A stretch of 64,000 nucleotides of DNA, taken from contig NC_019703.1 of assembly GCF_000317045.1 (NCBI RefSeq), positions 2,654,501 through 2,718,500 of the forward strand. Reading direction: 5' to 3'. Under the pieces are notes generated by a model. The model saw only the letters and a program-made list of their open reading frames with translations, ran no database searches and was not told the DNA's origin. The position numbers were made by a program, and so were the translations under genes. The first letter of the stretch is position 1. Each line of letters begins with the position of its first letter. The DNA comes from Geitlerinema sp. PCC 7407. GTDB taxonomy: Bacteria > Cyanobacteriota > Cyanobacteriia > PCC-7407. Positions 1-64,000 of the stretch are shown piece by piece.

Positions 1-1
1 T

Positions 2-847
2 GCCTTTGGCGAGCAGTTTTTTCGGCTTCTGGCTTACTACAAATCACCAGCTGAACAACGTATTGTCCCCCCCGCGCCTTGGCGCTGGACAGACGACACC
101 AATATGGCTCTCTCAGTGTATGCCGTACTACAACGAGATAGATATATTAATCCCGATCGTTTAGCGCAGGATTTCCTTGACCGTTATGATTCCGGTCGTG
201 ATTATGGACCAGCACTGAATCGCCTATTGCGTGAAACGCGTAGTGGTTTAGAGTTAGTGCAATCAGCGAAGAATCAATTTGGTGGACAAGGTTCCTATGG
301 TAATGGTGCTGCCATGCGAATTGCTCCACTTGGTGCTTTTTTCGCTGCTAATCTGTCGACCGTTGTAGAGCAGTCCCGCGCCTCTGCACTCACGACCCAC
401 ACTCACGAAGAAGCTGTGGCAGGCGCAATTGCTGTTGCCATAGCAGCAGCAATTGCAACCCGGTTACGTGGAAGCCCTCCTCCTCCGCCATGGGATTTTC
501 TTAGACGGGTGTTGCCCTTTATTCCAGCAAGTGAGGTAGCCGCAAAAGTTGCTCGAGCCTGTGAGTTTGAAACAGAGGCATCGGTCTATCGGGTTGCAGC
601 CAAGCTGGGGAGTGGCTCCAGAATTTCAGCGCAGGACACCGTTCCGTATACCCTATGGTGTGCAAGCCAACAGTTGGGCAACTACGAGGAAGCCCTATGG
701 TTAACGGCAAAGGGATTAGGTGATATAGATACGACCTGCGCGATTGTTGGAGGTATTGTGGCTTGTTATACAGGACGGGCTGGAGTTCCTGTAGTTTGGA
801 GAGACGCCTGTGAACCTTTGCCTTCGTGGATTACAAAATCTGGATAA
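2..847 (+). CDS. ADP-ribosylglycohydrolase family protein, 5' end outside the window
   Basis: The frame is open from the left edge of the window to a TAA at 845-847, so the gene begins upstream; the first ATG at 104 is internal, because a WTDDT motif (a Mg-binding signature of the family) lies just before it at about 89-103. A second signature, GDIDTTCAIVGG, lies near the C-terminus and would supply the other metal ligands. An alanine-rich helix (THTHEEAVAGAIAVA) sits between them. These are hallmarks of the DraG/ARH fold, which removes ADP-ribose from proteins or hydrolyses related ADP-ribose compounds. The substrate cannot be told from sequence. The gene is followed after 11 bases by an attC-like palindrome, so it may be a cassette gene; an antitoxin or defence-related role is inference only. 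Confidence 0.85.
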   Translation, partial: AFGEQFFRLLAYYKSPAEQRIVPPAPWRWTDDTNMALSVYAVLQRDRYINPDRLAQDFLDRYDSGRDYGPALNRLLRETRSGLELVQSAKNQFGGQGSYGNGAAMRIAPLGAFFAANLSTVVEQSRASALTTHTHEEAVAGAIAVAIAAAIATRLRGSPPPPPWDFLRRVLPFIPASEVAAKVARACEFETEASVYRVAAKLGSGSRISAQDTVPYTLWCASQQLGNYEEALWLTAKGLGDIDTTCAIVGGIVACYTGRAGVPVVWRDACEPLPSWITKSG

Positions 848-858
848 CAAATGACGCT

Positions 859-945
859 GTCTAACAGATTCGCTGCACCGGAACGAGTACAAATAGTTTT
901 AAGAGCTCATACAATCTCTGCGTCCGGTGAGCAGAAGCGTTAGCT
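859..945 (+). other. attC-like integron recombination site
   Basis: The left arm has GTCTAAC (859-865, fits the R'' consensus RYYYAAC) followed by CGCTGCACCGGAACG. The right arm has CGTCCGGTGAGCAGAAGC followed by GTTAGCT (939-945, R'-like, starting with the essential GTT). The arms pair as CTAAC/GTTAG and CACCGGA/TCCGGTG, with unpaired bases on one side only, and enclose about 35 bases. This is the single-strand-folded architecture of attC sites. The right arm is very similar to that of the site at 2591-2661. It lies just after a stop codon, the normal place for attC in a cassette. No integrase is visible. Confidence 0.65.
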
Positions 946-1129
946 GGCTTTGCTTCCAAGTCGAGCAGTATATAAAGGTCATTGGTTAACCTTCAAAACT
1001 TTGTTGTCGCAGAGGAATCATGTATAGCAACTTAAGTTGCTGTAATTTGTTGCAAAACAAAGACACTTAATCTTTATTTGATATTGTAGAAATAAGCAGA
1101 GCCTAGCCAGGAAATAATTTAGAGGTGTT

Positions 1130-1627
1130 ATGCAAGATGAACGGCAATGGTTGAGATTACCTATTGTATCTGCCAGTTCTGAGTATCTTGCAATGGGATA
1201 TTTGATGAGGCGTAATATCCTGGCATACAAAGCACCACCCAACAATGAAGGATATGATCTGATCTGTATTCATCCAGATCCACGCCATAAACCCAAGAAC
1301 AACGAGTTTTCACAAGTCAGGGTTCAAGTGAAAAGTAGATACGCAACAGACTGCGATCGCAGCTTTCCAATCAAAGAGAAAAGCCTTGATGCATTTGATT
1401 TTTTAGTTGTTGTTTTTCTCAAAATTGGCAAGTTTTATGGCAGAAATAATGAATCAGAGGGCAGTAGCTTTAAAAATATGCGGAAATATTTTGATCATCT
1501 GACTTCAACAGCGTATCATGCAACAATGGGCTGCCTAAGCAATAACTTTAGGATATCATTCGAGGTTATTCTGCCTATCTGCCATTTTAGAGATCTTAAC
1601 GGAAATTTTCTGCCTACTGGTGGTTAG
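1130..1627 (+). CDS. Hypothetical protein with PD-(D/E)XK nuclease-like core
   Basis: 165 residues. The start is supported by AGAGG about six bases upstream of the ATG. The N-terminal half has a helix with Glu19 (SEYLAMGYLMRRN), then GYDLI with Asp43, and a strand ending QVQVKSR in which Gln66-x-Lys68 could complete a D...QxK active site. This pattern is seen in PD-(D/E)XK proteins of DUF4365 type and in intron-associated endonucleases. The C-terminal half (DAFDFLVVVFL, KFYGR) is less diagnostic. The gene lies between two attC-like sites and shares the AT-rich composition of the next gene. A DNA-cleaving role is inferred from the fold only. Confidence 0.6.
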   Translation: MQDERQWLRLPIVSASSEYLAMGYLMRRNILAYKAPPNNEGYDLICIHPDPRHKPKNNEFSQVRVQVKSRYATDCDRSFPIKEKSLDAFDFLVVVFLKIGKFYGRNNESEGSSFKNMRKYFDHLTSTAYHATMGCLSNNFRISFEVILPICHFRDLNGNFLPTGG

Positions 1628-1628
1628 G

Positions 1629-1663
1629 AGTTTGATTTTCGAGTGCTTATACAAGCTCAAACT
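1629..1663 (+). other. Small inverted repeat after the nuclease-like gene
   Basis: AGTTTGA (1629-1635) is matched by TCAAACT (1657-1663), with a further GAG..CTT/AAGCTC pairing inside. It follows the stop codon at 1627 but has no T-tract, so it may be an attenuator or a decayed cassette boundary rather than a terminator. Confidence 0.3.
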
Positions 1664-1705
1664 AATTGACAACGTCAGCTATCAAACACATTATCAACTT
1701 AGAAA

Positions 1706-2596
1706 ATGCCTTTGAGATACCCAAGCGCGTGGCGCTTTTCACGTCTACAAGAAGAAGCCATTTCTGATTCAGCAATAGCTGACTTCCACAATCTCATCGG
1801 CTTGATTGGGGCTCAAGGAAATACGCAGTTAGTTCTATCATGCTTCAAGGGATTTTTAGCTAACGCGACAGGCTCAACAAAACACCTTAAGTCTTCTAGA
1901 GATTGGATAGAAACAGAAGTTTTAGAAGAAGAAGTACTATCTTATATGAGGAAATTAGCATTGCATCCACCTCTTTTTCTAGAAGCTTTTCATGATGCTT
2001 GTCAGAGTTTTTACAACACTCAATATGATGTGCCAGATGTAGAGCTAATTAATAATATTTGCTGTGAACATGGCATCAATTATCAGATTGTGCCGCCGGA
2101 GTTAAAGAGGCTAGATAAAAGGCAAGAAGTAATTTCAGTAATAGACGCATCACAAAAATTTGCTGAATCCTCAGTTCAACTACTTGAAAAATCGTTAGAG
2201 CGCGCCGAACAATTATTAGAAGAAAAAAGACCGCGCGAAGCAGTTCAAGAAACACTTTGGCTCTTAGAATCAATTGCGACTGCATTTAAAGGTACTTCTT
2301 TAGTTTCTGGCACGATCAAGACAAACTACTTTAACAAAATTGCAAAAGAGCTCCAAACAGCATACCCAGGAACGACTCTTAAGTTTGTACTAGATGGGGC
2401 TTGCCAGCTACATGGTTATCTCTCATCGCCAACAGGTGGAGGAGTACGACATGGTATCGATCTCACAGATGGCAAACCGCTCACTTTAGCAGAAGGTTAT
2501 CTATTTTGTAACCTCATCCGCTCTTATATGAAGTTTTTACTTTCTGAGCATGAACGCCTTGTAGATGTCTCTACTAGTGACGAAAGGAATATCTAA
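1706..2596 (+). CDS. Hypothetical protein with abortive-infection-like C-terminal region
   Basis: 296 residues, largely helical. Residues about 140-195 form a charged amphipathic stretch (SLERAEQLLEEKRPREAV) like a coiled coil. The C-terminal 70 residues contain GGGVRHGIDLTDG followed by EGYLFCNLIRSYMKFLL, which resembles the arrangement in Abi_C domains of abortive-infection proteins: an H-G turn, then a long helix with conserved Asn. This is a resemblance, not a firm assignment. The TAA stop at 2594-2596 lies within the left arm of an attC-like site, tying the gene to the putative cassette array. A defence role is inference; the substrate is unknown. Confidence 0.5.
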   Translation: MPLRYPSAWRFSRLQEEAISDSAIADFHNLIGLIGAQGNTQLVLSCFKGFLANATGSTKHLKSSRDWIETEVLEEEVLSYMRKLALHPPLFLEAFHDACQSFYNTQYDVPDVELINNICCEHGINYQIVPPELKRLDKRQEVISVIDASQKFAESSVQLLEKSLERAEQLLEEKRPREAVQETLWLLESIATAFKGTSLVSGTIKTNYFNKIAKELQTAYPGTTLKFVLDGACQLHGYLSSPTGGGVRHGIDLTDGKPLTLAEGYLFCNLIRSYMKFLLSEHERLVDVSTSDERNI

Positions 2597-2661
2597 AAGC
2601 AACGCTGCACTGGGATACCGCGAGTTAAATTGTCTAAATCCGGTGAGCGCAAACGTTAGGG
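2591..2661 (+). other. attC-like integron recombination site
   Basis: The left arm is ATCTAAA (2591-2597, one mismatch to the R'' consensus) followed by CGCTGCACTGGGAT. The right arm is ATCCGGTGAGCG (2638-2649) followed by GTTAGGG (2655-2661). CGCT-CAC-GG-AT pairs across the loop with two extra G residues on the left arm only, the asymmetric bulges expected of attC. The right arm shares TCCGGTGAGC and CGTTAG, in the same spacing, with the site at 859-945. The first arm overlaps the stop codon of the preceding gene. Confidence 0.6.
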
Positions 2662-2816
2662 CACACATGATTTCTATCCAGATGACTGAAGAGTTTTTAC
2701 TTTCAGTAGAGCGCAGGTGATGAATTAAGCACTCCGGTGCTTGCCTTCACCATAAGTATTGGATTACACGCTTCCTCTCTACAAAACGGTGCTAGAAGTA
2801 TATCTCCGCAAGTCTT

Positions 2817-4217
2817 CTAGGCCGCCGCAGAAACCTGGGCTGGGTGGGTTTGGAGATCGATCCAGAACTCCGTTCCCTGATTGGGCTCCGACCAGATCTG
2901 GATTTGTCCTTGGTGCTTCTCGATGATCTGCTGGCTGATTGCTAGACCCAGACCCGTTCCTTGGTTAATCGGCTTCGTTGTGAAGAAAGGCGCAAAGACT
3001 TTAGCGCGGATCTCTTCTGGAATGCCAGGACCATTGTCCTTGATCGAGATCCGAACGCGATCGCCCTCCAGCACCATCGTGCGGATCAAGATAGTCTTCG
3101 ATCGCTCCGCATCTTCCTGCTCCAGCAGCGCATCCATCGCGTTGTTCAGGATATTCATAAAGACCTGATTGAGCTGCGACGGGAAGCACTCCACCAGCGG
3201 CAGATCGCCATACTCCTTCGTGATGGAGATACCCGCCTTGGTCCGATGATTGAGAATCAGCAGCGTGCTGTCGAGTCCCTCGTGGATATTCACCGCCTTG
3301 CACTCCGACCCGTCCAGTCGCGAGAAATTTCGCAAAGAGAGCACAATCTCGCGAATGCGATCGGTCCCAATCTTCATTGACGCCACCGTCTTGGGCAAAT
3401 CCGACGCCACAAACTCCAGATCAATCGCATCCATTTTCTGCTGCACCAACTCAGGCGGCTCCGGGAAGGCAGCCTGGTAAGCACCCAGCATATCCAGCAG
3501 ATCGTGGACATATTCGTCCACGTGCTTGAGATTGCCGTGCAAAAAGTTCACGGGATTGTTGATCTCGTGGGCGATGCCCGCCAGCATCTGTCCCAGACTC
3601 GAGAGCTTTTCTGTCTGGATCAGCTGAGCCTGGGTCTGCTGCAGATCCTGAAGCGCCTTCTCCAGCTTCTGGGTTTGGACCTGAGCCGCCGTCGTCGCCT
3701 CTACCAGCGCCCGCAAGTTGCTGTAGGCCCGCGAATGGTAGCGAATCCGCGCAATCAGCTCAATGGGATCCGGCAACTTGATGAGGTAGTCATTCGCGCC
3801 CTGGGCAAACGCCTCTGCCTTGAACTCCGGCTCCTCTTTGGCCGACAGCACCACCACCGGCACGTCGCGCGTTTCCGGGTGGGACCGAAACCACCGCAGC
3901 AGCATCAGGCCGTCAATGTCAGGCATGACCAGATCTTGCAAGATGACGGTTGGCTTCACCTCTAGGGCAATTTGGATTGCCTGGGTTGGATCGCTACAGA
4001 AGTGGAAGGAGATATCTGATTCTTCTTCAATCAGTCGACGAACCGCCTCTCCAATAATTGGCTGATCATCAATCAATAGAACAGAGGTTTTGCAAGTACT
4101 AAAGACTTCATTTTTTGACCCGCTATTCGCATCTGAAAAGCTTCCTCGCATGGCCTTCACGGGAGCTTCAGATCTGAGGTCTTCCGCTGCGGTATAAATC
4201 TGCATTCCAGGAGTCAT
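2817..4217 (-). CDS. Response-regulator/histidine-kinase hybrid
   Basis: 466 residues. A receiver domain comes first (about 43-165) with phospho-acceptor Asp95 in ILQDLVMPD. A coiled-coil linker (about 175-205) follows, then a HisKA dimerisation domain with His217 in AHEINNP, and an HATPase_c domain with NGPGIP, FFTTKP and GTGLGLAIS. There is no membrane segment, so it is a soluble kinase taking input through its own receiver. This REC-HK order is common in cyanobacteria. The gene stands alone: no cognate regulator is adjacent. It may act with the chemosensory genes to its right, but nothing in the sequence shows this. Met5 is an alternative start. Confidence 0.9.
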   Translation of the reverse strand: MTPGMQIYTAAEDLRSEAPVKAMRGSFSDANSGSKNEVFSTCKTSVLLIDDQPIIGEAVRRLIEEESDISFHFCSDPTQAIQIALEVKPTVILQDLVMPDIDGLMLLRWFRSHPETRDVPVVVLSAKEEPEFKAEAFAQGANDYLIKLPDPIELIARIRYHSRAYSNLRALVEATTAAQVQTQKLEKALQDLQQTQAQLIQTEKLSSLGQMLAGIAHEINNPVNFLHGNLKHVDEYVHDLLDMLGAYQAAFPEPPELVQQKMDAIDLEFVASDLPKTVASMKIGTDRIREIVLSLRNFSRLDGSECKAVNIHEGLDSTLLILNHRTKAGISITKEYGDLPLVECFPSQLNQVFMNILNNAMDALLEQEDAERSKTILIRTMVLEGDRVRISIKDNGPGIPEEIRAKVFAPFFTTKPINQGTGLGLAISQQIIEKHQGQIQIWSEPNQGTEFWIDLQTHPAQVSAAA

Positions 4218-4953
4218 ATGGCATTTTTCCAGTATTTGCCACCTCGCAGGAATAGACTGTATTAAACACTACTTTAAAAGTCTTTTATGGGCTTTCTAGA
4301 GTGGTGTATAGACTGAAGGCGAGGCAGTTTTTAGAACATCAAATTGACCAGGGAACGGACGTGGATCATATCAATGCAATAGGCGAATTGAGTGTGATTC
4401 CAACTTTAATAGATTAAGAGATAGAACCCTAAATTTCTCCCGTGAGATTGCTGATTTTTTCAAAAATTTTAGATTTAATTCTGAATTATTGCGATTTTTT
4501 GAGATTATCTATTTTTTAGGGTTTACTTTGCTAGCGTTTAATTTTTTTGAATTTTTTTAAACTTTTAAAACTCAGTTTCTTCTTTTCTAGAACAGGAAAA
4601 TATCCTCTTAAGGGCGGATTAAGTCCCATAAGAAGAGATAGATTTTTCTAATAAAGCTTTAAGGGTTTTTTGATATTGAATTTCTATTTAAGGCTTATTT
4701 AAGAAATACGGATGTACAGAGAAGTACTGAAGGAGCCTTGCTTAGAGAAAGTATTTGATTGGAGAAGCTAGGTTTGTAATTTGCGATTGAGTCGTGTTGT
4801 GAGTTTTTTATCGTAATTTTTCTGATGGCTTCGGGAATTTTAAGACTGTTTGATTATCAATGATGATGCATTCTTGACGTGTGATACCAGTCACAGGAAT
4901 TCCTGTATCCACCGATAGCTTCTAGCGCATCGCGGGGCTTCTCAGTTGCCTGG
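4218..4953. other. AT-rich intergenic region
   Basis: About 740 bases with runs of T and A and no plausible reading frame. It lies upstream of the histidine kinase gene and downstream of cheB, so it should hold the kinase promoter, but I see no clear operator or structured RNA. Confidence 0.5.
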
Positions 4954-4991
4954 GAGATTTTCCCTGAGCGGCAGAGCACTGGGAAAATCTC
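4954..4991 (-). terminator. Hairpin after the cheB stop codon
   Basis: GAGATTTTCCC (4954-4964) and GGGAAAATCTC (4981-4991) form a perfect 11-bp stem with a 16-base loop, starting five bases past the cheB stop. There is no T-tract on the minus strand, so it may act as an RNA 3'-end stabiliser rather than a classical intrinsic terminator. Confidence 0.55.
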
Positions 4992-4996
4992 TGAGC

Positions 4997-6025
4997 TTAG
5001 TAAGGGATTTTACTGAGGTGGTCTAGACAGGCAGGGGCGATCGCCTCTAGGGGCAAGACGGACTCTACGGCCCCCAGCTCGAAGGCAGCCCGAGGCATTC
5101 CGTAGACTACCGAGGTTTTGCGGTCCTGAGCGATCGTGCGCCAGCCAGCGTCCCGCAGGAGCTTGAGGCCCTGGGCGCCGTCTTGGCCCATGCCGGTGAG
5201 GATGACGGCGATGTCAGGCTGGGGCCAGTGCTGGGCAAGGCTGGCAAACAGAGCGTCCACGGATGGCCGGTAGGTGGTCTGGGGCTCAGCGCAGTAGGTG
5301 AACTTACCGCTGGGAGAGAGACAGAGGTGGTCGTTGGTGCCAGCGATCGATACATGGCCGGGAGACGGGGCCTGTCCTTCCTGGGCAATGTCGACGGTTA
5401 GGGGGGTTTGATCGTTGAGCCAGTGGGCTAGCCCCGGGGCAAACTGCTCATCGACGTGCTGAACCACAACGATGCTGGCGTCGAGGGTGGCCGGGAGAGC
5501 GGACAAAATTTTGGCGAGGGCCTGGGGACCGCCGGTGGAGGAGCCGATGGCGATCAGGGGCGATCGCGATCGCCGGGAAACCAGGGCCGGACGCGGCGTA
5601 TCGCGCAGCAGGGAGCGGCGGGGTGCTTTGCCGATCAGCGTGGCGATCGCGCTGATCTTCTTGAGCAGGCCTTTGCCGCCCTCGGAGGCGAACTGGAGAC
5701 CGATGGCTGGCGTATTGATGGCATCCAGCGCGCCGTAGCCCATGGCCGTGAACACCTCGGCGGCGTAGCGATTGACGCTGGCGGTCACCATCAAAATCGC
5801 ACAAGGCGTCGAGGCCATGATGCGGCGGGTTGCCTCCACTCCGTCCATGATGGGCATCACAACATCCATCAAGATCAAGTCGGGCAGGTCGGCGGCGCAG
5901 CGAGCCACGGCTTCGGCACCGTCCTGGGCCGTCCAACTCACTTGGTAGTGAGGCGTTTGCGACACCAAGCGCCGCAAGACTTCTAGAGCCATGGGTGAGT
6001 CATTAACGATCGCAATTTTTAGCAA
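4997..6025 (-). CDS. cheB: CheB-type protein-glutamate methylesterase (WspF-like)
   Basis: 342 residues. The N-terminal receiver (1-120) carries Asp54 in LILMDVVMP; the C-terminal esterase domain (about 155-340) has the triad Ser163 (GSSTGG), His190 (VVQH) and Asp282 (GQDG). It removes methyl groups from receptor glutamates and so resets MCP sensitivity. The start is a TTG directly abutting the TAG of the cheA gene, with GGAGAGG five bases before it, so translation is probably coupled. Being last in the MCP-CheW-CheA-REC-CheB order, it fits WspF in Wsp-type systems. Confidence 0.93.
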   Translation of the reverse strand: MLKIAIVNDSPMALEVLRRLVSQTPHYQVSWTAQDGAEAVARCAADLPDLILMDVVMPIMDGVEATRRIMASTPCAILMVTASVNRYAAEVFTAMGYGALDAINTPAIGLQFASEGGKGLLKKISAIATLIGKAPRRSLLRDTPRPALVSRRSRSPLIAIGSSTGGPQALAKILSALPATLDASIVVVQHVDEQFAPGLAHWLNDQTPLTVDIAQEGQAPSPGHVSIAGTNDHLCLSPSGKFTYCAEPQTTYRPSVDALFASLAQHWPQPDIAVILTGMGQDGAQGLKLLRDAGWRTIAQDRKTSVVYGMPRAAFELGAVESVLPLEAIAPACLDHLSKIPY

Positions 6026-8464
6026 CTACGCCTCTCCAATCAAATCAATCACAGCGCGCAGCAGCGTATCGTCGTGGAAGCTGCTTTTGGTGAGGTAGTA
6101 GTCAGCGCCCGCGTCGAGGCCCAGGACTTTGTCTTCGTCGCGGTCTTTGTAGGAAACGATGATCACAGGCGTTTGCTTCAAGTTGGCGTGGGATTTGATT
6201 TGGTTAACCAGCTCGATGCCGTTCATGCGCGGCATGTCGATGTCGGTCACCACTAAATCATAATGGCCACTCCGGACGGCGTTCCAGCCATCCATGCCGT
6301 TGACGGCCACTTCGACCTGGTAGCCTTTGTTCTCGAGCAGCTTGCGCTCCATTTCTCGCACCGTGATCGAGTCATCCACCACCAGGACGCGCTTGTGGGT
6401 TTTGGCGATCGCCGGGTGGGTCATGGGGTTGATCTGGCCCAGCTTACCGCTGACCAGCAGATTGTCGATGGAGCGCACCAGGTCCTCGACATCGACGATC
6501 AGGACCGGCGACCCGTCTTCTAGGAGGGCGGCGGCGCTGATGTTGGCGACCTTGCCGAGGCGGGGGTCGATGGGCCGCACCACCAGGCTGTGCTCGCCCA
6601 GCAGGCGATCGACGATTAGGCCGCAGCGGCTGAGGCGATCGCTGATCACCACCGTCGTCAGCACCTCGGTCTCTGCGCTGGGCGGCGGCAGCTGGAGCAC
6701 CTGGTAGGCTGGCACCAGGCCCACGGACTGGCGATTGAGCACAAAAAACGGGTGATTTTCTGAGAGGGAAATCTCCGATCGCGACAGCATCAGCACGCGA
6801 TCGATCCGGGTGAGCGGGAAGGCGTAGGGTTCTCCCGAAATTTCGACCAGCAGCGTCCGAATCACCGACAGCGTCAGGGGCAGCTGGAGATGAAAGCTCA
6901 TCCCCTGACCAAACTGGGAGGTGGCCCGCAGAGTTCCGCCCACCTCCTGCACCACGCTCTGCACCACGTCCAGGCCCACGCCCCGCCCCGACACATCGGT
7001 GACCGCCTGCACCGTCGAAAATCCCGGCAAAAAGAGAAACTCCATGAGTTCCGTTTCGCTCAGCCGGTCCGCCATCTCGGGGGCGGTCAGGTTTCGGGCG
7101 ATCACCTGGGCGCGGAGCCGCTCGAGATCGATCCCGCCGCCGTCATCGCTGATGGTGATCGACAGCATTCCCGCCCGGTGGACCGCTTCGATGCGGACGG
7201 TGCCTTCGGCGGGCTTGCCGTGGGCAAGGCGCACCTCGGGGGGCTCGACGCCGTGGTCGATGGCGTTTTGGAGCAGGTGGGTCAGGGGGACTTCGAGTTT
7301 TTCCAGGATGTCGCGATCGACCAGGACCGACTTGCCGATCATCTCCAGGCGCACGCGTTTGCCGAGGCGCTTGGCCAGGTCCCGCACCAGTCGCGGAAAC
7401 CCCTGGCCGCTGTCGCCAAAGGGGCGCATGTGGGTCGAGATCACTTCGCGGTAGAGGCGATCGGCCAGGCTTGAGGAGCGGCGGGCAAAGAGATCCAGCT
7501 CACTCTGGCGATCGCTCAGGAGCTGGCGGCAGTCGTTGGCTTTTTGGAGGGTGAGGCTGCACTGCTCCTCGAGGCGCGGATCGCTCTGGCGCGATCGCAG
7601 CATGTCTTGGAGCTGCTCAAGATGGCTGTAGAGCTCTTGCTGAGAAGCTTTGAGCTTGAGCAGAGAATCGGCGAAGGGCTCCAGCCAGTTGGCCTCGACC
7701 AGGGATTCTCCGGCCAGGCCCATCAGGCGGTTGAGATTTTCGGCGCTGACGCGCACCACGCGATTGGCGATCGCGCCGCTGGCATCGCCGCTGCTGCGCG
7801 AGAGAACCTCAGGCGTCAGGGGCGTCCGCTCAGCCCCCGTCTCCCTCGGCGGCCCCCCAAGCGAGACGGGGGCGGCGGGAGACAGCACTTCTACTGGCAA
7901 GGCCGCCAGGGGCGCCGGAGCCTCGGCCCTCGGCCCCCGTTCGTCGGTCCGAGGCGGCTCTATCCGTCGCTCTGTCGCAGGAAATAAGCCAGAATCCGGC
8001 AGAGCCTCTGGCAAAGCCTCTGGGAGAGGCTCTGCCTCAGAAGATTGGGGCCGATCGGGCTGTATCAAAGCGCTCAGCATCGCCACCACCCCCTGGACCT
8101 CGGGATCTTCAGGAGCAATCCCATAGGTTGGGTCTGCGAGGCTGCGCTCAGCGATCGCCTGGAGCAGATCGGCTCCCTGGAGCAGGCCGTCGATGTGGGC
8201 CGAGGTGAGGGCGATCGCGCCGGAGCGGGCCGCCACCAGGCAGTCCTCCATCCCGTGGGCGATCGCCACCGCCGCCTGGACATGGACCATGCGAGCCGCC
8301 CCCTTGATCGAGTGGGCCGCTCGCATCACCGACGCCAGCACCTCCGGAGCAGCCGGCTGACTCTCCAGGGTGAGCAGCCCCTCATTGAGCATGGCCACTT
8401 GAGCCCGAACCTCCATACAGAAAAGTTCGAGCATTGAAAGACGACTCAGATCGCGATCGCTCAT
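6026..8464 (-). CDS. cheA: Hybrid chemotaxis kinase CheA-REC (WspE-like)
   Basis: 812 residues. Order: Hpt domain with His51 (AAHSIKGAARM), a Pro/Ala-rich linker (about 140-240), a dimerisation region, an HATPase domain with LTHLLQNAIDHGVE and the G boxes DDGGGID and GRGVGLDVV, a CheW-like coupling domain (about 530-665), and a C-terminal receiver (about 690-810) with VVTDIDMP. It autophosphorylates on the Hpt histidine in response to the coupled receptor and can pass phosphate to its own receiver and to CheB. The fused receiver is typical of Wsp and other non-flagellar systems. The gene begins one base after the upstream CheW gene. Confidence 0.95.
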   Translation of the reverse strand: MSDRDLSRLSMLELFCMEVRAQVAMLNEGLLTLESQPAAPEVLASVMRAAHSIKGAARMVHVQAAVAIAHGMEDCLVAARSGAIALTSAHIDGLLQGADLLQAIAERSLADPTYGIAPEDPEVQGVVAMLSALIQPDRPQSSEAEPLPEALPEALPDSGLFPATERRIEPPRTDERGPRAEAPAPLAALPVEVLSPAAPVSLGGPPRETGAERTPLTPEVLSRSSGDASGAIANRVVRVSAENLNRLMGLAGESLVEANWLEPFADSLLKLKASQQELYSHLEQLQDMLRSRQSDPRLEEQCSLTLQKANDCRQLLSDRQSELDLFARRSSSLADRLYREVISTHMRPFGDSGQGFPRLVRDLAKRLGKRVRLEMIGKSVLVDRDILEKLEVPLTHLLQNAIDHGVEPPEVRLAHGKPAEGTVRIEAVHRAGMLSITISDDGGGIDLERLRAQVIARNLTAPEMADRLSETELMEFLFLPGFSTVQAVTDVSGRGVGLDVVQSVVQEVGGTLRATSQFGQGMSFHLQLPLTLSVIRTLLVEISGEPYAFPLTRIDRVLMLSRSEISLSENHPFFVLNRQSVGLVPAYQVLQLPPPSAETEVLTTVVISDRLSRCGLIVDRLLGEHSLVVRPIDPRLGKVANISAAALLEDGSPVLIVDVEDLVRSIDNLLVSGKLGQINPMTHPAIAKTHKRVLVVDDSITVREMERKLLENKGYQVEVAVNGMDGWNAVRSGHYDLVVTDIDMPRMNGIELVNQIKSHANLKQTPVIIVSYKDRDEDKVLGLDAGADYYLTKSSFHDDTLLRAVIDLIGEA

Positions 8465-8465
8465 C

Positions 8466-9194
8466 CTAGAGCACCCTCCGATTTAGGGTGTGAAACAGCA
8501 GCTCCTCGTCTAAATAGCTCACGCTGTGATTTTTCCAGGTAAACAGTCCCCGCGTGAAATTGCTGCGCGCCTGGGTGACGTGGATGGGGGTGTCCTGCAA
8601 CGTGTTCACATCCAGGCGATGGACGCCGTACAGCTCATCCACCGCAAACACCCACGGACTCCCCTCAAACTCCACTACCACAAAGCGGCTATAGACCACC
8701 GGACTAATCGCCCGAGACGGCCCCTCACTGCCTTCGAGCCCCAGCAGATCCGCCAAGGAAACGCAGAGCTGGATTTCGCCGCGAATATTCACTAGGCCCA
8801 GAAGCACCTGATTGCTGCGGTGGGGGAGCGTCCGAATCACGCTCGGGGACGCCACCTCCCGAAACAGCGGCGCTACCAAAGCAAACCACTCTTGGCGCAG
8901 CCGAAAAATCACCACTGACACCAGCGCCTGGGGGCTGAGGGCGTGGGGCTGCTCGCCCGCCTCATCCAAGCGGCGATCGCCCGAGAGCCGCTCAGTCCAC
9001 TCATGGCGGTAGCCCCGGGGCGCTTCGCGATCGAGCAGGTTGCGGCCCGCCAGCCGGTAAACCAGACAGTTGCGGCAGTGGGTCACCTGGATCAGCTCCG
9101 GGCACGTGCGATCGCCCAGCACCCCGATCCGATTCCAGCAGTGATCCTCCAGGGACACCGGCTTATCTTGATCAAAAGCATCCAGAATCGCCAT
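8466..9194 (-). CDS. CheW-like coupling protein with N-terminal four-cysteine motif (WspD-like)
   Basis: 242 residues. The C-terminal two thirds (about 85-240) is a CheW domain (LLGLVNIRGEIQLCVSL, FAVDELYGVHRL). The first 60 residues carry Cys19, Cys31, Cys40 and Cys43 in CWNRIG...CPEL...HCRNC followed by LLDR. As far as I know this cysteine pattern is a signature of the WspD branch of CheW proteins and could bind a metal or act in redox sensing. It would link the MCP to CheA-REC. GGAGA before the ATG gives a good ribosome site. The gene lies between the MCP and cheA in a compact run. Confidence 0.88.
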   Translation of the reverse strand: MAILDAFDQDKPVSLEDHCWNRIGVLGDRTCPELIQVTHCRNCLVYRLAGRNLLDREAPRGYRHEWTERLSGDRRLDEAGEQPHALSPQALVSVVIFRLRQEWFALVAPLFREVASPSVIRTLPHRSNQVLLGLVNIRGEIQLCVSLADLLGLEGSEGPSRAISPVVYSRFVVVEFEGSPWVFAVDELYGVHRLDVNTLQDTPIHVTQARSNFTRGLFTWKNHSVSYLDEELLFHTLNRRVL

Positions 9195-9233
9195 CGCGCT
9201 TCTCCCAACCCAGCAAAATACTCCGTCTGCGAT

Positions 9234-10859
9234 CTACAAGCTCGCCACCTGGAAGCGAGAAATCTCTCGACGCAGATTTTGGGCCACATCATTGAGTTGC
9301 TCGATGGCGCTATTGGTCTCTCGCAGCGACGTCGCCGTCTGCTGAAACGCCTCACTCAGCTGCAGCATCGAATCACTGATCTGCTGCGCCCCCTGAGACT
9401 GAGCGTCCATTCCCTGATTGACCAGGGAGAACTGCGGCACCAGCGCCTGTACCTGCTCGATCACGCGGGCCAGCTGCGAGCTGATGCTGCGCACATCTTC
9501 TACCCCCCGATCGACTTCGCGGGCGAACTTGTCCATTTCCATCACCCCGGTCGAAACCGAAGACTGCATTTCCTTGACCATCTGCTCGATATCCAGGGTC
9601 GCCACCGCGGTCTGATCGGCCAGCCGCCGAATCTCTCGGGCCACCACCGCGAACCCCAGGCCATACTCGCCTGCTTTCTCCGCTTCGATCGCCGCATTGA
9701 GAGACAGCAAGTTGGTTTGGTCAGCCACCTTCGTGATGGTAGTCACCACATTATTAATGTTGTTGGCTTTCTCACTCATGACCCCCAGCTTAGAAGAGAT
9801 CGAATTGGTGGCCTCTGCTAGCTGGCGCATCGTCATTTCCATCCGGCTGAGCCCCTGCTGGCCGTTGTCAGCAGCGCCAGTCGTCGCGTCAGCCATCGCC
9901 GTCACCTCATCCATGGTGCGCAGCAGCTCTGCGGAGGTGGCCGCGATCTCCTTGGCCGTCGCCACCACCTGATTGGTCGAGGCCACCTGCTCCGTCATCG
10001 TCGCCTCAAGCTCTTTGCCAGAGGCGGCGATCTGAGTGGCGGAGGTGGTGACCTGGATCCCCGACTGCTGCACCTGACGCACCAGCGTATTGAGGTTGAG
10101 GGTCATCCCTTCAAAGGCGGTCAGCAATTGTCCTACTTCGTCTTTGCTGCTGGTCTCCCCGGAGGCAGACTGGGTGAGATCGCCTGCGGAGATGCGCTCT
10201 GCCATCTGCACGACGCGGGTGATGCGCGATCCCAAAAACTTGGCGATGAGAAAGGTCGCATAGATGGCGATCGCCAAGGACAAGATCGCAGTCAAAACCG
10301 CTGAGCCACTCAATAGATTCAAGGTCGATCGCGTCGCCTGGATATTATCAATTAAGATCCGCTGTTCAGTCTCTACAAACTCTTCGTAGAGCGCTTCAAA
10401 GCGATCGTTGAGCTCTCGGCTGCGATCGAGATAGCTCTGGATTAATCGGGGATTGATTCCCCCTCGGCCTGCTGCCAAGATATCTCGGGTAACCGTCTGG
10501 ACCTCTTCGCTCAGGACTAGCATTTCCTGGAGACGAGACTCCTGGCCCGGATCGGTCACGACGGCTCCAATCGACTCGGCTCCGTCATTGATGCGCTCGA
10601 TATCACTGGCTATACGCTGATCCACTTCCGTGCTGTTGTTTGTCAGGAGATAGCGGCGAACCCGACGATCGAGGTTCATCAGGCCCTGAGCCATTTCATT
10701 GGCCCCCAGAATGGCCGTTTCGGATGAATCTACCTGATTAAACGTGTGGATCGTTTTACTAGCCGTTAAATAAACCAGTCCACAAAAGATAAAGATGAGA
10801 CCAGTAGGCACTGCATAACCGAGCAGCGTGCGGTCTCGCAATTTGAGATTGGCGAACAT
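9234..10859 (-). CDS. Methyl-accepting chemotaxis protein (WspA-like)
   Basis: 541 residues. Membrane segment 1 is at about 13-32 and segment 2 at about 182-207; between them is a helical ligand-binding region of the four-helix-bundle type. A HAMP domain follows (about 208-262), then a cytoplasmic signalling hairpin (about 270-520) whose tip region contains NLLSLNAAIEAEKAGEYG and EIRRLADQT. There is no C-terminal pentapeptide for docking CheR, consistent with a stand-alone CheR-TPR in this set. The gene is first in the run MCP-CheW-CheA-CheB. The signal sensed is unknown. Confidence 0.94.
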   Translation of the reverse strand: MFANLKLRDRTLLGYAVPTGLIFIFCGLVYLTASKTIHTFNQVDSSETAILGANEMAQGLMNLDRRVRRYLLTNNSTEVDQRIASDIERINDGAESIGAVVTDPGQESRLQEMLVLSEEVQTVTRDILAAGRGGINPRLIQSYLDRSRELNDRFEALYEEFVETEQRILIDNIQATRSTLNLLSGSAVLTAILSLAIAIYATFLIAKFLGSRITRVVQMAERISAGDLTQSASGETSSKDEVGQLLTAFEGMTLNLNTLVRQVQQSGIQVTTSATQIAASGKELEATMTEQVASTNQVVATAKEIAATSAELLRTMDEVTAMADATTGAADNGQQGLSRMEMTMRQLAEATNSISSKLGVMSEKANNINNVVTTITKVADQTNLLSLNAAIEAEKAGEYGLGFAVVAREIRRLADQTAVATLDIEQMVKEMQSSVSTGVMEMDKFAREVDRGVEDVRSISSQLARVIEQVQALVPQFSLVNQGMDAQSQGAQQISDSMLQLSEAFQQTATSLRETNSAIEQLNDVAQNLRREISRFQVASL

Positions 10860-11625
10860 TCAATAAAAATTCCTACCGAGTAGATAAAACGCGATCGCCC
10901 CCAAAGATAGGCTGCGACCTAGATCTTGACTCGCCGAGGAGAAAGCAAACGGAAGGCATATCGCAAGCGCTGGCTCAAGCACCCATGCGGCTCCCTTTCT
11001 CCCACAAAAACACGATGATTGAGGTCTATATCTCCTTGGGCAAGACATCTAGACCCAATATGCCCAAAATCAGCAGCCCTTAACAGACCTCTCCACATCT
11101 CTCTAAAGTTACATTTGTACCGTAACGGTCTCAGTCTAGAGTAGAGAGAATCTTAAGTATTTCTTATCCTAGAGCCAGCGATAGACAGCGGTGCTTTTTG
11201 AGGACGGTCATAGAAAAAAATGAAGATCAGCGATCGCCCTAGATTTTTGCTGCTTAGTTTTTAATTTTGCCTTTAGGGCCAGCACAATCTAAATCAATAT
11301 CGAAAATTAATTTTCAAATCAACCGAATTAGATATTTAAGATAAATTACTATTTTTGATAATTTTATTAATATCTTTACCAAGAATCATAGAGCAGAATT
11401 AATCAAAAACTCGACAATTTAACCTGAATAAATACAGATAATAAAATTCAGTTGAATCATTCAAAAAAATTAAATACTTACTGAGAAAACAAAGTTTTCG
11501 CAATATTTGGTTTATCATACCCTATGCAGTATCTTTACTTCGAGCCGGATTAAATTCCCTAACAGAAACTCAGCGATCGCTAATCTCACGACTCTTGAAA
11601 AAAGAAATCTATGGGAGGATCAGCA
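10860..11625. other. Divergent intergenic region between MCP and antiporter genes
   Basis: About 765 bases separate two divergent genes; 11200-11560 is markedly AT-rich. It must carry both promoters. A frame of 62 codons at 10860-11048 on the minus strand has no family features or ribosome site and is not called. I see no convincing operator. Confidence 0.45.
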
Positions 11626-13239
11626 ATGGGATGGATTGTCGCACAGCAAAATCCACTAGACAGCAACTCTATTGAAAGTAGTCAAGCGGCAGGTAGCATT
11701 CCTGAACTGGTCATTGTTCTGATTATTTTGCTCCTGATCGCAACTGTCGTTGCTCTGGTGACCCAGCGGTTGCGCATTCCCTACGTCACAGGGTTGGTGC
11801 TAGCAGGATTGCCCATTACAGAGGTTTTTTCGCAGCAGGTTGGGCTAGATCCTTCTCTCGTTCTCAATCTTTTTCTGCCAATTCTAATTTTTGAAGCGGC
11901 CATTAATACCGATATCAGCCGTCTTCGCAGTACTTTTAAACCCATTACCCTTTTAGCCGGTCCCGGGTCGATTTTCTCATCCGCAATCATCGCGACTATT
12001 GTGAAATACAGTCTGGGTCTAGACTGGATTCCTGCGTTGCTGGTCGGAGTCATTCTGGCCAACACCGATACCGTTTCAATGATTGCCGTTTTCAAAGAAA
12101 TTCGCGTCCCTTCTCGGCTCTCGACCATTGTTGAAGGAGAGACTTTATTCAACGACGCGGCGGCTCTAGTTTCTTTTAACTTAATTCTCATTGTTTACAC
12201 AACCGGCTCTTTAACCGCCGCAGAAGGAATCAAAGAGCTGCTAATTGTTGCAGTAGGCGGAGCACTTTTAGGAGCGATACTTGGCTATTTAAGCCTGCCT
12301 ATTTTTGCTCGCTTGAATGATCCTTTGAGCAGCCTGTTGTTGACCGGTGCTTTAGCATTAGGAACCTTTCAGATCGGCCAATTTTTAGGAGTATCCGGGG
12401 CTGTTTCAGTCGTGATTGCCGGACTGATTTTTGGCAATCTCGGCTTGCCTCAGAGCACATCTGCCTCCGATCGCATGTCTTTGCTGAGCTTCTGGGAATA
12501 TGCCGGATTTGGCGTCAATACGTTTATTTTTCTGCTGATTGGGATTGAGATCAATCCCGGCACCCTGTGGAGGATTTTGCCTTCTATTTTGCTGGTGATT
12601 CTGGCGTACCAGCTGGGGCGGATTCTCTCTGTCTACCTATTGCTGGCGGGGCTGCGCTGGTTCGATCGCCCCATTCCTCTGCGCTGGCAACACGTTCTAT
12701 TTTTGGGCAACATCAAGGGTTCTCTCTCCATGGCCCTAGCGCTGAGCATTCCCCTCACCTTGGCCGGACGGGAAAGCATTATTGCGCTGGTGTTCGGTGC
12801 AGTTTTGTTCTCCCTAGTGGGGCAGGGGCTCAGCTTACCTTGGCTGGTCAAGCGACTCCAGATCGGCAAATCCTCGGACGCGATGGAGCAAGTTGGAGAG
12901 CTCCAGATTCAACTCATTGCTGCGAAAGCAGCCCAAGATGAGCTGGATAGTTTGCTGAAGTCAGGGGTATTGCCCAAGGCTGTATACGAAGAACTCTGGG
13001 CGTCCTATCAAGCGCGGGTTGCCCAATCAGAGCGGGTCTTGCGGGATCTGCACAACCAATATCGAGCAGGTCAGCTCAAGAGCGATCGCAGCGGACTCGA
13101 CACTATTCGACGACAGCTGCTGCTGGCCGAAAAAGGAGCCGTTCGCGATGCCCTCCGCAAACGAATCGTTCCTGAGGATCTAGTGCAGCCTTACATCAAA
13201 AATTTGGATGAGAAACTTCTTTCATTGGAAGATGACTAG
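11626..13239 (+). CDS. Cation/proton antiporter, CPA1 (NhaP-like) family
   Basis: 537 residues. About twelve membrane helices fill residues 20-405; the family core is visible in LLVGVILANTDTVSMIAVFKE and ETLFNDAAALVSF, which carry the acidic residues (Asn-Asp) expected to bind and exchange Na+ or K+ for H+. The last 130 residues are a soluble, charged helical tail of possible regulatory role. The start at 11626 is chosen over an in-frame ATG at 11611 because GGGAGG (11614-11619) sits seven bases before it. The 3' end overlaps the convergent TrkA-like gene by 44 bases, hinting at a functional pair in ion homeostasis. Confidence 0.92.
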   Translation: MGWIVAQQNPLDSNSIESSQAAGSIPELVIVLIILLLIATVVALVTQRLRIPYVTGLVLAGLPITEVFSQQVGLDPSLVLNLFLPILIFEAAINTDISRLRSTFKPITLLAGPGSIFSSAIIATIVKYSLGLDWIPALLVGVILANTDTVSMIAVFKEIRVPSRLSTIVEGETLFNDAAALVSFNLILIVYTTGSLTAAEGIKELLIVAVGGALLGAILGYLSLPIFARLNDPLSSLLLTGALALGTFQIGQFLGVSGAVSVVIAGLIFGNLGLPQSTSASDRMSLLSFWEYAGFGVNTFIFLLIGIEINPGTLWRILPSILLVILAYQLGRILSVYLLLAGLRWFDRPIPLRWQHVLFLGNIKGSLSMALALSIPLTLAGRESIIALVFGAVLFSLVGQGLSLPWLVKRLQIGKSSDAMEQVGELQIQLIAAKAAQDELDSLLKSGVLPKAVYEELWASYQARVAQSERVLRDLHNQYRAGQLKSDRSGLDTIRRQLLLAEKGAVRDALRKRIVPEDLVQPYIKNLDEKLLSLEDD

Positions 13240-13912
13240 GGTGAATTCCCAGAAAGTCGATCATGGGGTGGACTGATTCGGAGCGGGTCACAACCAGGAT
13301 GGTTGAGCCCGCTTCTAGGACCGTGTTGCCGTTGGGAATTTCCAGATTTGCGCAGGAGTGGTGCTGATAGCCAATGATCAGGGAACCGGTCGGGAAACGA
13401 GGATCCTGGGCGATCTGAGCAAGACTACGCCCTGCTGCATAGCAGCCGCTGGGCACCGGAAGCTTTAAAACCTCTACCTGCCCCTGCTCAAAGTGCATCA
13501 TCGACTCTACTTCGGGGTATTCGATTGCGTTTGCCATCGTTGCGACGGCCAAATCCACTGTGCTGATCACGTGGCTGGCTTGGGCAAGACGATAGGCTTC
13601 CAAAAACTCGCGATCGCGCATCCGCACCACGATATGAGAGATCCCGTAGCTTCTTGAGAGCGTGATCAACGCTAAATTGAGGGCGTCACTTCTCAGAGCT
13701 GCGACCACTGCATTGGCCTGACGAATGCCTGCTTCGAGGAGAACGGTCGTGCTGACAGCACTGCCTTCAAAGGCCATCACGCCAATTTTCTCCCGCGCAA
13801 AGCGGCAGGCCAGGGGATCAATATCGATGATGGCCACTGTATGACCCTGGTTTAATAATTGTTGGGCTAGGCCCAAGCCCATCATTCCTGCACCGCCAAT
13901 TACTACATACAT
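13196..13912 (-). CDS. TrkA-like potassium channel/transport regulatory subunit (RCK)
   Basis: 238 residues. An N-terminal Rossmann fold (GGAGMMGLGLA, then acidic IIDID ending strand 2) is the NAD(H)/nucleotide-binding RCK_N domain; residues about 145-220 resemble the RCK_C (TrkA_C) domain. Such proteins gate K+ channels or transporters, and fused or separate RCK domains also regulate CPA-type antiporters. The convergent antiporter gene overlaps it by 44 bases. No Trk/Ktr membrane subunit is nearby, so regulation of the antiporter or of a distant channel is inferred. Confidence 0.85.
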   Translation of the reverse strand: MYVVIGGAGMMGLGLAQQLLNQGHTVAIIDIDPLACRFAREKIGVMAFEGSAVSTTVLLEAGIRQANAVVAALRSDALNLALITLSRSYGISHIVVRMRDREFLEAYRLAQASHVISTVDLAVATMANAIEYPEVESMMHFEQGQVEVLKLPVPSGCYAAGRSLAQIAQDPRFPTGSLIIGYQHHSCANLEIPNGNTVLEAGSTILVVTRSESVHPMIDFLGIHPSHLPMKEVSHPNF

Positions 13913-14238
13913 CGCGAATGAATATCCTCAAAAATGAACCTATGCATGTTTAGATTTAACATGATTAGTCTACTCAAAATAGATTGTTGAGTTGGTTTTA
14001 GCCTTGGCAATCTAAGGGCTAATATCTATGTTCTTTGAGCTGCACACAGTGAGAACGAGTCTGGGGCAGAAAGCTGGACGCGTCTCTTACCCAGATCTCT
14101 AATAGCGCCGCAAGGGTTTTTATTTAGATCTCTCTTTGCGGTGCAAAACGCTGCAAAAAGTCTTCTAGGTGAGTGCCTGCCCACTCGATCGCTTCGCGAT
14201 CGCCAGAAGATAGCCATCAAATCTAATTAGGTCTAGTT
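13913..14238. other. Intergenic region with hairpins
   Basis: It holds the promoter side of the TrkA-like gene and the 3' side of cheR. CCGCAAGG and CTTTGCGG (about 14107-14140) and GATCGC/GCGATC (about 14187-14202) can form hairpins that may end cheR transcription. No gene is supported here. Confidence 0.4.
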
Positions 14239-15531
14239 TCAAGGCAGGTCGGCCTGGGGCGATCGCAGTCGATGCACTCGCTGCCACAGCAGGGTCGCGC
14301 TGCTCGTATCTCCCTGCTGCTCCCGCAACAGCGCCAGATGCACTAATGCCTCTTCGGCCCGTGGCTGAAGATAAATCGCCTTTTGGAAAGACTGTTCTGC
14401 TTCTACTTCTTGGCCGCTGGCCTGCTGAAGCTGTCCTAGCAAAGTATAGACGTCTGCGTTGGTGCGATCGCTTCGCAAAAATATCTCGCAGAGATAGATT
14501 GCCTGGGAGAGATTTCCCTGATCGGCTAGCGTGCGGGCTTGGGCCAAGAGATTGTCTGGCTCTGGGGTCGCAGGCTGCGGCGTCGGCTGGGGCTTGCTCG
14601 GGAGCGATCGCCCACTGGAGACCAGAGACAGTCCTGGGAGAGACAGACCGGGAGCAGAAGGCTGCGGTGCCACGGTTCCCAGCGTCGGCAGCGATCGCTC
14701 AGCGGGCTTTGGCTTCGGGCGATCGCCCACCTTGGGAGGGAGAGACTTGCGATAGGCAAAGGCAAAGGGATACTGCACGGGTGTAAAGCGCTGGCCAAAG
14801 ATCTGGCTCATCTCTGCGTGGCCCACAAACAGCACGCCCTGATCTTTGAGAGCGCGATAGAGCATCTGGCTCGCTTTTTGTCGCGTCTCACCGTCGAAAT
14901 AGATCAGCAGGTTGCGGCAAAAGATAATGTCATAGAGAGGCTTATCAACCCAAAAAGCAGGCTGAAGAAGATTACCCACCGAGAAATGGATCGAGTCTCG
15001 AAAAAGGGGCTGAATTTGTAAACCCTCTGGCGTCGGTTCAAAGTAGCGCGCTCCAAAAGAGGGGCTATTTCCTCGAAATGAGTGGGGACTATAAATTCCT
15101 CGCAACGCATGGGCGATCGCCTGTCGGCTGATATCGATCGCGTCGATCTGAAATTGGGCACTGGTCAGCCCGATTTCCCGCAGGGCGATCGCGATGGAAT
15201 AGGGCTCCTCACCCGTCGAGCAAGGCACACTCAGCACCCGCAGCCTAGAAGCAGAATGCTGGGGTAGCCAGTCCTTGAGCACAGACTCTTTGAGGTAGTG
15301 GAAAGACTCGCGGCTGCGGAAAAACCAAGTTTCAGGAATCACGATCTGCTCGAGCAGAATATCTAACTCCTGCGCAGAGACCTTGAGCCGATTCAAATAG
15401 AGATCAACAGAGTCTAGCTGGTAAAAATCCATACGCTGCCTGACGGCGCGCACCAAGCGGTTGACGCCGATTAGGTTCGCTTCTAGGCCTGTCTGCTGTC
15501 GAATCCAGGACTCAATCGAGGGATAGGCCAT
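14239..15531 (-). CDS. cheR: CheR methyltransferase with C-terminal TPR (WspC-like)
   Basis: 430 residues from the ATG at 15531. The CheR N-terminal all-alpha domain (about 5-70) is followed by the SAM-dependent methyltransferase domain (PCSTGEEPYSIAIAL, FCRNLLIYF), a Pro/Ser-rich linker (about 265-325), and TPR repeats (about 330-420). It methylates MCP glutamates, opposing CheB. A TPR tail is the hallmark of WspC. An in-frame GTG at 15564 would add eleven residues; neither start has a good ribosome site, and ATG gives the usual family N-terminus. It is separated from the MCP operon by two ion-transport genes. Confidence 0.92.
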   Translation of the reverse strand: MAYPSIESWIRQQTGLEANLIGVNRLVRAVRQRMDFYQLDSVDLYLNRLKVSAQELDILLEQIVIPETWFFRSRESFHYLKESVLKDWLPQHSASRLRVLSVPCSTGEEPYSIAIALREIGLTSAQFQIDAIDISRQAIAHALRGIYSPHSFRGNSPSFGARYFEPTPEGLQIQPLFRDSIHFSVGNLLQPAFWVDKPLYDIIFCRNLLIYFDGETRQKASQMLYRALKDQGVLFVGHAEMSQIFGQRFTPVQYPFAFAYRKSLPPKVGDRPKPKPAERSLPTLGTVAPQPSAPGLSLPGLSLVSSGRSLPSKPQPTPQPATPEPDNLLAQARTLADQGNLSQAIYLCEIFLRSDRTNADVYTLLGQLQQASGQEVEAEQSFQKAIYLQPRAEEALVHLALLREQQGDTSSATLLWQRVHRLRSPQADLP

Positions 15532-15640
15532 AGGTGGGGGAGGGCAATCAGTGGATCCAAGCACTTTCTGTCAACCTATCAAACCAACATTTCAAACCGG
15601 GAGTCCCTTGATTTAAGTTTGTGCAGCAAGCTCTAGCCCC

Positions 15641-16114
15641 TCAGCGGAGAACCCCACTCGTTTGCTGCAAGAGCGGCAGCAGCAGCCCGGACCAGTCGGC
15701 CAACAAAGCCTCAGGATCAAGGCACTGGATCAGGCTTTGATCCTCTACGAGGATATGTCCGAGGTAAGAAACCTGAGCCCCTCCCACTTGGGCACCCGGG
15801 TCGACCGCATAATTTGCCGTTTCGACCACTCGCTCAGCCATCAACCCCACCACGGCCGGTTCGGGCAGCGCATCACCCAGGGTTGAGTTCACCAGCACGA
15901 TCCGAGTGCTGAGGTGATTTTGGGATGGCTGATGGCGCAGGACTTGGCTCAGGTCGATGACGGGCACCAGGCGATCGCGGTAGCGCAGCACCCCCGCGAT
16001 CGCCCCCGAAGCGTGGGCGAGTTTTCGCAGCTTCACCAGGGGCACCACTTCCACAATTTGGTGAACGGGCACCGCATAGCGGTCGTCTTCTACCCAGAAG
16101 ATCAGCATCAGCAT
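15641..16114 (-). CDS. cheW: CheW coupling protein (WspB-like)
   Basis: 157 residues from the ATG at 16114, which has GGAGG ten bases upstream; longer upstream starts would add a non-CheW leader. The protein is essentially one CheW domain (YAVPVHQIVEVVPLV, GVLRYRDRLVPVIDLS). It would scaffold the MCP and CheA-REC. It is transcribed towards cheR, 109 bases away. Together with the WspD-like protein this gives two CheW proteins, as in Wsp sets. Confidence 0.9.
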   Translation of the reverse strand: MLMLIFWVEDDRYAVPVHQIVEVVPLVKLRKLAHASGAIAGVLRYRDRLVPVIDLSQVLRHQPSQNHLSTRIVLVNSTLGDALPEPAVVGLMAERVVETANYAVDPGAQVGGAQVSYLGHILVEDQSLIQCLDPEALLADWSGLLLPLLQQTSGVLR

Positions 16115-16654
16115 CCCCCAGCACCTCCAGACATGATCATTTGCCGCTCCCGAGTGAGGGCTCCAAAAACTAACGCTGCCCAAAAATGGCCGCAATGGGA
16201 TTCGTTTCTGTTCCTAGCTTGCCCCGGCTCGATCGGCTTTGGCTTCAGTGTGCCACTCACTCTTTCGCCGATCTGAACCAGGACAACGCAGTTCACAAAG
16301 CTTAATGGGGGACTGCCGCACGGATGCTTGGCCCCAATCTGTTCTCTCTGGGTTGCCTGCGATCGCCCTTTGGCTCGATCGATCGCTGGAGGCTCCCTCC
16401 GAAAATCCCGAAAATTCTGAAAATCTGCCTAGAAAGAAAGCCCCTGGCCGGTAAGGTCAGAGGCTCATCAAGACTCCTGATGTTCTTCTATCAAGATATC
16501 GGTAAGGGTGATGTTCAGGCTTCCGCTATGAGGCGGATTCTGTGAAGCTGGATGCAGTTCCTGCAAGCGCTCTCTAGGAGAGCTTTTGAGCGATCGCGCT
16601 TAGCTTTGTCTTACGACTATTAGCGGATATGGGTGCGCTCCTAGAGCGCGCGAC
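16115..16654. other. Intergenic region with two hairpins
   Basis: About 540 bases. GCTCTC-TAG-GAGAGC followed by TTTT (about 16569-16587) is terminator-like in the plus direction. GCGCTC-CTA-GAGCGC (about 16632-16646) lies just past the stop of the next minus-strand gene and may end its transcript. Short open frames here have no support. Confidence 0.4.
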
Positions 16655-17290
16655 CTAGGAAAGAATATATTTCACCGGGCGGCGCTCTGAAGAAGCGCGG
16701 CTCGCAAGGCCTACCTGCTCGGTCACCTCTGGCGTCACGCTAGGGGTCACCGGCAAAAGCTCTACTATCCACTGGCGCTTGTGAAAGACCTGCTTGAGGC
16801 ATTCAGGGTATCGATAGCGTTTCTTGGCCGGGTAGGGCTCAATTTGCTCTAGCAAGAGGTAAGGCTGCTCCTCGTCGTCCAGGTTGCAGTCCAGCACCGT
16901 AAACACTTTCACCGAGCCATCTAGCTTGTGGGTCAGGCGATAGGTTTTGCCGGGCAGGAAAGGCAGCGGCCCCAGGTACTGGTCTGAGTGGGAGCGATCG
17001 CGCCAGCGGACGTAGGCGTAGGAGCGGCCACTAATGTGCTTGATTTCAATTTTTTTGCGACCCTTTGGCTGGTGGTCACAAACGAATTCTTCTCCCAAAA
17101 TCGCCCGCAGTGTGATGGCCTCTTCCACGGCAAGCACAAGATCTTCAAGCTGCTCTGAATCGAGCGTAGCAACAAGCTCAGAAACAATTTTTAGGCGATG
17201 TTTCGTATTGAGCTGAGTGGCAAGCTTTAAGACCTGCTGTAGGGTTGGTTTATCTAGATCAATAGCCATGCGATCAGTTTGAGTCACCAT
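16655..17290 (-). CDS. Conserved hypothetical protein
   Basis: 211 residues, soluble. The N-terminal 65 residues are helical (LQQVLKLATQLNTKHRLKIV). The middle has SGRSYAYVRWRDRSHSDQYLG, a pattern like short DNA- or RNA-contacting beta domains found in many cyanobacterial proteins of unknown function, where an aromatic-rich GrsYaYvRw...YLG strand pair recurs. Residues 125-185 are rich in Tyr, Pro and Lys. GGGAAG five bases before the ATG supports the start. No function can be assigned. Confidence 0.65.
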   Translation of the reverse strand: MVTQTDRMAIDLDKPTLQQVLKLATQLNTKHRLKIVSELVATLDSEQLEDLVLAVEEAITLRAILGEEFVCDHQPKGRKKIEIKHISGRSYAYVRWRDRSHSDQYLGPLPFLPGKTYRLTHKLDGSVKVFTVLDCNLDDEEQPYLLLEQIEPYPAKKRYRYPECLKQVFHKRQWIVELLPVTPSVTPEVTEQVGLASRASSERRPVKYILS

Positions 17291-18065
17291 CAGGTCTTCC
17301 CAATAAGCTGGGCCGTACTGATGATTTTACAGAGAGACGAGGGGTTTTTTGACCGAGTTTTCCACAGTTTTATCAGCGCTTTTTAAAGCAAACACCTATC
17401 AAAATATTTGGTGAAGCTATAATTTGTAGAATCTCAGCGAAGACCAGGCGAAACCTTGTTGTGTTGGTCGCCGAGGCTTGAGATCTGAGTAGATTTGATT
17501 TATTCAGATCACCAGTGCAAGTATTTTTGGTCTTCTACCGTCAGATAGATTCTTGCACAAATCTATGCATTTCAGGCCTATTTTCTTTCGATCTGGTCAT
17601 CAATTTTTATTTCCTTTAGGCTTAAAATTCGTCTGATTTCAAGGTGAGTTTACGCAAATTAAGTGTTTTAATTGATACATTTATCGAGTACTTTATGCCG
17701 TTTTTGCATCAAGTCCATCGAGTTTTGTAGAAAACCCAAGCCCAAAATCAGGGAGCGATCGCTTTCTGAGTGACAGAACGACAGAAATTGTAAGGCCGTT
17801 AGAGGCTATTTTTTCTTTTGTCTGAAGCAGCGATCGGCTGTTTTATTGTTTTAGGAGCTCAGCCCAAAGATGGAGCCAAGCTGTATCTTGAGACGGATTT
17901 GTAAGGCTCTGGCCGTTTTTGGGGGAACTTCTCTTCGGTTCAGACTTCTAGGGTGTCCGGACTGCTCAAAAGCACCACGCTAAAGCAGCACTCCTTCGAG
18001 TGACCAAGCGATCGCGGTTTTTGCTTTTGGAAGTTCTCTGGTTCACATTTGGGTCTAAACAATCC
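17291..18065. other. Long leader region upstream of the export gene
   Basis: About 775 bases. Two inverted repeats stand out: GATCTGA/TCAGATC (about 17480-17510) and ATAGATT/AATCTAT (about 17553-17575). CAGCGATCGGCTG followed by TTTTATTGTTTT (about 17827-17852) is terminator-like. The stretch could hold a structured leader RNA for the exopolysaccharide gene, but there is no recognised riboswitch. Confidence 0.4.
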
Positions 18066-19535
18066 ATGGGTATTTTTTCTCGTTCCATCACACCATTGGC
18101 CCCGCCTCACCAGCGATCGCCCCTAAGGGGAACGCACCCTACCGTTTTGGCCCTGACCCTTGTCTTAGTTGGCACGCCTCTAGCAGCGATCGCCCAGAGC
18201 CCGCCGCCCTCAGGCCCCAGCCCAGCCCCTATCACTGGTCAGGATGGCTATCTGCTCGGACCCGGCGATCGAGTACGGGTTGATTTTTTCAATGTACCTG
18301 AATATACCGGCGAGTATCTCGTCCTGCCCAACGGCACGGTTAACTTCCCCGAAGTGGGTCCAGTGGCCGTGCAGGGTCGCACCCTCCAGCAAGCAGCGGC
18401 GGCAGTCTCTGAGCGGTTTTCGGGGCTGTTGCAGCGGCCCATTGTGACCGTGAGTCTGCTAGGCGCGCGGCCCGTGAGTGTGGCGATCGCCGGTGAGGTC
18501 AGCCGTCCCGGCACCTACACTCTCGCCGCCGCCAGCGCCGCCTCCGATGGCAGCGTCCCCACCGTCACCCGGATTATTCAGCTCAGCGGCGGCGTCACCC
18601 AGGCCGCTGACGTGCGGCAGGTCCAGGTGCGCCGTCAGCAGCCCGGCAGCTCTGGCGCCGCAGAAGTCCTCACCGTCGATCTGTGGGCCTTGGCCAGCAC
18701 CGGAGACATTAGTCAGGACTTGCGGCTCCAAGATGGGGACAGCATCTTCATTCCCGCCACCGACAGCACCGATCTAGCAGAGGCGCGTCAGCTCGCCGCC
18801 ACCAGCTTCGCCGCCACCAACGCCGGCCCCATGCAGGTCGCCGTCGTCGGCGAGGTCAACCGCCCCGGCACCCACGTCCTCGACAACCGCCCCAACAGCA
18901 CCCAGGTCAGCAACGCGACCCGGCTCCCCATTCCCACCGTCACTCAGGCGATCCAGGAAGCCGGGGGCATCACCCAGTCTGCCAATATTCGCAATATTCA
19001 GATCAAGCGCCTGACGCGCAGCGGCGGCGAGCAGCTCATCACCGTTAATTTCTGGGATCTCCTGGCCTCGGGCGATCTTCAGCAAGATCTGCCCCTCCAG
19101 GAGGGAGACACCATTGTGGTGCCCACGGCCACGGCCCTCTCTCCCCAGGAAGCCGCCGAGCTAGCCTCAGCCAGCTTCTCACCCAATGAAATCACCGTGA
19201 ATGTGGTGGGTGAGGTCGTCAATCCGGGCGGCGTCAAGGTCCCCCCCAACACGCCCCTCAATCAGGCCGTGCTGGCAGCGGGCGGCTTCAACAACCGGCG
19301 CGCGAAAAAGAGCGAGGTCACCTTGGTCCGCCTCAATCCGGACGGCACAGTCTCTAAGCGCGAAATCGAGATCGATCTAGCAGCCGGTATCAGCGAAGAA
19401 ACCAACCCCGCTCTGCGCAACAACGACACGATCGTGGTGGGACGCTCGAACGTTGCTAGTCTTTCCGACGCCATCGGAACCGTTCTCTCACCCCTGAGCG
19501 GCGTTTTCGGCCTCTTCCGCTTGCTGGGCCTATAG
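18066..19535 (+). CDS. Polysaccharide export protein with SLBB domains (Wza-like)
   Basis: 489 residues from the ATG at 18066. A signal peptide (VLALTLVLVGTPLAAIAQ) ends at about residue 45. A Poly_export domain begins at DGYLLGPGDRVRVDFF, followed by three SLBB domains recognised by VAIAGEVSRPGTYTL, VAVVGEVNRPGTHVL and VNVVGEVVNPGG. In Wza-type systems this forms the outer-membrane/periplasmic channel for exopolysaccharide. An in-frame GTG at 18000 would lengthen the leader; neither start has a strong ribosome site. The gene stands alone on the plus strand at the left end of the exopolysaccharide locus, with a hairpin after it. Confidence 0.93.
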   Translation: MGIFSRSITPLAPPHQRSPLRGTHPTVLALTLVLVGTPLAAIAQSPPPSGPSPAPITGQDGYLLGPGDRVRVDFFNVPEYTGEYLVLPNGTVNFPEVGPVAVQGRTLQQAAAAVSERFSGLLQRPIVTVSLLGARPVSVAIAGEVSRPGTYTLAAASAASDGSVPTVTRIIQLSGGVTQAADVRQVQVRRQQPGSSGAAEVLTVDLWALASTGDISQDLRLQDGDSIFIPATDSTDLAEARQLAATSFAATNAGPMQVAVVGEVNRPGTHVLDNRPNSTQVSNATRLPIPTVTQAIQEAGGITQSANIRNIQIKRLTRSGGEQLITVNFWDLLASGDLQQDLPLQEGDTIVVPTATALSPQEAAELASASFSPNEITVNVVGEVVNPGGVKVPPNTPLNQAVLAAGGFNNRRAKKSEVTLVRLNPDGTVSKREIEIDLAAGISEETNPALRNNDTIVVGRSNVASLSDAIGTVLSPLSGVFGLFRLLGL

Positions 19536-19583
19536 GATCACTCGCCTTCTATTCCAGAGAGTTCAGAAAGGCTCTATACAAAA

Positions 19584-19611
19584 CCATCAGCAGGCGATCG
19601 CTCGCTGATGG
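19584..19611 (+). terminator. Hairpin after the export protein gene
   Basis: CCATCAGC (19584-19591) and GCTGATGG (19604-19611) form an 8-bp stem with a HIP1 octamer in the loop, about 50 bases after the stop. No T-tract follows. Confidence 0.5.
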
Positions 19612-19650
19612 AGATCTAAGAAGATTTCTAAAAAGTGCTCCAATCCTTGT

Positions 19651-19759
19651 TATTACCCTCCCCCCTTGTCTCTTGCCTAAATTTGGGCGAGAGACAAGAA
19701 ATTTCAGCTCCCCTTCTCCCAAGCTTGGGAGAAGGGGTTGGGGGATGAGGGCAATTCTT
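19651..19759. repeat. MITE-like palindromic repeat, copy 1
   Basis: About 109 bases in the gap between two convergent genes. One hairpin is TTGTCTC...GAGACAA; the second is a perfect 28-base palindrome beginning CCCCTTCTCCCAAG. The outer ends ATTACCCTC and GAGGGCAAT are imperfect inverted copies. The last 52 bases (19708-19759) are identical to 54705-54756. Confidence 0.8.
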
Positions 19760-19838
19760 CTCAGATATCTTCCATGGTTATGTTGAGGTGAGATCGGGAT
19801 ACTAGATCAAAGCAGCGTTCGAAAAACCAGATCCAGCA

Positions 19839-21626
19839 TTAAAGCGAGAAAGAAGAGCGATTTTGGAGGCGATAGAGCTGGGCAAAAAGCTGATCTTGCC
19901 GCAGCAGCTCGCCAAAGCTTCCCTGCTCGCGAATGCGGCCTGACTCTATCACCACGATCTGATCCGCTTGCTCAATGGTCGATAGACGATGCGCAATCAC
20001 GATCACCGTACACTGCTGACTAAAAGCAGCGATCGCCTCTTGGATGAGATGTTCTGAAATGCTGTCGAGGGCATTCGTCGCCTCATCCAAAATGAGAATG
20101 CTAGGGCGGGCAATCATCGCTCGCGCCAGGGCAATCCGCTGACGCTGGCCCCCCGACAGCCGAATGCCCTGCTCACCCACCACGGTGTCATAGCCCTGGG
20201 GCAACTGAGTAATGAACTCGTGGGCGTGAGCTTTCTGGGCCGCCGCAACGATCTCCGCCTCCGTTGCCTCTAGGCAGCCGTAGGCAATGTTGTCTCGGAT
20301 CGTCGTACTAAAGATATGTACGCTTTGACTGACGATGGCGATGTGTCGCCGCCAGTCTGGCAAGTGGAGATCTTGCAAACGCTGATCGTCTATCCAGATC
20401 TCACCCGCTGTCGGGTCATAGAAGCGGCAAATCAGGTGAATGAGCGTTGACTTTCCGGCTCCCGAAGGACCGACGATCGCAGTTGTTTTTCCCTGGGGAA
20501 TCGTCAGGGTGAGATGCTGCAAGATCTCTGGTTCCTGGGGATGATAGCGAAAGCTGACGCCTCTAAGGGCGATCGCTCGCTGCAATCCCCAAAATCGCTG
20601 ATATCCCGACTGAATATAGGGTTTATCGTGGGTCTCCAAGAGACTGGTCACATCATCCACCGCCGTGGATAGAGAGATGAGATTGACCCGGGCTCCATCG
20701 ATCTGCCGCACGTGGGGCTGAAGGCGGTAGAGCATAAAAATGAAGGTCAGCAACGTTGGCAAATTAGCGGGATTCTGCAGCGCGATCACCAGCGCACAGG
20801 TCAACAGCGCCGTCGAGAGAACTTCTGAGACGGGGCTGACCGCCCCCTGAATGCGATCGAGCTGCATAAAGCTCTGGCAAACCTGCTGAGAGGCCTGCTC
20901 AAACCGCCGCTGCTCATAGTCTTCTCGCCCAAAGGCTCGGATCACGCGCATCCCCAGCAGGCCATCCCAGATCCGCTGCACAAAGACAGCATTTGCCTGC
21001 TCAGCCTGCTTGCCCACCTGCTTGATCTGGCGGGTGAGGAGCTGGATCACAACCGAAATCATCACCATCATCAGCGACACCAGCAAGGTAAGCTGCCACG
21101 AGATCATGAGCAGCAAAACCCCAAACACGATCACCGTGCAGGCGCTAATCACCAGAGAGACCAAGCCCGAAAGCGCCTGACTGGTGCGCCAGGTCTCGTT
21201 ATCGAGGGTGCTGAGAAACTTACCCGAGGGATAGCGATCGAGAAAGGTATAGCTCACCCGCAAAAGCTGCTGAAAAATCCCGGCCCGCAGGCGGTGGCTG
21301 ATTCGCCAATTTAGCCACGAAAAGAAGATCGTGTTGCCATACAGCAGCAGACTTTTGAGCAGAATACTTGTGAAGATCAGCCCGCCAATCATTAGAAAGC
21401 GAGTCTGAGGCGCAAAGGTCTCAAATAGCGCAGTGATACTGGCCAAAAAGGGAGGAAGCTGCGCAGTTTCTCCCTGGATCAAACTCTGAAGCAAAGGGAT
21501 AAATAAGCTAATACCTAGGCCCTCAGAAAGAGAGGCCAAAGTCCCCGTCAGCACAATCACAGGGATGGCGCTGGGATAGAGTTTGAGCAGCGGCCATAAT
21601 TTTCGGATTGCTTGAGCTTCCTGCAT
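19839..21626 (-). CDS. ABC exporter, fused permease and ATPase
   Basis: 595 residues. Six membrane helices span about 20-320 (ABC_membrane), followed by the ATPase with Walker A GPSGAGKST, signature LSGGQRQRI and Walker B ILILDEATNALD. This half-transporter type works as a homodimer, flipping lipids, lipid-linked sugars or peptides. The start abuts the stop of the upstream glycosyltransferase with no gap (TAA-ATG), so the two are co-expressed. It resembles exporters next to cyanobacterial polysaccharide genes (HepA-like); the substrate is inferred from context. Confidence 0.9.
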   Translation of the reverse strand: MQEAQAIRKLWPLLKLYPSAIPVIVLTGTLASLSEGLGISLFIPLLQSLIQGETAQLPPFLASITALFETFAPQTRFLMIGGLIFTSILLKSLLLYGNTIFFSWLNWRISHRLRAGIFQQLLRVSYTFLDRYPSGKFLSTLDNETWRTSQALSGLVSLVISACTVIVFGVLLLMISWQLTLLVSLMMVMISVVIQLLTRQIKQVGKQAEQANAVFVQRIWDGLLGMRVIRAFGREDYEQRRFEQASQQVCQSFMQLDRIQGAVSPVSEVLSTALLTCALVIALQNPANLPTLLTFIFMLYRLQPHVRQIDGARVNLISLSTAVDDVTSLLETHDKPYIQSGYQRFWGLQRAIALRGVSFRYHPQEPEILQHLTLTIPQGKTTAIVGPSGAGKSTLIHLICRFYDPTAGEIWIDDQRLQDLHLPDWRRHIAIVSQSVHIFSTTIRDNIAYGCLEATEAEIVAAAQKAHAHEFITQLPQGYDTVVGEQGIRLSGGQRQRIALARAMIARPSILILDEATNALDSISEHLIQEAIAAFSQQCTVIVIAHRLSTIEQADQIVVIESGRIREQGSFGELLRQDQLFAQLYRLQNRSSFSL

Positions 21627-22835
21627 TTAGGACGCGGAGATAGAGAGATCAGAAGAGAGATTGGCGATCGCAGGCTGGGGGCTCGCTCCTAGGTAAGAAA
21701 GGCCCCATAAACGGGCCAGATCCTGCGTGGTTTGGAGGCGACGGATCAGCAGATAGTCGTAGGGTTTCCAGACGCGAGGGGCAGTCGCTCCGATAGAGGC
21801 ATTAATTTCCTCGATCGACAGCGATCGCTGAGGCAAGCGAAAGCGGTTTCGGAAGCGCATCCACGACCTATGATCTGGCCAAATCAGCGAGCTGAGCGGG
21901 AACACCAGCAATTTGATACAGCACAAGAGCAACATGTGATAGATCCCAGGGCGCAGGAGAATGCCCCAGTCTTGCTGGAGGCTATGGCCCAGCCACGTCA
22001 AGGTTCGCCAATGATCGCCGCCCTGAAAACTTTTACCGGCTAAATACTCATAAAACATCCCCCGGGACCACTGATAGATCACAGGGGGAATTTCGGGATG
22101 CTTAGCGGCGATCGCCTCCATCACAAACTCATAGGACCGGGCCATCGCTACGCTATTGGTCGCCATGCTGCCCAGGGACTGGCGATAGCCGATGAGATAG
22201 TCTGGCGTCACTGCAAAGTGATAGTGCTCAGCAATTCGCAAATAGAGATCCCAATCTTCGCACCCCTGAGCATTGCGGGCTTTGAGGGTCGGATCATAGC
22301 CGCCGATGCGCTCAAAGCACTCTCGCCGAATCAAGGGAGAACTGGCGTTATCCAGAAAATTAGAGCAAATCAGAGAGGCGAGAATGGGTCCCCCCGGCTT
22401 GAACTTCTGGCGGCGAGAATAACGGCCCAAGATCCGATCGTCTTCATCAATGAGCACCGAGCAAGAATAGACTAGGCCCACCTCCAGCCCCTGGGCCTGG
22501 AGACAGGCAACTTGTTTTTCGAGCTTTTGGGGATACCAGATGTCATCTGCATCTACCGGCGCGATCAGGGTTCCCTGGGCTCGCTGAATGGCGTGGTTGC
22601 GGGCGATCGCCACCCCCGCATTCTCCTGCCGGATCAGGGTCACTCGGCGATCGCGCTCTGCAAAGTCTTGGACTATTTCTGCGGTGCGATCGCGCGAGCC
22701 ATCATCCACGACCAATACTTCAAAGTGGGAGTAGGTCTGAGCCAGAACTGACTCCAGGGTACGGGCAATAAACGCCTCCGCGTTATAGGCCGGAATAATC
22801 ACCGATACCAGCGGCAATTCTGAAAAATTTTGCAC
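21627..22835 (-). CDS. Glycosyltransferase family 2
   Basis: 402 residues from a GTG at 22835, preferred over a TTG at 22862 because GAGG lies seven bases before the GTG. A GT-A fold is seen in VSVIIPAYNAEAFIARTLES, VDDGSRDRT and the DXD-type VDADDIW. Residues about 285-315 form one hydrophobic segment that may be membrane-associated. It would add a sugar from a nucleotide donor to a growing repeat unit. It heads a two-gene run with the ABC exporter. Confidence 0.88.
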   Translation of the reverse strand: MQNFSELPLVSVIIPAYNAEAFIARTLESVLAQTYSHFEVLVVDDGSRDRTAEIVQDFAERDRRVTLIRQENAGVAIARNHAIQRAQGTLIAPVDADDIWYPQKLEKQVACLQAQGLEVGLVYSCSVLIDEDDRILGRYSRRQKFKPGGPILASLICSNFLDNASSPLIRRECFERIGGYDPTLKARNAQGCEDWDLYLRIAEHYHFAVTPDYLIGYRQSLGSMATNSVAMARSYEFVMEAIAAKHPEIPPVIYQWSRGMFYEYLAGKSFQGGDHWRTLTWLGHSLQQDWGILLRPGIYHMLLLCCIKLLVFPLSSLIWPDHRSWMRFRNRFRLPQRSLSIEEINASIGATAPRVWKPYDYLLIRRLQTTQDLARLWGLSYLGASPQPAIANLSSDLSISAS

Positions 22836-23047
22836 AGTTAAACCTCGCAATGTCTTTCTCAAGGCATCACGCGATCGCGCGATCGCCCCGCGAAAGCAGC
22901 ACTTCAGGACTCAAATTAAAAATTTGACAACTATCTCTCTGCGAATCCCATCGGCTTGATCTCTCAAGGCCCTTAGAGAGACGAAAGTATTGGGAATCGA
23001 TAGCGTGTCTTGGGATCTCTCCCAAACGTCTCTAAGCTAATCAAGCT
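22836..23047. other. Gap between two minus-strand glycosyltransferase genes
   Basis: A quasi-palindrome CTCTCAAGG-CCCTTAGAG (about 22963-22981) follows the stop of the upstream GT4 gene by about 70 bases and may act as a terminator. It is the only structure seen in these 212 bases and should separate two transcription units. Confidence 0.35.
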
Positions 23048-24151
23048 TCAGCGCTGCATCGGTGTGAGAGACTTTTGGGCATGAGAAATAGCACTTTGAG
23101 AGGGCTGTAGTTCTGCGTAGAGCGCCAGGGTTTCCCGGTGCATCCGGTCAACGCTGAGCCAGTCAAGATTTTGCTGGGCGCGGCCCTTCCAGTAGGCAAG
23201 CTGCGTCGGGTCTTGGAGCAGCGCCGTCAGGGCCTGGGCGATCGCCTCGCTGTCAGCCGGTGGGACCAGCCATCCCGTCCGGCCGTGCTCTAGCACCTCA
23301 GGAATCCCGTCGACATCACTGGCAACAACGGCACACCCTGCGGCCCGAGCCTCCGCCAGCACCAGCCCAAAGGGTTCTCGCCGCGACGCCAGCACAAAAA
23401 TATCGGTGGATTGAAGGTAGCGCTGGGGATCGGGCTGAAAGCCCTCAAAGTGAATGCGATCGCCCCAGGGAGTCTGGGCGGCTAGCTGCTCAAACTGTCG
23501 CCGATCCGGTCCATTGCCAATGAGATAGAGATGGGCCGCCGGGAACTGGGCTGCCACCTGAGAAAAGGCCTCAATCAGCTCAGCGATGCCCTTGCGGTGA
23601 TACATGCCGGCCACCGTGGCGATCGCCGGTCGCTGGAGAGGCAGCGGATCGAGATTGCGGCGCTGGCGGGGCGTGTGCAGCGCCCCATTGCAGATCACGC
23701 GCAGCTTCGCCGCCGGGACGCCGCGCCGCATCATCGATCGCGCCACCGCCTCGCTGACCGCCACCACGCGATCGGCCAGGCCCATGAGGATGGCGCTGCG
23801 CTGAAACTCATTGTGGACCGTGGAGACCAGACTATAAGACTGATTGCCTCGCAGCGATCGCGCCAGCACCACCCCCGTCATCATGTGGGCGTGGACGATG
23901 TCCGGCTGACACTCTTGGGCGATCGCCCGATAGCGGCGCGCCATGGGCAGCAGATTGCTGGGACGGCGGCGCTGATCTAGCAGCGCGTGGCGGACTCCAT
24001 GGCGCGCCAAGAGATCTTCGTAGCCGCCTCCCGCCGAAGCGACGACCACTGTGCAGCCCGCCGAGGCCTGGGCGCAGGCCAAATCCACTGCCACGTTCAC
24101 AATGCCGTTGCCAATTTCTTGGACGTGATTCAACAGATGGAGGATACGCAT
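23048..24151 (-). CDS. Glycosyltransferase family 4
   Basis: 367 residues. The N-terminal Rossmann half begins MRILHLLNHVQEIGNGIVNV; the C-terminal half has the donor-binding EPFGLVLAEARAAG (E-x7-E) and GRTGWLVPP. The GT-B fold retaining enzymes of this group use GDP-mannose or UDP-sugars. The ATG overlaps the TAA of the upstream cupin gene by one base (TAATG), so translation is coupled. A GDP-mannose substrate is suggested by that neighbour. Confidence 0.9.
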   Translation of the reverse strand: MRILHLLNHVQEIGNGIVNVAVDLACAQASAGCTVVVASAGGGYEDLLARHGVRHALLDQRRRPSNLLPMARRYRAIAQECQPDIVHAHMMTGVVLARSLRGNQSYSLVSTVHNEFQRSAILMGLADRVVAVSEAVARSMMRRGVPAAKLRVICNGALHTPRQRRNLDPLPLQRPAIATVAGMYHRKGIAELIEAFSQVAAQFPAAHLYLIGNGPDRRQFEQLAAQTPWGDRIHFEGFQPDPQRYLQSTDIFVLASRREPFGLVLAEARAAGCAVVASDVDGIPEVLEHGRTGWLVPPADSEAIAQALTALLQDPTQLAYWKGRAQQNLDWLSVDRMHRETLALYAELQPSQSAISHAQKSLTPMQR

Positions 24152-24579
24152 TATTGAATAGCTGCTTGACGGGCGTAATCGTCTTCGAAGCGAGTAATAT
24201 CGTCTTCTCCTAGATATTCACCGTTTTGCACCTCAATGAGCACCAGTGGAATTACGCCAGGATTCTCCAAGCGGTGCTTCACACACTGCGGAACATACGT
24301 GGACTGATTACAATAAAGGATACGAACATCCTCTCCGCAAGTTACCTTTGCTGTCCCCGAAACCACGATCCAGTGCTCGCTACGGTGATGGTGCATCTGC
24401 AGGCTCAAGCGATGACTGGGCTTCACTTCGATGCGCTTGATTTTGTAGCCGCGCCCGGTTTCTAGCACCGTAAAAGATCCCCAAGGTCGCAGCTCTGTAG
24501 CGGCTACAGAGGCCAGAGCAACAGCCGCGATCGGTGCATCATACTCAGAGGATGGATCTATTTGTGACTGAGCCACCAT
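24151..24579 (-). CDS. Cupin mannose-6-phosphate isomerase (type II PMI domain)
   Basis: 142 residues. A single cupin barrel matching the C-terminal isomerase domain of ManC/type II PMI: RPWGSFTVLETGRGYKIKRIEVKPSHRLSL is its start, followed by MHHHRSEHWIVVSGTAKV (metal-binding His and Glu) and YVPQCVKHRLENPG. It interconverts fructose-6-P and mannose-6-P, supplying GDP-mannose. No guanylyltransferase domain is attached. AAAGGAG before the ATG is a strong ribosome site. It is first in a two-gene operon. Confidence 0.9.
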   Translation of the reverse strand: MVAQSQIDPSSEYDAPIAAVALASVAATELRPWGSFTVLETGRGYKIKRIEVKPSHRLSLQMHHHRSEHWIVVSGTAKVTCGEDVRILYCNQSTYVPQCVKHRLENPGVIPLVLIEVQNGEYLGEDDITRFEDDYARQAAIQ

Positions 24580-25439
24580 CGTTTCTCCTTTAGGTCTTGA
24601 GTAGCGCCGAGCAGCCGTCCAAAAAGTAAAAGAAAGCTAAACGACAGCCCGGAGCGGTCTGATCTTCAGTAGGGTAGGTCGTGAGCGTTGACAATCAACC
24701 CGCGATCGAGGTGGAGCGCTAGAGAATAAAGCAGCGCAGCATAGAACCCGATCGAGAAGAATTCAGAAACTGCGGAAACCGAGAAAAGGATAGCTCAGGC
24801 AGTCTAGCAGAGAGAGAAGGAAAATGATCCCTTCTGGGGTCTGATCTAGAAGTCAGCAGAGAGCCGAAAACCTCCTTCCAAAGCGTCTTTGACAGATTTT
24901 GGCGCGATCGCTCCCAGACAGGGAAAATTCACACACTAGGTCTCAGGGACGCGCTTTATTTTCGGAGGTTCCCTGACAAAATCTGATTTTTAGAAAAATC
25001 GTGAAAATCATTGCGTCTATATAGCCCAAGAGAGATTTCCGGCAAGATTTCCATCTCAAAAGTATCTCTCAGGGTTGATGCTTGAGGTCTGGGAAACTCC
25101 GTATCGTTCGATAGAGCTTGACAATCAGCAACAAATTCATGAATCAGCGAAATCCGTGAATTTGATCGCTTAGATGGTCGTCTACCCGCTTCTAGGCGAA
25201 GTGCAGGCCGCCGTAGAAGACGCCAGGTATCTACCAATCTTTCACGAGTTTTGTTCTTCCTGATTTCCCTGTGTGTTCTTGAGCCTGGTAGAGCCCTAGG
25301 CATCACAGGTCGGCTCCCAAGGCCCAACGCGATCTACCTCAATATTCTTTTGGTATTACTCAAAACATCCCGATCTCTCGGCTAACGTCCATCTCTTTTG
25401 TGTCTATTTTTGAGTGGCGAGTGGCCACAGGAGTTGTTC
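24580..25439. other. Divergent promoter region of the exopolysaccharide locus
   Basis: About 860 bases between the minus-strand cupin operon and the plus-strand cluster. A 123-codon minus-strand frame at 24956-25327 has low-complexity Arg/Ser content, no family features and no ribosome site, so it is not called. I see no clear operator; both promoters should be here. Confidence 0.45.
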
Positions 25440-25730
25440 ATGCAACTACAGATCGAGTGCAATAGTTCGTCATCCAAGTCTCAACATTCCTGCGTTTTGT
25501 GCAGCCAGGTATTTCAAAGTACAGAAGCTCGCGTGATTGTCTGTAACGATCGCGGCAATCGCTACGGTGATATCTGTGCTGATTGTCTCAAGCGCGGCTC
25601 AGACTGGATCTGGCACCGCCTCCTCTCAGATCGCGATCGCATCCGGAACCACCCCAAGCCCCTAGCCACAGCGACCCATCGCACCGCTGTTCCTCCGTCC
25701 CGCAAATCTCAAAAATCTCACCTAAATTGA
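25440..25730 (+). CDS. Small zinc-ribbon-like protein
   Basis: 96 residues from the ATG at 25440, which has AGGAG seven bases upstream; a longer frame from 25398 lacks a ribosome site. Two CxxC knuckles (CVLC and CADC, about residues 17-20 and 44-47) could bind one zinc. The C-terminal 35 residues are basic and Ser/Pro-rich. It opens the plus-strand exopolysaccharide run, 70 bases before a glycosyltransferase. A regulatory role is possible but unproven. Confidence 0.65.
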   Translation: MQLQIECNSSSSKSQHSCVLCSQVFQSTEARVIVCNDRGNRYGDICADCLKRGSDWIWHRLLSDRDRIRNHPKPLATATHRTAVPPSRKSQKSHLN

Positions 25731-25800
25731 CTGGCGAAGCCCCCCGTCTGCGGCCCGGCCGCAGCGATCGCAGTCCACTCTATCCCCGACAGCACTAGCC

Positions 25801-26922
25801 ATGAAGATTGCCCTCGTTCATGACTACTTGACGCAGCGGGGCGGTGCAGAGCGTGTCTTTGAGCTGCTTTGCAAGCATTACCCCGACGCGGATGTTTTTA
25901 CGTCTCTCTATGATCCCCAGCAGAGTATCGACCTGGGCGATCGCCCGGTCCAGACCACTATTTTGCAGCGGATTCCGGGTGCCACCAAAAACTTTCGTCT
26001 CCTGGCTCCCTTCTACTTCCCGGCCTTTCGGGCGCTCAATCTCCAGGCCTATGACCTGATCATCAGCAGCAGCACGAGCTTCGCCAAGGCAGTGCGCAAG
26101 CGGCCCGATGCGATCCACATCTGCTTTTGCCACAATGTCACCCGATTTTTGTGGGATACCAAAACCTATCTGCGGGAATTTGCGGCCTACCAGCGCTTCT
26201 CTCCCCTGCTAGAACAGGTCTTTCGCCAGATGCGCGAGTATGACCTGCGCTATTCTCAGGAGCCCGATCTCTATATCGCCAACTCGACCACCGTGGCCCA
26301 GCGGATTGAGCGGGTCTACAGCAAACCAGCCACCGTGGTGAACTACCCGATCAACAGTCAAAAGTTTGTCTTTTGCGATCAGAAAGAAGATTTTTATCTG
26401 GTCTCTTCTCGACTGATTAGCTACAAGCGCATTGACGTGATTGTGGAGGCGTTTAACTGGCTGGGCTGGCCCCTGGTGATCACGGGCGATGGTCCCGAGC
26501 GCGATCGCCTTCAGGCCCGCGCCCTCGACAACATCACCTTCTTGGGCCACGTCAGCGATGAGGAGCGCACCCAGCTGATGGCCCGCGCCCGCGCTGTCAT
26601 CGTGGCCGCCCTCGAAGACTACGGCCTGGTGCCCGTCGAGGCCAACGCCAGCGGCACGCCCGTGATCGCCTACGGCGCGGGCGGCGTCCTCGACACCCAG
26701 GTCCACGGCAAAACGGGGCTGCTGTTTCGTCGCCAAACCCCCGGCGATATTCACAGCGCGCTCCTCGCAGCCCAGGACATCCCGTGGAACTATCACAGCA
26801 TTCGCGAGCACGCCCTCAGCCAGTTTTCTGAGGAGGCTTTTTTCAGCAAGGTGGAAGGGGCCATCGAGCAGGCGATCCAGCCGCTCCGGCTCCCGCAGCT
26901 CACTGAGCAAGCCGCGCTCTAG
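25801..26922 (+). CDS. Glycosyltransferase family 4 (WbaZ-like)
   Basis: 373 residues. N-terminal acceptor domain starts MKIALVHDYLTQRGGAERVFELL; the C-terminal domain has SRLISYKRID, ITGDGPER and EDYGLVPVEANASGTPV. The arrangement is like mannosyltransferases of the WbaZ group. It is followed 70 bases later by the Wzc-like gene. The donor is probably a nucleotide-activated hexose; mannose is only a guess from family resemblance. Confidence 0.9.
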   Translation: MKIALVHDYLTQRGGAERVFELLCKHYPDADVFTSLYDPQQSIDLGDRPVQTTILQRIPGATKNFRLLAPFYFPAFRALNLQAYDLIISSSTSFAKAVRKRPDAIHICFCHNVTRFLWDTKTYLREFAAYQRFSPLLEQVFRQMREYDLRYSQEPDLYIANSTTVAQRIERVYSKPATVVNYPINSQKFVFCDQKEDFYLVSSRLISYKRIDVIVEAFNWLGWPLVITGDGPERDRLQARALDNITFLGHVSDEERTQLMARARAVIVAALEDYGLVPVEANASGTPVIAYGAGGVLDTQVHGKTGLLFRRQTPGDIHSALLAAQDIPWNYHSIREHALSQFSEEAFFSKVEGAIEQAIQPLRLPQLTEQAAL

Positions 26923-26992
26923 CGGTCTTGCAGGCCGACAAGACACATCCACTCTAGGGCGATCGCCCACGCAATTGCTTTAGGCAGGTTTC

Positions 26993-29248
26993 ATGGCACT
27001 CGTTCCTCACACTCCCGGCAACTTCGCGCCCCATCGCTCTCCCGTCACGGATCCTCGGTGGACCGACTCCGGCGACTCCGACGGTGGCTACGGCCAAATC
27101 TTCGCGGTTCTCGCCCGTCGCCGCCTATGGCTCCTGGGCGTCTTTGGCAGCGTGGTGGCGGCCGCCGCTGGCCTGACCTTTCTCACAACCCCTGTCTACC
27201 AAAGCTCTTTGCAACTGCTGGTCGAGTCCAACTACCAGGGCCGGGACCAAAACGGCGATCGCGCCTCGGAAGGGCAATTTACCGACTCTAATGTCAAGCT
27301 CGACTACTCGACCCAGCTCCAGCTGATGAAAAGCTCCCAGCTGCTCCAGCGGGCCGTGGACCAGCTCAAGCCGACCTATCCCGACATCACCGTGGGCCAT
27401 CTCAAAGAGGCCCTGATCGTCACCCAAGTCGAGGACGACAAGACCAAAACCAAGATCTTCGAGGCGATCTACACCGGGGACGACCCGGAGAAAACCCAGG
27501 CGGTCTTGCAGGCGGTGCAGAAGGTCTACCAGGACTACAACCGAGAGCAGCAGGAGCTGCGGCTGTCGCGGGGTCTGGCCTTTATCAATGACCAGCTGCC
27601 CAAGGTGCAGGCGGAGGTGCGGGAGGCAGAGGCCGCCCTCGAGGCCTTCCGCAAAAACCAAAACCTGATCGACCCGGAGGCCCAGTCCCAGACCATTCTG
27701 GAAGCCCTCAGCCGCACTCGCCAGGAGCAGCAGACCAATCAGGCCGAGCTCCAGGCGACTCAGGCGCAGTTTGCCTCTCTCCAGCGACAGCTGGGGCGAT
27801 CGCCCCAGGCGGCCCTCCTGGCTTCCCGCCTGAGCGAATCGACCCGCTATCAGGCCCTGCTCAACGAGATCCAAAAAACCGAGATCGAGCTCGCCCAGCA
27901 GCGCCTCCGGTTCAAGGACGCCTCGCCCTATGTCCAGCAGGTGATCGACAAGCGCCAGCGCCAGCTCGCCCTGCTCCAGCAGGAGGCCCAGCGCGTCCTC
28001 AGCAGCACCTCGACCGGCACCTCTAGCCAGGGCGATCGCCTACTCACCGAGGGCCAAATGGGCGAGCTGGACCTCAACCTAGCGGGACAGCTCGTCGAAA
28101 CCCAAACCCGCCTCCAAGCGCTCCAGGCTCGGGGCCGCAGCCTCAGCCAAACCGAGCAGCAGCTCACCGGCGAGCTCCAGCGCTTTCCGCAGCTGCTGGC
28201 CGAGTACGGTCGCCTCGAGCCCCAGCTCCAGCTCCGGCGAGAAACCCTCCAGGAACTCCTGAAGGCCCGCCAGGAGCTGGGCCTGGAAATCGCCCGGGGC
28301 GGCTTTGACTGGCAGGTGGTCGAGGAGCCCCGCACCGGCAACCAGATCGCCCCCAACCTCCAGCGCAATCTCCTGCTGGGGGCCGTCGCGGGGCTGATGC
28401 TGGGCGCTGTGGCGGCCTTTGTGCGCGAGGGGGTCGATGACGCGGTCCACACCTCCGACGATCTCCAGAAGCAGGTGCCGCTGCCCCTGCTGGGCATGAT
28501 CCCGGAGCTGCCTCGGAGCGTGAGCGTCGCCGAGCCCACCATCAAGCTGCCCCTGCGCCGCAGCGAAACCTTCACTACTGCTTCCCTTGAGGTGATTCAC
28601 TGGCCGCCCTTCCGGGAGTCGATGGACCTCATCTACCAAAATATCCAGCTGCTCAACGCGGCCTCGCCTCTCAAGTCCATTGTGGTGACCTCGGCCCTCG
28701 CCGGGGAAGGCAAATCCACCCTGGCCATGGGGCTGGCCATGAGCGCGGCGCGCCTCCACCAGCGGGTCCTGCTGATTGATGCGGACCTGCGCCGCCCCAG
28801 CCTGCACAAGCAGCTCAATTTGCCGAACGATCGCGGTTTGTCGTCACTGCTATCGGGGGATGCCCTGTTCCAGCATGGCGACATCCAGCCCTCGGGGCAC
28901 GACAGCGACATCTCGGTGCTGACGGCAGGCCCCACGCCCACCGATCCAGCCAAGCTGCTGAGCTCTCGGCGGATGGCGGAGCTGATGGCCATGTTTGAGC
29001 AAACCTACGACCTGGTGGTGCTGGATGCGCCGCCGGTGCTGGGCATGGTGGATGCCATGCTGGCGGGCTCGTTTTGTCAGGGCGTGATGCTGGTGGGCCG
29101 CATCGGCCAGGTGACGCGCACCGAGCTGGGCCAAGCCGCCCACACCCTCCACCAGCTGAACGTGATCGGCATGATTGCCAATGGCGCGACCAGCACGGCT
29201 TATACCCCCTATGTAGGCTACAGCGCGCCCGAGCGGCTGCCCATGTAG
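26993..29248 (+). CDS. Polysaccharide co-polymerase/BY-kinase (Wzc-like)
   Basis: 751 residues. A Wzz-type domain spans the periplasm between membrane segments at about 45-68 and 452-475, with long coiled coil (about 170-430). The cytoplasmic kinase has Walker A LAGEGKSTLAMG, Walker A' VLLIDADLRRPS and Walker B LVVLDAPPVLG. It controls chain length and export with Wza and Wzy. The C-terminal tail has only three close tyrosines (AYTPYVGY), a short version of the usual Tyr cluster. No Wzb-type phosphatase gene is seen nearby. Confidence 0.94.
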   Translation: MALVPHTPGNFAPHRSPVTDPRWTDSGDSDGGYGQIFAVLARRRLWLLGVFGSVVAAAAGLTFLTTPVYQSSLQLLVESNYQGRDQNGDRASEGQFTDSNVKLDYSTQLQLMKSSQLLQRAVDQLKPTYPDITVGHLKEALIVTQVEDDKTKTKIFEAIYTGDDPEKTQAVLQAVQKVYQDYNREQQELRLSRGLAFINDQLPKVQAEVREAEAALEAFRKNQNLIDPEAQSQTILEALSRTRQEQQTNQAELQATQAQFASLQRQLGRSPQAALLASRLSESTRYQALLNEIQKTEIELAQQRLRFKDASPYVQQVIDKRQRQLALLQQEAQRVLSSTSTGTSSQGDRLLTEGQMGELDLNLAGQLVETQTRLQALQARGRSLSQTEQQLTGELQRFPQLLAEYGRLEPQLQLRRETLQELLKARQELGLEIARGGFDWQVVEEPRTGNQIAPNLQRNLLLGAVAGLMLGAVAAFVREGVDDAVHTSDDLQKQVPLPLLGMIPELPRSVSVAEPTIKLPLRRSETFTTASLEVIHWPPFRESMDLIYQNIQLLNAASPLKSIVVTSALAGEGKSTLAMGLAMSAARLHQRVLLIDADLRRPSLHKQLNLPNDRGLSSLLSGDALFQHGDIQPSGHDSDISVLTAGPTPTDPAKLLSSRRMAELMAMFEQTYDLVVLDAPPVLGMVDAMLAGSFCQGVMLVGRIGQVTRTELGQAAHTLHQLNVIGMIANGATSTAYTPYVGYSAPERLPM

Positions 29249-29413
29249 GCGCTGTGAACCTTTAAGGCCCATTTCTTGGCCTCAGGCTGGGCTGGCGGCT
29301 TGCCCCCGCTGGCGCCCGATCCCAGACAGCCGATTGAGCATCATTCACTGACACCGATCGAGAACAACTGACCGAAGACCACTAAACCCCCTAGTGAAAC
29401 GTTCGAGGTTCCT

Positions 29414-30331
29414 ATGAATGCATTGTCTTTGAAAGTCCAAGGTCCCTTGGTGCCGGTTTCGGCGCGCGATCGCGCGCCGGAGTCGCTCCCCTGCTCCCTG
29501 ATGTGGCGCCAAAATCAGCTCTTGGTGCGATCGCCCGGCCAATCAGAGTCGGAAATGTCCCCCCACGGCGATCGCCTGACGGAGTGCCTAGAGCACTCCT
29601 CGGTGCGGCTGATCAGCCTGACGCCGGACCTGGGCGAAGACCAGCTGCGGCTGTGGGCCGATGCCAGTGCCCAAGCGGGCAAGACCATCTTTTTGCGGGT
29701 GCCCAGCACGCCCGAGCTGCCCAACAAGCAAGCAGCGCTGTGGTGGCGCCTCAAGCGCTTGAGCGATCGCCTGTTGGCCCTGGTGATGCTGGTGCCTTTG
29801 GCGCCGATCCTGCTGGCGATCGCGACGGCGATCGCCTTCCAGTCGCCGGGACCAGTGCTGTTTGCCCAGTGGCGCGTCGGTGAGCGGGGCCGCCTGTTCC
29901 GCATCTACAAGTTCCGCACCATGATCGTCGGGGCCGAAAAGCTCCACCACCAGGTGATGGGCCACCAAGAGGGGCTGCACAAGCAGGAAAACGACCCCAG
30001 AGTGACGCCCCTGGGCGCGTGGCTGCGCAAGTACAGCCTGGACGAGCTGCCCCAGATCTTTAATGTGCTGCGGGGCGAGATGAGCTTTGTGGGTCCGCGG
30101 CCCTGGGCGCTGTACGACGCGGTGCGCATTCGCCCCGAGTTCCAGCACCGCCTGAATGCCCTGCCGGGCATCACGGGGGAGTGGCAGGTGACGGCGCGAT
30201 CGCACCTGCGAGATCTGGATGCGGTGAACCTGTGCGACCTGGAGTACCTCAAGGCCTGGTCCCCCTGGCGTGACCTCAAGATCTTGCTGATGACGGTGCC
30301 CCGCGTGCTGTCTGGCTTCGGCGCGTACTAG
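29414..30331 (+). CDS. Initiating sugar-phosphate transferase (Bac_transf)
   Basis: 305 residues. The first 110 are soluble and poorly conserved; the single re-entrant membrane helix is at about 120-145 (LLALVMLVPLAPILLAIAT), followed by the catalytic domain with FRIYKFRTM and LDELPQIFNVLRGEMSFVGPRP. It loads the first sugar-1-phosphate on undecaprenyl phosphate, starting each repeat unit. It lacks the four-helix N-terminus of WbaP-type enzymes. GAGG precedes the ATG. Confidence 0.94.
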   Translation: MNALSLKVQGPLVPVSARDRAPESLPCSLMWRQNQLLVRSPGQSESEMSPHGDRLTECLEHSSVRLISLTPDLGEDQLRLWADASAQAGKTIFLRVPSTPELPNKQAALWWRLKRLSDRLLALVMLVPLAPILLAIATAIAFQSPGPVLFAQWRVGERGRLFRIYKFRTMIVGAEKLHHQVMGHQEGLHKQENDPRVTPLGAWLRKYSLDELPQIFNVLRGEMSFVGPRPWALYDAVRIRPEFQHRLNALPGITGEWQVTARSHLRDLDAVNLCDLEYLKAWSPWRDLKILLMTVPRVLSGFGAY

Positions 30332-30369
30332 ATCGAGGACTCCTAGGCACCCACTATTCAGCACGCACC

Positions 30370-31833
30370 ATGAGTTTGAAGCAAAAGGCACTGCGAGGGG
30401 TTTTGTGGACGGCCATCCAGAACTGGGGCGGTCAGGCGATCTCGTTTATCGTGTTCCTGGTCTTGGCGCGACTACTGAACCCCGAAGACTTTGGCCTCGT
30501 GGCATTGGCAAGTGTCTTTTTTGCCTTCATGCAGGTCTTCTTGGACCAGGGCTTTTCCCAGGCGATCGTCCAGCGGCGTGAACTCGAGCCAGACCACCTG
30601 GACACGGCATTCTGGACCAATGTTCTGATCGGCGGGCTGCTGACGATCACCAGCGCTGCCTCGGCCGGGGCGATCGCCGCCCTGTTCAAGCAGCCCCTGC
30701 TCACGCCGATTATTGGCTGGCTGTCCCTAAATTTTGTCCTGGGCGCCCTCAACAGCGTCCAGACGGCCATTCTCAGCCGGGAGCTCGCCTTCAAGACCCT
30801 GGCCTGGCGATCGCTGGTGGGCCTGCTGGCGGGCGGTGCGACTGGCGTGGCCATGGCCCTGACCGGCTGGGGCGTCTGGAGCCTGGTGGGGCAGCAGCTC
30901 ACCAACAGCGTCGTGGGCGTGGCGGTGCTGTGGCAGGTCAGCGACTGGCGGCCCCGGCTGCGGTTTTCGCGCCGCCACTTTCGCGAGCTGTTTTCCTACG
31001 GCATCAACGTGGTGGGCATCAACGCCCTGAATTTTTTGAACCGCCGCGCCGATGACTTCTTGATTGGCTACTTTCTCGGTCCGGTGGCCCTGGGCTACTA
31101 CACCGTGGCCTATCGGATTTTGCTGGTTCTGTCCCAGCTGATGATCGGCACCATCCAAAAAACCGCGATGCCCGTCTTTTCGAAGCTCCAGGCCGAGCCA
31201 GAGCGCCTCAAAGGCGCTTTTTATAGCGCGATCCAGATGACCAGCCTGGTGGCGTTTCCGGTGTTCCTAGGGCTGTCGGCCCTGGCCCCGGAGCTGGTGG
31301 TGCTGGTGTTTGGGGAGCAGTGGCGGCCCAGCATTCCGGTGATGCAAATCCTGGGCTGGATTGGGCTGCTGTACGCCGGGTTCTACTACAACGGGCCGAT
31401 GATCATGGCCCTGGGCAAACCGGGCTGGAACCTGGCGCTCAACTGTGTGCAGGCTCTGGCCAATGTGGTGGCCTTCGCGATCGCGGTGCGCTGGGGCATC
31501 GTGGCGGTGGCAGCGTCCTATGTGCTGCGGGGCTACCTGATGGCACCCCTGACCGTCTGGGTGGTGCATCGCCTGATTCGCTTGGATTTCAAGACTTATT
31601 TCCGGCAGTACGCAGCGCCCTTTGCCGGGGCGGGGCTGATGGTGGGGGCGATCGCCCTGCTCAAGCCAGCCCTGAGCCCTTGGCTGCCCCTGGGCGCGGC
31701 GGTGAGCGTCTACGTCCTGGCGGGCGGGCTGGTCTACAGCGCGGCTTTGTTCGTGATTGCGCCAGACCTGTCGCGTCGCGCCCTGGACCTGGTGCGATCG
31801 GCGCTGCCCGATCGCCGATGGCGCAAAACCTAG
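30370..31833 (+). CDS. Polysaccharide flippase (Wzx/PST family)
   Basis: 487 residues with about 14 predicted membrane helices. MATE-like Polysacc_synt fold: LLNPEDFGLVALASVFFAF near the N-terminus and ANFLNRRADDFLIGYFLG-type loop at 215-235. It moves lipid-linked repeat units across the inner membrane. It lies between the initiating transferase and the pyruvyl transferase, as expected for a Wzy-dependent cluster. Confidence 0.92.
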   Translation: MSLKQKALRGVLWTAIQNWGGQAISFIVFLVLARLLNPEDFGLVALASVFFAFMQVFLDQGFSQAIVQRRELEPDHLDTAFWTNVLIGGLLTITSAASAGAIAALFKQPLLTPIIGWLSLNFVLGALNSVQTAILSRELAFKTLAWRSLVGLLAGGATGVAMALTGWGVWSLVGQQLTNSVVGVAVLWQVSDWRPRLRFSRRHFRELFSYGINVVGINALNFLNRRADDFLIGYFLGPVALGYYTVAYRILLVLSQLMIGTIQKTAMPVFSKLQAEPERLKGAFYSAIQMTSLVAFPVFLGLSALAPELVVLVFGEQWRPSIPVMQILGWIGLLYAGFYYNGPMIMALGKPGWNLALNCVQALANVVAFAIAVRWGIVAVAASYVLRGYLMAPLTVWVVHRLIRLDFKTYFRQYAAPFAGAGLMVGAIALLKPALSPWLPLGAAVSVYVLAGGLVYSAALFVIAPDLSRRALDLVRSALPDRRWRKT

Positions 31834-31836
31834 GGA

Positions 31837-33024
31837 ATGCCCAGATCCACACACCCAAGCAAACAGCGAAGCAAACAGATGATCGGTTCATCCCAAGCCA
31901 TTACCATTTGCGGCTTCTACGGCAACCACAATCTGGGCGATGAGGCCATGCTGAGCGGGCTGCTCACGCTGCTGCCCGACTCTGACCCCGTCACGGTGTT
32001 CTCGGACGACCCGGCGGACACGGCCCAGCGCTACGGCGTCTCGGCGATCGCCCGTCAGGGTCGCCGCGCGGCTTTCGGGCGCTGGCGTCAGCTGCTGGGC
32101 AGTCGGGCTTTCGTGCTGGGGGGCGGCGACCTGCTGCGCGATAGTCAGCAGAGCTCCATCGCCCAGCGCTGGCTCCAGCCCATGCAGCGGGCGATCGCCC
32201 TGGGGCGGCCCACCCTGGCCCTGGGCCTCAGCGTCGGGGAAATTTTCCGGCCCGAGAGCGAGGCGCTGATTCCTGCCGTCCTCAACCGCGTCAACCTGGT
32301 GGCGGTGCGCGATCGCGCTTCCCAGGCCAAGCTCCAGGCCCTCGGCGTCCGTCAGCCGGTCCAGGTGATGAGCGACTTGGCCCTAGCGGCCCTGTCCGGC
32401 CAGCCCGCTCCCCTGCCTCAGGTGGGGCGATCGCCCCACCTGGGCATTTCGGTGCGCCACCTGGCCCGCCGCGGCCCCTCGGTGGACCCGCACCTCGGCC
32501 CCACCCTGCTCAAGGAGCTGGCCGCCGTCACCGATGCGCTGGTGGAGCGCTACGACGCCGTGGTGCATTTCCTGCCCCTGCGCACCCACTCCCAGCACTA
32601 TCACCCCTGGGACGATGACTACGTGGCTACCCTGCAACTGCTCCAGTACAGCCGCCACTCGGCCCGCTGCGTGGTCCACCGCAGCTTTCCGCGCCTGGAG
32701 GACTTGACCCGGCTGCTGTCGAGCCTGGACGGGGTGATCGGCATGCGGCTGCACTCGCTGATTTTGGCGGCGGGGCAAGGGGTGCCGGTGGTGGGCCTAG
32801 CCTACGACCCCAAGGTGAGCGGCTTCATGGCCGAAATCGACCAGAGCCATCGCACCTTGCCCCTGGAGGCGGTGGAGCAGGCCGCCGTTTTGGCCCAGGT
32901 GGACGACCTTTTACGCGATCGCGCGGCGGCGCGGGAGTCCGTCTGGCAAGGAATCCAGCGCTACCGCCAGCCCATGGCCTCGGTGGAAGCAGCGATCGCC
33001 CAAGTTCTGGGAGGTGCCCGATGA
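31837..33024 (+). CDS. Polysaccharide pyruvyl transferase (CsaB/WcaK-like)
   Basis: 395 residues. The family N-terminus is ITICGFYGNHNLGDEAML; later parts include VLGGGDLLRD and GMRLHSLILAAGQGVPVVGLAYDPK. It adds a ketal pyruvate from phosphoenolpyruvate to a sugar, giving the polymer negative charge. The ATG is three bases past the flippase stop; an in-frame ATG at 31879 would match the family N-terminus more closely. The 3' end overlaps the next gene by four bases (ATGA). Confidence 0.92.
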   Translation: MPRSTHPSKQRSKQMIGSSQAITICGFYGNHNLGDEAMLSGLLTLLPDSDPVTVFSDDPADTAQRYGVSAIARQGRRAAFGRWRQLLGSRAFVLGGGDLLRDSQQSSIAQRWLQPMQRAIALGRPTLALGLSVGEIFRPESEALIPAVLNRVNLVAVRDRASQAKLQALGVRQPVQVMSDLALAALSGQPAPLPQVGRSPHLGISVRHLARRGPSVDPHLGPTLLKELAAVTDALVERYDAVVHFLPLRTHSQHYHPWDDDYVATLQLLQYSRHSARCVVHRSFPRLEDLTRLLSSLDGVIGMRLHSLILAAGQGVPVVGLAYDPKVSGFMAEIDQSHRTLPLEAVEQAAVLAQVDDLLRDRAAARESVWQGIQRYRQPMASVEAAIAQVLGGAR

Positions 33025-34151
33025 AGCTGCCCCTCTCGGCGATCGCCCGCCCAGCCGATCCAGCCTCACCCCAAGCCCTGACAGTGCTTACCCCCAGCTT
33101 CGAGTCGGCAGGCAACCCCTACCTAAGTTGTCTGTGGGGCGCGGTGCGCCGCCAGGGCGTCACCGTGCAGCCCTACGAGCCCCGCCGGCCGATCGCAGAA
33201 CTCAAAGCAGACCCTCGCCGGGGGGACATCCTGCACTTGCACTGGATTCAGGGCTTTTGCAAATACGACCCCGCCCGGCCCCTCGCTTCCTGGCGACTGC
33301 TGCTGGGCAGCCTCCGCAATCTGCGCTATCTCCAGAGCCAGGGCGTGAGCATCGTGTGGACGGTCCACAACTCCCGCTCCCACGACGTCGCCTTTCCCTG
33401 GCCGGAGGAGCTATTTCGGTGGGCTCTGGCCCACCTGTGCGATGACGTGCTGGTGATGAGCGAGTACGGCCGCCAGGAGCTGGGCGAGAAGTACGGCCGC
33501 TGGAAGCGGGTCCACTGCGTGCCCCACGGCCACTACATCGGGGCCTATCCCCACACCCTCAGCCGAGACGAGGCGCGATCGCGCCTGGGGCTGCGGCCCC
33601 AGCAGCGGGTGCTGCTCCACCTGGGCCACATCAAGCCCTACAAAGGCGTGGACGAGCTGCTGCGCTGCTTTCGGGCCATCGACGATCCGGAGGCGGTGCT
33701 GGTGATCGCGGGGGCCTGTGACGGTGCCTTGGGCGAGGCGATCGCCGCCGAAGCCGCCGCTGATCCGCGGGTGCGCCTGCACCTGGACTTTGTGGAGGAT
33801 GCGGCGGTGCAGCTGTACCTCGAGGCGGCGGACTGGGTGGTGCTGCCCTACCGCCGGATTCTCAACTCGGGCTCGGCGCTGCTGGCCCTGTCCTTTGGCC
33901 GGCCGGTGGTGGTGCCCCAGCGCGGCGCGCTGCCGGAGCTGATTACCGATGGCGAGCAGGGCCTCTGCTATGACCAAGACGCCGATCTAGGCGTGGCCCT
34001 GCGGCGGGCGCTGATGACGCCGCGCGATCGCTGGCAGCAGTACTGCGCCCGGGCCGAAGCCCAAGCCCGCCGCTACGACTGGGAGCCCATCGGTGCCCAG
34101 CTCCACGAGATCTACCGGCAGGCGATCGCCCACCGCCGAGCCCGACGTTGA
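33021..34151 (+). CDS. Glycosyltransferase family 4
   Basis: 376 residues. The N-terminal part has GDILHLHWIQGF; the C-terminal half has LHLGHIKPYKGVDELL and LNSGSALLALSFGRPVVVPQ, an atypical donor-site region lacking the usual E-x7-E. This is like the GumH-related group, some of which are mannosyltransferases. Its ATG overlaps the previous stop by four bases, so it is translationally coupled to the pyruvyl transferase. Confidence 0.85.
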   Translation: MKLPLSAIARPADPASPQALTVLTPSFESAGNPYLSCLWGAVRRQGVTVQPYEPRRPIAELKADPRRGDILHLHWIQGFCKYDPARPLASWRLLLGSLRNLRYLQSQGVSIVWTVHNSRSHDVAFPWPEELFRWALAHLCDDVLVMSEYGRQELGEKYGRWKRVHCVPHGHYIGAYPHTLSRDEARSRLGLRPQQRVLLHLGHIKPYKGVDELLRCFRAIDDPEAVLVIAGACDGALGEAIAAEAAADPRVRLHLDFVEDAAVQLYLEAADWVVLPYRRILNSGSALLALSFGRPVVVPQRGALPELITDGEQGLCYDQDADLGVALRRALMTPRDRWQQYCARAEAQARRYDWEPIGAQLHEIYRQAIAHRRARR

Positions 34152-34170
34152 CCCCCTCCACCTTTGAGCT

Positions 34171-35301
34171 ATGACCAAACTGCTTTTTGTCAATCCACCC
34201 CCGTTTTTTCCCGACTCCTCTGGCGGTGCCCAGCGATCGGCGATGTTTCTGTTTGAGCAGCTCCAGCAGCGGGGCTGGCAAATCGAGGTGCTGTGCGGCC
34301 TCTCCCTGCGATCGCCCTATTTCCGGCGGGGCGCGCTCAAAGCCCTCGGCCAGCTGCGATCGCCCTTCGGCCCGTTTCTCGACCACGACCTGGGCTACCC
34401 CGCCTGGCGCCAGCCCACCAAGTTCGCCGATGAGGCGCGCTGGCAGCAGATTCTCGACCAGCGGCTGGACGCCTTCCAGCCCGACGCCGTGCTGAGCCAG
34501 TTTCAGGTCCACTGCCCCCTGCTCAGCCGCGCTGCCCAGCGGGGCTTTCCCAGCTTCTACTTCGCCCGCAACCTTTACCTCATCGACGACACCACGGTCA
34601 TTCCAGAAGCCTTTCACCTGATCGCCAACGCGCCCCACACCGCCGAGGGCCTGGCCCGGGTCACCGACCGGCCCATCGAGGTGATTTTGCCCTTTGTCCA
34701 TCCGGACCGCTACCGGGTCAGCGACCACCAGCGCCGCTACGTTACCTTCATCAATCCGGTGCCCGAAAAAGGGGTAGACATCGCCCTGGAGGTCGCCCGC
34801 CAGCTGCCGGACCAGGAATTTTTGTTTGTCAAGGGCAAATGGTCGGAGCGGCGCGACGACTACCTCGAGAGCCTACTGGCACCGGCGCGATCGCTCCCCA
34901 ACGTGACGATCTGGGAAAACCAGGCCGACATGCGCACGGTGTACCGAGTGACCCGCACCCTGCTGGCCCCGTCCCAGTTCATCGAGACCTTTGGCCGGGT
35001 GATTCTAGAAGCGCAGATCAACGGCATTCCGGTGGTGGCAGCCCAGCGGGGCGGCATTCCCTACACCGTGGGCGACGGGGGCTTTTTGGCCGATCCCTAC
35101 AACGACCCAGCGCCCTATATCGAGGCCCTGCGCACCCTCCAAGATCCCCAGGTTTACAGCGATCGCGCGGCCCGAGCCCTCGCCAATGCCCAGCGGCCCG
35201 AGTTTGACCCCCAGCAGCAGGTCGAGCGGTTCATTCGCACTGTGACCGCCAACCTGAGCGCCAGCGCGCCCGGGCGATCGCCCATTCCGGTTTCTCGCTA
35301 G
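34171..35301 (+). CDS. Glycosyltransferase family 4
   Basis: 376 residues. Starts MTKLLFVNPPPFFPDSSGGAQ (glycine-rich loop) and has FINPVPEKGVDIALEVARQ, FIETFGRVILEAQINGIPV (donor-site E-x7-E type) and GRAARALA-like tail. It is one of several GT-B enzymes in a row. The sugar and linkage are unknown. Nineteen bases separate it from the preceding stop. Confidence 0.87.
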   Translation: MTKLLFVNPPPFFPDSSGGAQRSAMFLFEQLQQRGWQIEVLCGLSLRSPYFRRGALKALGQLRSPFGPFLDHDLGYPAWRQPTKFADEARWQQILDQRLDAFQPDAVLSQFQVHCPLLSRAAQRGFPSFYFARNLYLIDDTTVIPEAFHLIANAPHTAEGLARVTDRPIEVILPFVHPDRYRVSDHQRRYVTFINPVPEKGVDIALEVARQLPDQEFLFVKGKWSERRDDYLESLLAPARSLPNVTIWENQADMRTVYRVTRTLLAPSQFIETFGRVILEAQINGIPVVAAQRGGIPYTVGDGGFLADPYNDPAPYIEALRTLQDPQVYSDRAARALANAQRPEFDPQQQVERFIRTVTANLSASAPGRSPIPVSR

Positions 35302-35315
35302 TCCCCAAGGAAGTC

Positions 35316-36320
35316 ATGGTCAAAGTTTCGGTCATCATTCCCACCTACAACGCCCTCGCCTATCTGCCCCAGACGATAGACAGCGTGCGCCAGCAAACCT
35401 TCAGCGACTGGGAAATCTTGCTGGTGGATGACGGCAGTACCGATGGCACTGCTGCCTGGGCCGAGGCCCTGGGCGAGCCGCGTCTACGCTATCTGTCCCA
35501 GCCAAATCAAGGCTGCGCCACCGCCCGCAACCGGGGCCTAGACCATGCCCAGGGCGAGTATGTGGCGTTTTTGGACTCCGACGATCTGTGGCACCCCACC
35601 AAGCTCGCGCGCCAGGTGGCCTACCTAGATAGCCATCCGGAGCGGGGCTGGGTGCACACCTGGGTGCTCAACACGGACGCCGAAGGCCGCCTCACTCAGC
35701 ACCTGCTGGCCTCCGACCTGGAGGGCTTTGTGTGGCCCCAGATCGCCGAGGAAAACCTGGTGTTTTGCGGCAGCTCTCCTCTGCTGCGGCGATCGTGCTT
35801 TGAGACGGTGGGCCAGTTTGACCCGGCGCTGAAGTCCGCCGAGGACTGGGACATGTGGGTGCGCATTGCCACGCGCTATTCCCTGGGCGTGATTCGCGAG
35901 CCCCTGACGTTTTATCGGCAGCGCCCCAGCAGCAAATCCAACCGGCTGGCCTTTCACCTGGAGCACCGTCTACGGGTGATTGACAAGAGTTTGGGCGATC
36001 TGGGTCCAGAGTTTGAGGACCTGCGCCAGCGGGCCAAGGGACGGGCCTACCTGTCTGTGGCCTGGAAGCCGCTGCTGACGGAGGACTATGACCAAGCCCT
36101 CGCTCTGCGCCGTCAGGCGCTGGCGTACTATCCAGGCCTGCGCTTTAGCCGGAACTATGTGCGGCTGGGGCTGATTGTCCGGGGGCGGCAGTGGCTGGGA
36201 CGGGCGGGATACGAGCAGGTGCTGGGGGCCTGGCGATCGCTGCGGCGCTGGGGGCGATCGCCCCATTCCCACGAGAGCGCCCCCACAGCACCAGCCACAG
36301 CCCAGCCTGCCAGCAAGTAA
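35316..36320 (+). CDS. Glycosyltransferase family 2
   Basis: 334 residues. GT-A features: VSVIIPTYNALAYLPQTIDS, VDDGSTDGT, the DXD-type FLDSDDLW and EDWDMWVRI. The last 30 residues are Ala/Pro-rich and poorly conserved. It follows the preceding transferase by 14 bases. It would add one sugar to the lipid-linked unit on the cytoplasmic side. Confidence 0.9.
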   Translation: MVKVSVIIPTYNALAYLPQTIDSVRQQTFSDWEILLVDDGSTDGTAAWAEALGEPRLRYLSQPNQGCATARNRGLDHAQGEYVAFLDSDDLWHPTKLARQVAYLDSHPERGWVHTWVLNTDAEGRLTQHLLASDLEGFVWPQIAEENLVFCGSSPLLRRSCFETVGQFDPALKSAEDWDMWVRIATRYSLGVIREPLTFYRQRPSSKSNRLAFHLEHRLRVIDKSLGDLGPEFEDLRQRAKGRAYLSVAWKPLLTEDYDQALALRRQALAYYPGLRFSRNYVRLGLIVRGRQWLGRAGYEQVLGAWRSLRRWGRSPHSHESAPTAPATAQPASK

Positions 36321-36361
36321 CCCTGAGAAATCGCTTTGAAGACTGCCCTGGAGGAGGCCCT

Positions 36362-37348
36362 ATGACTTCAATGCCTTTGGTGAGCGTGATTATTCCGACC
36401 TACAACCGCCCCGAGTATCTGCGGGAGGCGATCGCCTGCGTGCTGGCCCAGACCTACTCCAAGGTGGAGGTGATCGTCTCGGACGACGCCAGCGCCGAGA
36501 GCCCAGCAGATGTGGTGGCATCCTTTGGCGATCCGCGGGTCCGGCTGCGGCGCAATGCCCAGAACCTCGGCATCGCCCGCAACGCGATGGCGGCCTTTCA
36601 GGAGGCAAAAGGGGAATGGGTGGCCAGCCTCAATGACGACGATTTGTGGCACCCCGAGTTTTTGGCAACCCTGATGCCGCCCCTGATCGCCCAGCCCGAG
36701 CTGGTGATGGCGTTTTGTGACTACGCTCTGGTGCACGAAGACGGCAGCCTGGACCCCGAGGCCACCGCCCGCAAGAGCCGCGAGGAAAAGCGCGATCGCC
36801 TGCGGCCTGGGATTCATCAGCCCTGCTGGGAAGCGGTGGTGGTGGATCAGTCGGCCTTTGTGGCCTGCGCAACGGTGCTGCGGCGCGACGCCGTGGACTG
36901 GGAGCAGCTGCCGGTGGCAGGGGTGTTTTGGGACTATTTCACGGCCTATCTGGCCTGTCGGGCGGGCGGTGGGGCCTACTACTGTCCCCAGCGGCTGGCC
37001 ATGTACCGCCAGTCTCCGATCTCGATACTTCGCAGCCCCAATCCCCAAACCAAAATTCGCAATGCCCAAGCGGCGATCGCCTGCTACGAGCGCTTTGGGG
37101 CAGACGAGCAGCTGCGGCCCTTCTGGCCAGAGTTTCGGCGGCGGTGGGCCGAGGAGCACACCAACCTCGGCATTGGCCTGCTGCGAGCGGGCGATCGCGC
37201 GGCGGCGCGGCCCTACTTCCAGCAGGCCCTGAGCGCCCAGGGCTTCAACCTGCGCGCCCTGGCGGCCTGGGGCCTGAGCTGGCTCCCGGAGCGCTGGGTC
37301 CCCGCCCTGGCCTCGGTGCCCAACCCGGCACGGCTGCTCTCCCAGTGA
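36362..37348 (+). CDS. Glycosyltransferase family 2
   Basis: 328 residues from the ATG at 36362, which has GGAGG seven bases upstream; a longer frame from 36191 overlaps the previous gene and is rejected. VSVIIPTYNRPEYLREAI, SDDAS and LNDDDLWHPE mark the GT-A core. The C-terminal 70 residues resemble a single TPR-like helix pair (LLRAGDRAAARPYFQQAL). It may be paralogous to the preceding GT2 gene. Confidence 0.9.
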   Translation: MTSMPLVSVIIPTYNRPEYLREAIACVLAQTYSKVEVIVSDDASAESPADVVASFGDPRVRLRRNAQNLGIARNAMAAFQEAKGEWVASLNDDDLWHPEFLATLMPPLIAQPELVMAFCDYALVHEDGSLDPEATARKSREEKRDRLRPGIHQPCWEAVVVDQSAFVACATVLRRDAVDWEQLPVAGVFWDYFTAYLACRAGGGAYYCPQRLAMYRQSPISILRSPNPQTKIRNAQAAIACYERFGADEQLRPFWPEFRRRWAEEHTNLGIGLLRAGDRAAARPYFQQALSAQGFNLRALAAWGLSWLPERWVPALASVPNPARLLSQ

Positions 37349-37370
37349 AATTTTGAGGAAAACACTCGCG

Positions 37371-38825
37371 ATGGTCGTCGGCCGCTCTCCCAACCGCCCA
37401 CCGCTGGGACTCCAGCCAGCCCTTGCCTGGACCGCCATCCTGGCCCTGTTCGGCGTGACGATTTTGGGCGCCTTCGCAGGGGCCGGGGGCCTGCTGCGGC
37501 TGTTCTTTCCCCTTGGCACCTTTGGGGTGGCGACGCTGCTGTATTTCCGCTATCCCCGGCTGTACCTGGGCTTCACGTGGTGGACCTGGATTCTCAGCCC
37601 GTGGATTCGCCGCCTGATCGACTACCGCAGCGGCTGGGACGAGCAGGGAATCGTCTTGCTAGCCCCCTACTTTGCCACGCTGCTGACGGTGCTGACCTTT
37701 GGCCGCTATTTCCCCACGATGCTCTATCGCGGCGGCCTGCCCTTTATCCTGAGCGCCCTGGCGGTCCTCTATGCCTACTGCATTGGCCTGTTGACCAATC
37801 CCTGGCTGGGGGCGACGGTGTCCCTGCTGGAGTGGCTGATGCCGGTGATGCTGGCGTTTCACCTGTTTGTCCACTGGGGGCAGTATCCCCAGATGCGCCA
37901 GAACTTTGAGCGGGTGTTTTTTTGGGGGGTGCTGGTGACGGGGGCCTACGGGGTTGTGCAGTATCTGGTTGCGCCGGAGTGGGACCGCTTTTGGCTGATC
38001 AACAGTAATGCGGTGGCCTTCGGAACGCCGGAGCCGCTGGGGATTCGGGTGTTTAGCACGCTCAATTCGCCCCAGCCCTTTGGGGTGTTTATGATGGCGG
38101 GACTGATTTTGCTGCTCAATCACCGGAGCGCGGGCCTGATGCCTGCAGCGGGGGTTGGCTATTTGTCGTTTTTGCTGTCGGCAGCGCGATCGGCGTGGCT
38201 GGGCTGGCTGGTGGCGATCGTGTCCTTTGTGCCGTCCCTGCGGCCCCGGCTGCAAATGCGGCTGGTGGTGGCGATCGCCGTGATGTCCCTGTGCGTGGTG
38301 CCCCTGGCGGCGATGCCGCCCTTTGCTGACATCATCGGCCAGCGGCTGGACTCCCTGAGCAATACCCAGGACGACGTCAGCTACAACGCGCGGGTCGAGG
38401 GCTACAGCGCCCTGATGGGGCGGGCTCTGACCCAGGGCCTGGGCAATGGCCTGGGCTTTGTCCTCGAAAGTAACAGCCTGGGCAGCAATGACAGCGGCAT
38501 TTTGGCGATGCTGTTTTCCCTGGGGTGGCTGGGGACGCTGCCCTACCTGGGAGGGCTGGGGATGCTGATGTTTCGGCTGTTTCAGCTTTCCGCCAAGACC
38601 CTGGATCCCTTTGGCAGTGCGGCGCGGGCGATCGCCCTGGCGATCTTTGCCCAGATCGGCCTCAACCACGTGCTGGCCGGAATTTTCGGGGTGCTGCTGT
38701 GGGGCTTTGTGGGCATGGGGATGGCGGGGCGGCAGTACCTGCTGCACCAAGCGGCGATCGCCCGCCAGGGGCTAGAGCCCTTCCCGGCTGTGGACTCAGT
38801 TGTTCTCTCTCAACACCAACGGTGA
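37371..38825 (+). CDS. O-antigen ligase/polymerase-like membrane protein (Wzy candidate)
   Basis: 484 residues from the ATG at 37371, with GAGGAA about ten bases before it; an upstream TTG at 37353 is less likely. About eleven membrane helices. A long loop between them (about 315-370) has GQRLDSLSNTQDD and YSALMGRALTQGLGNGLG, the Wzy_C-type region. It would join lipid-linked repeat units in the periplasm. No other polymerase candidate is in the cluster, so it is probably Wzy rather than a ligase. Confidence 0.85.
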   Translation: MVVGRSPNRPPLGLQPALAWTAILALFGVTILGAFAGAGGLLRLFFPLGTFGVATLLYFRYPRLYLGFTWWTWILSPWIRRLIDYRSGWDEQGIVLLAPYFATLLTVLTFGRYFPTMLYRGGLPFILSALAVLYAYCIGLLTNPWLGATVSLLEWLMPVMLAFHLFVHWGQYPQMRQNFERVFFWGVLVTGAYGVVQYLVAPEWDRFWLINSNAVAFGTPEPLGIRVFSTLNSPQPFGVFMMAGLILLLNHRSAGLMPAAGVGYLSFLLSAARSAWLGWLVAIVSFVPSLRPRLQMRLVVAIAVMSLCVVPLAAMPPFADIIGQRLDSLSNTQDDVSYNARVEGYSALMGRALTQGLGNGLGFVLESNSLGSNDSGILAMLFSLGWLGTLPYLGGLGMLMFRLFQLSAKTLDPFGSAARAIALAIFAQIGLNHVLAGIFGVLLWGFVGMGMAGRQYLLHQAAIARQGLEPFPAVDSVVLSQHQR

Positions 38826-38830
38826 TTCTG

Positions 38831-39937
38831 ATGACCGTACAGATTTCGGCTGGAAATAGCGCGATCGCGCCGGTTCGGCCCAAGCTGACGCTGATTCAGG
38901 CAGGGCGAGGGCTGGCGGCTTTGCTGGTGGTTCTCTTTCACGTCACAGAGCTTAGCCAAAGCAAGCTGGGCTTGAGCTTTCTGGGCGATCGCTTTGCCTT
39001 TGGCGGCGCGGGGATCGACTTCTTTTTTGTCCTGAGCGGTTTCATCATCTGCTACGTCCATCGGGGCGACTGGGGCCAGCCAGCCAAGCTGCGCACGTTT
39101 TTGATCAAGCGGTTCGCCCGGATTTATCCCCTTTACTGGCTGGTGACCTTGGCAGTGCTGCCGGTGTATTTCTGGTCGCCGGCCTTCGGCTTTGGCCACG
39201 AGCGCCAGCTCGACGTGATCGTGAAGTCTCTGCTGCTGATTCCCCAGAGCCACTTTCCCATCGTGATTGTGGGCTGGACCCTCAGCCACGAAGTGTTTTT
39301 CTATCTGATGTTTAGTGTGCTGATTGCTCTGCCCTGGCGGCGATCGCGGGTGATTGTCGGGCTGTGGCTGGCGGCGTCTCTGGGCCTGTTTGGCCTGGAG
39401 CGCTTCAGCCTGGTGGAGCCCGGCCTGTGGCTGGGCTTTCTTTTGAGTCGGCACAATCTGGAGTTTGCCCTGGGCTGTGGGGCGGCGCTGTGGGTGCTGC
39501 GGGAGCCGGTCCCCCAAGCAGAAAGCGTGCTGATGGCAGGAGTAGCGATGTTTGGGCTGGCGGCGACGGCGGATCACGCGGGGTCCCTGGCCGTGAGCGA
39601 CGTCGTCGCCTACGGCCTGCCCTCGGGGCTGATGGTGCTGGGGGCGGCCTCCTGCGATCGCTACCGGCCGCGACCGGTGCCGAAATTTTTCGAGCAATTG
39701 GGAGATGCGTCTTACTCGCTGTACCTGGTTCACTATGCCGGTTTGTCGGTGCTGCTCAAGGGGGCGATCGCCCTCGGCCTGCCGCGCTGGGGCAGTGAGC
39801 CGGTTCTCCTGGGGATTACTGCGATCGCCGTCGGGCTGGGCTTTGGGGTTTATGCCCTGATCGAGGCCCCCCTCAATACCCTGCTGCGCCAGGTGCTGGT
39901 GCCGTCTCGTTCTCAAGCCAAGGAGGCTCAGCGATGA
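38831..39937 (+). CDS. Acyltransferase 3 family membrane protein
   Basis: 368 residues from the ATG at 38831; the frame extends far upstream inside the polymerase gene but that part is a shadow. About ten membrane helices. The family signature near the N-terminus is LIQAGRGLAALLVVLFHV (with the conserved His), followed by FFFVLSGFII. Such enzymes O-acetylate or otherwise acylate sugars of exopolysaccharides. The last four bases overlap the next gene (ATGA). Confidence 0.9.
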   Translation: MTVQISAGNSAIAPVRPKLTLIQAGRGLAALLVVLFHVTELSQSKLGLSFLGDRFAFGGAGIDFFFVLSGFIICYVHRGDWGQPAKLRTFLIKRFARIYPLYWLVTLAVLPVYFWSPAFGFGHERQLDVIVKSLLLIPQSHFPIVIVGWTLSHEVFFYLMFSVLIALPWRRSRVIVGLWLAASLGLFGLERFSLVEPGLWLGFLLSRHNLEFALGCGAALWVLREPVPQAESVLMAGVAMFGLAATADHAGSLAVSDVVAYGLPSGLMVLGAASCDRYRPRPVPKFFEQLGDASYSLYLVHYAGLSVLLKGAIALGLPRWGSEPVLLGITAIAVGLGFGVYALIEAPLNTLLRQVLVPSRSQAKEAQR

Positions 39938-41109
39938 AAATCCTCTTTCTCGATCAAAGCGGGCATCTGGGCGGGGCCGAGCTGTGTCTGCTGGACCTGG
40001 TGCGGCCCTATCCCGACAGCACCGTGGGCCTGCTGGCCGACGGCCCCTTTCGCCAGCGCCTGGAGGAGTCGGGCGTCAACGTGACGGTCCTAACCGAGCA
40101 GGCCCTGAAGGTGCGCAAAGACGCTGGCTGGCAGCAGGCCCTGAGCAGCGTGGGCGCGCTGGTGCCCCTGGCGGGGCGGGTGGCCCGCCTGAGCCGAGAC
40201 TACGACCTGATCTACGCCAATACCCAAAAGGCCCTGGTCGTGGGGGCGTTGGCCAGCGCCCTCAGCCGCCGCCCCCTGGTCTATCACCTCCACGACATCC
40301 TGTCGCCGGAGCACTTTAGCCCCCTGACGCGGCGGCTGGCAGTGACGCTGGCCAACGGGTTCGCGGCGCGGGTGATCGCCAACTCCCAGGCGACTCGGGA
40401 GGCCTTTGTGGCGGCCGGGGGCGATCGCCAGCGGGTCAGCGTGATCTACAACGGCTTCGCCCTGGAGCCCTACCAGGCGGCCCCCAATCCGGCGCTGCGG
40501 GCCGAGCTGGGCCTGGGCGATCGCTTTGTGGTGGGGCACTTTAGCCGCCTCTCTCCCTGGAAGGGCCAGCATGTCTTGCTGGAGGCGATCGCCCACCTGC
40601 CCGAGAGCGTGGCGGCCCTATTTGTGGGGGATGCCCTGTTTGGCGAGACGGCCTACGCCCAGCAGTTGCAGGATCAGGTGGCGGCCCTGGGCCTCCAGGA
40701 CCGGGTGAAGTTCCTCGGCTTTCGGCCCGATGTGATCCCGCTGATGCAGGCCTGCGACGCGGTGGTTCACAGCTCCACGGCCCCCGAGCCCTTTGGGCGG
40801 GTGATCGTGGAGGCACAGCTGTGCCAGCGACCGGCGATCGCCGCCGATGCGGGGGGCGCCACGGAGCTGATCACCCCCGGCGAAACGGGCTGGCTGGTGC
40901 GCCCCGGCGCGACCCTGGCCCTGGCGGCGGCGATCGCCGACTGCCAGAGCGACCCCGAGCGAGCCCGGGCGATCGCCCAGCAGGCCAGCCGTCAGGCCCG
41001 CCAGCGCTTTGGGCTGCCAGCCATTCAGGCCCAGGTGGCCCAGGTGCTCACCGCCGCGATCGCCCCCGACCGGCGATCGCCCTTTCCCGCCAGCGTCCTC
41101 AAGCCCTGA
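39934..41109 (+). CDS. Glycosyltransferase family 4
   Basis: 391 residues. Begins MKILFLDQSGHLGGAELCLL; the C-terminal half has HFSRLSPWKGQHVLLEAI, EPFGRVIVEAQLCQRP (E-x7-E) and GETGWLV. GT-B retaining enzyme. The start overlaps the stop of the acyltransferase gene by four bases. Acceptor and donor are unknown. Confidence 0.9.
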   Translation: MKILFLDQSGHLGGAELCLLDLVRPYPDSTVGLLADGPFRQRLEESGVNVTVLTEQALKVRKDAGWQQALSSVGALVPLAGRVARLSRDYDLIYANTQKALVVGALASALSRRPLVYHLHDILSPEHFSPLTRRLAVTLANGFAARVIANSQATREAFVAAGGDRQRVSVIYNGFALEPYQAAPNPALRAELGLGDRFVVGHFSRLSPWKGQHVLLEAIAHLPESVAALFVGDALFGETAYAQQLQDQVAALGLQDRVKFLGFRPDVIPLMQACDAVVHSSTAPEPFGRVIVEAQLCQRPAIAADAGGATELITPGETGWLVRPGATLALAAAIADCQSDPERARAIAQQASRQARQRFGLPAIQAQVAQVLTAAIAPDRRSPFPASVLKP

Positions 41110-41178
41110 GCATTCGGGCTAGCGGTCCTCCGCCCGCCCGACTTCGAGTCCCTCCTATTGTTTACCCCATTCACTCCC

Positions 41179-42486
41179 ATGGAACGCCTTCTGCTCCGAT
41201 GGCTCTGGCACCTTCGACCCGTCTGGCTGAGTCTGCTGGCTGTGGGTTTGGTCATGTTGCCCATCGCCTGGTCTCCCAGCGCCCAGTGGCAGACCGAGAC
41301 GGCCCGCCCCGCCGCTGACTTTGTCAACTCCGTGGGTGTCGCCACCCATTTGCGCTATCTCGACACCGCTTACAAGCACTATGACGACATCATCAAACCC
41401 CGCCTGCTCGAGCTCGGGGTGCACCATATCCGCGATGGCGGCAAAAATAAGGGCTTTTATGAAAAGCTCAATGACCTAGCCAGCTACGGCATTCGGGCCA
41501 CCCTGGTCATGGACCCCCGCGACGGCCTCACCCCGGATAACGCGATCGCCGAAGGGTTGCAGCCGGTGCTCGGCGCGGTGGAAGCGGTGGAAGGCCCCAA
41601 CGAATGGGACGTCCACCCCAAGCTGCGCTACCAGGGGCTGGCCTTTCCTGACGGGGTGCGCAACTACCAAACTGGCCTCTACCGCGCCCTCAAGGCCAAT
41701 CCCGACACCCAAAATCTGCCGGTTCTTCTGCCGTCCCTGGCGATTCCGGAGAATGGCCGGAAGCTTGGCAAACTGGAGGCCGGAGACATGGGCAATATGC
41801 ACAGCTACGCCGGGGGAAATCTGCCCAGTCAGGACCTCGACACGCGCTGGATCCCTCAAACCCAGGCAGTCACCGGACCTGACAAGCCCCTGGTGGCGAC
41901 GGAGTGCGGCTGGCACACGGCGGTGAGCGATCGCCGCGCCTCCCAGCCCGGTGTTCCCGAGGAGGTGGTGGGCCGCTACGCGCCGCGCCTCGCCCTGGAG
42001 TATTTCAACCGGGGCATTGTGCGCTCCTTTCTCTATCAGCTGATTGACGAGCGCAAAGCCGAGAAGCAAGAGCAGCGCTTCGGGCTGCTGCGCAACGACG
42101 GCACGCCCAAACCGGCCTTTACGTCTCTAAAAAATTTGCTGGCGTTGCTGGAAGATGGCGGCTCTGTGGTTGCCCCCCAAACGATGCAGTACTACCTGAG
42201 CGGCGATACCAAACAGGTTCACCACACCCTGCTGCAAAAGAGCGATGGCCGCTTTTATCTAGTGCTGTGGCAAGAGGTGCCGGGCTTTGGGCTGCGCAAC
42301 CGCAAGGTGCTGAGCCCAGCAGCTAAGACCGTGACGCTGAATTTGGCGCAGCCTTTTGTCACCGCTAATACCTACCTCCCTCTGGAGTCGGAAACGGCGA
42401 TCGCCTCTTTTACCAACGGCGCTCAGCTCAGCCTCAGCGTGCCGGACCATCCCCTGGTGGTCGAGCTAGTGCCCCGCACAGCCTAG
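41179..42486 (+). CDS. Clan GH-A-like glycoside hydrolase, membrane-anchored or secreted
   Basis: 435 residues from the ATG at 41179. One hydrophobic N-terminal helix (about 13-32) is a signal anchor. The rest looks like a (beta/alpha)8 barrel: VEGPNEWD carries Glu142 after Asn (acid/base in clan GH-A) and LVATECGWHT carries Glu242 (nucleophile). A C-terminal beta domain follows (about 345-435). In exopolysaccharide clusters such enzymes trim or edit the polymer in the periplasm. The family number cannot be fixed by eye; GH39 or GH5 relatives are plausible. Confidence 0.75.
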   Translation: MERLLLRWLWHLRPVWLSLLAVGLVMLPIAWSPSAQWQTETARPAADFVNSVGVATHLRYLDTAYKHYDDIIKPRLLELGVHHIRDGGKNKGFYEKLNDLASYGIRATLVMDPRDGLTPDNAIAEGLQPVLGAVEAVEGPNEWDVHPKLRYQGLAFPDGVRNYQTGLYRALKANPDTQNLPVLLPSLAIPENGRKLGKLEAGDMGNMHSYAGGNLPSQDLDTRWIPQTQAVTGPDKPLVATECGWHTAVSDRRASQPGVPEEVVGRYAPRLALEYFNRGIVRSFLYQLIDERKAEKQEQRFGLLRNDGTPKPAFTSLKNLLALLEDGGSVVAPQTMQYYLSGDTKQVHHTLLQKSDGRFYLVLWQEVPGFGLRNRKVLSPAAKTVTLNLAQPFVTANTYLPLESETAIASFTNGAQLSLSVPDHPLVVELVPRTA

Positions 42487-42538
42487 GCTGCTAGGCCTTT
42501 TCGACTGTCTTACCCCCATTTTTCTAGGAGAAGCCCCC

Positions 42539-43684
42539 ATGACGATGAATCCTGTCTCTTCTGTCAGCGTTTTTTTGCCGGCTCTGGCGGGCGGTGGTGC
42601 CGAGCGCGCCATGATGCACCTGGCCCAGGGCTTCGCGGAGCGTGGCCTCAAAACCGATCTGGTCGTGGCGGAGGCAGAGGGCGCCTATCTCTCAAAGATC
42701 CCAGCGGGGGTGCGCCTGGTGGATCTCCAGGCGCGATCGCCCGTCGTCGTCTCCAAAACCTTTGCCCTCCAGCGCTATCTTCAGCGCGAGCAGCCCGAGG
42801 CCCTCTTTTCGGCTCTGGATATCGTGAGTTCTGCCACCTTGGCGCGGCGGCTGGCGGGGGTGCCTACCCAGGTCGTGATGTGCGTGCAGACGAACCTGTC
42901 CCAGCAGTTCCGCGATCACCAGCCCCACACCTTTGGCCGGGTGCGCCCCCAGCTGGTGCGCCTGATGTATCCCTGGGCAGATGCGCTGGTGGCGGCCTCT
43001 GCGGGCGTCGCCGCCGACGTGGCTCGGATGACCCACATTCCTCAAGATCGGGTGCGCGTGATCTACAACCCGGTGGTCACGCCGGAGGTGCTGGCCAAGA
43101 CGCAGGAGCCGGTCGAGCATCCCTGGTTCGCGCCCGGGGAGCCGCCGGTCTTGCTGGGGGTCGGCCGTCTGGTCAGCCAGAAGGATTTCCCGACGCTGAT
43201 TCGCGCGTTTGCGCGGGTGCGCAAGGAGCGTCCGGCCCGCCTGATGATCCTGGGTGAGGGCGAAGATCGGCTCCAGTTGGAGGCCTTGGTGCGATCGCTC
43301 AACCTGGAGGCCGATGTGGCGCTGCCCGGTTTTGCCGAAAACCCCTACGCCTACATGGCCCAGGCGTCGGTGTTTGTGCTGTCGTCGATCTTTGAGGGCT
43401 TCGGGAATGTGGTGGCGGAGGCTCTGGCCGCAGGGACGCCGGTGGTCTCGACAGACTGCGAGAGTGGCCCCGCCGAAATCCTGGAAAATGGCCGCTATGG
43501 TCGCCTGACGCCGACTCGAGATCCGGAGGCGATCGCCCGCGCTGTCCTCCAGACCCTCGACGAACCCCGCAACTCCCCAGAGCTGATCGCCCGCGCCCAG
43601 TCCTTCTCGGTAGCAAACATCACCGACCAGTATCTCCAGGTCCTCGCCGACCTCCTCACCCAGCCCACCCGCCAAGCCAGCTAA
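42539..43684 (+). CDS. Glycosyltransferase family 4
   Basis: 381 residues. SVFLPALAGGGAERAMMHLAQ is the N-terminal glycine-rich motif; VGRLVSQKDFPTLIRAFA, EGFGNVVAEALAAGTPVV and DCESGPAEIL mark the donor-binding half. AGGAG precedes the ATG. It is the last gene of the cluster before a strong hairpin. Confidence 0.9.
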   Translation: MTMNPVSSVSVFLPALAGGGAERAMMHLAQGFAERGLKTDLVVAEAEGAYLSKIPAGVRLVDLQARSPVVVSKTFALQRYLQREQPEALFSALDIVSSATLARRLAGVPTQVVMCVQTNLSQQFRDHQPHTFGRVRPQLVRLMYPWADALVAASAGVAADVARMTHIPQDRVRVIYNPVVTPEVLAKTQEPVEHPWFAPGEPPVLLGVGRLVSQKDFPTLIRAFARVRKERPARLMILGEGEDRLQLEALVRSLNLEADVALPGFAENPYAYMAQASVFVLSSIFEGFGNVVAEALAAGTPVVSTDCESGPAEILENGRYGRLTPTRDPEAIARAVLQTLDEPRNSPELIARAQSFSVANITDQYLQVLADLLTQPTRQAS

Positions 43685-43704
43685 CCCCGTCTCCATACAA
43701 CCCC

Positions 43705-43743
43705 AAACCGCCTCTGTATTCACTCACAATACAGAGACGGTTT
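43705..43743 (+). terminator. Terminator-like hairpin at the end of the exopolysaccharide cluster
   Basis: AAACCGCCTCTGTATT (43705-43720) and AATACAGAGACGGTTT (43728-43743) form a 16-bp stem with one mismatch and a 7-base loop, 20 bases after the last glycosyltransferase stop. The stem ends in TTT. Composition turns AT-rich immediately after. Confidence 0.75.
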
Positions 43744-43985
43744 GCATATCTCGCGGAAGTTTTATCTTGAAGCATCAAATATTCTCAAGATCAACTCAAA
43801 ATTTTAAGAAAGAACAGTAATTTACATTTTTACGTCGGTCGTTATATTTTTGTAATTTCAATAATCAATCCTTAAAGGATTACAGTGTCAGCAAATGAAG
43901 TAGTAAAGATTTTCATAGAATTATCCAAGATTGGTTTTGGTTAGATAGTATTGCTTTTTGAGCGACAGGGAGAAATAAGCAAAAA
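43744..43985. other. AT-rich gap at the edge of the accessory island
   Basis: About 240 bases, AT-rich, with no credible frame. It should carry the promoter of the HEPN-like gene. The sharp composition change after the hairpin suggests the left edge of a transferred segment. Confidence 0.4.
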
Positions 43986-45371
43986 ATGTTTTTCAAGGAA
44001 GAATTAATAGGCCAAGGGAACAACATAGAACTATTTAACAATATTGGATGTATAGATAATCTTGAAGGCCGTTTAACGGTTTGGCTAGCAATTCATCAAA
44101 CTCCACGAGTTCACTGGGAATTCGAAGCAGCTCGAGGAGGATATAACTCTGACTTTACCTCTCTTAACTGGACATCTCAAAAACTAACGTCTTGGAATGG
44201 TTCAGATCCTCAGTTTGTAGTTGAGAAGCCAACATTTACATTTCGAGGCGGCAGAAGACAACAAATTAGAGGCTATGCAGAGCGAGCTTTATATGGAGAT
44301 ATAAACGCAGATGCTCACTATTTTGATTTTTATCTACCGAATACAGATTTTTTAAGAGAGGCTACAGGTTGTAAGCTTGCAGATGTCAGTAAGGCATTAA
44401 AATGTGAATCTTTCTTAGTAGAAATTAGTAACAATTGGAGCATTGAACTTTCCACAAACCAAGATGCTCTAGATTGGCTGAAGCCAGAAGCTCAGAATAG
44501 AGGATCAATGATCACTTTAAAGATTCAGTTATTTCAAAGCAAACAACATTCCACAAAAATTCAGGAGCTATCAAATAAATCTTTATCTGACGCCAGCACA
44601 ATTCTCTCAGACTTATGTTTAATGCTGTCATATATAAATGGAGGATATATTAAATCGATTTATGCAGTTGCAAGGAAGTTCGTGAACATGGAGGAGGGTC
44701 AAATAGTAATTGAAGATGTAGCCTCATTAGCTGAAGCGCCTCTCATTGTTCCGCAAGAAGAACTAGGACAAGGTTGCATTAGATATTTTGGCATGAACGA
44801 CTTATTAGATCTTCTTCAATGTTTTCCAACTTTTCAACGAATGCTGCAAACCACTCATTGGAAGGAGAAATGGATTGTTCTTTTGGAGTGGTACTTTCAA
44901 GCAATTCCAAGAGTATCTGGACGTAGAAGAAATGTTTTTTTACCTGTTGTTGCCAATGCACTTGGAACATTGCTAGAAAATTTAGCACGTTTAGTTTTAG
45001 TTGATGATGCTTCTAATCCAAGTCAACAAGAAAAAGATTTTAACAATAGAAGTTTAGCATCTCGCAACGGATACAATGGAATTAGTGAATATAGAATTGA
45101 TACTCTTTTACAACGAATTGGTATATCTAGCGACAGGGACCTTGTTATAAAATTCATTAGAATTCGCAATAATGCAACTCATGCAGGACTCAAACCTAGC
45201 AATCTAACTGCAATTGAGGAATGGGAGGTTGTACAAAAAGCAATCCAATGGGTAGATGAGGTAGTTCTGTGGAGAATTGGTTATGGAGGGCAATATAGAA
45301 AGAGAAGCCTATATTCAACTCAGGGAATCCAACCTCGTTATGACCTTTCCCAGAGAGAGTCAAGTTGGTAG
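43986..45371 (+). CDS. HEPN-domain protein, ApeA-like
   Basis: 461 residues, soluble, AT-rich gene. The C-terminal third is helical and contains IRNNATHAG with Arg394 and His399, the R-X4-H active site of HEPN ribonucleases. The downstream WVDEVVLWRIGYGG is similar to the tail of HEPN_ApeA domains. The N-terminal 300 residues, starting with a beta-rich part (GRLTVWLAI, VHWEFEA), resemble ApeA N-terminal domains that sense phage components, though this is from memory of the family. HEPN proteins of this type cut RNA and stop growth on infection. A defence role is inferred, not shown. Confidence 0.65.
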   Translation: MFFKEELIGQGNNIELFNNIGCIDNLEGRLTVWLAIHQTPRVHWEFEAARGGYNSDFTSLNWTSQKLTSWNGSDPQFVVEKPTFTFRGGRRQQIRGYAERALYGDINADAHYFDFYLPNTDFLREATGCKLADVSKALKCESFLVEISNNWSIELSTNQDALDWLKPEAQNRGSMITLKIQLFQSKQHSTKIQELSNKSLSDASTILSDLCLMLSYINGGYIKSIYAVARKFVNMEEGQIVIEDVASLAEAPLIVPQEELGQGCIRYFGMNDLLDLLQCFPTFQRMLQTTHWKEKWIVLLEWYFQAIPRVSGRRRNVFLPVVANALGTLLENLARLVLVDDASNPSQQEKDFNNRSLASRNGYNGISEYRIDTLLQRIGISSDRDLVIKFIRIRNNATHAGLKPSNLTAIEEWEVVQKAIQWVDEVVLWRIGYGGQYRKRSLYSTQGIQPRYDLSQRESSW

Positions 45372-45418
45372 CTTAGGCAGCAAACAACTTGAGTACAGCA
45401 AATTTAGATAGGCTACTG

Positions 45419-45453
45419 GTGCTTAATTAAAGATACCTAGAACCGCTAAGCAC
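45419..45453 (+). other. Inverted repeat after the HEPN-like gene
   Basis: GTGCTTA (45419-45425) is mirrored by TAAGCAC (45447-45453) with a 21-base loop. It has no T-tract and no R'/R'' boxes, so it is neither a clear terminator nor an attC site. Confidence 0.35.
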
Positions 45454-45495
45454 GGAGGAAGTAGGATCTACAATCTAGTTCACTTATTACAAGAT

Positions 45496-45597
45496 GATCG
45501 CTGTATATTTATGCCAAAGGTTTAGACAGCGATCGCCCTCTTTTCGTCTATAGTCCTACATATCGATCGCGAGCTAAGAGCAAGCAAGATTTTGTTC
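45496..45597 (+). repeat. HIP1-bearing hairpin repeat, copy B
   Basis: GATCGCTGT (45496-45504) and ACAGCGATC (45526-45534) enclose a 21-base loop. The following bases (GACAGCGATCGCCCT, TATAGT, then AGAGCAAGCA) match the copy at 46551-46653 over about 70 bases. It lies 54 bases before the beta-lactamase-like gene and may carry its promoter. Confidence 0.7.
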
Positions 45598-45650
45598 ACC
45601 GAGCATAACTCTTGTTTGCTCACATTAAGACAGCATCGACAAGGAGGACT

Positions 45651-46520
45651 ATGAGCCGAGCAGTTCGCTTTGCAGGGATTGTTCTTATTTCGTTGATCTG
45701 TATTGTCTTTACCCTCTTTCAGGCAACGCAAGCATCACCGGCCCCAGAACAGTCAACAATCGTGACGCTGCCTGCCGCAAATATTGCTCAAAACTTAGAT
45801 TTTGGGCGACACTTCCAGGATTTGGAAGTTGAGGGCTCAATCATAATTTACGACTCGAGTAACGATCGAGTCTTTCAGCACAACCCCCAGCGCAATACAA
45901 CCGCTTTTTTGCCTGCATCAACCTTCAAGATTCTCAACTCTCTGATCTCACTCGAAACCGGAGTCATTTCTGATGAAATTGCCGTTCTGACATGGGACGG
46001 AATTTCCAGAAAGATTCCCGTCTGGAATCGGGACTTGAATATGAGAGAGGCCATCAAGATTTCTGCCATCTGGTTCTATCAGGTTCTGGCTCGCAAAGTG
46101 GGGCACGACCGGATGCAAGAATGGGTGACCCAAGTGGGATACGGAAACCAACAGATTGGTGGAAGCGAAGATATTGATCAATTCTGGCTCCGGGGAGATC
46201 TGCGAATCACCCCCCAAGAGCAAATCCAGTTTCTCCGCCGTCTATACACGAATGATTTACCCTTTTCTGAGCGATCGATCTCTATTGTCAAAGACATCCT
46301 GATCATGGAGAAAACGCCAGACTATACAATCACTGGAAAGACGGGCTGGGTGGGGGTTGCAGATGACGTAACCCCAAAAATTGGGTGGTATGTTGGCTAT
46401 GTGGAGAAGGGAAAGAATGTCTACTTTTTTGCCACCAACATCGACATTCGGAATGAGAGCGACCCCGCAGCCCGAGTGGAGTTAACGCGTCGCTGCCTTC
46501 AAGATCTAGCAGTGCTGTAA
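45651..46520 (+). CDS. Class D beta-lactamase (OXA-like) homologue
   Basis: 289 residues from the ATG at 45651, with GGAGG four bases upstream. The signal peptide is about 1-28 (VLISLICIVFTLFQATQA). Active-site motifs: S90-T-F-K93, S138-A-I140 in the usual S-x-V position, Y164-G-N166, and K230-T-G232 followed by W. The conserved FWLRGDL...IQFLRRL region also fits class D. The S-A-I variant is conservative. It would hydrolyse beta-lactams in the periplasm or act as a penicillin-binding relative; which one cannot be told. It sits in the accessory island. Confidence 0.85.
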   Translation: MSRAVRFAGIVLISLICIVFTLFQATQASPAPEQSTIVTLPAANIAQNLDFGRHFQDLEVEGSIIIYDSSNDRVFQHNPQRNTTAFLPASTFKILNSLISLETGVISDEIAVLTWDGISRKIPVWNRDLNMREAIKISAIWFYQVLARKVGHDRMQEWVTQVGYGNQQIGGSEDIDQFWLRGDLRITPQEQIQFLRRLYTNDLPFSERSISIVKDILIMEKTPDYTITGKTGWVGVADDVTPKIGWYVGYVEKGKNVYFFATNIDIRNESDPAARVELTRRCLQDLAVL

Positions 46521-46550
46521 TCAACTTGCTTACAGTGCAGCAGAGTTTAT

Positions 46551-46653
46551 TAATATTGCAGGGGCGATCGCCGTCTTTTAGAGATTCAGACAGCGATCGC
46601 CCTTTTGTCGTTTATAGTTCTGTATATCAGTCACCAACTCAGAGCAAGCAGCT
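46551..46653 (+). repeat. HIP1-bearing hairpin repeat, copy A
   Basis: GGGCGATCGC (46562-46571) and GCGATCGCCC (46593-46602) form a perfect 10-bp stem with a 21-base loop. Downstream it continues TATAGTTCTGTATATC and AGAGCAAGCA, as in copy B. It lies between the beta-lactamase-like gene and the next secreted protein gene. Confidence 0.75.
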
Positions 46654-46691
46654 TTCGTTTACAAGTTTCACTATCTTGAGGACCTTGCGTC

Positions 46692-47201
46692 ATGAAAACC
46701 ATGTTTTTTCTCATAGGTAGCCTGCCGCTTTTTTTGCTCACTTTTCAGTCAGCAGGATGGGCAGAAACAGAGAAAGACAATGTTCAGACGCTTTACAGCT
46801 ACCTAGAGGGAGCTGAGCAATGGGTCTGCTCTTATATTCGGGATACCCGCGAGATCATTACATTTCATCGCTGGAGCAAGCCCGAGGTGGGGAGCCAGGC
46901 TCTAACCTTAGTCGTTCACTCTCAAGATCCAGAGCTCCTAGGAAGCTGTACTGTGGTGGCTTTTGAGACTCTCCGGAATGCCGCCTTTGAAATGAAAACC
47001 GCCCCTCCCAAGGTCCGGACCATCCACTACCTCATCGACTCGGTTGGCAATGTCACCCGTTCCAGTCGCCAGGTGTACCATTGCTCGGTGCCGAGACAGA
47101 TACGCGACCATCTCACAGAACTTGATTATGACGACGCCTACGGTTTGGGAGGCTTTGAGGCGCTTTGTGAACCCGAGCAGCAGAAGTCACGCGGCCTCTA
47201 A
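46692..47201 (+). CDS. Secreted hypothetical protein
   Basis: 169 residues. An N-terminal signal peptide (FLIGSLPLFLLTFQSAGWAE) is followed by a soluble domain with three Cys (about residues 36, 74 and 130). No family recognised. It follows a copy of the hairpin repeat that also precedes the beta-lactamase-like gene, so the two may share regulation. The start lacks a strong ribosome site. Confidence 0.6.
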   Translation: MKTMFFLIGSLPLFLLTFQSAGWAETEKDNVQTLYSYLEGAEQWVCSYIRDTREIITFHRWSKPEVGSQALTLVVHSQDPELLGSCTVVAFETLRNAAFEMKTAPPKVRTIHYLIDSVGNVTRSSRQVYHCSVPRQIRDHLTELDYDDAYGLGGFEALCEPEQQKSRGL

Positions 47202-47375
47202 AGCCTTTAAATCAAAGCGCTGATGAGCGCTCGCCTTGAGCGGGTGATGGCCCGAGATGCTTCGGTCCATATTCCTATATCAAACCACCAGCTTCGAGAG
47301 ATTAATGAGCGCGCATTGCTCGTTGATCTTCTGTGGGGTTTGGTGATTAACAGCTTTGAGTTTTAGGATGAGAGG

Positions 47376-47413
47376 GCGATCGCTCATCAGCATCACAAAC
47401 TCCGCATCTTGGG
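47376..47413 (-). pseudogene. Displaced fragment of the GNAT-synthetase gene
   Basis: These 38 bases match 49836-49873, inside the acyl-CoA synthetase/GNAT gene, at 36 of 38 positions. On the minus strand they encode QDAEFVMLMSDR, as in the GNAT domain ([12 protein letters not shown]). Similarity stops abruptly on both sides. It looks like a scar of recombination or a deleted second copy. Confidence 0.6.
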
Positions 47414-47527
47414 CTTTGCATCGATGGCAAGCAGCTCGTTCAACGATTGAAAGAGTCAGGACTTAGTGTCAAAATCAAAATAATTGAGTCGGTAGAAGTT
47501 GACACAGCCTGGTTTGCAAAACTTTGA
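47414..47527 (+). pseudogene. 3' remnant of an unknown gene
   Basis: A frame ending in TGA at 47525-47527 encodes DGKQLVQRLKESGLSVK followed by IKIIESVEVDTAWFAKL. It looks coding but has no start codon: the open frame begins at 47372 and crosses the GNAT fragment. The 5' part of this gene was probably lost at the junction. It ends 15 bases before the next gene, so it once belonged to that operon. Confidence 0.45.
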
Positions 47528-47542
47528 TGTCTTGGGGGTCAA

Positions 47543-47782
47543 ATGGCTACAACTCTTAAAAGTCCATCAGCTCTAATTCATGAAATCCAGCTCGAAAAAG
47601 TTGGCAACTGGAATTTATTCAGATTCAGTGACTCTCTTCAGGCGCGAATGGAAAATCTTCTAGAAATCAAAAAATCTGATCAAATCACTCTTGATGAACT
47701 CGCTGAATTAGATGCAATTGGAGAACTAGATCGTATTTTTACCCATATAAACGCAATGCTTGCTGCTCAAAATGCCCATTAG
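47543..47782 (+). CDS. Small hypothetical protein upstream of an HNH nuclease
   Basis: 79 residues, acidic and helical (LDELAELDAIGELDRIF). No signal peptide. It overlaps the HNH gene by 11 bases, which suggests a two-gene unit. GGGGG lies seven bases before the ATG. Function unknown; an accessory or inhibitor protein for the nuclease is only a possibility. Confidence 0.6.
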   Translation: MATTLKSPSALIHEIQLEKVGNWNLFRFSDSLQARMENLLEIKKSDQITLDELAELDAIGELDRIFTHINAMLAAQNAH

Positions 47783-48224
47783 TGACGAACTCAAGCAAGC
47801 CATTCGAGAACGCGCCAAGTATCTTTGCGAGTATTGTCATTCCCCAGAGCGCTTGAGCGCTAGTCACTTTACCATCGATCATCTCGTTCCCAGATCCTTG
47901 GGCGGCTCTGATGAGCTCAACAATCTTGCACTTGCCTGTCGTCGTTGCAATGAGAGGCGCTACAACTTTGTGGCTGGCATTGATCCGGAGACTCAGGACA
48001 TCGTTCCCATTTTTAATCCTCGTAAACAGAGGTGGGCCGATCATTTTATCTGGCGAGATCAGGGAGTTTTAATAGAAGGAACTACGCCAACAGGTCGCGC
48101 AACTTGCATTCGTCTTGATTTGAACGATAACCGCTATGTAGAGAACGATTCCATTCGAGCAGCGAGACGATTTTGGACGCAAACTGGATTGCACCCTCCA
48201 GCAGATAATCCGTGTCAGGCTTAA
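47772..48224 (+). CDS. HNH endonuclease
   Basis: 150 residues from the ATG at 47772. The HNH motif is complete: CEYC (zinc), FTIDHLVPRSLGG (catalytic His) and NLALACRRCNERR (second zinc pair). Residues 75-140 form a C-terminal extension common in cyanobacterial HNH proteins. It would cut DNA with a divalent metal. It overlaps the preceding small gene. Confidence 0.85.
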   Translation: MPISDELKQAIRERAKYLCEYCHSPERLSASHFTIDHLVPRSLGGSDELNNLALACRRCNERRYNFVAGIDPETQDIVPIFNPRKQRWADHFIWRDQGVLIEGTTPTGRATCIRLDLNDNRYVENDSIRAARRFWTQTGLHPPADNPCQA

Positions 48225-48350
48225 AAAAGATGATTGTGAGCCAGCTAACCCTACGTGACAGCGGACAGCCAAGGGACTTTAGGGAAAATTCAAAGTTCTC
48301 ACCGCCACTGCATTTCACTATCAAAACAGGTTCCAAAGCATAGTTCATTT

Positions 48351-48390
48351 ATTGCAGGGGCGATCGCTGTTTTCGAGATATCTAAGCAGC
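48351..48390 (+). repeat. HIP1-bearing hairpin repeat, partial copy C
   Basis: ATTGCAGGGGCGATCGC matches the left arm of copy A exactly; the stretch then runs on with GAGATATCTAAGCAGC and ends before the right arm. It lies in the 213-base gap between the two HNH genes. Confidence 0.6.
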
Positions 48391-48437
48391 AAGTAATCAA
48401 GCACATGATCTAGTATGGAGATCACGATTGCCATGAA

Positions 48438-49610
48438 ATGTCACTCATGTGTCTCTGCATTTATTGCAAAAAATCTGATGATGGGTTCACGCTAGAACAT
48501 ATTATTCCTCAGTTTCTCGGCGGTGCGCAGGCACCTGACAAGCTAAAAACAAGAGATGTATGCAGGAAGTGCAACAGCAATCTTGGGCTGTTTGTAGATG
48601 CAGCGTTTGAAAAAGATTTTCTTGTCTTCGATACACTAAAAGAGTCTGAATATTTTTTCTTCAACTCTGAGAAAGCTATTGCATTACCTCTCACATGTAA
48701 GGGAATCTCAGATTTGATCATTCCTGAGATGGAGGAAAATGAGATATGTGAAGCTTGGCAGGGACCTTTAGGAGAGCAGGTCTATTGGGTGAGAGAACAA
48801 GATAAGCGGATGAATTCGTATTCTGGTGGTAATCCAAGAACAGGCAAAAAAGTACCGTCTAGAGCCTACTTTATATGCTCTGAAAGGTCACAAGAAGATA
48901 TCTTGCAAACTTGGCGAGCTTTTAAAAATGCTTTTGCGGATCGTCCAGTCAAGAAAATTATGTGTACCAAAATCAAAGGTGCCGATCTCAGGGCTATTGG
49001 TTTTTCCGAACCAGATGAATTAGACGATTTACGAATTCAATACATACTCAACCAGTGTAAATCGGGAAAACGACGTAGGAGTGAGATATTAATTGACAGA
49101 CGCTGTCATATGCGTTTTATGGCTAAACTTGCATTAGGCATGTCACATGTTTTATTTGGTCGTCATGCAGGAAATTCAGAGTATTCCGAGGAACTCTATA
49201 AGGCTCTGTGGTTCAAAGAGGGAAATGTAGAGCCAAATATTCATTATGAAAAAGAGCTCTCTAATTCAGATCCAAATCAATTTCTTACGAAGTATCATGG
49301 CATCCCTTACGGAGTTACAATCACAATTTTCCCTTCTCCTCAAGGAGTTATCGTAAATCTTAATCTAAATAGAAGAATGAACTGGGCGATTGTCTGTGCA
49401 AAAAGACAAGACTTGACTAGCAAACAGATTGAAGATCTGCGAGATGGTATTTGTATTGTTCTCGTTAAATCTTTAAAGAAAGGATTAGAACTATCTCTCT
49501 CTCAATTGACAGATCACAATTTGGGTAGGCTGCGTCATCCTGGCTTGTCTGAGATTGAAAGGCTAGTAGTTAATTACTATGAGAGCGATCGCCTTCTTCG
49601 AGATCTCTAA
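48438..49610 (+). CDS. HNH endonuclease-domain protein
   Basis: 390 residues. An N-terminal HNH_5-type motif: CIYC, FTLEHIIPQFLGG and CRKCNSNLG (residues 6-60). The remaining 330 residues have no family I recognise; they are mixed alpha/beta. It may be a restriction-like effector with a large sensor part. The gene is AT-rich like its neighbours. The stop lies inside hairpin repeat copy D. Confidence 0.75.
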   Translation: MSLMCLCIYCKKSDDGFTLEHIIPQFLGGAQAPDKLKTRDVCRKCNSNLGLFVDAAFEKDFLVFDTLKESEYFFFNSEKAIALPLTCKGISDLIIPEMEENEICEAWQGPLGEQVYWVREQDKRMNSYSGGNPRTGKKVPSRAYFICSERSQEDILQTWRAFKNAFADRPVKKIMCTKIKGADLRAIGFSEPDELDDLRIQYILNQCKSGKRRRSEILIDRRCHMRFMAKLALGMSHVLFGRHAGNSEYSEELYKALWFKEGNVEPNIHYEKELSNSDPNQFLTKYHGIPYGVTITIFPSPQGVIVNLNLNRRMNWAIVCAKRQDLTSKQIEDLRDGICIVLVKSLKKGLELSLSQLTDHNLGRLRHPGLSEIERLVVNYYESDRLLRDL

Positions 49611-49655
49611 AAGACAGCGATCGCCCTCTTTCTATCTCTCACCCTATAGATCGAT
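49582..49655. repeat. HIP1-bearing hairpin repeat, copy D
   Basis: Two HIP1 octamers (49585-49592 and 49617-49624) flank 24 bases including GAGATCTCTAAAAGACA; the right half continues GCCCTCTTTC and CTATAGATCGATCGAG like copy B. It overlaps the end of the HNH-domain gene and reaches the end of the convergent synthetase gene. Confidence 0.6.
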
Positions 49656-52412
49656 CGAGACAAACATCACCGACGGGTCAGCGGTGGGCTGGAGCTGGAA
49701 GCCCAGCTTGGTGCAGACATGCTGCATTCCCTGGTTGTCGGACAGGATCTCCGCCGTGATGCGCTGGAGGTGCTCATCGCGCCCCACCTGGACCAGTCGC
49801 CGCAGCAGCTCCGACCCGAGTCCCTGACACTGCCAGCGATCGCTCACCAGCATCGCAAACTCCGCATCTTGGGTGCCGTGCAGCTTGCTCAGACGCCCGA
49901 TCGCCAAGAGCTGGGGTTTCTGGGTTTCGGGGTTGTGGTACTCCGCCACCAGCGCCATTTCCCGATCGTAGTCAATGAAGCACATCCGCGTTAGGCGCTC
50001 GTGGGCGACGCGGTGGCTGAGCTTCATCAGGTGGAAATAGCGGAAATATACGCTCTCCTCCGACAGAGACTCGTGAAAGTCCACCATCAGCGGCTCATCC
50101 TCCGGGCGAATGGGCCGAATGGTGATCTCTAGGTCATTCTTGAGCCGCCACGGCGCGACATAGCGGCTCGGGTAGGGCCGGATCGCCAGCTTCGGCAGAT
50201 CTTCTAGGCGCGTGCTGGCCGGGTGCAGCACCATGCGGGCATCGAGGGCCAGCAGCGGCGCAGGGGCGTCAGCGCTGCGCACCAGCAGCGGGTTAATGTC
50301 GATTTCCTGGACCCAGGGCTGTTCTACGACCAGGCGGCTAAAGCGCACCAGCAGCGTTTCTAGGGCCGCCAAGTCACTGGCCGTGCGGCCCCGAACACCC
50401 TGAAGCGCCTTATAAATTCGGGTCTGCTCCATCATCCGGCGCGCCAGGGTGGTGTTGAGGGGCGGCAGGGCGATCGCCCGGTCCTGCATCACCTCCACCA
50501 GCTGGCCGCCCGAACCAAACAGCAGCACCGGGCCAAACTGCGGGTCCAGACTGCTGCCAATGATCAGCTCATAGCCGTCCAGCTTGATCATCGGCTGCAC
50601 CGTCACCCCTTGGAAGTGCTCCGCGCCGGCCCGCTCAGTAACGGAGGTCTGGATTTCACCGTAGGCCCGGCGCACCGCGTCTGCATCTGGCAGATTCAGC
50701 TTGATGCCGCCCACGTCGGTCTTGTGGGTGATGGTTTCCGAGAAGAGCTTGAGCACCGCCGGATAGGCGATCGCCTCGGCATGGGCCACGGCCTCCTCCA
50801 CAGTGCGAGCGATGCGCGTCTCCACCGTGGGAATGCCGTAGGCCGCCAGCACTTGCTTGGCCTCTCCTTCGGTTAGCAGGGTCCGGCCCGCCGCCCGCAC
50901 CTGCTCCAGGACCGCTGCCACCTGGGCGCGATCGGGGGCATCATCGTCCGAGGGCAGCGTTGGCGTCTCATAGATGCCGCGCAGGTTGTAGCTCGATCGC
51001 CACAGATAGCTAAACACCCGCGCCGCCGTATCGGGATAGGGATAGGTCGGCACCCCGGCCCCGTTGAGGATCAGCTCTCCCGCCGAGACATCCGCGCCGC
51101 CCATCCAGCTCGCCAAAATCGGCTTGCGGGTCTTGGCGTGGACCGGCTTCTGGGTTTTGAGGAAGGTCTTGAGCTGCTCGGCGGTCTGGGTGGGGTCGGT
51201 CATGGCCTGGGGCGTCAAGATCACCAGCAGGCCGTCACTCTCGGGATCGTCCGCCGCCACGGCCAGGGTCTTGAGATAGCGATCGGGATCGGCGTCCCCG
51301 AGGATGTCGATGGGGTTGGCGTGGCTCCAGAAGGGGGGCAAAAACTCGCTCATCGTGGCGATCGCCTCCTCCGAGAGGGGCGTCAGCTCGCCCTGGGAGC
51401 CGATCAGCGCGTCGGTGGCCAGCACCGCCGGTCCCCCCGCATTGGTGATGATGGTCAGGCGGGGGCCTTTGGGTCGGGGCTGCTTCGCCAGCACCTCCGC
51501 CATGTCGAACAGGTCAGAAATATGGTCCACTCGCAGCACCCCACAGCGCCGGAACGCCGCATCCAGCACCGCGTCGCTCCCCGCCAGAGCGCCCGTGTGG
51601 GACGCCGCCGCCTTGGCCGCCGCCTCCGTGCGGCCCGCCTTGATCACGATGATCGGCTTGGTCAGCGCCACCTCCCGCGCCGCCGACAAAAACGATCGCG
51701 CGTCCCCGATGGACTCCATATAGATGACGATGCTGTGGGTGTGGGGATCGTCGCCCAGGTAATAGATCAAGTCGCCCCAGCCCACATCCAGCATGGAGCC
51801 AATGGACATAAAGGCGCTGAAGCCGACATTTTCTCGGAAGCTCCAGTCCAGAATGGCCGTGCACAGCGCCCCGCTCTGGCTAATGAAGCCCACGTTGCCG
51901 GGGCGGGCCATGGCGCTGGCGAAGGTGGCGTTGAGGCCGGTGAGGGGATTCATCACGCCGAGGCAGTTGGGGCCGATCAGGCGCATCTTGCCCCGGCGAA
52001 TTTCCTGGAGGACTTCCTGCTCGAGGCGCAGTCCCTCAGCCCCGATTTCTTTGAAGCCCGCGGAGAGGACGATGGCCCCCTTGACCCCGGCGGCCACGCA
52101 CTCGCGCAGCACCCCCGGGACCGTCGCGGCGGGGGTGGCAATCACGGCCAGATCGACGGCATCGGGCACCGCCGCGATCGAGGGATAGGCCTTAATGCCC
52201 AAAATGCTGTTGCGCTTGGGGTTGACCGGAAAAACAGTCCCGCCAAAGGCATTGGTGATCAGGTTCCACAGCAGGGTCCGGCCGACACTGCCTTCTCGCT
52301 CGGTGGCGCCGATGACGGCGATCGCCCGGGGCCGGAAGATGGCGTCGAGGGGCTGGCGATCGGTCCGCAGAATGTCGTTTGCAGGGTCGGTGGTTCGTGG
52401 CGTCGTCTGCAT
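49644..52412 (-). CDS. Fused NDP-forming acyl-CoA synthetase and GNAT acetyltransferase (Pat-like)
   Basis: 922 residues from the ATG at 52412, with GGGAG six bases upstream; a frame from 52469 adds a non-conserved leader. Order: CoA-binding (about 10-115), succinyl-CoA-ligase-like domains (about 130-300), ATP-grasp (about 485-710), GNAT (about 755-915, [13 protein letters not shown] acetyl-CoA loop). SHTGALAG contains His272 at the phosphohistidine position of active synthetases, so the first half may be catalytic, unlike some Pat enzymes. It may acetylate proteins such as acetyl-CoA synthetase. Convergent to the HNH gene. Confidence 0.88.
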
Positions 52413-52589
52413 GATTAGCTCCCTGGCACAGCTGGACGGAAAAAGTCTCAAGGGCTTGGACTGCCCCAACGATAATTCACCGCTGAGCGATCGCTAAATT
52501 TAGTCCAAGTGTTTTCCAAAATGCCGTCTTGACCCTAAAAGGCGATCGCCGCTCAGGCCGGTTGCGCAGCCCTCTGTAGCTCCTCTGAT

Positions 52590-52609
52590 GAGAATAAATA
52601 CTTATTCTC
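52590..52609. promoter_or_regulatory. Inverted repeat, possible operator
   Basis: GAGAATAA-ATAC-TTATTCTC is a perfect 8-bp inverted repeat, about 180 bases upstream of the synthetase start. The sequence is reminiscent of Fur-family boxes but the half-site spacing differs, so the regulator is unknown. Confidence 0.45.
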
Positions 52610-52738
52610 TTATCTACAGTTTACGCCTGTCCCTCAGCGACAGCACCCCCCAGAACCAGCTCCACTTTTGGCCCCGCGCCCCTAGCGCTCCCGAACAAAT
52701 GCTGTAGGCTACACTCAAAGGGTTTAGAGGTGACAGCT

Positions 52739-52780
52739 TTCACGAACATTCACGAACAACTTTCACGAACATTCACGAAA
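52739..52780. promoter_or_regulatory. Four direct repeats of TTCACGAA
   Basis: TTCACGAA occurs at 52739, 52749, 52762 and 52772, with start-to-start distances of 10, 13 and 10 bases. The unit is itself partly symmetrical (TTCnnGAA). Such helical spacing suggests cooperative protein binding. It is 280 bases before the radical SAM gene. Confidence 0.55.
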
Positions 52781-53061
52781 TTATTTTAGTCATTACTTCT
52801 TTGGGCGGACTTTAAGAGCGAACTTTAGGCGAACTTTAGGCAAATGGCTTTCTGCCGAACCTTTCAGCGCCCAAAGCGAATCGCTTTTTCCGTTCTTGAC
52901 CTGTGTTCCTGGCTTGATTCGCCGAGCATCTCCCGGTTTTGGGTGCGCTTGCCCGCAAAATAGGGTTATCTCCTGGCAGAAATTTCTTTTCGGCCTATCG
53001 CAACAGCGGCGATCGCACAGCAGGTTTTCTCTCCGAGGTGTTGTAAAAGGTGTCGAAATCT

Positions 53062-54636
53062 ATGCGGGTTTTACTGGTTTATCCCCTTTTTCCAAAAACG
53101 TTTTGGTCTTACGAAAAAATTTTAGAACTGATTGACCGCAAGGTTCTGCTGCCGCCCCTGGGCCTGGTGACCGTAGCGGCCATTTTGCCCCAGAGCTGGG
53201 AGTTTCGCCTAGTCGATCGCAACATTCGGGCCGTCACCGAAGAAGAATGGGCCTGGGCTGACCTGGTGATTCTCTCAGCCATGATCGTCCAGAAAGAAGA
53301 CCTGCTCGATCAAATCCGCGAGGCCAAGCGCCACGGCAAGCGCGTCGCCGTGGGTGGCCCCTACCCCACCTCAGTGCCGGAGGAAGCCCTGGGAGCGGGC
53401 GCAGACTACATGATCCTCGACGAAGGGGAAATCACCCTGCCGATGTTTGTGGAGGCGATCGCCCGGGGCGAGACCTCCGGCATCTACCGCGCCAACGGCG
53501 AAAAGCCCAGCGTCACCGAAACCCCCGTTCCCCGCTACGACCTGCTGGATTTCAGCGCCTACGACTCCATGTCGGTGCAGTTTTCTCGCGGCTGCCCCTT
53601 CCAGTGCGAGTTCTGCGACATCATCGTCCTCTACGGCCGCAAGCCGCGCACCAAGACGCCCCAGCAGCTCCTCAAGGAGCTGGACTATCTCTACGAACTG
53701 GGCTGGCGGCGCGGCGTCTTCATGGTGGACGACAACTTCATCGGCAACAAGCGCAACGTCAAACTGCTGCTGCGCGAGCTCAAGGAATGGCAGCGCGAGC
53801 ACGGCTACCCCTTCCGCTTCAACACTGAGGCCTCCGTGGATCTGGCCCAAGACGCCGAGATGATGGAGCTGATGGTCGAATGCTTCTTTGACGCGGTGTT
53901 TGTGGGGGTCGAGACGCCCGACGAAGACAGCCTCGCCATGACCAAAAAGTTTCAGAACACCCGCGACTCCCTCACCGACGCCATCGACACCATTACCCGC
54001 GCCGGTTTGCGGGTGATGGCGGGCTTCATCATCGGCTTCGACGGCGAGAAGCCCGGAGCCGGTCGCCGGATTGTGGAATTTGTGGAGCGGGCCGCCATCC
54101 CTACCACCACCTTCGCCATGCTCCAGGCCCTGCCCAACACGGCGCTGTGGCACCGCCTGGAGAAAGAGGGTCGCCTGCGGGGCCGCGACGGCAACATTAA
54201 CCAGACCACGCTGATGAACTTCGTGCCGACCCGGCCCTTGGAAGACATCGCGCGGGAGTATGTGGACGCCTTCTGGACGATCTACGACCCCGAGATTTTC
54301 CTGGATCGGGTGTATCGGTGCTTCTTGACCCTGGGAGCGCCGCGCTGCAAGCCGGACTTCAAGTGGCCCCAGTGGGTGGAGGTACGCGCCCTGCTCACGG
54401 TCTGCTGGCGCCAGGGCGTCAAGCGCCACACCCGCTGGAAGTTTTGGCACCATTTCTTCAGCATTCTCAAGCGCAACCCGGCGGTGTGGGAGCACTATAT
54501 CTCGGTGTGCGCCCACAATGAGCACTTCCTGGAATATCGCCAGATCGTCCGCGATGAGATCGAGGCGCAGCTCCAAGAGTTCGTGGCCCAGGAGCCCGAG
54601 GTTCGCCAAGCAACGCCAGAGGCGATCGCCTCTTAG
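53062..54636 (+). CDS. B12-binding radical SAM protein (DUF4070 type)
   Basis: 524 residues from the ATG at 53062; a GTG at 53050 would add four residues. The N-terminal B12-binding-like domain (about 1-150: LPPLGLVTVAAILP, VAVGGPYPTS) is followed by the radical SAM core with the cluster motif CPFQCEFC (C-x3-C-x2-C) and FMVDDNFIGNKRN. The C-terminal 130 residues fit DUF4070. These enzymes carry out radical methylation or related C-C chemistry on lipids and other substrates; the substrate is unknown here. It stands alone. Confidence 0.9.
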   Translation: MRVLLVYPLFPKTFWSYEKILELIDRKVLLPPLGLVTVAAILPQSWEFRLVDRNIRAVTEEEWAWADLVILSAMIVQKEDLLDQIREAKRHGKRVAVGGPYPTSVPEEALGAGADYMILDEGEITLPMFVEAIARGETSGIYRANGEKPSVTETPVPRYDLLDFSAYDSMSVQFSRGCPFQCEFCDIIVLYGRKPRTKTPQQLLKELDYLYELGWRRGVFMVDDNFIGNKRNVKLLLRELKEWQREHGYPFRFNTEASVDLAQDAEMMELMVECFFDAVFVGVETPDEDSLAMTKKFQNTRDSLTDAIDTITRAGLRVMAGFIIGFDGEKPGAGRRIVEFVERAAIPTTTFAMLQALPNTALWHRLEKEGRLRGRDGNINQTTLMNFVPTRPLEDIAREYVDAFWTIYDPEIFLDRVYRCFLTLGAPRCKPDFKWPQWVEVRALLTVCWRQGVKRHTRWKFWHHFFSILKRNPAVWEHYISVCAHNEHFLEYRQIVRDEIEAQLQEFVAQEPEVRQATPEAIAS

Positions 54637-54642
54637 ACAGTG

Positions 54643-54756
54643 TGATTGCCCTCACCCCTTCTATTCCCCTCTCCCAAGTTTAGGAGAGGGGAAAGAGACT
54701 TCATCTCCCCTTCTCCCAAGCTTGGGAGAAGGGGTTGGGGGATGAGGGCAATTCTT
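54643..54756. repeat. MITE-like palindromic repeat, copy 2
   Basis: About 114 bases starting ATTGCCCTCACCCC and ending GATGAGGGCAATTCTT, so the ends are inverted copies. One internal hairpin is CCCCTCTCC...GGAGAGGGG, the other is the palindrome also found at 19711-19738. Bases 54705-54756 are identical to 19708-19759. It lies right after the radical SAM gene. Confidence 0.8.
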
Positions 54757-54950
54757 TAGCCAGCCTCTTTTTCTAGCGCCCTCCAGGGCGCTTTTGCGTT
54801 TTTTGGGGGTGAGATTCTGGTTGTGTTTACTCCCGACATAATTTGATGAACGCCAAGGGAAAAGCAGAACTTTTGGCGGGCGATCGCGTCTGAGAGCTTC
54901 ATAGGCTCCAAGTATCCTCTTCACCTTTTCACCGACGGGAGAGATCGATC

Positions 54951-56465
54951 GTGCTGAATAGATCGCTGCAAACAACCACGCTGGGACTGCTGCTGTCTTT
55001 GGGATTGGGCGGACAGGCGATCGCCCAGCCCGCCACGCCAGGGGCTCTGCGCAGCTTCGAGAGCTGGTGCGTGGACAAAGCCAGCCTCAGCGAGGGTGCC
55101 CAGCGCACCGTCAGTGCGCTCCTCGAAGTCGCCCAGACCCCCGACTGCCAAGCCGCAGCGGCCCGCCTGCGCAGCCAAAGCACCCTCGATCTCGGTGGCC
55201 GGGGCCTCACCGATCTCTCTCCCTTGGTCTCTCTCCCCCAGCTCACCGGCCTCAGTCTCTACAACAGCAGCCTGAGCGATCTGCGCCCCCTGAGCAGTCT
55301 CCCCAATCTCCGGGCGCTAGATCTCTCCTACGCCAACCTCACCGACGTCACGGTGTTGGGGACTCTGGGCACGCTCCAAGCTCTCAATCTGCGCGGCAAT
55401 CCGGTGCGGGATCTGCGGCCCCTCCAAGGGCTCCAGCGCCTGCACACTCTGACCCTCGGCTGGAGCACCGTCACCGATCTCTCCACCCTGCCTACGCTAC
55501 CCAATCTCCATCAGCTCGATCTCAGCGGCAGCCAAGTCGGGGATATCCGCTCCCTCGCGCCCCAGCCGCGCCTAGAGACTCTCAACTTGAGCGCCAATCG
55601 GATCTCGTCGATCGCGCTGCCCGCGATGCCCAGCCTGCGGTCCCTCGACCTCGAAAATAACGCTCTCACCCGCGTGACGATTCCGGCCAGCATGGGAAAG
55701 CTGGAGTCTCTCAATCTGGCGAATAACGCGATCGCCTCTCTCCAATTTGGCGGCCAGATTCCGGCCCTGCGGCGTCTCTCTCTGGCGTCCAATCAGCTCA
55801 CGGAGGTGCGGGCGATCGCCTCCCAGCCCCAGCTCCAAGAGCTCGACCTCAGCTTTAATCAGATCACCGATCTCGGTCCTCTGGCCTCCCTAGGCGCAAT
55901 TCGGGTGCTGAAAATTTCGGGCAATCGGCCCATCAGCGATCTGCGGCCCCTGGCCGGACTGACCACGCTGCAAGCCCTCGATCTCTCCGAGGCCAGCATT
56001 CGCGACATCACTCCTTTGCGCGGCCTCCGCAACCTAGAGACTCTGGTGCTTTCGGGCAACCAAATCCAGCAGCTCGAGAGTCTCTCCGGACTCAACCGCC
56101 TGAGCTATCTGGCAATCGGAGGAAACCAAATTTCGGATCTGCGGGCGATCGCCGCTTTGTATAGTCTCCAAACCCTCATGCTCGACAGCAACCGCATTAC
56201 CTCAGTGCGTCCCCTTGCCTCCCTCGGCCAGCTCAAGGTGCTCACCCTCGGCAACAATCAGATCACCGATCCCGCCCCCCTAGCAGCGCTGACGGGTCTC
56301 ACCGTTTTGCAACTTCCGCAAAACCGCATCACTAACTTCGACGCCCTCGCCACCCTCACCAACTTGCGGATCTTGGGCCTCTGGGAAAATCCCGTTTCTC
56401 CTCCGGTCTGTCCCGTCCAGCCAGACTCTATCTGCCAGTTCGAGCTTCGCCCCAACCCCTCCTAG
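54951..56465 (+). CDS. Secreted leucine-rich-repeat protein (internalin-like)
   Basis: 504 residues from a GTG at 54951, with GGGAGAG ahead of it. A signal peptide (LLLSLGLGGQAIA) ends at about residue 25. A short N-terminal region with two Cys follows, then about eighteen 21-22-residue LRRs of SDS22/internalin type (LQALNLRGNPVRDLRPLQGL and similar) to residue 490. There is no membrane anchor or sorting signal at the end. It probably works outside the cytoplasm in protein or surface binding; the partner is unknown. Confidence 0.88.
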   Translation: MLNRSLQTTTLGLLLSLGLGGQAIAQPATPGALRSFESWCVDKASLSEGAQRTVSALLEVAQTPDCQAAAARLRSQSTLDLGGRGLTDLSPLVSLPQLTGLSLYNSSLSDLRPLSSLPNLRALDLSYANLTDVTVLGTLGTLQALNLRGNPVRDLRPLQGLQRLHTLTLGWSTVTDLSTLPTLPNLHQLDLSGSQVGDIRSLAPQPRLETLNLSANRISSIALPAMPSLRSLDLENNALTRVTIPASMGKLESLNLANNAIASLQFGGQIPALRRLSLASNQLTEVRAIASQPQLQELDLSFNQITDLGPLASLGAIRVLKISGNRPISDLRPLAGLTTLQALDLSEASIRDITPLRGLRNLETLVLSGNQIQQLESLSGLNRLSYLAIGGNQISDLRAIAALYSLQTLMLDSNRITSVRPLASLGQLKVLTLGNNQITDPAPLAALTGLTVLQLPQNRITNFDALATLTNLRILGLWENPVSPPVCPVQPDSICQFELRPNPS

Positions 56466-56502
56466 AAGAGATCTCTCAATTCCTTATAAAGAAGAACCTT
56501 AC

Positions 56503-56640
56503 CCCCCTTTTTAAGGGGGGCAGGGGGGATTCACAGGGGGCAGGGGGGGATTCACAGGGGGCAAGGGGGATTCAAGAGTCTTATCCTTTATGGCCAGAGT
56601 GGAAATCCCCCTAAATCCCCCTTTTCAAGGGGGGACTCTC
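56503..56640. repeat. G/C-run repeat cluster
   Basis: CCCCCC-TTTTTAA-GGGGGG forms a hairpin at 56503-56521. Three tandem copies of a 19-20-base unit, roughly GGGGGATTCACAGGGGGCA, follow (56522-56580). At 56605-56636 AATCCCCCTAAATCCCCC and AAGGGGGG form another hairpin. Similar runs are common between genes in cyanobacteria. It lies between convergent genes and could end both transcripts. Confidence 0.75.
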
Positions 56641-56879
56641 ATTTTCTTGGGAGCTTAAAGCTACAGCAAATTACTTTATTGCTAAGCATTACTAAGTGTA
56701 GAAAGATCAAAAGTAGATCTTATTTTTTTAGAAACTCTCTATTAAGCATCCTTAGAGAGATAGAAAAAGAAATAAAAAAATTGCCTTCATCGGGCGATCG
56801 CGCTCTCAGTTAGCGTTATTGCCTAATCGCGCGATCGCCCTAGTAGATATGTCAAGCGGCAGCGCACCTCAAAGATCTC
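56641..56879. other. AT-rich gap before the small secreted protein gene
   Basis: About 240 bases with runs of A and T and two HIP1 sites near 56793 and 56832. No frame or hairpin stands out. Confidence 0.35.
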
Positions 56880-57359
56880 CTAATCTGCGATCGCCCAGCG
56901 CATGAAAGGCCGGTCTTCAATAATGGCCTGCGAGGTGATCTCCGAAAGGGGACGACCGGGCAGGGACTGGAGATCAAACCGGAAGTAGACATACCCCTTG
57001 TAAAACCAAAGGTTATATTGGGGCTCATCACTGCTCACGACATAGCCATAGCACGAGGCATACTGAGGCTTCAGCGGCGCGGCAAACTCCACAAAGTCTT
57101 GCTTGGCCTCCAGAAAGACCGCGCGACCGGCGATCGCGGCCGTATCCACCAAAGCACTAAACTCTCCTCCGCCCTCGTAATAGCGCGACTGCACCCACAG
57201 ATCCACCTGCGCCGGGCAGTTACCCTCGCTGCGATGAATCGCAACCGAGTGATTGGGCGGCGTCTCGACCAGCTCCGCCGGAGCCATCGCCTGGGACGGC
57301 AGTGCTCCAAGGGACAAAACACCAGCAGACAGAAGAACACACAAAGATAGAGATTTCAT
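56880..57359 (-). CDS. Small secreted hypothetical protein
   Basis: 159 residues from the ATG at 57359, which has GGGAG seven bases upstream. A signal peptide (SLCVLLSAGVLSLGALPSQA) covers about the first 24. The mature part has two Cys (NCPAQ and ASCYG), likely a disulfide, and aromatic-rich strands (YNLWFYKGYVYFRFDL). No family recognised. It is divergent from the helicase gene. Confidence 0.65.
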   Translation of the reverse strand: MKSLSLCVLLSAGVLSLGALPSQAMAPAELVETPPNHSVAIHRSEGNCPAQVDLWVQSRYYEGGGEFSALVDTAAIAGRAVFLEAKQDFVEFAAPLKPQYASCYGYVVSSDEPQYNLWFYKGYVYFRFDLQSLPGRPLSEITSQAIIEDRPFMRWAIAD

Positions 57360-57715
57360 AGCACTCTCCCACCCAGAAACTATCGCCAACTACTTCTTTC
57401 TTCAGCAGCGATCGCCCCTATTCCTCAAACCTCGTCTCAGCTCAATACGCTACTCCAAAAGTCCTACCGCACTCCAGAGACTCCTCATCACGAATAAACT
57501 CCCTACTCCAAATATTGACGCAGATAGACCTATCACAATGAGCATCGACCAAGCTGCTGCTCACCTAATCTGCTCGACCTTTGTAGCTTTTTAGTTAGTT
57601 GTAGGTAAAAGTGGGCATCCTAGGTCAAGGGCGATCGCCCTCTCGATGAAGGCAGAGCTCCATCATCTGTGACCTAGAAGTCTGCGTGCTGTTTATTGAC
57701 TGTTAAGGAGTACAA
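57360..57715. other. Divergent intergenic region with inverted repeat
   Basis: CTAGGTCA (57620-57627) is mirrored by TGACCTAG (57670-57677), with a GGGCGATCGCCC palindrome between, 39 bases before the helicase start. It could be an operator or mRNA hairpin for the helicase operon. No gene is supported. Confidence 0.45.
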
Positions 57716-60700
57716 ATGACATCTACGATTCTCGAACCTGGACAGATCGTTCGCGTTCGTTCTCGCCAGTATCTGGTCGAAGATGTAATTTGCGCCAACC
57801 CAGCAGTTAATGGAGACACCAGAGTTCGCTTAGCCTGCCTCGAGGATGATGCGCAAGGCGAAATCTTAGAGGTTTTTTGGGAGCGAGAAATTGACGCCCA
57901 AGTTCTTGAGGCCAGCTCCTGGAAAGCAGTTGCGCAACGGGGATTTGATAATCCTCGGTACTTCTCGGCCTACCTCCATGCGCTGCGATGGAACTGCGTT
58001 ACCTCGACAGACCCCAAATTATTCCAAGCCCCCTATCGCGCCGGGATTGAAGTAAAGGCTTACCAACTAGAGCCGCTACGGAAAGCTCTAAGAATGCCAC
58101 GAGTTAATCTATTCATTGCCGATGATGTGGGATTGGGCAAAACGATCGAGGCAGGTCTGATTTTACGCGAGATGCTGATGCGGCAGAAAATTAAGCGCGT
58201 GGTTATCTCCTGTCCTCCCTCAGTCGTGCGCCAGTGGAAAGATGAGATGGAAAGCCGCTTTGGGTTGACCTTCATCATCTACGATCGCGACTTTGTTGCT
58301 GCCAAACGACGCGAACGGGGATATGGGATTAACCCTTGGAAAACCCACACTCGATTTATCATTTCCCATTCACTGCTGCGGGATGAGGCCTACGCAGCCC
58401 CCTTGCGAGATTGGCTGCAAGATTTTTCGGCTGGGTCGATGCTCATTCTGGATGAGGCACACAATGCAGCTCCTGCCAGTGCATCACGATATGCGATCGA
58501 CTCTCAGTTAACTCGAACAGTGCGTGACCTAGCACCCCGGTTTGAGCACAAATTGTTTCTCTCTGCTACACCTCACAATGGACACTCTAATAGCTTTACA
58601 GCACTGCTCGAAATCCTTGATTCACAACGGTTTTGTCGTGGCGTGCCGGTACGGAGCAAGAAACTACTAGATGCCGTAATGGTGCGGCGACTCAAGCAAG
58701 ACTTGCGGGAAATCAACAATGCGGATTTCCCGAAGCGGGAGGTTATCCCAATCATCATTGACGACTTACCCAAAGATGCCCCTGAGCTGAATCTCTCCCA
58801 ACTACTTCAGGAGTATCGACAATGTCGCGAGGAACGGCTGAAGGATGCACCGAAATCCACACAAACAGCTGCTCTCTTAGTTTTAACTTCTTTGCAGAAG
58901 CGGTTGCTGTCATCCATCGAGGCGTTTGCTCGCACGCTGAAAGTCCATCGTCGGGCAATCGAGCGGCAGGCGGAACAACAATCCACTGTCCATCAGAACT
59001 TCTCTCTACTGCAAGAATCGCCAGGAAACGATGATGATCGAGCGGATTTGGATGAGGACGAAGTGCTGAAGGAAGAAGCCGCTCAGATGGAAAAAGCGAC
59101 TCAAGTAGCAAGTGCCTTCATCTCACAGCGCGAGCTTGATCTACTGGAGGAAATGACCCAAATTGCAGAGCAGGCAAGGCATCAGCCCGATAGCAAAGTG
59201 AAGAAGCTGGAAGACTGGATACGACAACACCTCTGTCCAGATTTAGGTAAATCAGGAGCAATCTGGCTCAATCGACGGGTTTTGATTTTCACTGAGTACA
59301 CCGACACTAAACGCTATTTAGAAGAGCAACTGGGAGCCATCATTGCCCCCTCCGATCGCGGTCCCGATTCGCGTAGCACTTCCTACGGGGAACGCATCGA
59401 TACCTTTCACGGTGGGATGGGTGAAGAACAGCGAGAGTATATCAAACAAGCCTTTAACGCTGACCCGGCTCGCCATTCCCTCAGGATTTTGATCGCGACG
59501 GATGCGGCACGGGAGGGGGTGAACCTCCAAAACTATTGTGCCGATCTGTTTCACTTTGACGTGCCCTGGAATCCCAGCCGAATGGAGCAGCGCAACGGAC
59601 GAATTGATCGCAAGCTTCAGCGTGAGGCTACAGTTCGCTGTCACTATTTTGTGCTAGCTCAGCGGGTGGAAGACAGGGTGCTGGATGTATTGGTGAAAAA
59701 GACCAGGCAAATCCAGGAGGAGTTGGGAAGTTTGTCTCCTGTCGTGGAGAAGAATGTCTCAAAGCTGTTGGATAGCGGAATTCGTAAGGCGGAAATTCAG
59801 AAGCTAACAGAGGCGATCGATTCTTCAGACAAGGCTGACCCAGAATCTACTGAACGTACCAGCAGGATTACTGAGGAGTTGGAGGCGATTCGGTTACGGC
59901 AGGGCAAGCTCTACCAGCAGCAGTTGGAACTGGAAGATATGCTTAGGGATTCCAAGCTGTGGCTAGGACTAGACGATCGCCATTTTCGAGATACACTATC
60001 GGTCTCTCTGGAGCTGATGGGAGCAGAACCGCTCAAACCGCTGGACGCAGCAACCGCCGTTGGGGATGAAGAACGCAGCCAGTGGCTTGTACCAACGCTC
60101 GATCAACAAGCGGGGGCTGATTCGACTTGGGCAACGACATTGGACACCCTTCGGGCACCCCGACAGAAGACCCAGAAGCTATGGGATTGGCGGAAAGAAG
60201 CTCCCATTCGTCCAGTTGTTTTCCGAGATCCGGGTTCATTGGATGGTCAGGTCGTGCATCTACATTTGGAACACCGGATTGCCCAGCGGCTTTTGGGGCG
60301 GTTTCTCTCCCAGGGATTTTTGCATGATGAGTTGACTCGTGCCTGTGTTTGCCGCACTGATGATCCTGTTCCACGAGTACTAATTCTTGGGAGGCTATCA
60401 CTGTATGGCGATCGCGCGGCTCGTTTACATGACGAGATCGTTATTGTCGCAGCCGAATGGATTGATCCAGAGGCCAGAGGCAAAGGCAAGCTCCGTCCCC
60501 TAAGCGAGGGTGAGAAGAAGGATGTGATGCAAATTTTAGAAGATTCACTGGCGCATCCTCGCTTAAGAAATGTGCCCAACGTTTTGCTTGACAAGCTGAA
60601 AACTCACACCGAAAGGGATGTTGAAGATTTACTGCCTCATTTGAAGCGACGTGCAACAGAGTTAACTGAACGTGCAAAGCGCAAATTAGAGCAGCGGGGC

Positions 60701-60973
60701 GAAAAAGAAGCCGCAGAAATGAAGACCTTGCTGGAGGAACAGCGCGATCGCATTCTCAAGCAAGTAAAGCAATACAACGTTCAACAGCTCTCGTTCTTTA
60801 ACTCGGAAGAGCGCCGACAAGTCGACAGCGATCGACGGCACTGGGAGAAGCGTGTCACTGAGCTAGAGCAAGAGATTTTGAGTGAGCCGGAGCGAATTCA
60901 GCAAACCTATCAGGTGAAAGCTGAACGAATTGAGCCGGTGGGTGTTGTGTACCTATGGCCAGTATCAAACTGA
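57716..60973 (+). CDS. SNF2-family helicase, DrmD-like (DISARM)
   Basis: 1085 residues, AAGGAG before the ATG. The N-terminus (LEPGQIVRVRSRQYLVEDV, then ALRWNCVTSTDPKLFQAPYRAGIEVKAYQ as separate conserved blocks) matches what I know of DrmD. Motor motifs: Walker A D136-D-V-G-L-G-K-T143, DEAH 246-249, SATPHNGH, and the C-terminal lobe GVNLQNY and MEQRNGRIDR. The last 200 residues are helical and charged. DrmD is a helicase of class 1 DISARM anti-phage systems. Here the next gene is another helicase, not the drmMI methylase, so the system may differ. Confidence 0.85.
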   Translation: MTSTILEPGQIVRVRSRQYLVEDVICANPAVNGDTRVRLACLEDDAQGEILEVFWEREIDAQVLEASSWKAVAQRGFDNPRYFSAYLHALRWNCVTSTDPKLFQAPYRAGIEVKAYQLEPLRKALRMPRVNLFIADDVGLGKTIEAGLILREMLMRQKIKRVVISCPPSVVRQWKDEMESRFGLTFIIYDRDFVAAKRRERGYGINPWKTHTRFIISHSLLRDEAYAAPLRDWLQDFSAGSMLILDEAHNAAPASASRYAIDSQLTRTVRDLAPRFEHKLFLSATPHNGHSNSFTALLEILDSQRFCRGVPVRSKKLLDAVMVRRLKQDLREINNADFPKREVIPIIIDDLPKDAPELNLSQLLQEYRQCREERLKDAPKSTQTAALLVLTSLQKRLLSSIEAFARTLKVHRRAIERQAEQQSTVHQNFSLLQESPGNDDDRADLDEDEVLKEEAAQMEKATQVASAFISQRELDLLEEMTQIAEQARHQPDSKVKKLEDWIRQHLCPDLGKSGAIWLNRRVLIFTEYTDTKRYLEEQLGAIIAPSDRGPDSRSTSYGERIDTFHGGMGEEQREYIKQAFNADPARHSLRILIATDAAREGVNLQNYCADLFHFDVPWNPSRMEQRNGRIDRKLQREATVRCHYFVLAQRVEDRVLDVLVKKTRQIQEELGSLSPVVEKNVSKLLDSGIRKAEIQKLTEAIDSSDKADPESTERTSRITEELEAIRLRQGKLYQQQLELEDMLRDSKLWLGLDDRHFRDTLSVSLELMGAEPLKPLDAATAVGDEERSQWLVPTLDQQAGADSTWATTLDTLRAPRQKTQKLWDWRKEAPIRPVVFRDPGSLDGQVVHLHLEHRIAQRLLGRFLSQGFLHDELTRACVCRTDDPVPRVLILGRLSLYGDRAARLHDEIVIVAAEWIDPEARGKGKLRPLSEGEKKDVMQILEDSLAHPRLRNVPNVLLDKLKTHTERDVEDLLPHLKRRATELTERAKRKLEQRGEKEAAEMKTLLEEQRDRILKQVKQYNVQQLSFFNSEERRQVDSDRRHWEKRVTELEQEILSEPERIQQTYQVKAERIEPVGVVYLWPVSN

Positions 60974-60991
60974 GCAGTGGAGAAAATGACT

Positions 60992-63900
60992 ATGACTGAC
61001 CTCTCCTGGGATCCAAGCCAAGCAAATCAGTTGGTAAGGATGCGAAATAATCCTGGAAAGCAAGGAAAAACCACTGGCAAAGTAGTGGGGTCTGCTGGAC
61101 GGTTACTAGTAGAAGTAGATTTTGGTCCCAATGAGAAGAAATTGAGAAAATTTGAGCAGCTAGAACCCGTTGTAAAAATAGAGGGGATTCAAGACCTACT
61201 CAGAAAGGGCAGCTATGGTTCCCTATCTGATTTACGACGAATTCTCATTTATGAGAAAGTCAAAGGTCAACTCACGAATATTCTTTACAGCATGGAGTCT
61301 AGCAATACGCAATTTTATCCTCACCAATTTAAGCCAGTGCTTAAATTTCTAGATTCTCCAGTAGGTCGACTGCTCATTGCAGATGAAGTAGGACTAGGCA
61401 AAACAATTGAAGCAACGTTTATCTGGAAGGAATTGCAGGCGCGACAAGATGCTCGTCGTTTATTAATTTTGTGTCCAGCAATGTTGAGAGAGAAGTGGAA
61501 AGCAGACTTACAAAACAGATTTAGTGTAGATGCTGAATTAATTAACGCACAAGGCTTACGAGATAAAGTCAAACGCATGCTTCAAAACCGAAGCATGCAA
61601 TCAAACAGTAGCTTTATTCACATTGCCAGCCTCGAAGGAACTCGACCGCCAAAACGGTGGATAGAGCCGGAGACTACAAGCCCGCGTGCTGAATTAGCAA
61701 GACTACTAGATCAAAATCCCGCTACTGATGAGTTTAGTATCTTTGACTTAGTCATCATTGACGAAGCACATTATTTAAGAAACCAAGAAACCTCTAACAA
61801 TACTCTTGGTCAGCTATTACGTGATGCATCCAGACATCTCGTTCTCTTGACTGCCACACCCATTCAAATTAGCAACGTTAATCTTTTTCAATTACTCCAT
61901 CTAGTCAGCCCTGAAGACTTTGAGTATCAGCAGATATTTGAAGATATGATACGAGCGAATAGGCATATCATTAATGCTCAAAATGCTCTCGAACAATCAG
62001 AGCCAGATACATATAGTCTTCTTGAAAGTTTGTCTGAGGCTAGAAGCAATCAGTATTTTCGTGCAAACTCAAGACTAGCGAATCTCGAAGGAGAAGTCCG
62101 TAAGGGTGATGCTCCAGATCTAGAAAAAATCATTCAGTGGCGTCAGACCTTAGAAAGTTGCTCCTTGCTAGGGCAGTTTATGACTCGCAGTCGTAAACGA
62201 GATGTGCTTGAGAATCGGGTCAAGCGATCGCCACAGCCTCTAACTATCAGCTTTTCACTCATAGAAAAGCAAATTTATAATCACATTTCACATCAAATTC
62301 GGAAACTTGCAAGAGATCAAACTGGAATAGCCCTGTTTAGCCTAATTGTACGGCAACGTCAGATGGCTAGTTGCATGGTTGCCGCTTTGAGAGAATGGAA
62401 AGCAAAAGGCATATTAAGGCAATATGTAAATACCGACAATGAAAGCCTTGCAGAGAATCTTTGGGAAGACTTAGGGATTCTATTTGATGAAGAAGAAGCA
62501 AGTGAATATCAATATCCGTTTTCAGAAATTGATTTTTCTGATGAAGATCTAGAACAGCTCAAAACAAATGACAGCAAATATCAAGAATTGATTAAGCTGC
62601 TTCGCAAAGAGCTTTCAAGAAATCCCAAGGAAAAGTTTGTTCTTTTTGCCTATTTTCGAGGCACTTTAGAGTACTTGAGGGAACGTCTTGAGGAAGACAG
62701 GATTTCGAGCTGCATCATTCATGGCGGTATTGCAAGCAGCAAGGATAGTATTCTCAAGCTTTTCAAAGACACAAATATTTCTGTGCTTCTTTCCTCTGAG
62801 GTCGGAAGTGAAGGGATCGACTTGCAATTTTGTCGTTTTTTAATTAATTATGATCTGCCTTGGAATCCAATGCGTGTTGAACAGCGAATTGGACGTTTAG
62901 ACAGATTAGGACAAACTGCCAATCGAATTTCAATTATTCATTATGTGATTAACGATACGGTTGAAGAGAGAATCTTGAACAAGCTCTACGATCGCATCGA
63001 TGTATTTAGAGAAAGCATAGGCGATCTTGAGGAGATTTTAGGAGATAAAACCGAGACCCTTATCTTGGATTTGCTGAATCCTGATCTTTCAGAACACGAG
63101 CGAGAAGTAAGAGCAAACCTCACACTGGCAGCGATTGAGACTAAGAAAAGGGAACAGGATAGGCTTGAACAGGAAGCTGGCAACATGATGGCCTTTGGGG
63201 AGTATATCTTGAATGAGATTACTCAAAGTCGCCAGCAGGGTAGATGGCTAAGACCAGCGGACTTAAAGTACTTCATCGACGATTTCTTTCAACTTTATTA
63301 CCCTGAAACAACGATCACTTCCAAACAGAATGGCTTTATTGAAATCAGTCTTTCTTCACAAGCGAGAATAGATCTCAGGCTGTTTTGTGACAAAAGGCGA
63401 CTTGCAACGCCAACAAGGCTTCAGGTAGCTCCTATCACTTGCTTTTTTGACCCCAAAGAAGTTGAGTCAATGGGCAAAGGTGGGTTTGAGTTTCTAGATT
63501 CAACACATCCTTTAATTCAATGGATTCGGGATGAATATGAGAAGAAAGTCAAAGATGCAGGAGTTTCTCATCCGTTCCATAGTGTCTCAGCATTAGAAGT
63601 TAGCAATGAACATGTGAATTGTATTCCGGGTACATACCTTTATGTTATACATCTTTGGGAATTTCAGGGAATACGGACAGAAACACGTCTTGCCTTTGAA
63701 GCAGTTCGAGTAGAAGACAAGTCAAGGTTACTGAATAACGATATAGAAGCTTTGCTTGACAAAGCTTTGGTTTATGGATCACCCAAGCCTAATGTGATTA
63801 ACTTCGTTAATCAAGACGAAATATTCAAATTATATGAAGAGTGCGAAGAGAGGCTCCAGCTAGACTTCTTAAAGTTTGGAGACGCCTTTGAGCAAGAAAA

Positions 63901-64000
63901 TACCGATCGATGCAATGTGCAAGAGCAAAGTATTAGAGCCTATACCAATAGGAAAATACGGGATCTGCGCGAAAGGATTGAGAAATTGCAGCTTGAAGGT
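60992..64000 (+). CDS. Second SNF2-family helicase, 3' end outside the window
   Basis: At least 1003 codons are open to the right edge. The ATG at 60992 is nine bases from GGAG; an ATG at 60986 is only three bases from it. A short N-terminal beta domain (TTGKVVGSAGRLLVEVDFG) precedes the motor: D131-E-V-G-L-G-K-T138, D257-E-A-H260, LTATPIQ, and in the second lobe SSEVGSEGIDLQFC and VEQRIGRLDRLGQ. The rest is a long C-terminal region with charged helices. It starts 18 bases after the DrmD-like stop, so the two are probably one operon. It is AT-richer than its neighbour. The family is HepA/RapA-like; the role is inferred as defence. Confidence 0.85.
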   Translation, partial: MTDLSWDPSQANQLVRMRNNPGKQGKTTGKVVGSAGRLLVEVDFGPNEKKLRKFEQLEPVVKIEGIQDLLRKGSYGSLSDLRRILIYEKVKGQLTNILYSMESSNTQFYPHQFKPVLKFLDSPVGRLLIADEVGLGKTIEATFIWKELQARQDARRLLILCPAMLREKWKADLQNRFSVDAELINAQGLRDKVKRMLQNRSMQSNSSFIHIASLEGTRPPKRWIEPETTSPRAELARLLDQNPATDEFSIFDLVIIDEAHYLRNQETSNNTLGQLLRDASRHLVLLTATPIQISNVNLFQLLHLVSPEDFEYQQIFEDMIRANRHIINAQNALEQSEPDTYSLLESLSEARSNQYFRANSRLANLEGEVRKGDAPDLEKIIQWRQTLESCSLLGQFMTRSRKRDVLENRVKRSPQPLTISFSLIEKQIYNHISHQIRKLARDQTGIALFSLIVRQRQMASCMVAALREWKAKGILRQYVNTDNESLAENLWEDLGILFDEEEASEYQYPFSEIDFSDEDLEQLKTNDSKYQELIKLLRKELSRNPKEKFVLFAYFRGTLEYLRERLEEDRISSCIIHGGIASSKDSILKLFKDTNISVLLSSEVGSEGIDLQFCRFLINYDLPWNPMRVEQRIGRLDRLGQTANRISIIHYVINDTVEERILNKLYDRIDVFRESIGDLEEILGDKTETLILDLLNPDLSEHEREVRANLTLAAIETKKREQDRLEQEAGNMMAFGEYILNEITQSRQQGRWLRPADLKYFIDDFFQLYYPETTITSKQNGFIEISLSSQARIDLRLFCDKRRLATPTRLQVAPITCFFDPKEVESMGKGGFEFLDSTHPLIQWIRDEYEKKVKDAGVSHPFHSVSALEVSNEHVNCIPGTYLYVIHLWEFQGIRTETRLAFEAVRVEDKSRLLNNDIEALLDKALVYGSPKPNVINFVNQDEIFKLYEECEERLQLDFLKFGDAFEQENTDRCNVQEQSIRAYTNRKIRDLRERIEKLQLEG

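Follow-up and report, generated by a model that had tools for sequence, protein, structure and literature searches.

The chemosensory cluster found in the analysed window, a 64,000 nucleotide stretch of the Geitlerinema sp. PCC 7407 genome, is followed by a gene (2817-4217, minus strand) which encodes a WspR-type receiver fused to a HisKA-HATPase histidine kinase and is proposed as the output of the system. The response regulator probably kept the WspR receiver while its diguanylate cyclase was swapped for a histidine kinase, and the output would be a phosphorelay, not direct c-di-GMP synthesis. The Wsp pathway is a model for bacterial conversion of surface contact into c-di-GMP. Judged from its sequence, the cluster is a real Wsp-type chemosensory system, of a predicted kinase-output variant. 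The protein set is that used by soil bacteria for surface sensing, and by this analogy its role here is putatively the same.

Composition and Wsp kinship of the cluster

A complete chemosensory cluster was identified on the minus strand at 4997-16195. It begins with CheW-B in the WspB position (15641-16195; Pfam CheW 1.8e-22), placed likewise in relatives. The longest start of this gene is a TTG at 16195 and an in-frame ATG at 16114 is also possible. The other members, all on the minus strand, are a CheR-TPR methyltransferase (14239-15564; Pfam CheR 8e-43 along with TPR matches), an MCP with HAMP domain and two transmembrane helices (9234-10859; Pfam MCPsignal 1.6e-33, HAMP), CheW-D with a four-cysteine N-terminus (8466-9194; Pfam CheW 2.3e-18), CheA with a C-terminal REC (6026-8464; Pfam Hpt, HATPase, CheW and REC) and CheB with REC and methylesterase domains (4997-6025; Pfam CheB_methylest 9e-59 and REC, NCBIfam CheB over cut-off). 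They are the counterparts of WspC, WspA, WspD, WspE and WspF, respectively. CheR-TPR, CheB, CheW-B and a membrane MCP thus occur together in one cluster, a combination expected of a Wsp core. Every gene of the original prediction was found with full domains in Pfam, and its equation of MCP, two CheW types, CheR-TPR, CheA-REC and CheB with WspA-F is supported. Its range of 4997-16114 held for the six genes but ended one gene too early, leaving out the output gene at 2817-4217.

As a correction to the original prediction, the cluster is split between cheR and mcp by a TrkA-N/TrkA-C (TrkA-like) gene (13196-13912, minus strand; Pfam) and a Na+/H+ exchanger (11611-13239, plus strand; Pfam 2.5e-69). 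This pair is absent from all of the approximately 110 other loci examined. The TrkA-like gene has no counterpart in any of them and the exchanger has one distant match only, outside the cluster of locus L167. Being present only at the PCC 7407 locus, both were ruled out as members of the system and are placed outside the conserved set.

To place the core, a tree of 39 CheAs was constructed. It split 21 Wsp-type rows (7 proteobacterial and 14 cyanobacterial, P. aeruginosa WspE not being included) from 18 others with support of 100/100, and these 18 include both other CheAs of the genome. Within the Wsp-type rows, proteobacterial (98/92) and cyanobacterial (99/97) sequences formed one group each. 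CheA of the cluster showed mostly 47-56% identity to proteobacterial Wsp CheAs in tblastn and 33-34% to the other CheAs of its own genome. MCP, CheR and CheB scored higher against Wsp than against any other set compared: CheR-TPR reached 166-216 bits with Wsp CheR and 86-97 bits with non-Wsp CheR, and the MCP is 37-40% identical to proteobacterial Wsp receptors. The proteobacterial reference operons were drawn from plasmid records, and the genes of the reference loci from high-GC Proteobacteria were picked by homology. Annotated operons of Mesorhizobium and Azoarcus have the composition MCP, CheW, CheR, CheW, CheA-REC, CheB and REC-GGDEF, and the Azoarcus REC-GGDEF protein matches P. aeruginosa WspR (3BRE) at 426 bits.

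The four cysteines of CheW-D are at Cys19, 31, 40 and 43, exactly as first noted. They are invariant in 24 of 24 cyanobacterial relatives and in 111 of 111 relatives from both phyla, seven Proteobacteria among them, with the spacing C-x11-C-x8-C-x2-C in nearly all and a short insertion in a few rows. The proposal that this N-terminus marks WspD is hence borne out as a true family mark. CheW-D occurs in 22 of 291 cyanobacterial genomes and 18 of 115 genera. A survey of 794 proteobacterial Wsp systems described conserved WspD motifs and left the cysteines unmentioned (PMC8552884).

It is highly improbable that the cluster is a separate system, taxis-like (Pix/Tax/Hmp) or of the general ACF kind, which resembles Wsp by parts only. 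Cyanobacterial chemosensory systems do mostly serve type IV pili, and TPR-fused CheR is widespread in ACF pathways (PMC3447774). However, a grouping of CheA with Pix/Tax, which had been set beforehand as the result speaking against Wsp identity, was not obtained in the tree of 39 CheAs: the protein stands apart from the CheAs of Pix/Tax/Hmp (type IV pilus) systems, with the 100/100 split separating it from the non-Wsp cyanobacterial CheAs. The invariant WspD cysteines, the WspR receiver and the higher scores of MCP, CheR and CheB to Wsp contradict this reading as well. The genome possesses its own Pix/Tax/Hmp-type set at 3.26-3.27 Mb, composed of DUF4388-REC, CheY, CheW, MCP and a CheA of 2706 aa.

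A WspR receiver on a histidine kinase

The product of 2817-4217 has a REC-HisKA-HATPase architecture in Pfam. Its REC residues 45-187 match the WspR structures 3BRE and 3I5A at 181 and 177 bits in the whole protein, and at 184 and 179 bits when the receiver is taken alone, for which the next solved protein is PleD at 67 bits. The receiver is 66% identical to that of P. aeruginosa WspR and 24-34% identical to 22 other receivers, among them those of two REC-GGDEF proteins, CheA, CheB and the two other chemosensory sets of the genome. All receivers of the Wsp slot formed a single clade with 100% support in the receiver tree, with the 22 comparison receivers outside. In an alignment of nine slot proteins, invariant columns extend to the end of the last receiver helix (RIRYHS..Y) and are absent beyond it, which places the joint just past the receiver; from there on each class has its own output domain. 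The system had been predicted to be without WspR. No GGDEF gene was found in or beside the cluster, so this stands for the cyclase, while the receiver of WspR is present, fused to the kinase. The parts of the system, their Wsp kinship, the identity of the receiver and its conserved position after cheB are all established by sequence comparison.

Two other accounts of the output were weighed. GGDEF matches elsewhere in the genome number 23, and the search for a REC-GGDEF protein returned two clean ones of WspR size (350 and 345 aa), so CheA might signal through c-di-GMP in the standard way by phosphorylating such a protein encoded at 2.169 or 1.960 Mb. A full-length match to WspR 3BRE was obtained for one of them (212 bits); yet its match to PleD is equal (215 bits) and that to 3BRE comes mainly from the GGDEF part. 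Their receivers are ordinary: they share 28% and 31% identity with the Wsp-slot receiver and lie outside the clade of WspR receivers. It is the kinase protein, not these two, whose receiver reaches 66% identity to WspR. As hidden WspR they were rejected by receiver identity and receiver tree, and this route is considered unlikely. Slightly less probable still is that 2817-4217 is a bystander or decayed remnant, with CheA-REC and CheB acting only on the receptor and the output arising by cross-talk. The gene lies 779 bp downstream of cheB (the median in relatives is 297 bp, most gaps being shorter), and 11 of 71 cyanobacterial loci have no such receiver downstream of cheB. Against decay, the frame is open, the receiver phosphorylation site and the H, N, D and G boxes are all intact, and Nostoc-type relatives retain an output of the kinase type at the same position. 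The long gap may indicate that 2817-4217 has its own promoter.

In Wsp and Che biochemistry, receptor activity set by CheR and CheB drives CheA, by which CheB and the output receiver are phosphorylated. For the kinase-output system of PCC 7407, the chemoreceptor would respond to a cell-surface or envelope cue, of which a surface cue is presumed. Hydropathy peaks of the MCP at residues 11-34 and 179-213 enclose about 150 residues, a topology that fits a membrane sensor. In the searches made, its outer domain matched only cyanobacterial receptors of the Wsp set and showed no recognisable likeness to WspA, so the cue may be another than that of WspA. Receptor activity would be set by CheR-TPR adding methyl groups and CheB removing them, and the two CheWs would couple the receptor to CheA. 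CheA would autophosphorylate and hand the phosphate on to three receivers: its own, that of CheB and, presumably, that of 2817-4217. Once phosphorylated, the receiver of 2817-4217 may activate or inhibit the kinase fused to it, which in turn may phosphorylate a response regulator, DNA-binding or of another kind, from elsewhere in the genome.

A LuxR-type regulator adjoins the kinase gene in seven Nostoc-type loci and is nearly identical among them. Its counterpart in PCC 7407 is far off at 4.242 Mb (85% identity). This near-identity and the distant counterpart make it look like a housekeeping gene, and as a cognate partner it was not accepted. The adjacent exopolysaccharide genes had been proposed as a plausible target. 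They are real by Pfam (Wzx/Wzc/WbaP type with glycosyltransferases, 18000-43684; SLBB/Poly_export, Wzz, Bac_transf, Polysacc_synt and pyruvyl transferase), but the adjacency is not kept in relatives, where Wza was found in 0, WbaP in 0 and Wzc in 1 of about 110 loci. Adjacency is thus weak evidence of a target and was rejected as such; that this region is the target of the system is possible but unproven.

Exchanged outputs in cyanobacterial Wsp loci

A WspR-type receiver follows cheB directly downstream on the same strand in 60 of the 71 cyanobacterial loci with cheB (these loci are not independent samples; the receiver gene of L143, which overlaps cheB, is counted among the 60). The receiver is joined to kinases in 28 loci, to two adenylate cyclase types in 13 and 8, to SpoIIE phosphatases in 8 and to GGDEF in 2, both from Pseudanabaena, while 1 is cut off by a contig end. 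The adenylate cyclase-type output also carries the WspR receiver. The receiver tree requires a minimum of 5 output changes and the CheA tree a minimum of 8; both figures are rough, as many deep branches are weak. In the phosphatase-type locus L067, slr1658- and slr1659-family genes come after the output gene, the former distantly SiaB-like, and in the cyclase-type locus L081 a cyclic-nucleotide-binding gene lies nearby, as has also been reported for P. priestleyi (PMC4971617).

A single sensor was apparently connected to new outputs on several occasions. We lean slightly towards a wider reading, in which the sensory core of cyanobacterial Wsp stays constant as an input module while the output can be exchanged. 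The WspR receiver would then have been fused on five or more occasions, as counted on the receiver tree, with the following partners: a histidine kinase, two distinct adenylate cyclase types, a SpoIIE phosphatase beside slr1658/slr1659 (SiaB/SiaC-like) and a diguanylate cyclase. The kinase type would have arisen separately from Burkholderia WspH. If so, the same kind of cue would lead to a phosphorelay, cAMP, partner switching or c-di-GMP depending on the lineage. A second kinase type in cyanobacteria, along with cyclase and phosphatase types on the same receiver, provides a natural domain-swap set, and domain swaps could reveal the region of WspR that WspE recognises and the way in which one receiver governs output domains that are not related to each other. 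A phosphorelay is also proposed for surface-linked behaviour in filamentous cyanobacteria, in which exopolysaccharide regulation is poorly understood.

Comparison with known Wsp systems

The system resembles the Wsp R-system of Pseudomonas and others (WspA-F with WspR) in its CheA clade, the two CheW types including a four-cysteine WspD, CheR-TPR, CheB and the WspR receiver. It differs in that the receiver would drive a histidine kinase here and drives GGDEF there; the REC-GGDEF output of the R-system is thus lacking, and in annotated proteobacterial Wsp operons a REC-GGDEF gene occupies the position of 2817-4217. The gene order is B-C-A-D-E-F-R' in PCC 7407, with the antiporter pair inserted, and A-B-C-D-E-F-R in the R-system, and the outer domains of the receptors are not recognisably similar.

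In the Wsp H-system of Burkholderia (WspH/WspHRR), as here, a WspR-like receiver is placed on a histidine kinase without GGDEF, and the two receivers are 62% identical. The kinase part of Burkholderia, however, has no Pfam HisKA, a different H-box and merely generic ATPase similarity: the kinase parts share 35% identity over 78 residues only, with a score of 71 against a shuffled maximum of 55. Burkholderia wspH is upstream of wspA, and at the B. cenocepacia locus a REC-HATPase gene was found upstream of the MCP, whereas the kinase gene of PCC 7407 is downstream of cheB. The CheAs of the two systems fall apart into a proteobacterial and a cyanobacterial clade. A single descent of both kinases is therefore not supported, and most likely the two kinase outputs arose separately. 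The kinase-type Wsp was described as restricted to Burkholderia in a survey of beta- and gammaproteobacteria (PMC8552884). Burkholderia wsp mutants form wrinkled colonies with unchanged c-di-GMP, and suppressors fall in the DNA-binding regulator RowR and in polysaccharide genes (PMC8552884, PMC4324302). WspH, with its WspR-like receiver on a histidine kinase and its route to polysaccharide via the response regulator RowR, is thus a precedent for the kinase-output reading.

Multidomain response regulators occur in ACF pathways with CheR-TPR, and about 40% carry a kinase module (PMC3447774); that survey catalogues architectures rather than one receiver lineage with exchanged outputs. A Wsp system in PCC 7407 was already reported in 2016 (PMC4971617), so the presence of the set is not new. 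The Wsp cassette of Phormidesmis priestleyi BC1401 in that report has the same wspB-C-A-D-E-F order, with an adenylate cyclase at the place of WspR where PCC 7407 has the histidine kinase. No WspR receiver was reported in that cyclase, WspR homologues were sought elsewhere, and no output was named for PCC 7407 (PMC4971617). Judged by the papers searched, the identified output of PCC 7407 and the series of one receiver with exchanged outputs are new.

Insertion and cysteine motif in the window cluster

A pair of Na+/H+ exchanger and TrkA-like genes, whose ends overlap tail to tail, is situated between cheR and mcp in the window cluster (11611-13912). This pair is absent from all other compared loci. 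The WspD-type CheW (8466-9194) possesses an invariant cysteine motif at residues 19-43, for which no model was found in Pfam or NCBIfam; it possibly represents a metal or Fe-S site. Solitary WspD-type CheW genes with no further che genes close by were found in six loci (L072, L075, L154, L159, L160 and L162), and the one in L075 is flanked by an epimerase-family gene and an ABC transporter gene. In G141, a compared genome with a solitary WspD-type CheW, the Wsp-type CheA is encoded elsewhere.

Related genes outside the cluster

The window's genome possesses a second non-Wsp chemosensory set (L032, 4.494-4.502 Mb) composed of CheR-TPR, double CheW, a CHASE3 receptor, CheA-REC and CheB. Its neighbours are a hybrid kinase, REC-SpoIIE and a short protein resembling a STAS domain. 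In seven Nostoc-type loci (L061, 2116-2796; L086, 16564-17244; and five more), a LuxR-type response regulator of 226 aa adjoins the REC-kinase. These regulators are near-identical to one another, and their counterpart in the window's genome is 85% identical and unlinked to the Wsp cluster.

Set layouts and outputs in cyanobacterial Wsp loci

In a sub-group including Planktothrix and Microcoleus (L069, L073, L151-L158 and L163), cheR is flanked by two MCPs and the downstream WspR-type receiver is missing. Where the WspR receiver is of the SpoIIE type, as in L067 (3120-5487) and loci like it, slr1658/slr1659-family genes (SiaB/SiaC-like) come next, suggesting partner switching as the Wsp output there. 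Pseudanabaena biceps PCC 7429 retains a REC-GGDEF protein in the position downstream of cheB (L140, 10288-11319). Its receiver shows 78% identity with the window receiver at that position, and the protein is a true cyanobacterial WspR.

Follow-up and report, generated by a model that had tools for sequence, protein, structure and literature searches.

The question raised by this locus is whether a solitary gene of Geitlerinema sp. PCC 7407, lying in an AT-rich island, encodes a phage-defence RNase that acts by itself. Single-gene phage defence is little known in cyanobacteria, and the preliminary description of the window (by which we mean the whole 64,000-nucleotide stretch of DNA that was analysed) had proposed an ApeA-like HEPN protein with a beta-rich sensor and a HEPN end. 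The open reading frame at 43986-45371 (+) exists as described, begins with ATG, and encodes a protein of 461 amino acids. We consider it likely that this is a diverged ApeA-like HEPN RNase that senses phage through its beta domain and provides abortive infection, the copy found here being a horizontally acquired one that stands alone. The features on which the argument draws are the following:

43986..45371, + strand: gene for the predicted ApeA-like HEPN protein, 461 aa (open reading frame, homologues, pLDDT 81.5, dN/dS 0.17)
44025..44735, + strand: beta-rich N-terminal region, residues 14-250, a proposed sensor (AlphaFold2 secondary structure; sensing role suggested by the architecture of ApeA, PMC3710099)
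44793..45278, + strand: predicted helical HEPN domain, residues about 270-431 (domain-only model and VIA-align)
44976..44978, + strand: codon of E331, an invariant acidic residue (its counterpart in the alignment with canonical ApeA, E310, is likewise invariant)
45165..45182, + strand: R394-N395-N-A-T-H399, the predicted RNase motif Rx4H (sequence and homologue alignment)
45279..45368, + strand: C-terminal tail, residues 432-461, with the clade signature GYxxxYxxR...RYdLxxR...W (columns invariant or nearly invariant in alignment A3)

The case begins with the sequence IRNNATHAG, which occupies residues 392-400 and contains the single Rx4H of the whole protein, with R394 and H399 at the positions first reported. 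In the HEPN superfamily the Rx4-6H motif forms the RNase site and the residue following R is polar (PMC3710099), and R394-N395-x3-H399 has both properties. The arginine and histidine content of the protein leads one to expect 0.39 Rx4H motifs by chance, as compared with 0.05 for R-[NDH]-x3-H; the Rx4H motif alone is thus not above chance, could be a chance occurrence, and needs the support of relatives. In successive alignments R394, N395 and H399 are invariant (9/9, 11/11 and 14/14 aligned homologues), and E331, upstream of the motif, is likewise invariant in A3, the 14-row alignment of homologues of the window protein. A role for the acidic residue of helix 2 in HEPN domains is given in PMC3710099.

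Searches of the standard family collections assign the protein to no Pfam, NCBIfam or PADLOC family, and the profile check suggested in the preliminary description went against it, with neither ApeA_NTD1 (PF18862) nor HEPN_Apea (PF18739) matching at E<=1 in Pfam. Weak matches to Vps39_1 (E 0.15) and HORMA (E 0.038) are not credible, and sequence searches of solved structures returned nothing. Some homologues do match HEPN_Apea below threshold, the best at E 3e-4 with 21.7 bits against a cut-off of 24.4, and where positions are shown these matches recur at the motif, both in the clade of the window protein and in the sister clade introduced below. ApeA_NTD1 matched neither the homologues scanned nor anything in the genome from which the window comes.

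The predicted structure bears out the two-part build, since in the whole-protein AlphaFold2 model calculated on A3 (mean pLDDT 81.5, pTM 0.84) the strands fall within residues 14-250, with one long helix at 200-218, and are followed by helices within 270-431. The C-terminal HEPN part modelled alone reaches a pLDDT of 83.7, and in VIA-align its top 23 rows are all HEPN proteins (Z 8.1-5.1, the first unrelated row having 5.0), among them HEPN toxins, Csm6, AbiV and YutE; the best of these rows has Z 8.1 over 122 residues at an rmsd of 3.3, and Z values of 5-8 are modest for a helical bundle. With the whole model as query, the HEPN protein 2hsb comes first (Z 7.2). Foldseek against the PDB and viral models gave nothing significant, with no match at E<=0.001, and the assignment of the fold therefore rests on the consistent VIA-align ranking together with the motif. 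On these models the C-terminal domain is shown to have a HEPN-like, four-helix fold, and the HEPN end that had been expected of a predicted structure is found there. For the N-terminal beta-rich part neither Foldseek nor VIA-align yields a clear match in the PDB; VIA-align rows pointing to an Hcp tube or an AdoMet decarboxylase (Z 4-5) were treated as chance arrangements of beta strands.

Whether the protein may be called ApeA-like depends on profile comparisons with canonical ApeA, for which we collected cyanobacterial proteins by PF18739 and PF18862 and aligned them (A5). Compared directly, A3 and A5 show no significant similarity (prob 1.3), and the kinship rests for this reason on an intermediate, the sister clade or clade B (L031 and L072-L082, aligned as A6). 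The match between A3 and A6 runs over 383 columns, almost the full length (prob 99.3, E 3e-20), that between A6 and canonical ApeA covers 296 columns (prob 91.6, E 8e-7), the pooled A3 and A6 profile finds ApeA at E 8e-7, and the controls with reversed and shuffled ApeA profiles are negative (E>=0.098). In the pooled alignment the counterparts of E331, R394, N395 and H399 in the first ApeA row are E310, R390, N391 and H395. According to the literature, ApeA-NTD1 is about 300 aa long, mostly beta in structure, and fused to HEPN (PMC3710099). As far as profiles can tell, the window protein is ApeA-like by descent, through remote homology by way of the sister clade, and is not an ApeA by the Pfam definition; the label first given to it thus holds in the sense of distant kinship but not in that of membership of the family, and the standard profiles miss the homology. 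The second clade is itself more diverse, consisting of HEPN proteins of about 450 aa that have no Pfam assignment above cut-off, some of which match HEPN_Apea below threshold.

The relatives of the window protein are few and scattered. Its closest homologues, at 72% and 70%, are found in two genomes from another family, and more distant ones, at 28-37%, are spread across the cyanobacteria. A single-sequence search of the class found homologues in 13 of 390 genomes, a patchy occurrence; an alignment-based scan of contigs returned 13 homologues, all cyanobacterial, as against none in a single-protein scan of the same contigs. Homologue loci come from Pantanalinema, Symplocastrum, Brasilonema, Scytonema, Nodularia, Coleofasciculus, Pseudanabaena, Phormidium, Pegethrix and Nodosilinea, and no homologues were found in the viral contigs, plasmids and phages searched. 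To judge from these comparisons, the protein belongs to an unrecognised ApeA-like HEPN clade that is, in these searches, confined to cyanobacteria. In the tree the window protein groups with its counterparts from Pantanalinema and Symplocastrum, with full support and across host families, and this, taken with the gene's low GC (0.374; GC3 0.262), suggests that the gene was acquired by horizontal transfer. Compared with the Pantanalinema homologue, its nearest relative, the gene has a dN/dS of 0.17 (NG86) and is therefore under purifying selection. Elsewhere the L004 homologue is broken by an internal TAA stop and the L037 homologue (9242-10303) is interrupted by an inserted transposase-like gene, broken copies being what is expected for an accessory gene.

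The surroundings of the gene are defined by two further features:

43704..43744, + strand: hairpin at the island's left edge, 3' of the glycosyltransferase gene that lies upstream (17-nt arms, 94% complementary)
43750..49600, no strand: AT-rich island with the HEPN gene, a class D beta-lactamase gene, two HNH genes and small open reading frames (GC profile)

Measured within the 64-kb window, the island extends over 5.9 kb with a GC of 0.42 as compared with 0.58 to its left; as far as about 43.72 kb GC stays near 0.62, past 43.75 kb it falls to 0.23-0.38, and near 49.6 kb it is again 0.6. The break in composition is thus real, but the gene begins about 240 bp after it, and not exactly at it as had been said. 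Similarly, the hairpin that follows the glycosyltransferase gene is strong (-23.9 kcal/mol, z -5.6) but has no T-tract, which makes 'terminator' an interpretation. An Rfam scan of the window returned nothing. The island also contains, on the + strand, a chromosomal class D beta-lactamase gene at 45612-46520 (NCBIfam NF012161, 289 bits against a cut-off of 250) and HNH nuclease genes at 47760-48224 and 48438-49610, the former resembling PtuB of Septu (PADLOC E 7.6e-13) and having no PtuA adjoining. Between the genes of the island are interspersed repeats of about 40-70 nt (45518-45586, 46582-46650, 49612-49660, 46554-46594 and 48350-48390), each with a GCGATCGC (HIP1-like) core, at about 80% identity and some of them inverted. 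A stretch of 38 nt at 47376-47413 is 95% identical to 49836-49873, within the gene at 49644-52469, and is possibly a fragment copy left from the formation of the island.

In some relatives the gene keeps different company. In L023, L024 and L025 it is followed by a PLD-SNF2 helicase gene, whose start it overlaps by 11 bases in L023 and L025 and from which 28 bp separate it in L024, and a DUF1156 methyltransferase is encoded upstream in L024 (profile-tested, HmaB-like) and in L025 (by sequence likeness); L024 further has an IetAS pair and an HmaC/DUF499-like fragment. The two loci L024 (1-14611) and L025 (1-14612), defence loci with a DUF1156 methyltransferase, a PLD-SNF2 helicase and HEPN, also have DUF7680 (tested in L025) and a PD-(D/E)xK gene (L025). 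L023 and L025 share 86% identity, and L024 shares 42% with each of them, so that these contexts represent only about two lineages. Loci combining a DUF499 ATPase, an N6-methyltransferase and a helicase have been described as BREX-related systems (the 'Hma' of others), in which the helicase of type 2 bears an HKD (PLD-type) nuclease and HEPN RNases serve as accessory or auxiliary effectors (PMC12839542), and L023-L025 fit this pattern. Most homologues stand alone (L014, L015, L016, L017, L020, L021, L022, L034-L036 and L039). No recognised core defence gene lies beside the window copy, its neighbourhood has no DUF499/DUF1156/helicase locus, and neither DUF499 nor DUF1156 occurs in the whole genome; we therefore regard it as an orphan and have rejected a tie to a resident Hma/BREX-related system. 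'Single-gene' accordingly describes the window copy, but not several homologues that are embedded in multi-gene defence operons.

The mechanism that we infer, with its dimerisation, RNase activity, trigger sensing, horizontal transfer and phage protection, would run as follows. The beta-rich N-terminal part, of about 250 residues, would sense a phage-borne trigger or keep the enzyme inactive, and the C-terminal HEPN domain, probably dimeric, would be a metal-independent endoribonuclease using E331, R394, N395 and H399. Upon infection this domain would cut cellular or phage RNA, growth would halt, and phage multiplication would be blocked, that is, abortive infection, which for the orphan window copy acting as a single gene is plausible. 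In some relatives the same protein may supply the RNase activity of a DUF499/DUF1156/PLD-helicase operon. It is possible, if tentative, that this is a hitherto undescribed cyanobacterial family, overlooked by current defence-finding models, which serves in both capacities, protecting on its own by abortive infection and acting as an interchangeable effector in DUF499/BREX-related operons, and that its own conserved C-terminal tail may control its activity.

A narrower reading takes the protein for an accessory RNase dedicated to DUF499-centred BREX-related (Hma) systems, of which the window copy would be a relic or orphan that has lost its partner genes and may do little alone. The tight packing of the HEPN gene before the helicase gene in L023, L024 and L025, the DUF1156 methyltransferase upstream in two of them, the auxiliary role of HEPN RNases in such systems (PMC12839542), and a genome devoid of DUF499 and DUF1156 all speak for it, but the majority of homologues stand alone, the clade of the window protein is distinct from the one linked to operons, and the window gene is unbroken and shows purifying selection when compared with its stand-alone relatives, so that we hold this reading to be unlikely. 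Quite unlikely, too, is a toxin or stress RNase of the toxin-antitoxin or programmed-arrest kind that is not specific to phage and is neutralised by its own N-terminal domain: the architecture fits ApeA and not MNT/HEPN, the recurrent operon partners are defence genes, and no conserved antitoxin gene lies beside the window gene or its homologues, although the closest solved folds are HEPN toxins of HEPN-MNT pairs and small toxin-antitoxin-like genes occur near several homologues. That the protein has the HEPN fold and no RNase activity, being an RNA-binding or regulatory protein in which Rx4H is structural, finds precedent in HEPN families that are inactive (PMC3710099), yet the invariance of R, N, H and E across highly diverged homologues, in alignment with the ApeA residues, makes this very improbable.

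Two related clades of HEPN proteins of about 450 aa escape the Pfam cut-offs, and the members tested are also missed by NCBIfam and PADLOC, so that such HEPN genes are probably under-counted. The occurrence of the protein both alone and in a DUF499/DUF1156/helicase operon would moreover make it possible to test directly whether HEPN effectors pass between stand-alone and multi-gene defence.

Set beside known systems, the protein shares its predicted HEPN fold with the HEPN toxins of HEPN-MNT pairs (7ae6, 7ae8), Csm6 and AbiV (Z 8.1-6), but in place of an MNT antitoxin, a CARF domain or an Abi partner it has a large beta-rich N-terminus. With the DUF499-centred BREX-related or Hma systems it is connected through L023-L025, whose HEPN genes accompany a DUF1156 methyltransferase and/or a PLD-SNF2 helicase, whereas the window copy is without such partners, in a genome without DUF499 or DUF1156. 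The third comparison is with ApeA (PF18862 and PF18739): the window protein differs from it in lacking both a Pfam match and the WWLPxxP start of canonical ApeA, in failing the direct profile comparison, and in the C-terminal signature GYxxxY...RYdLxxR...W that its clade conserves for itself, but resembles it in its length class of about 450-550 aa, in a beta-rich N-terminal part, in a predicted C-terminal HEPN domain with RNxxxH and a conserved upstream Glu, and in the profile link that runs through clade B.
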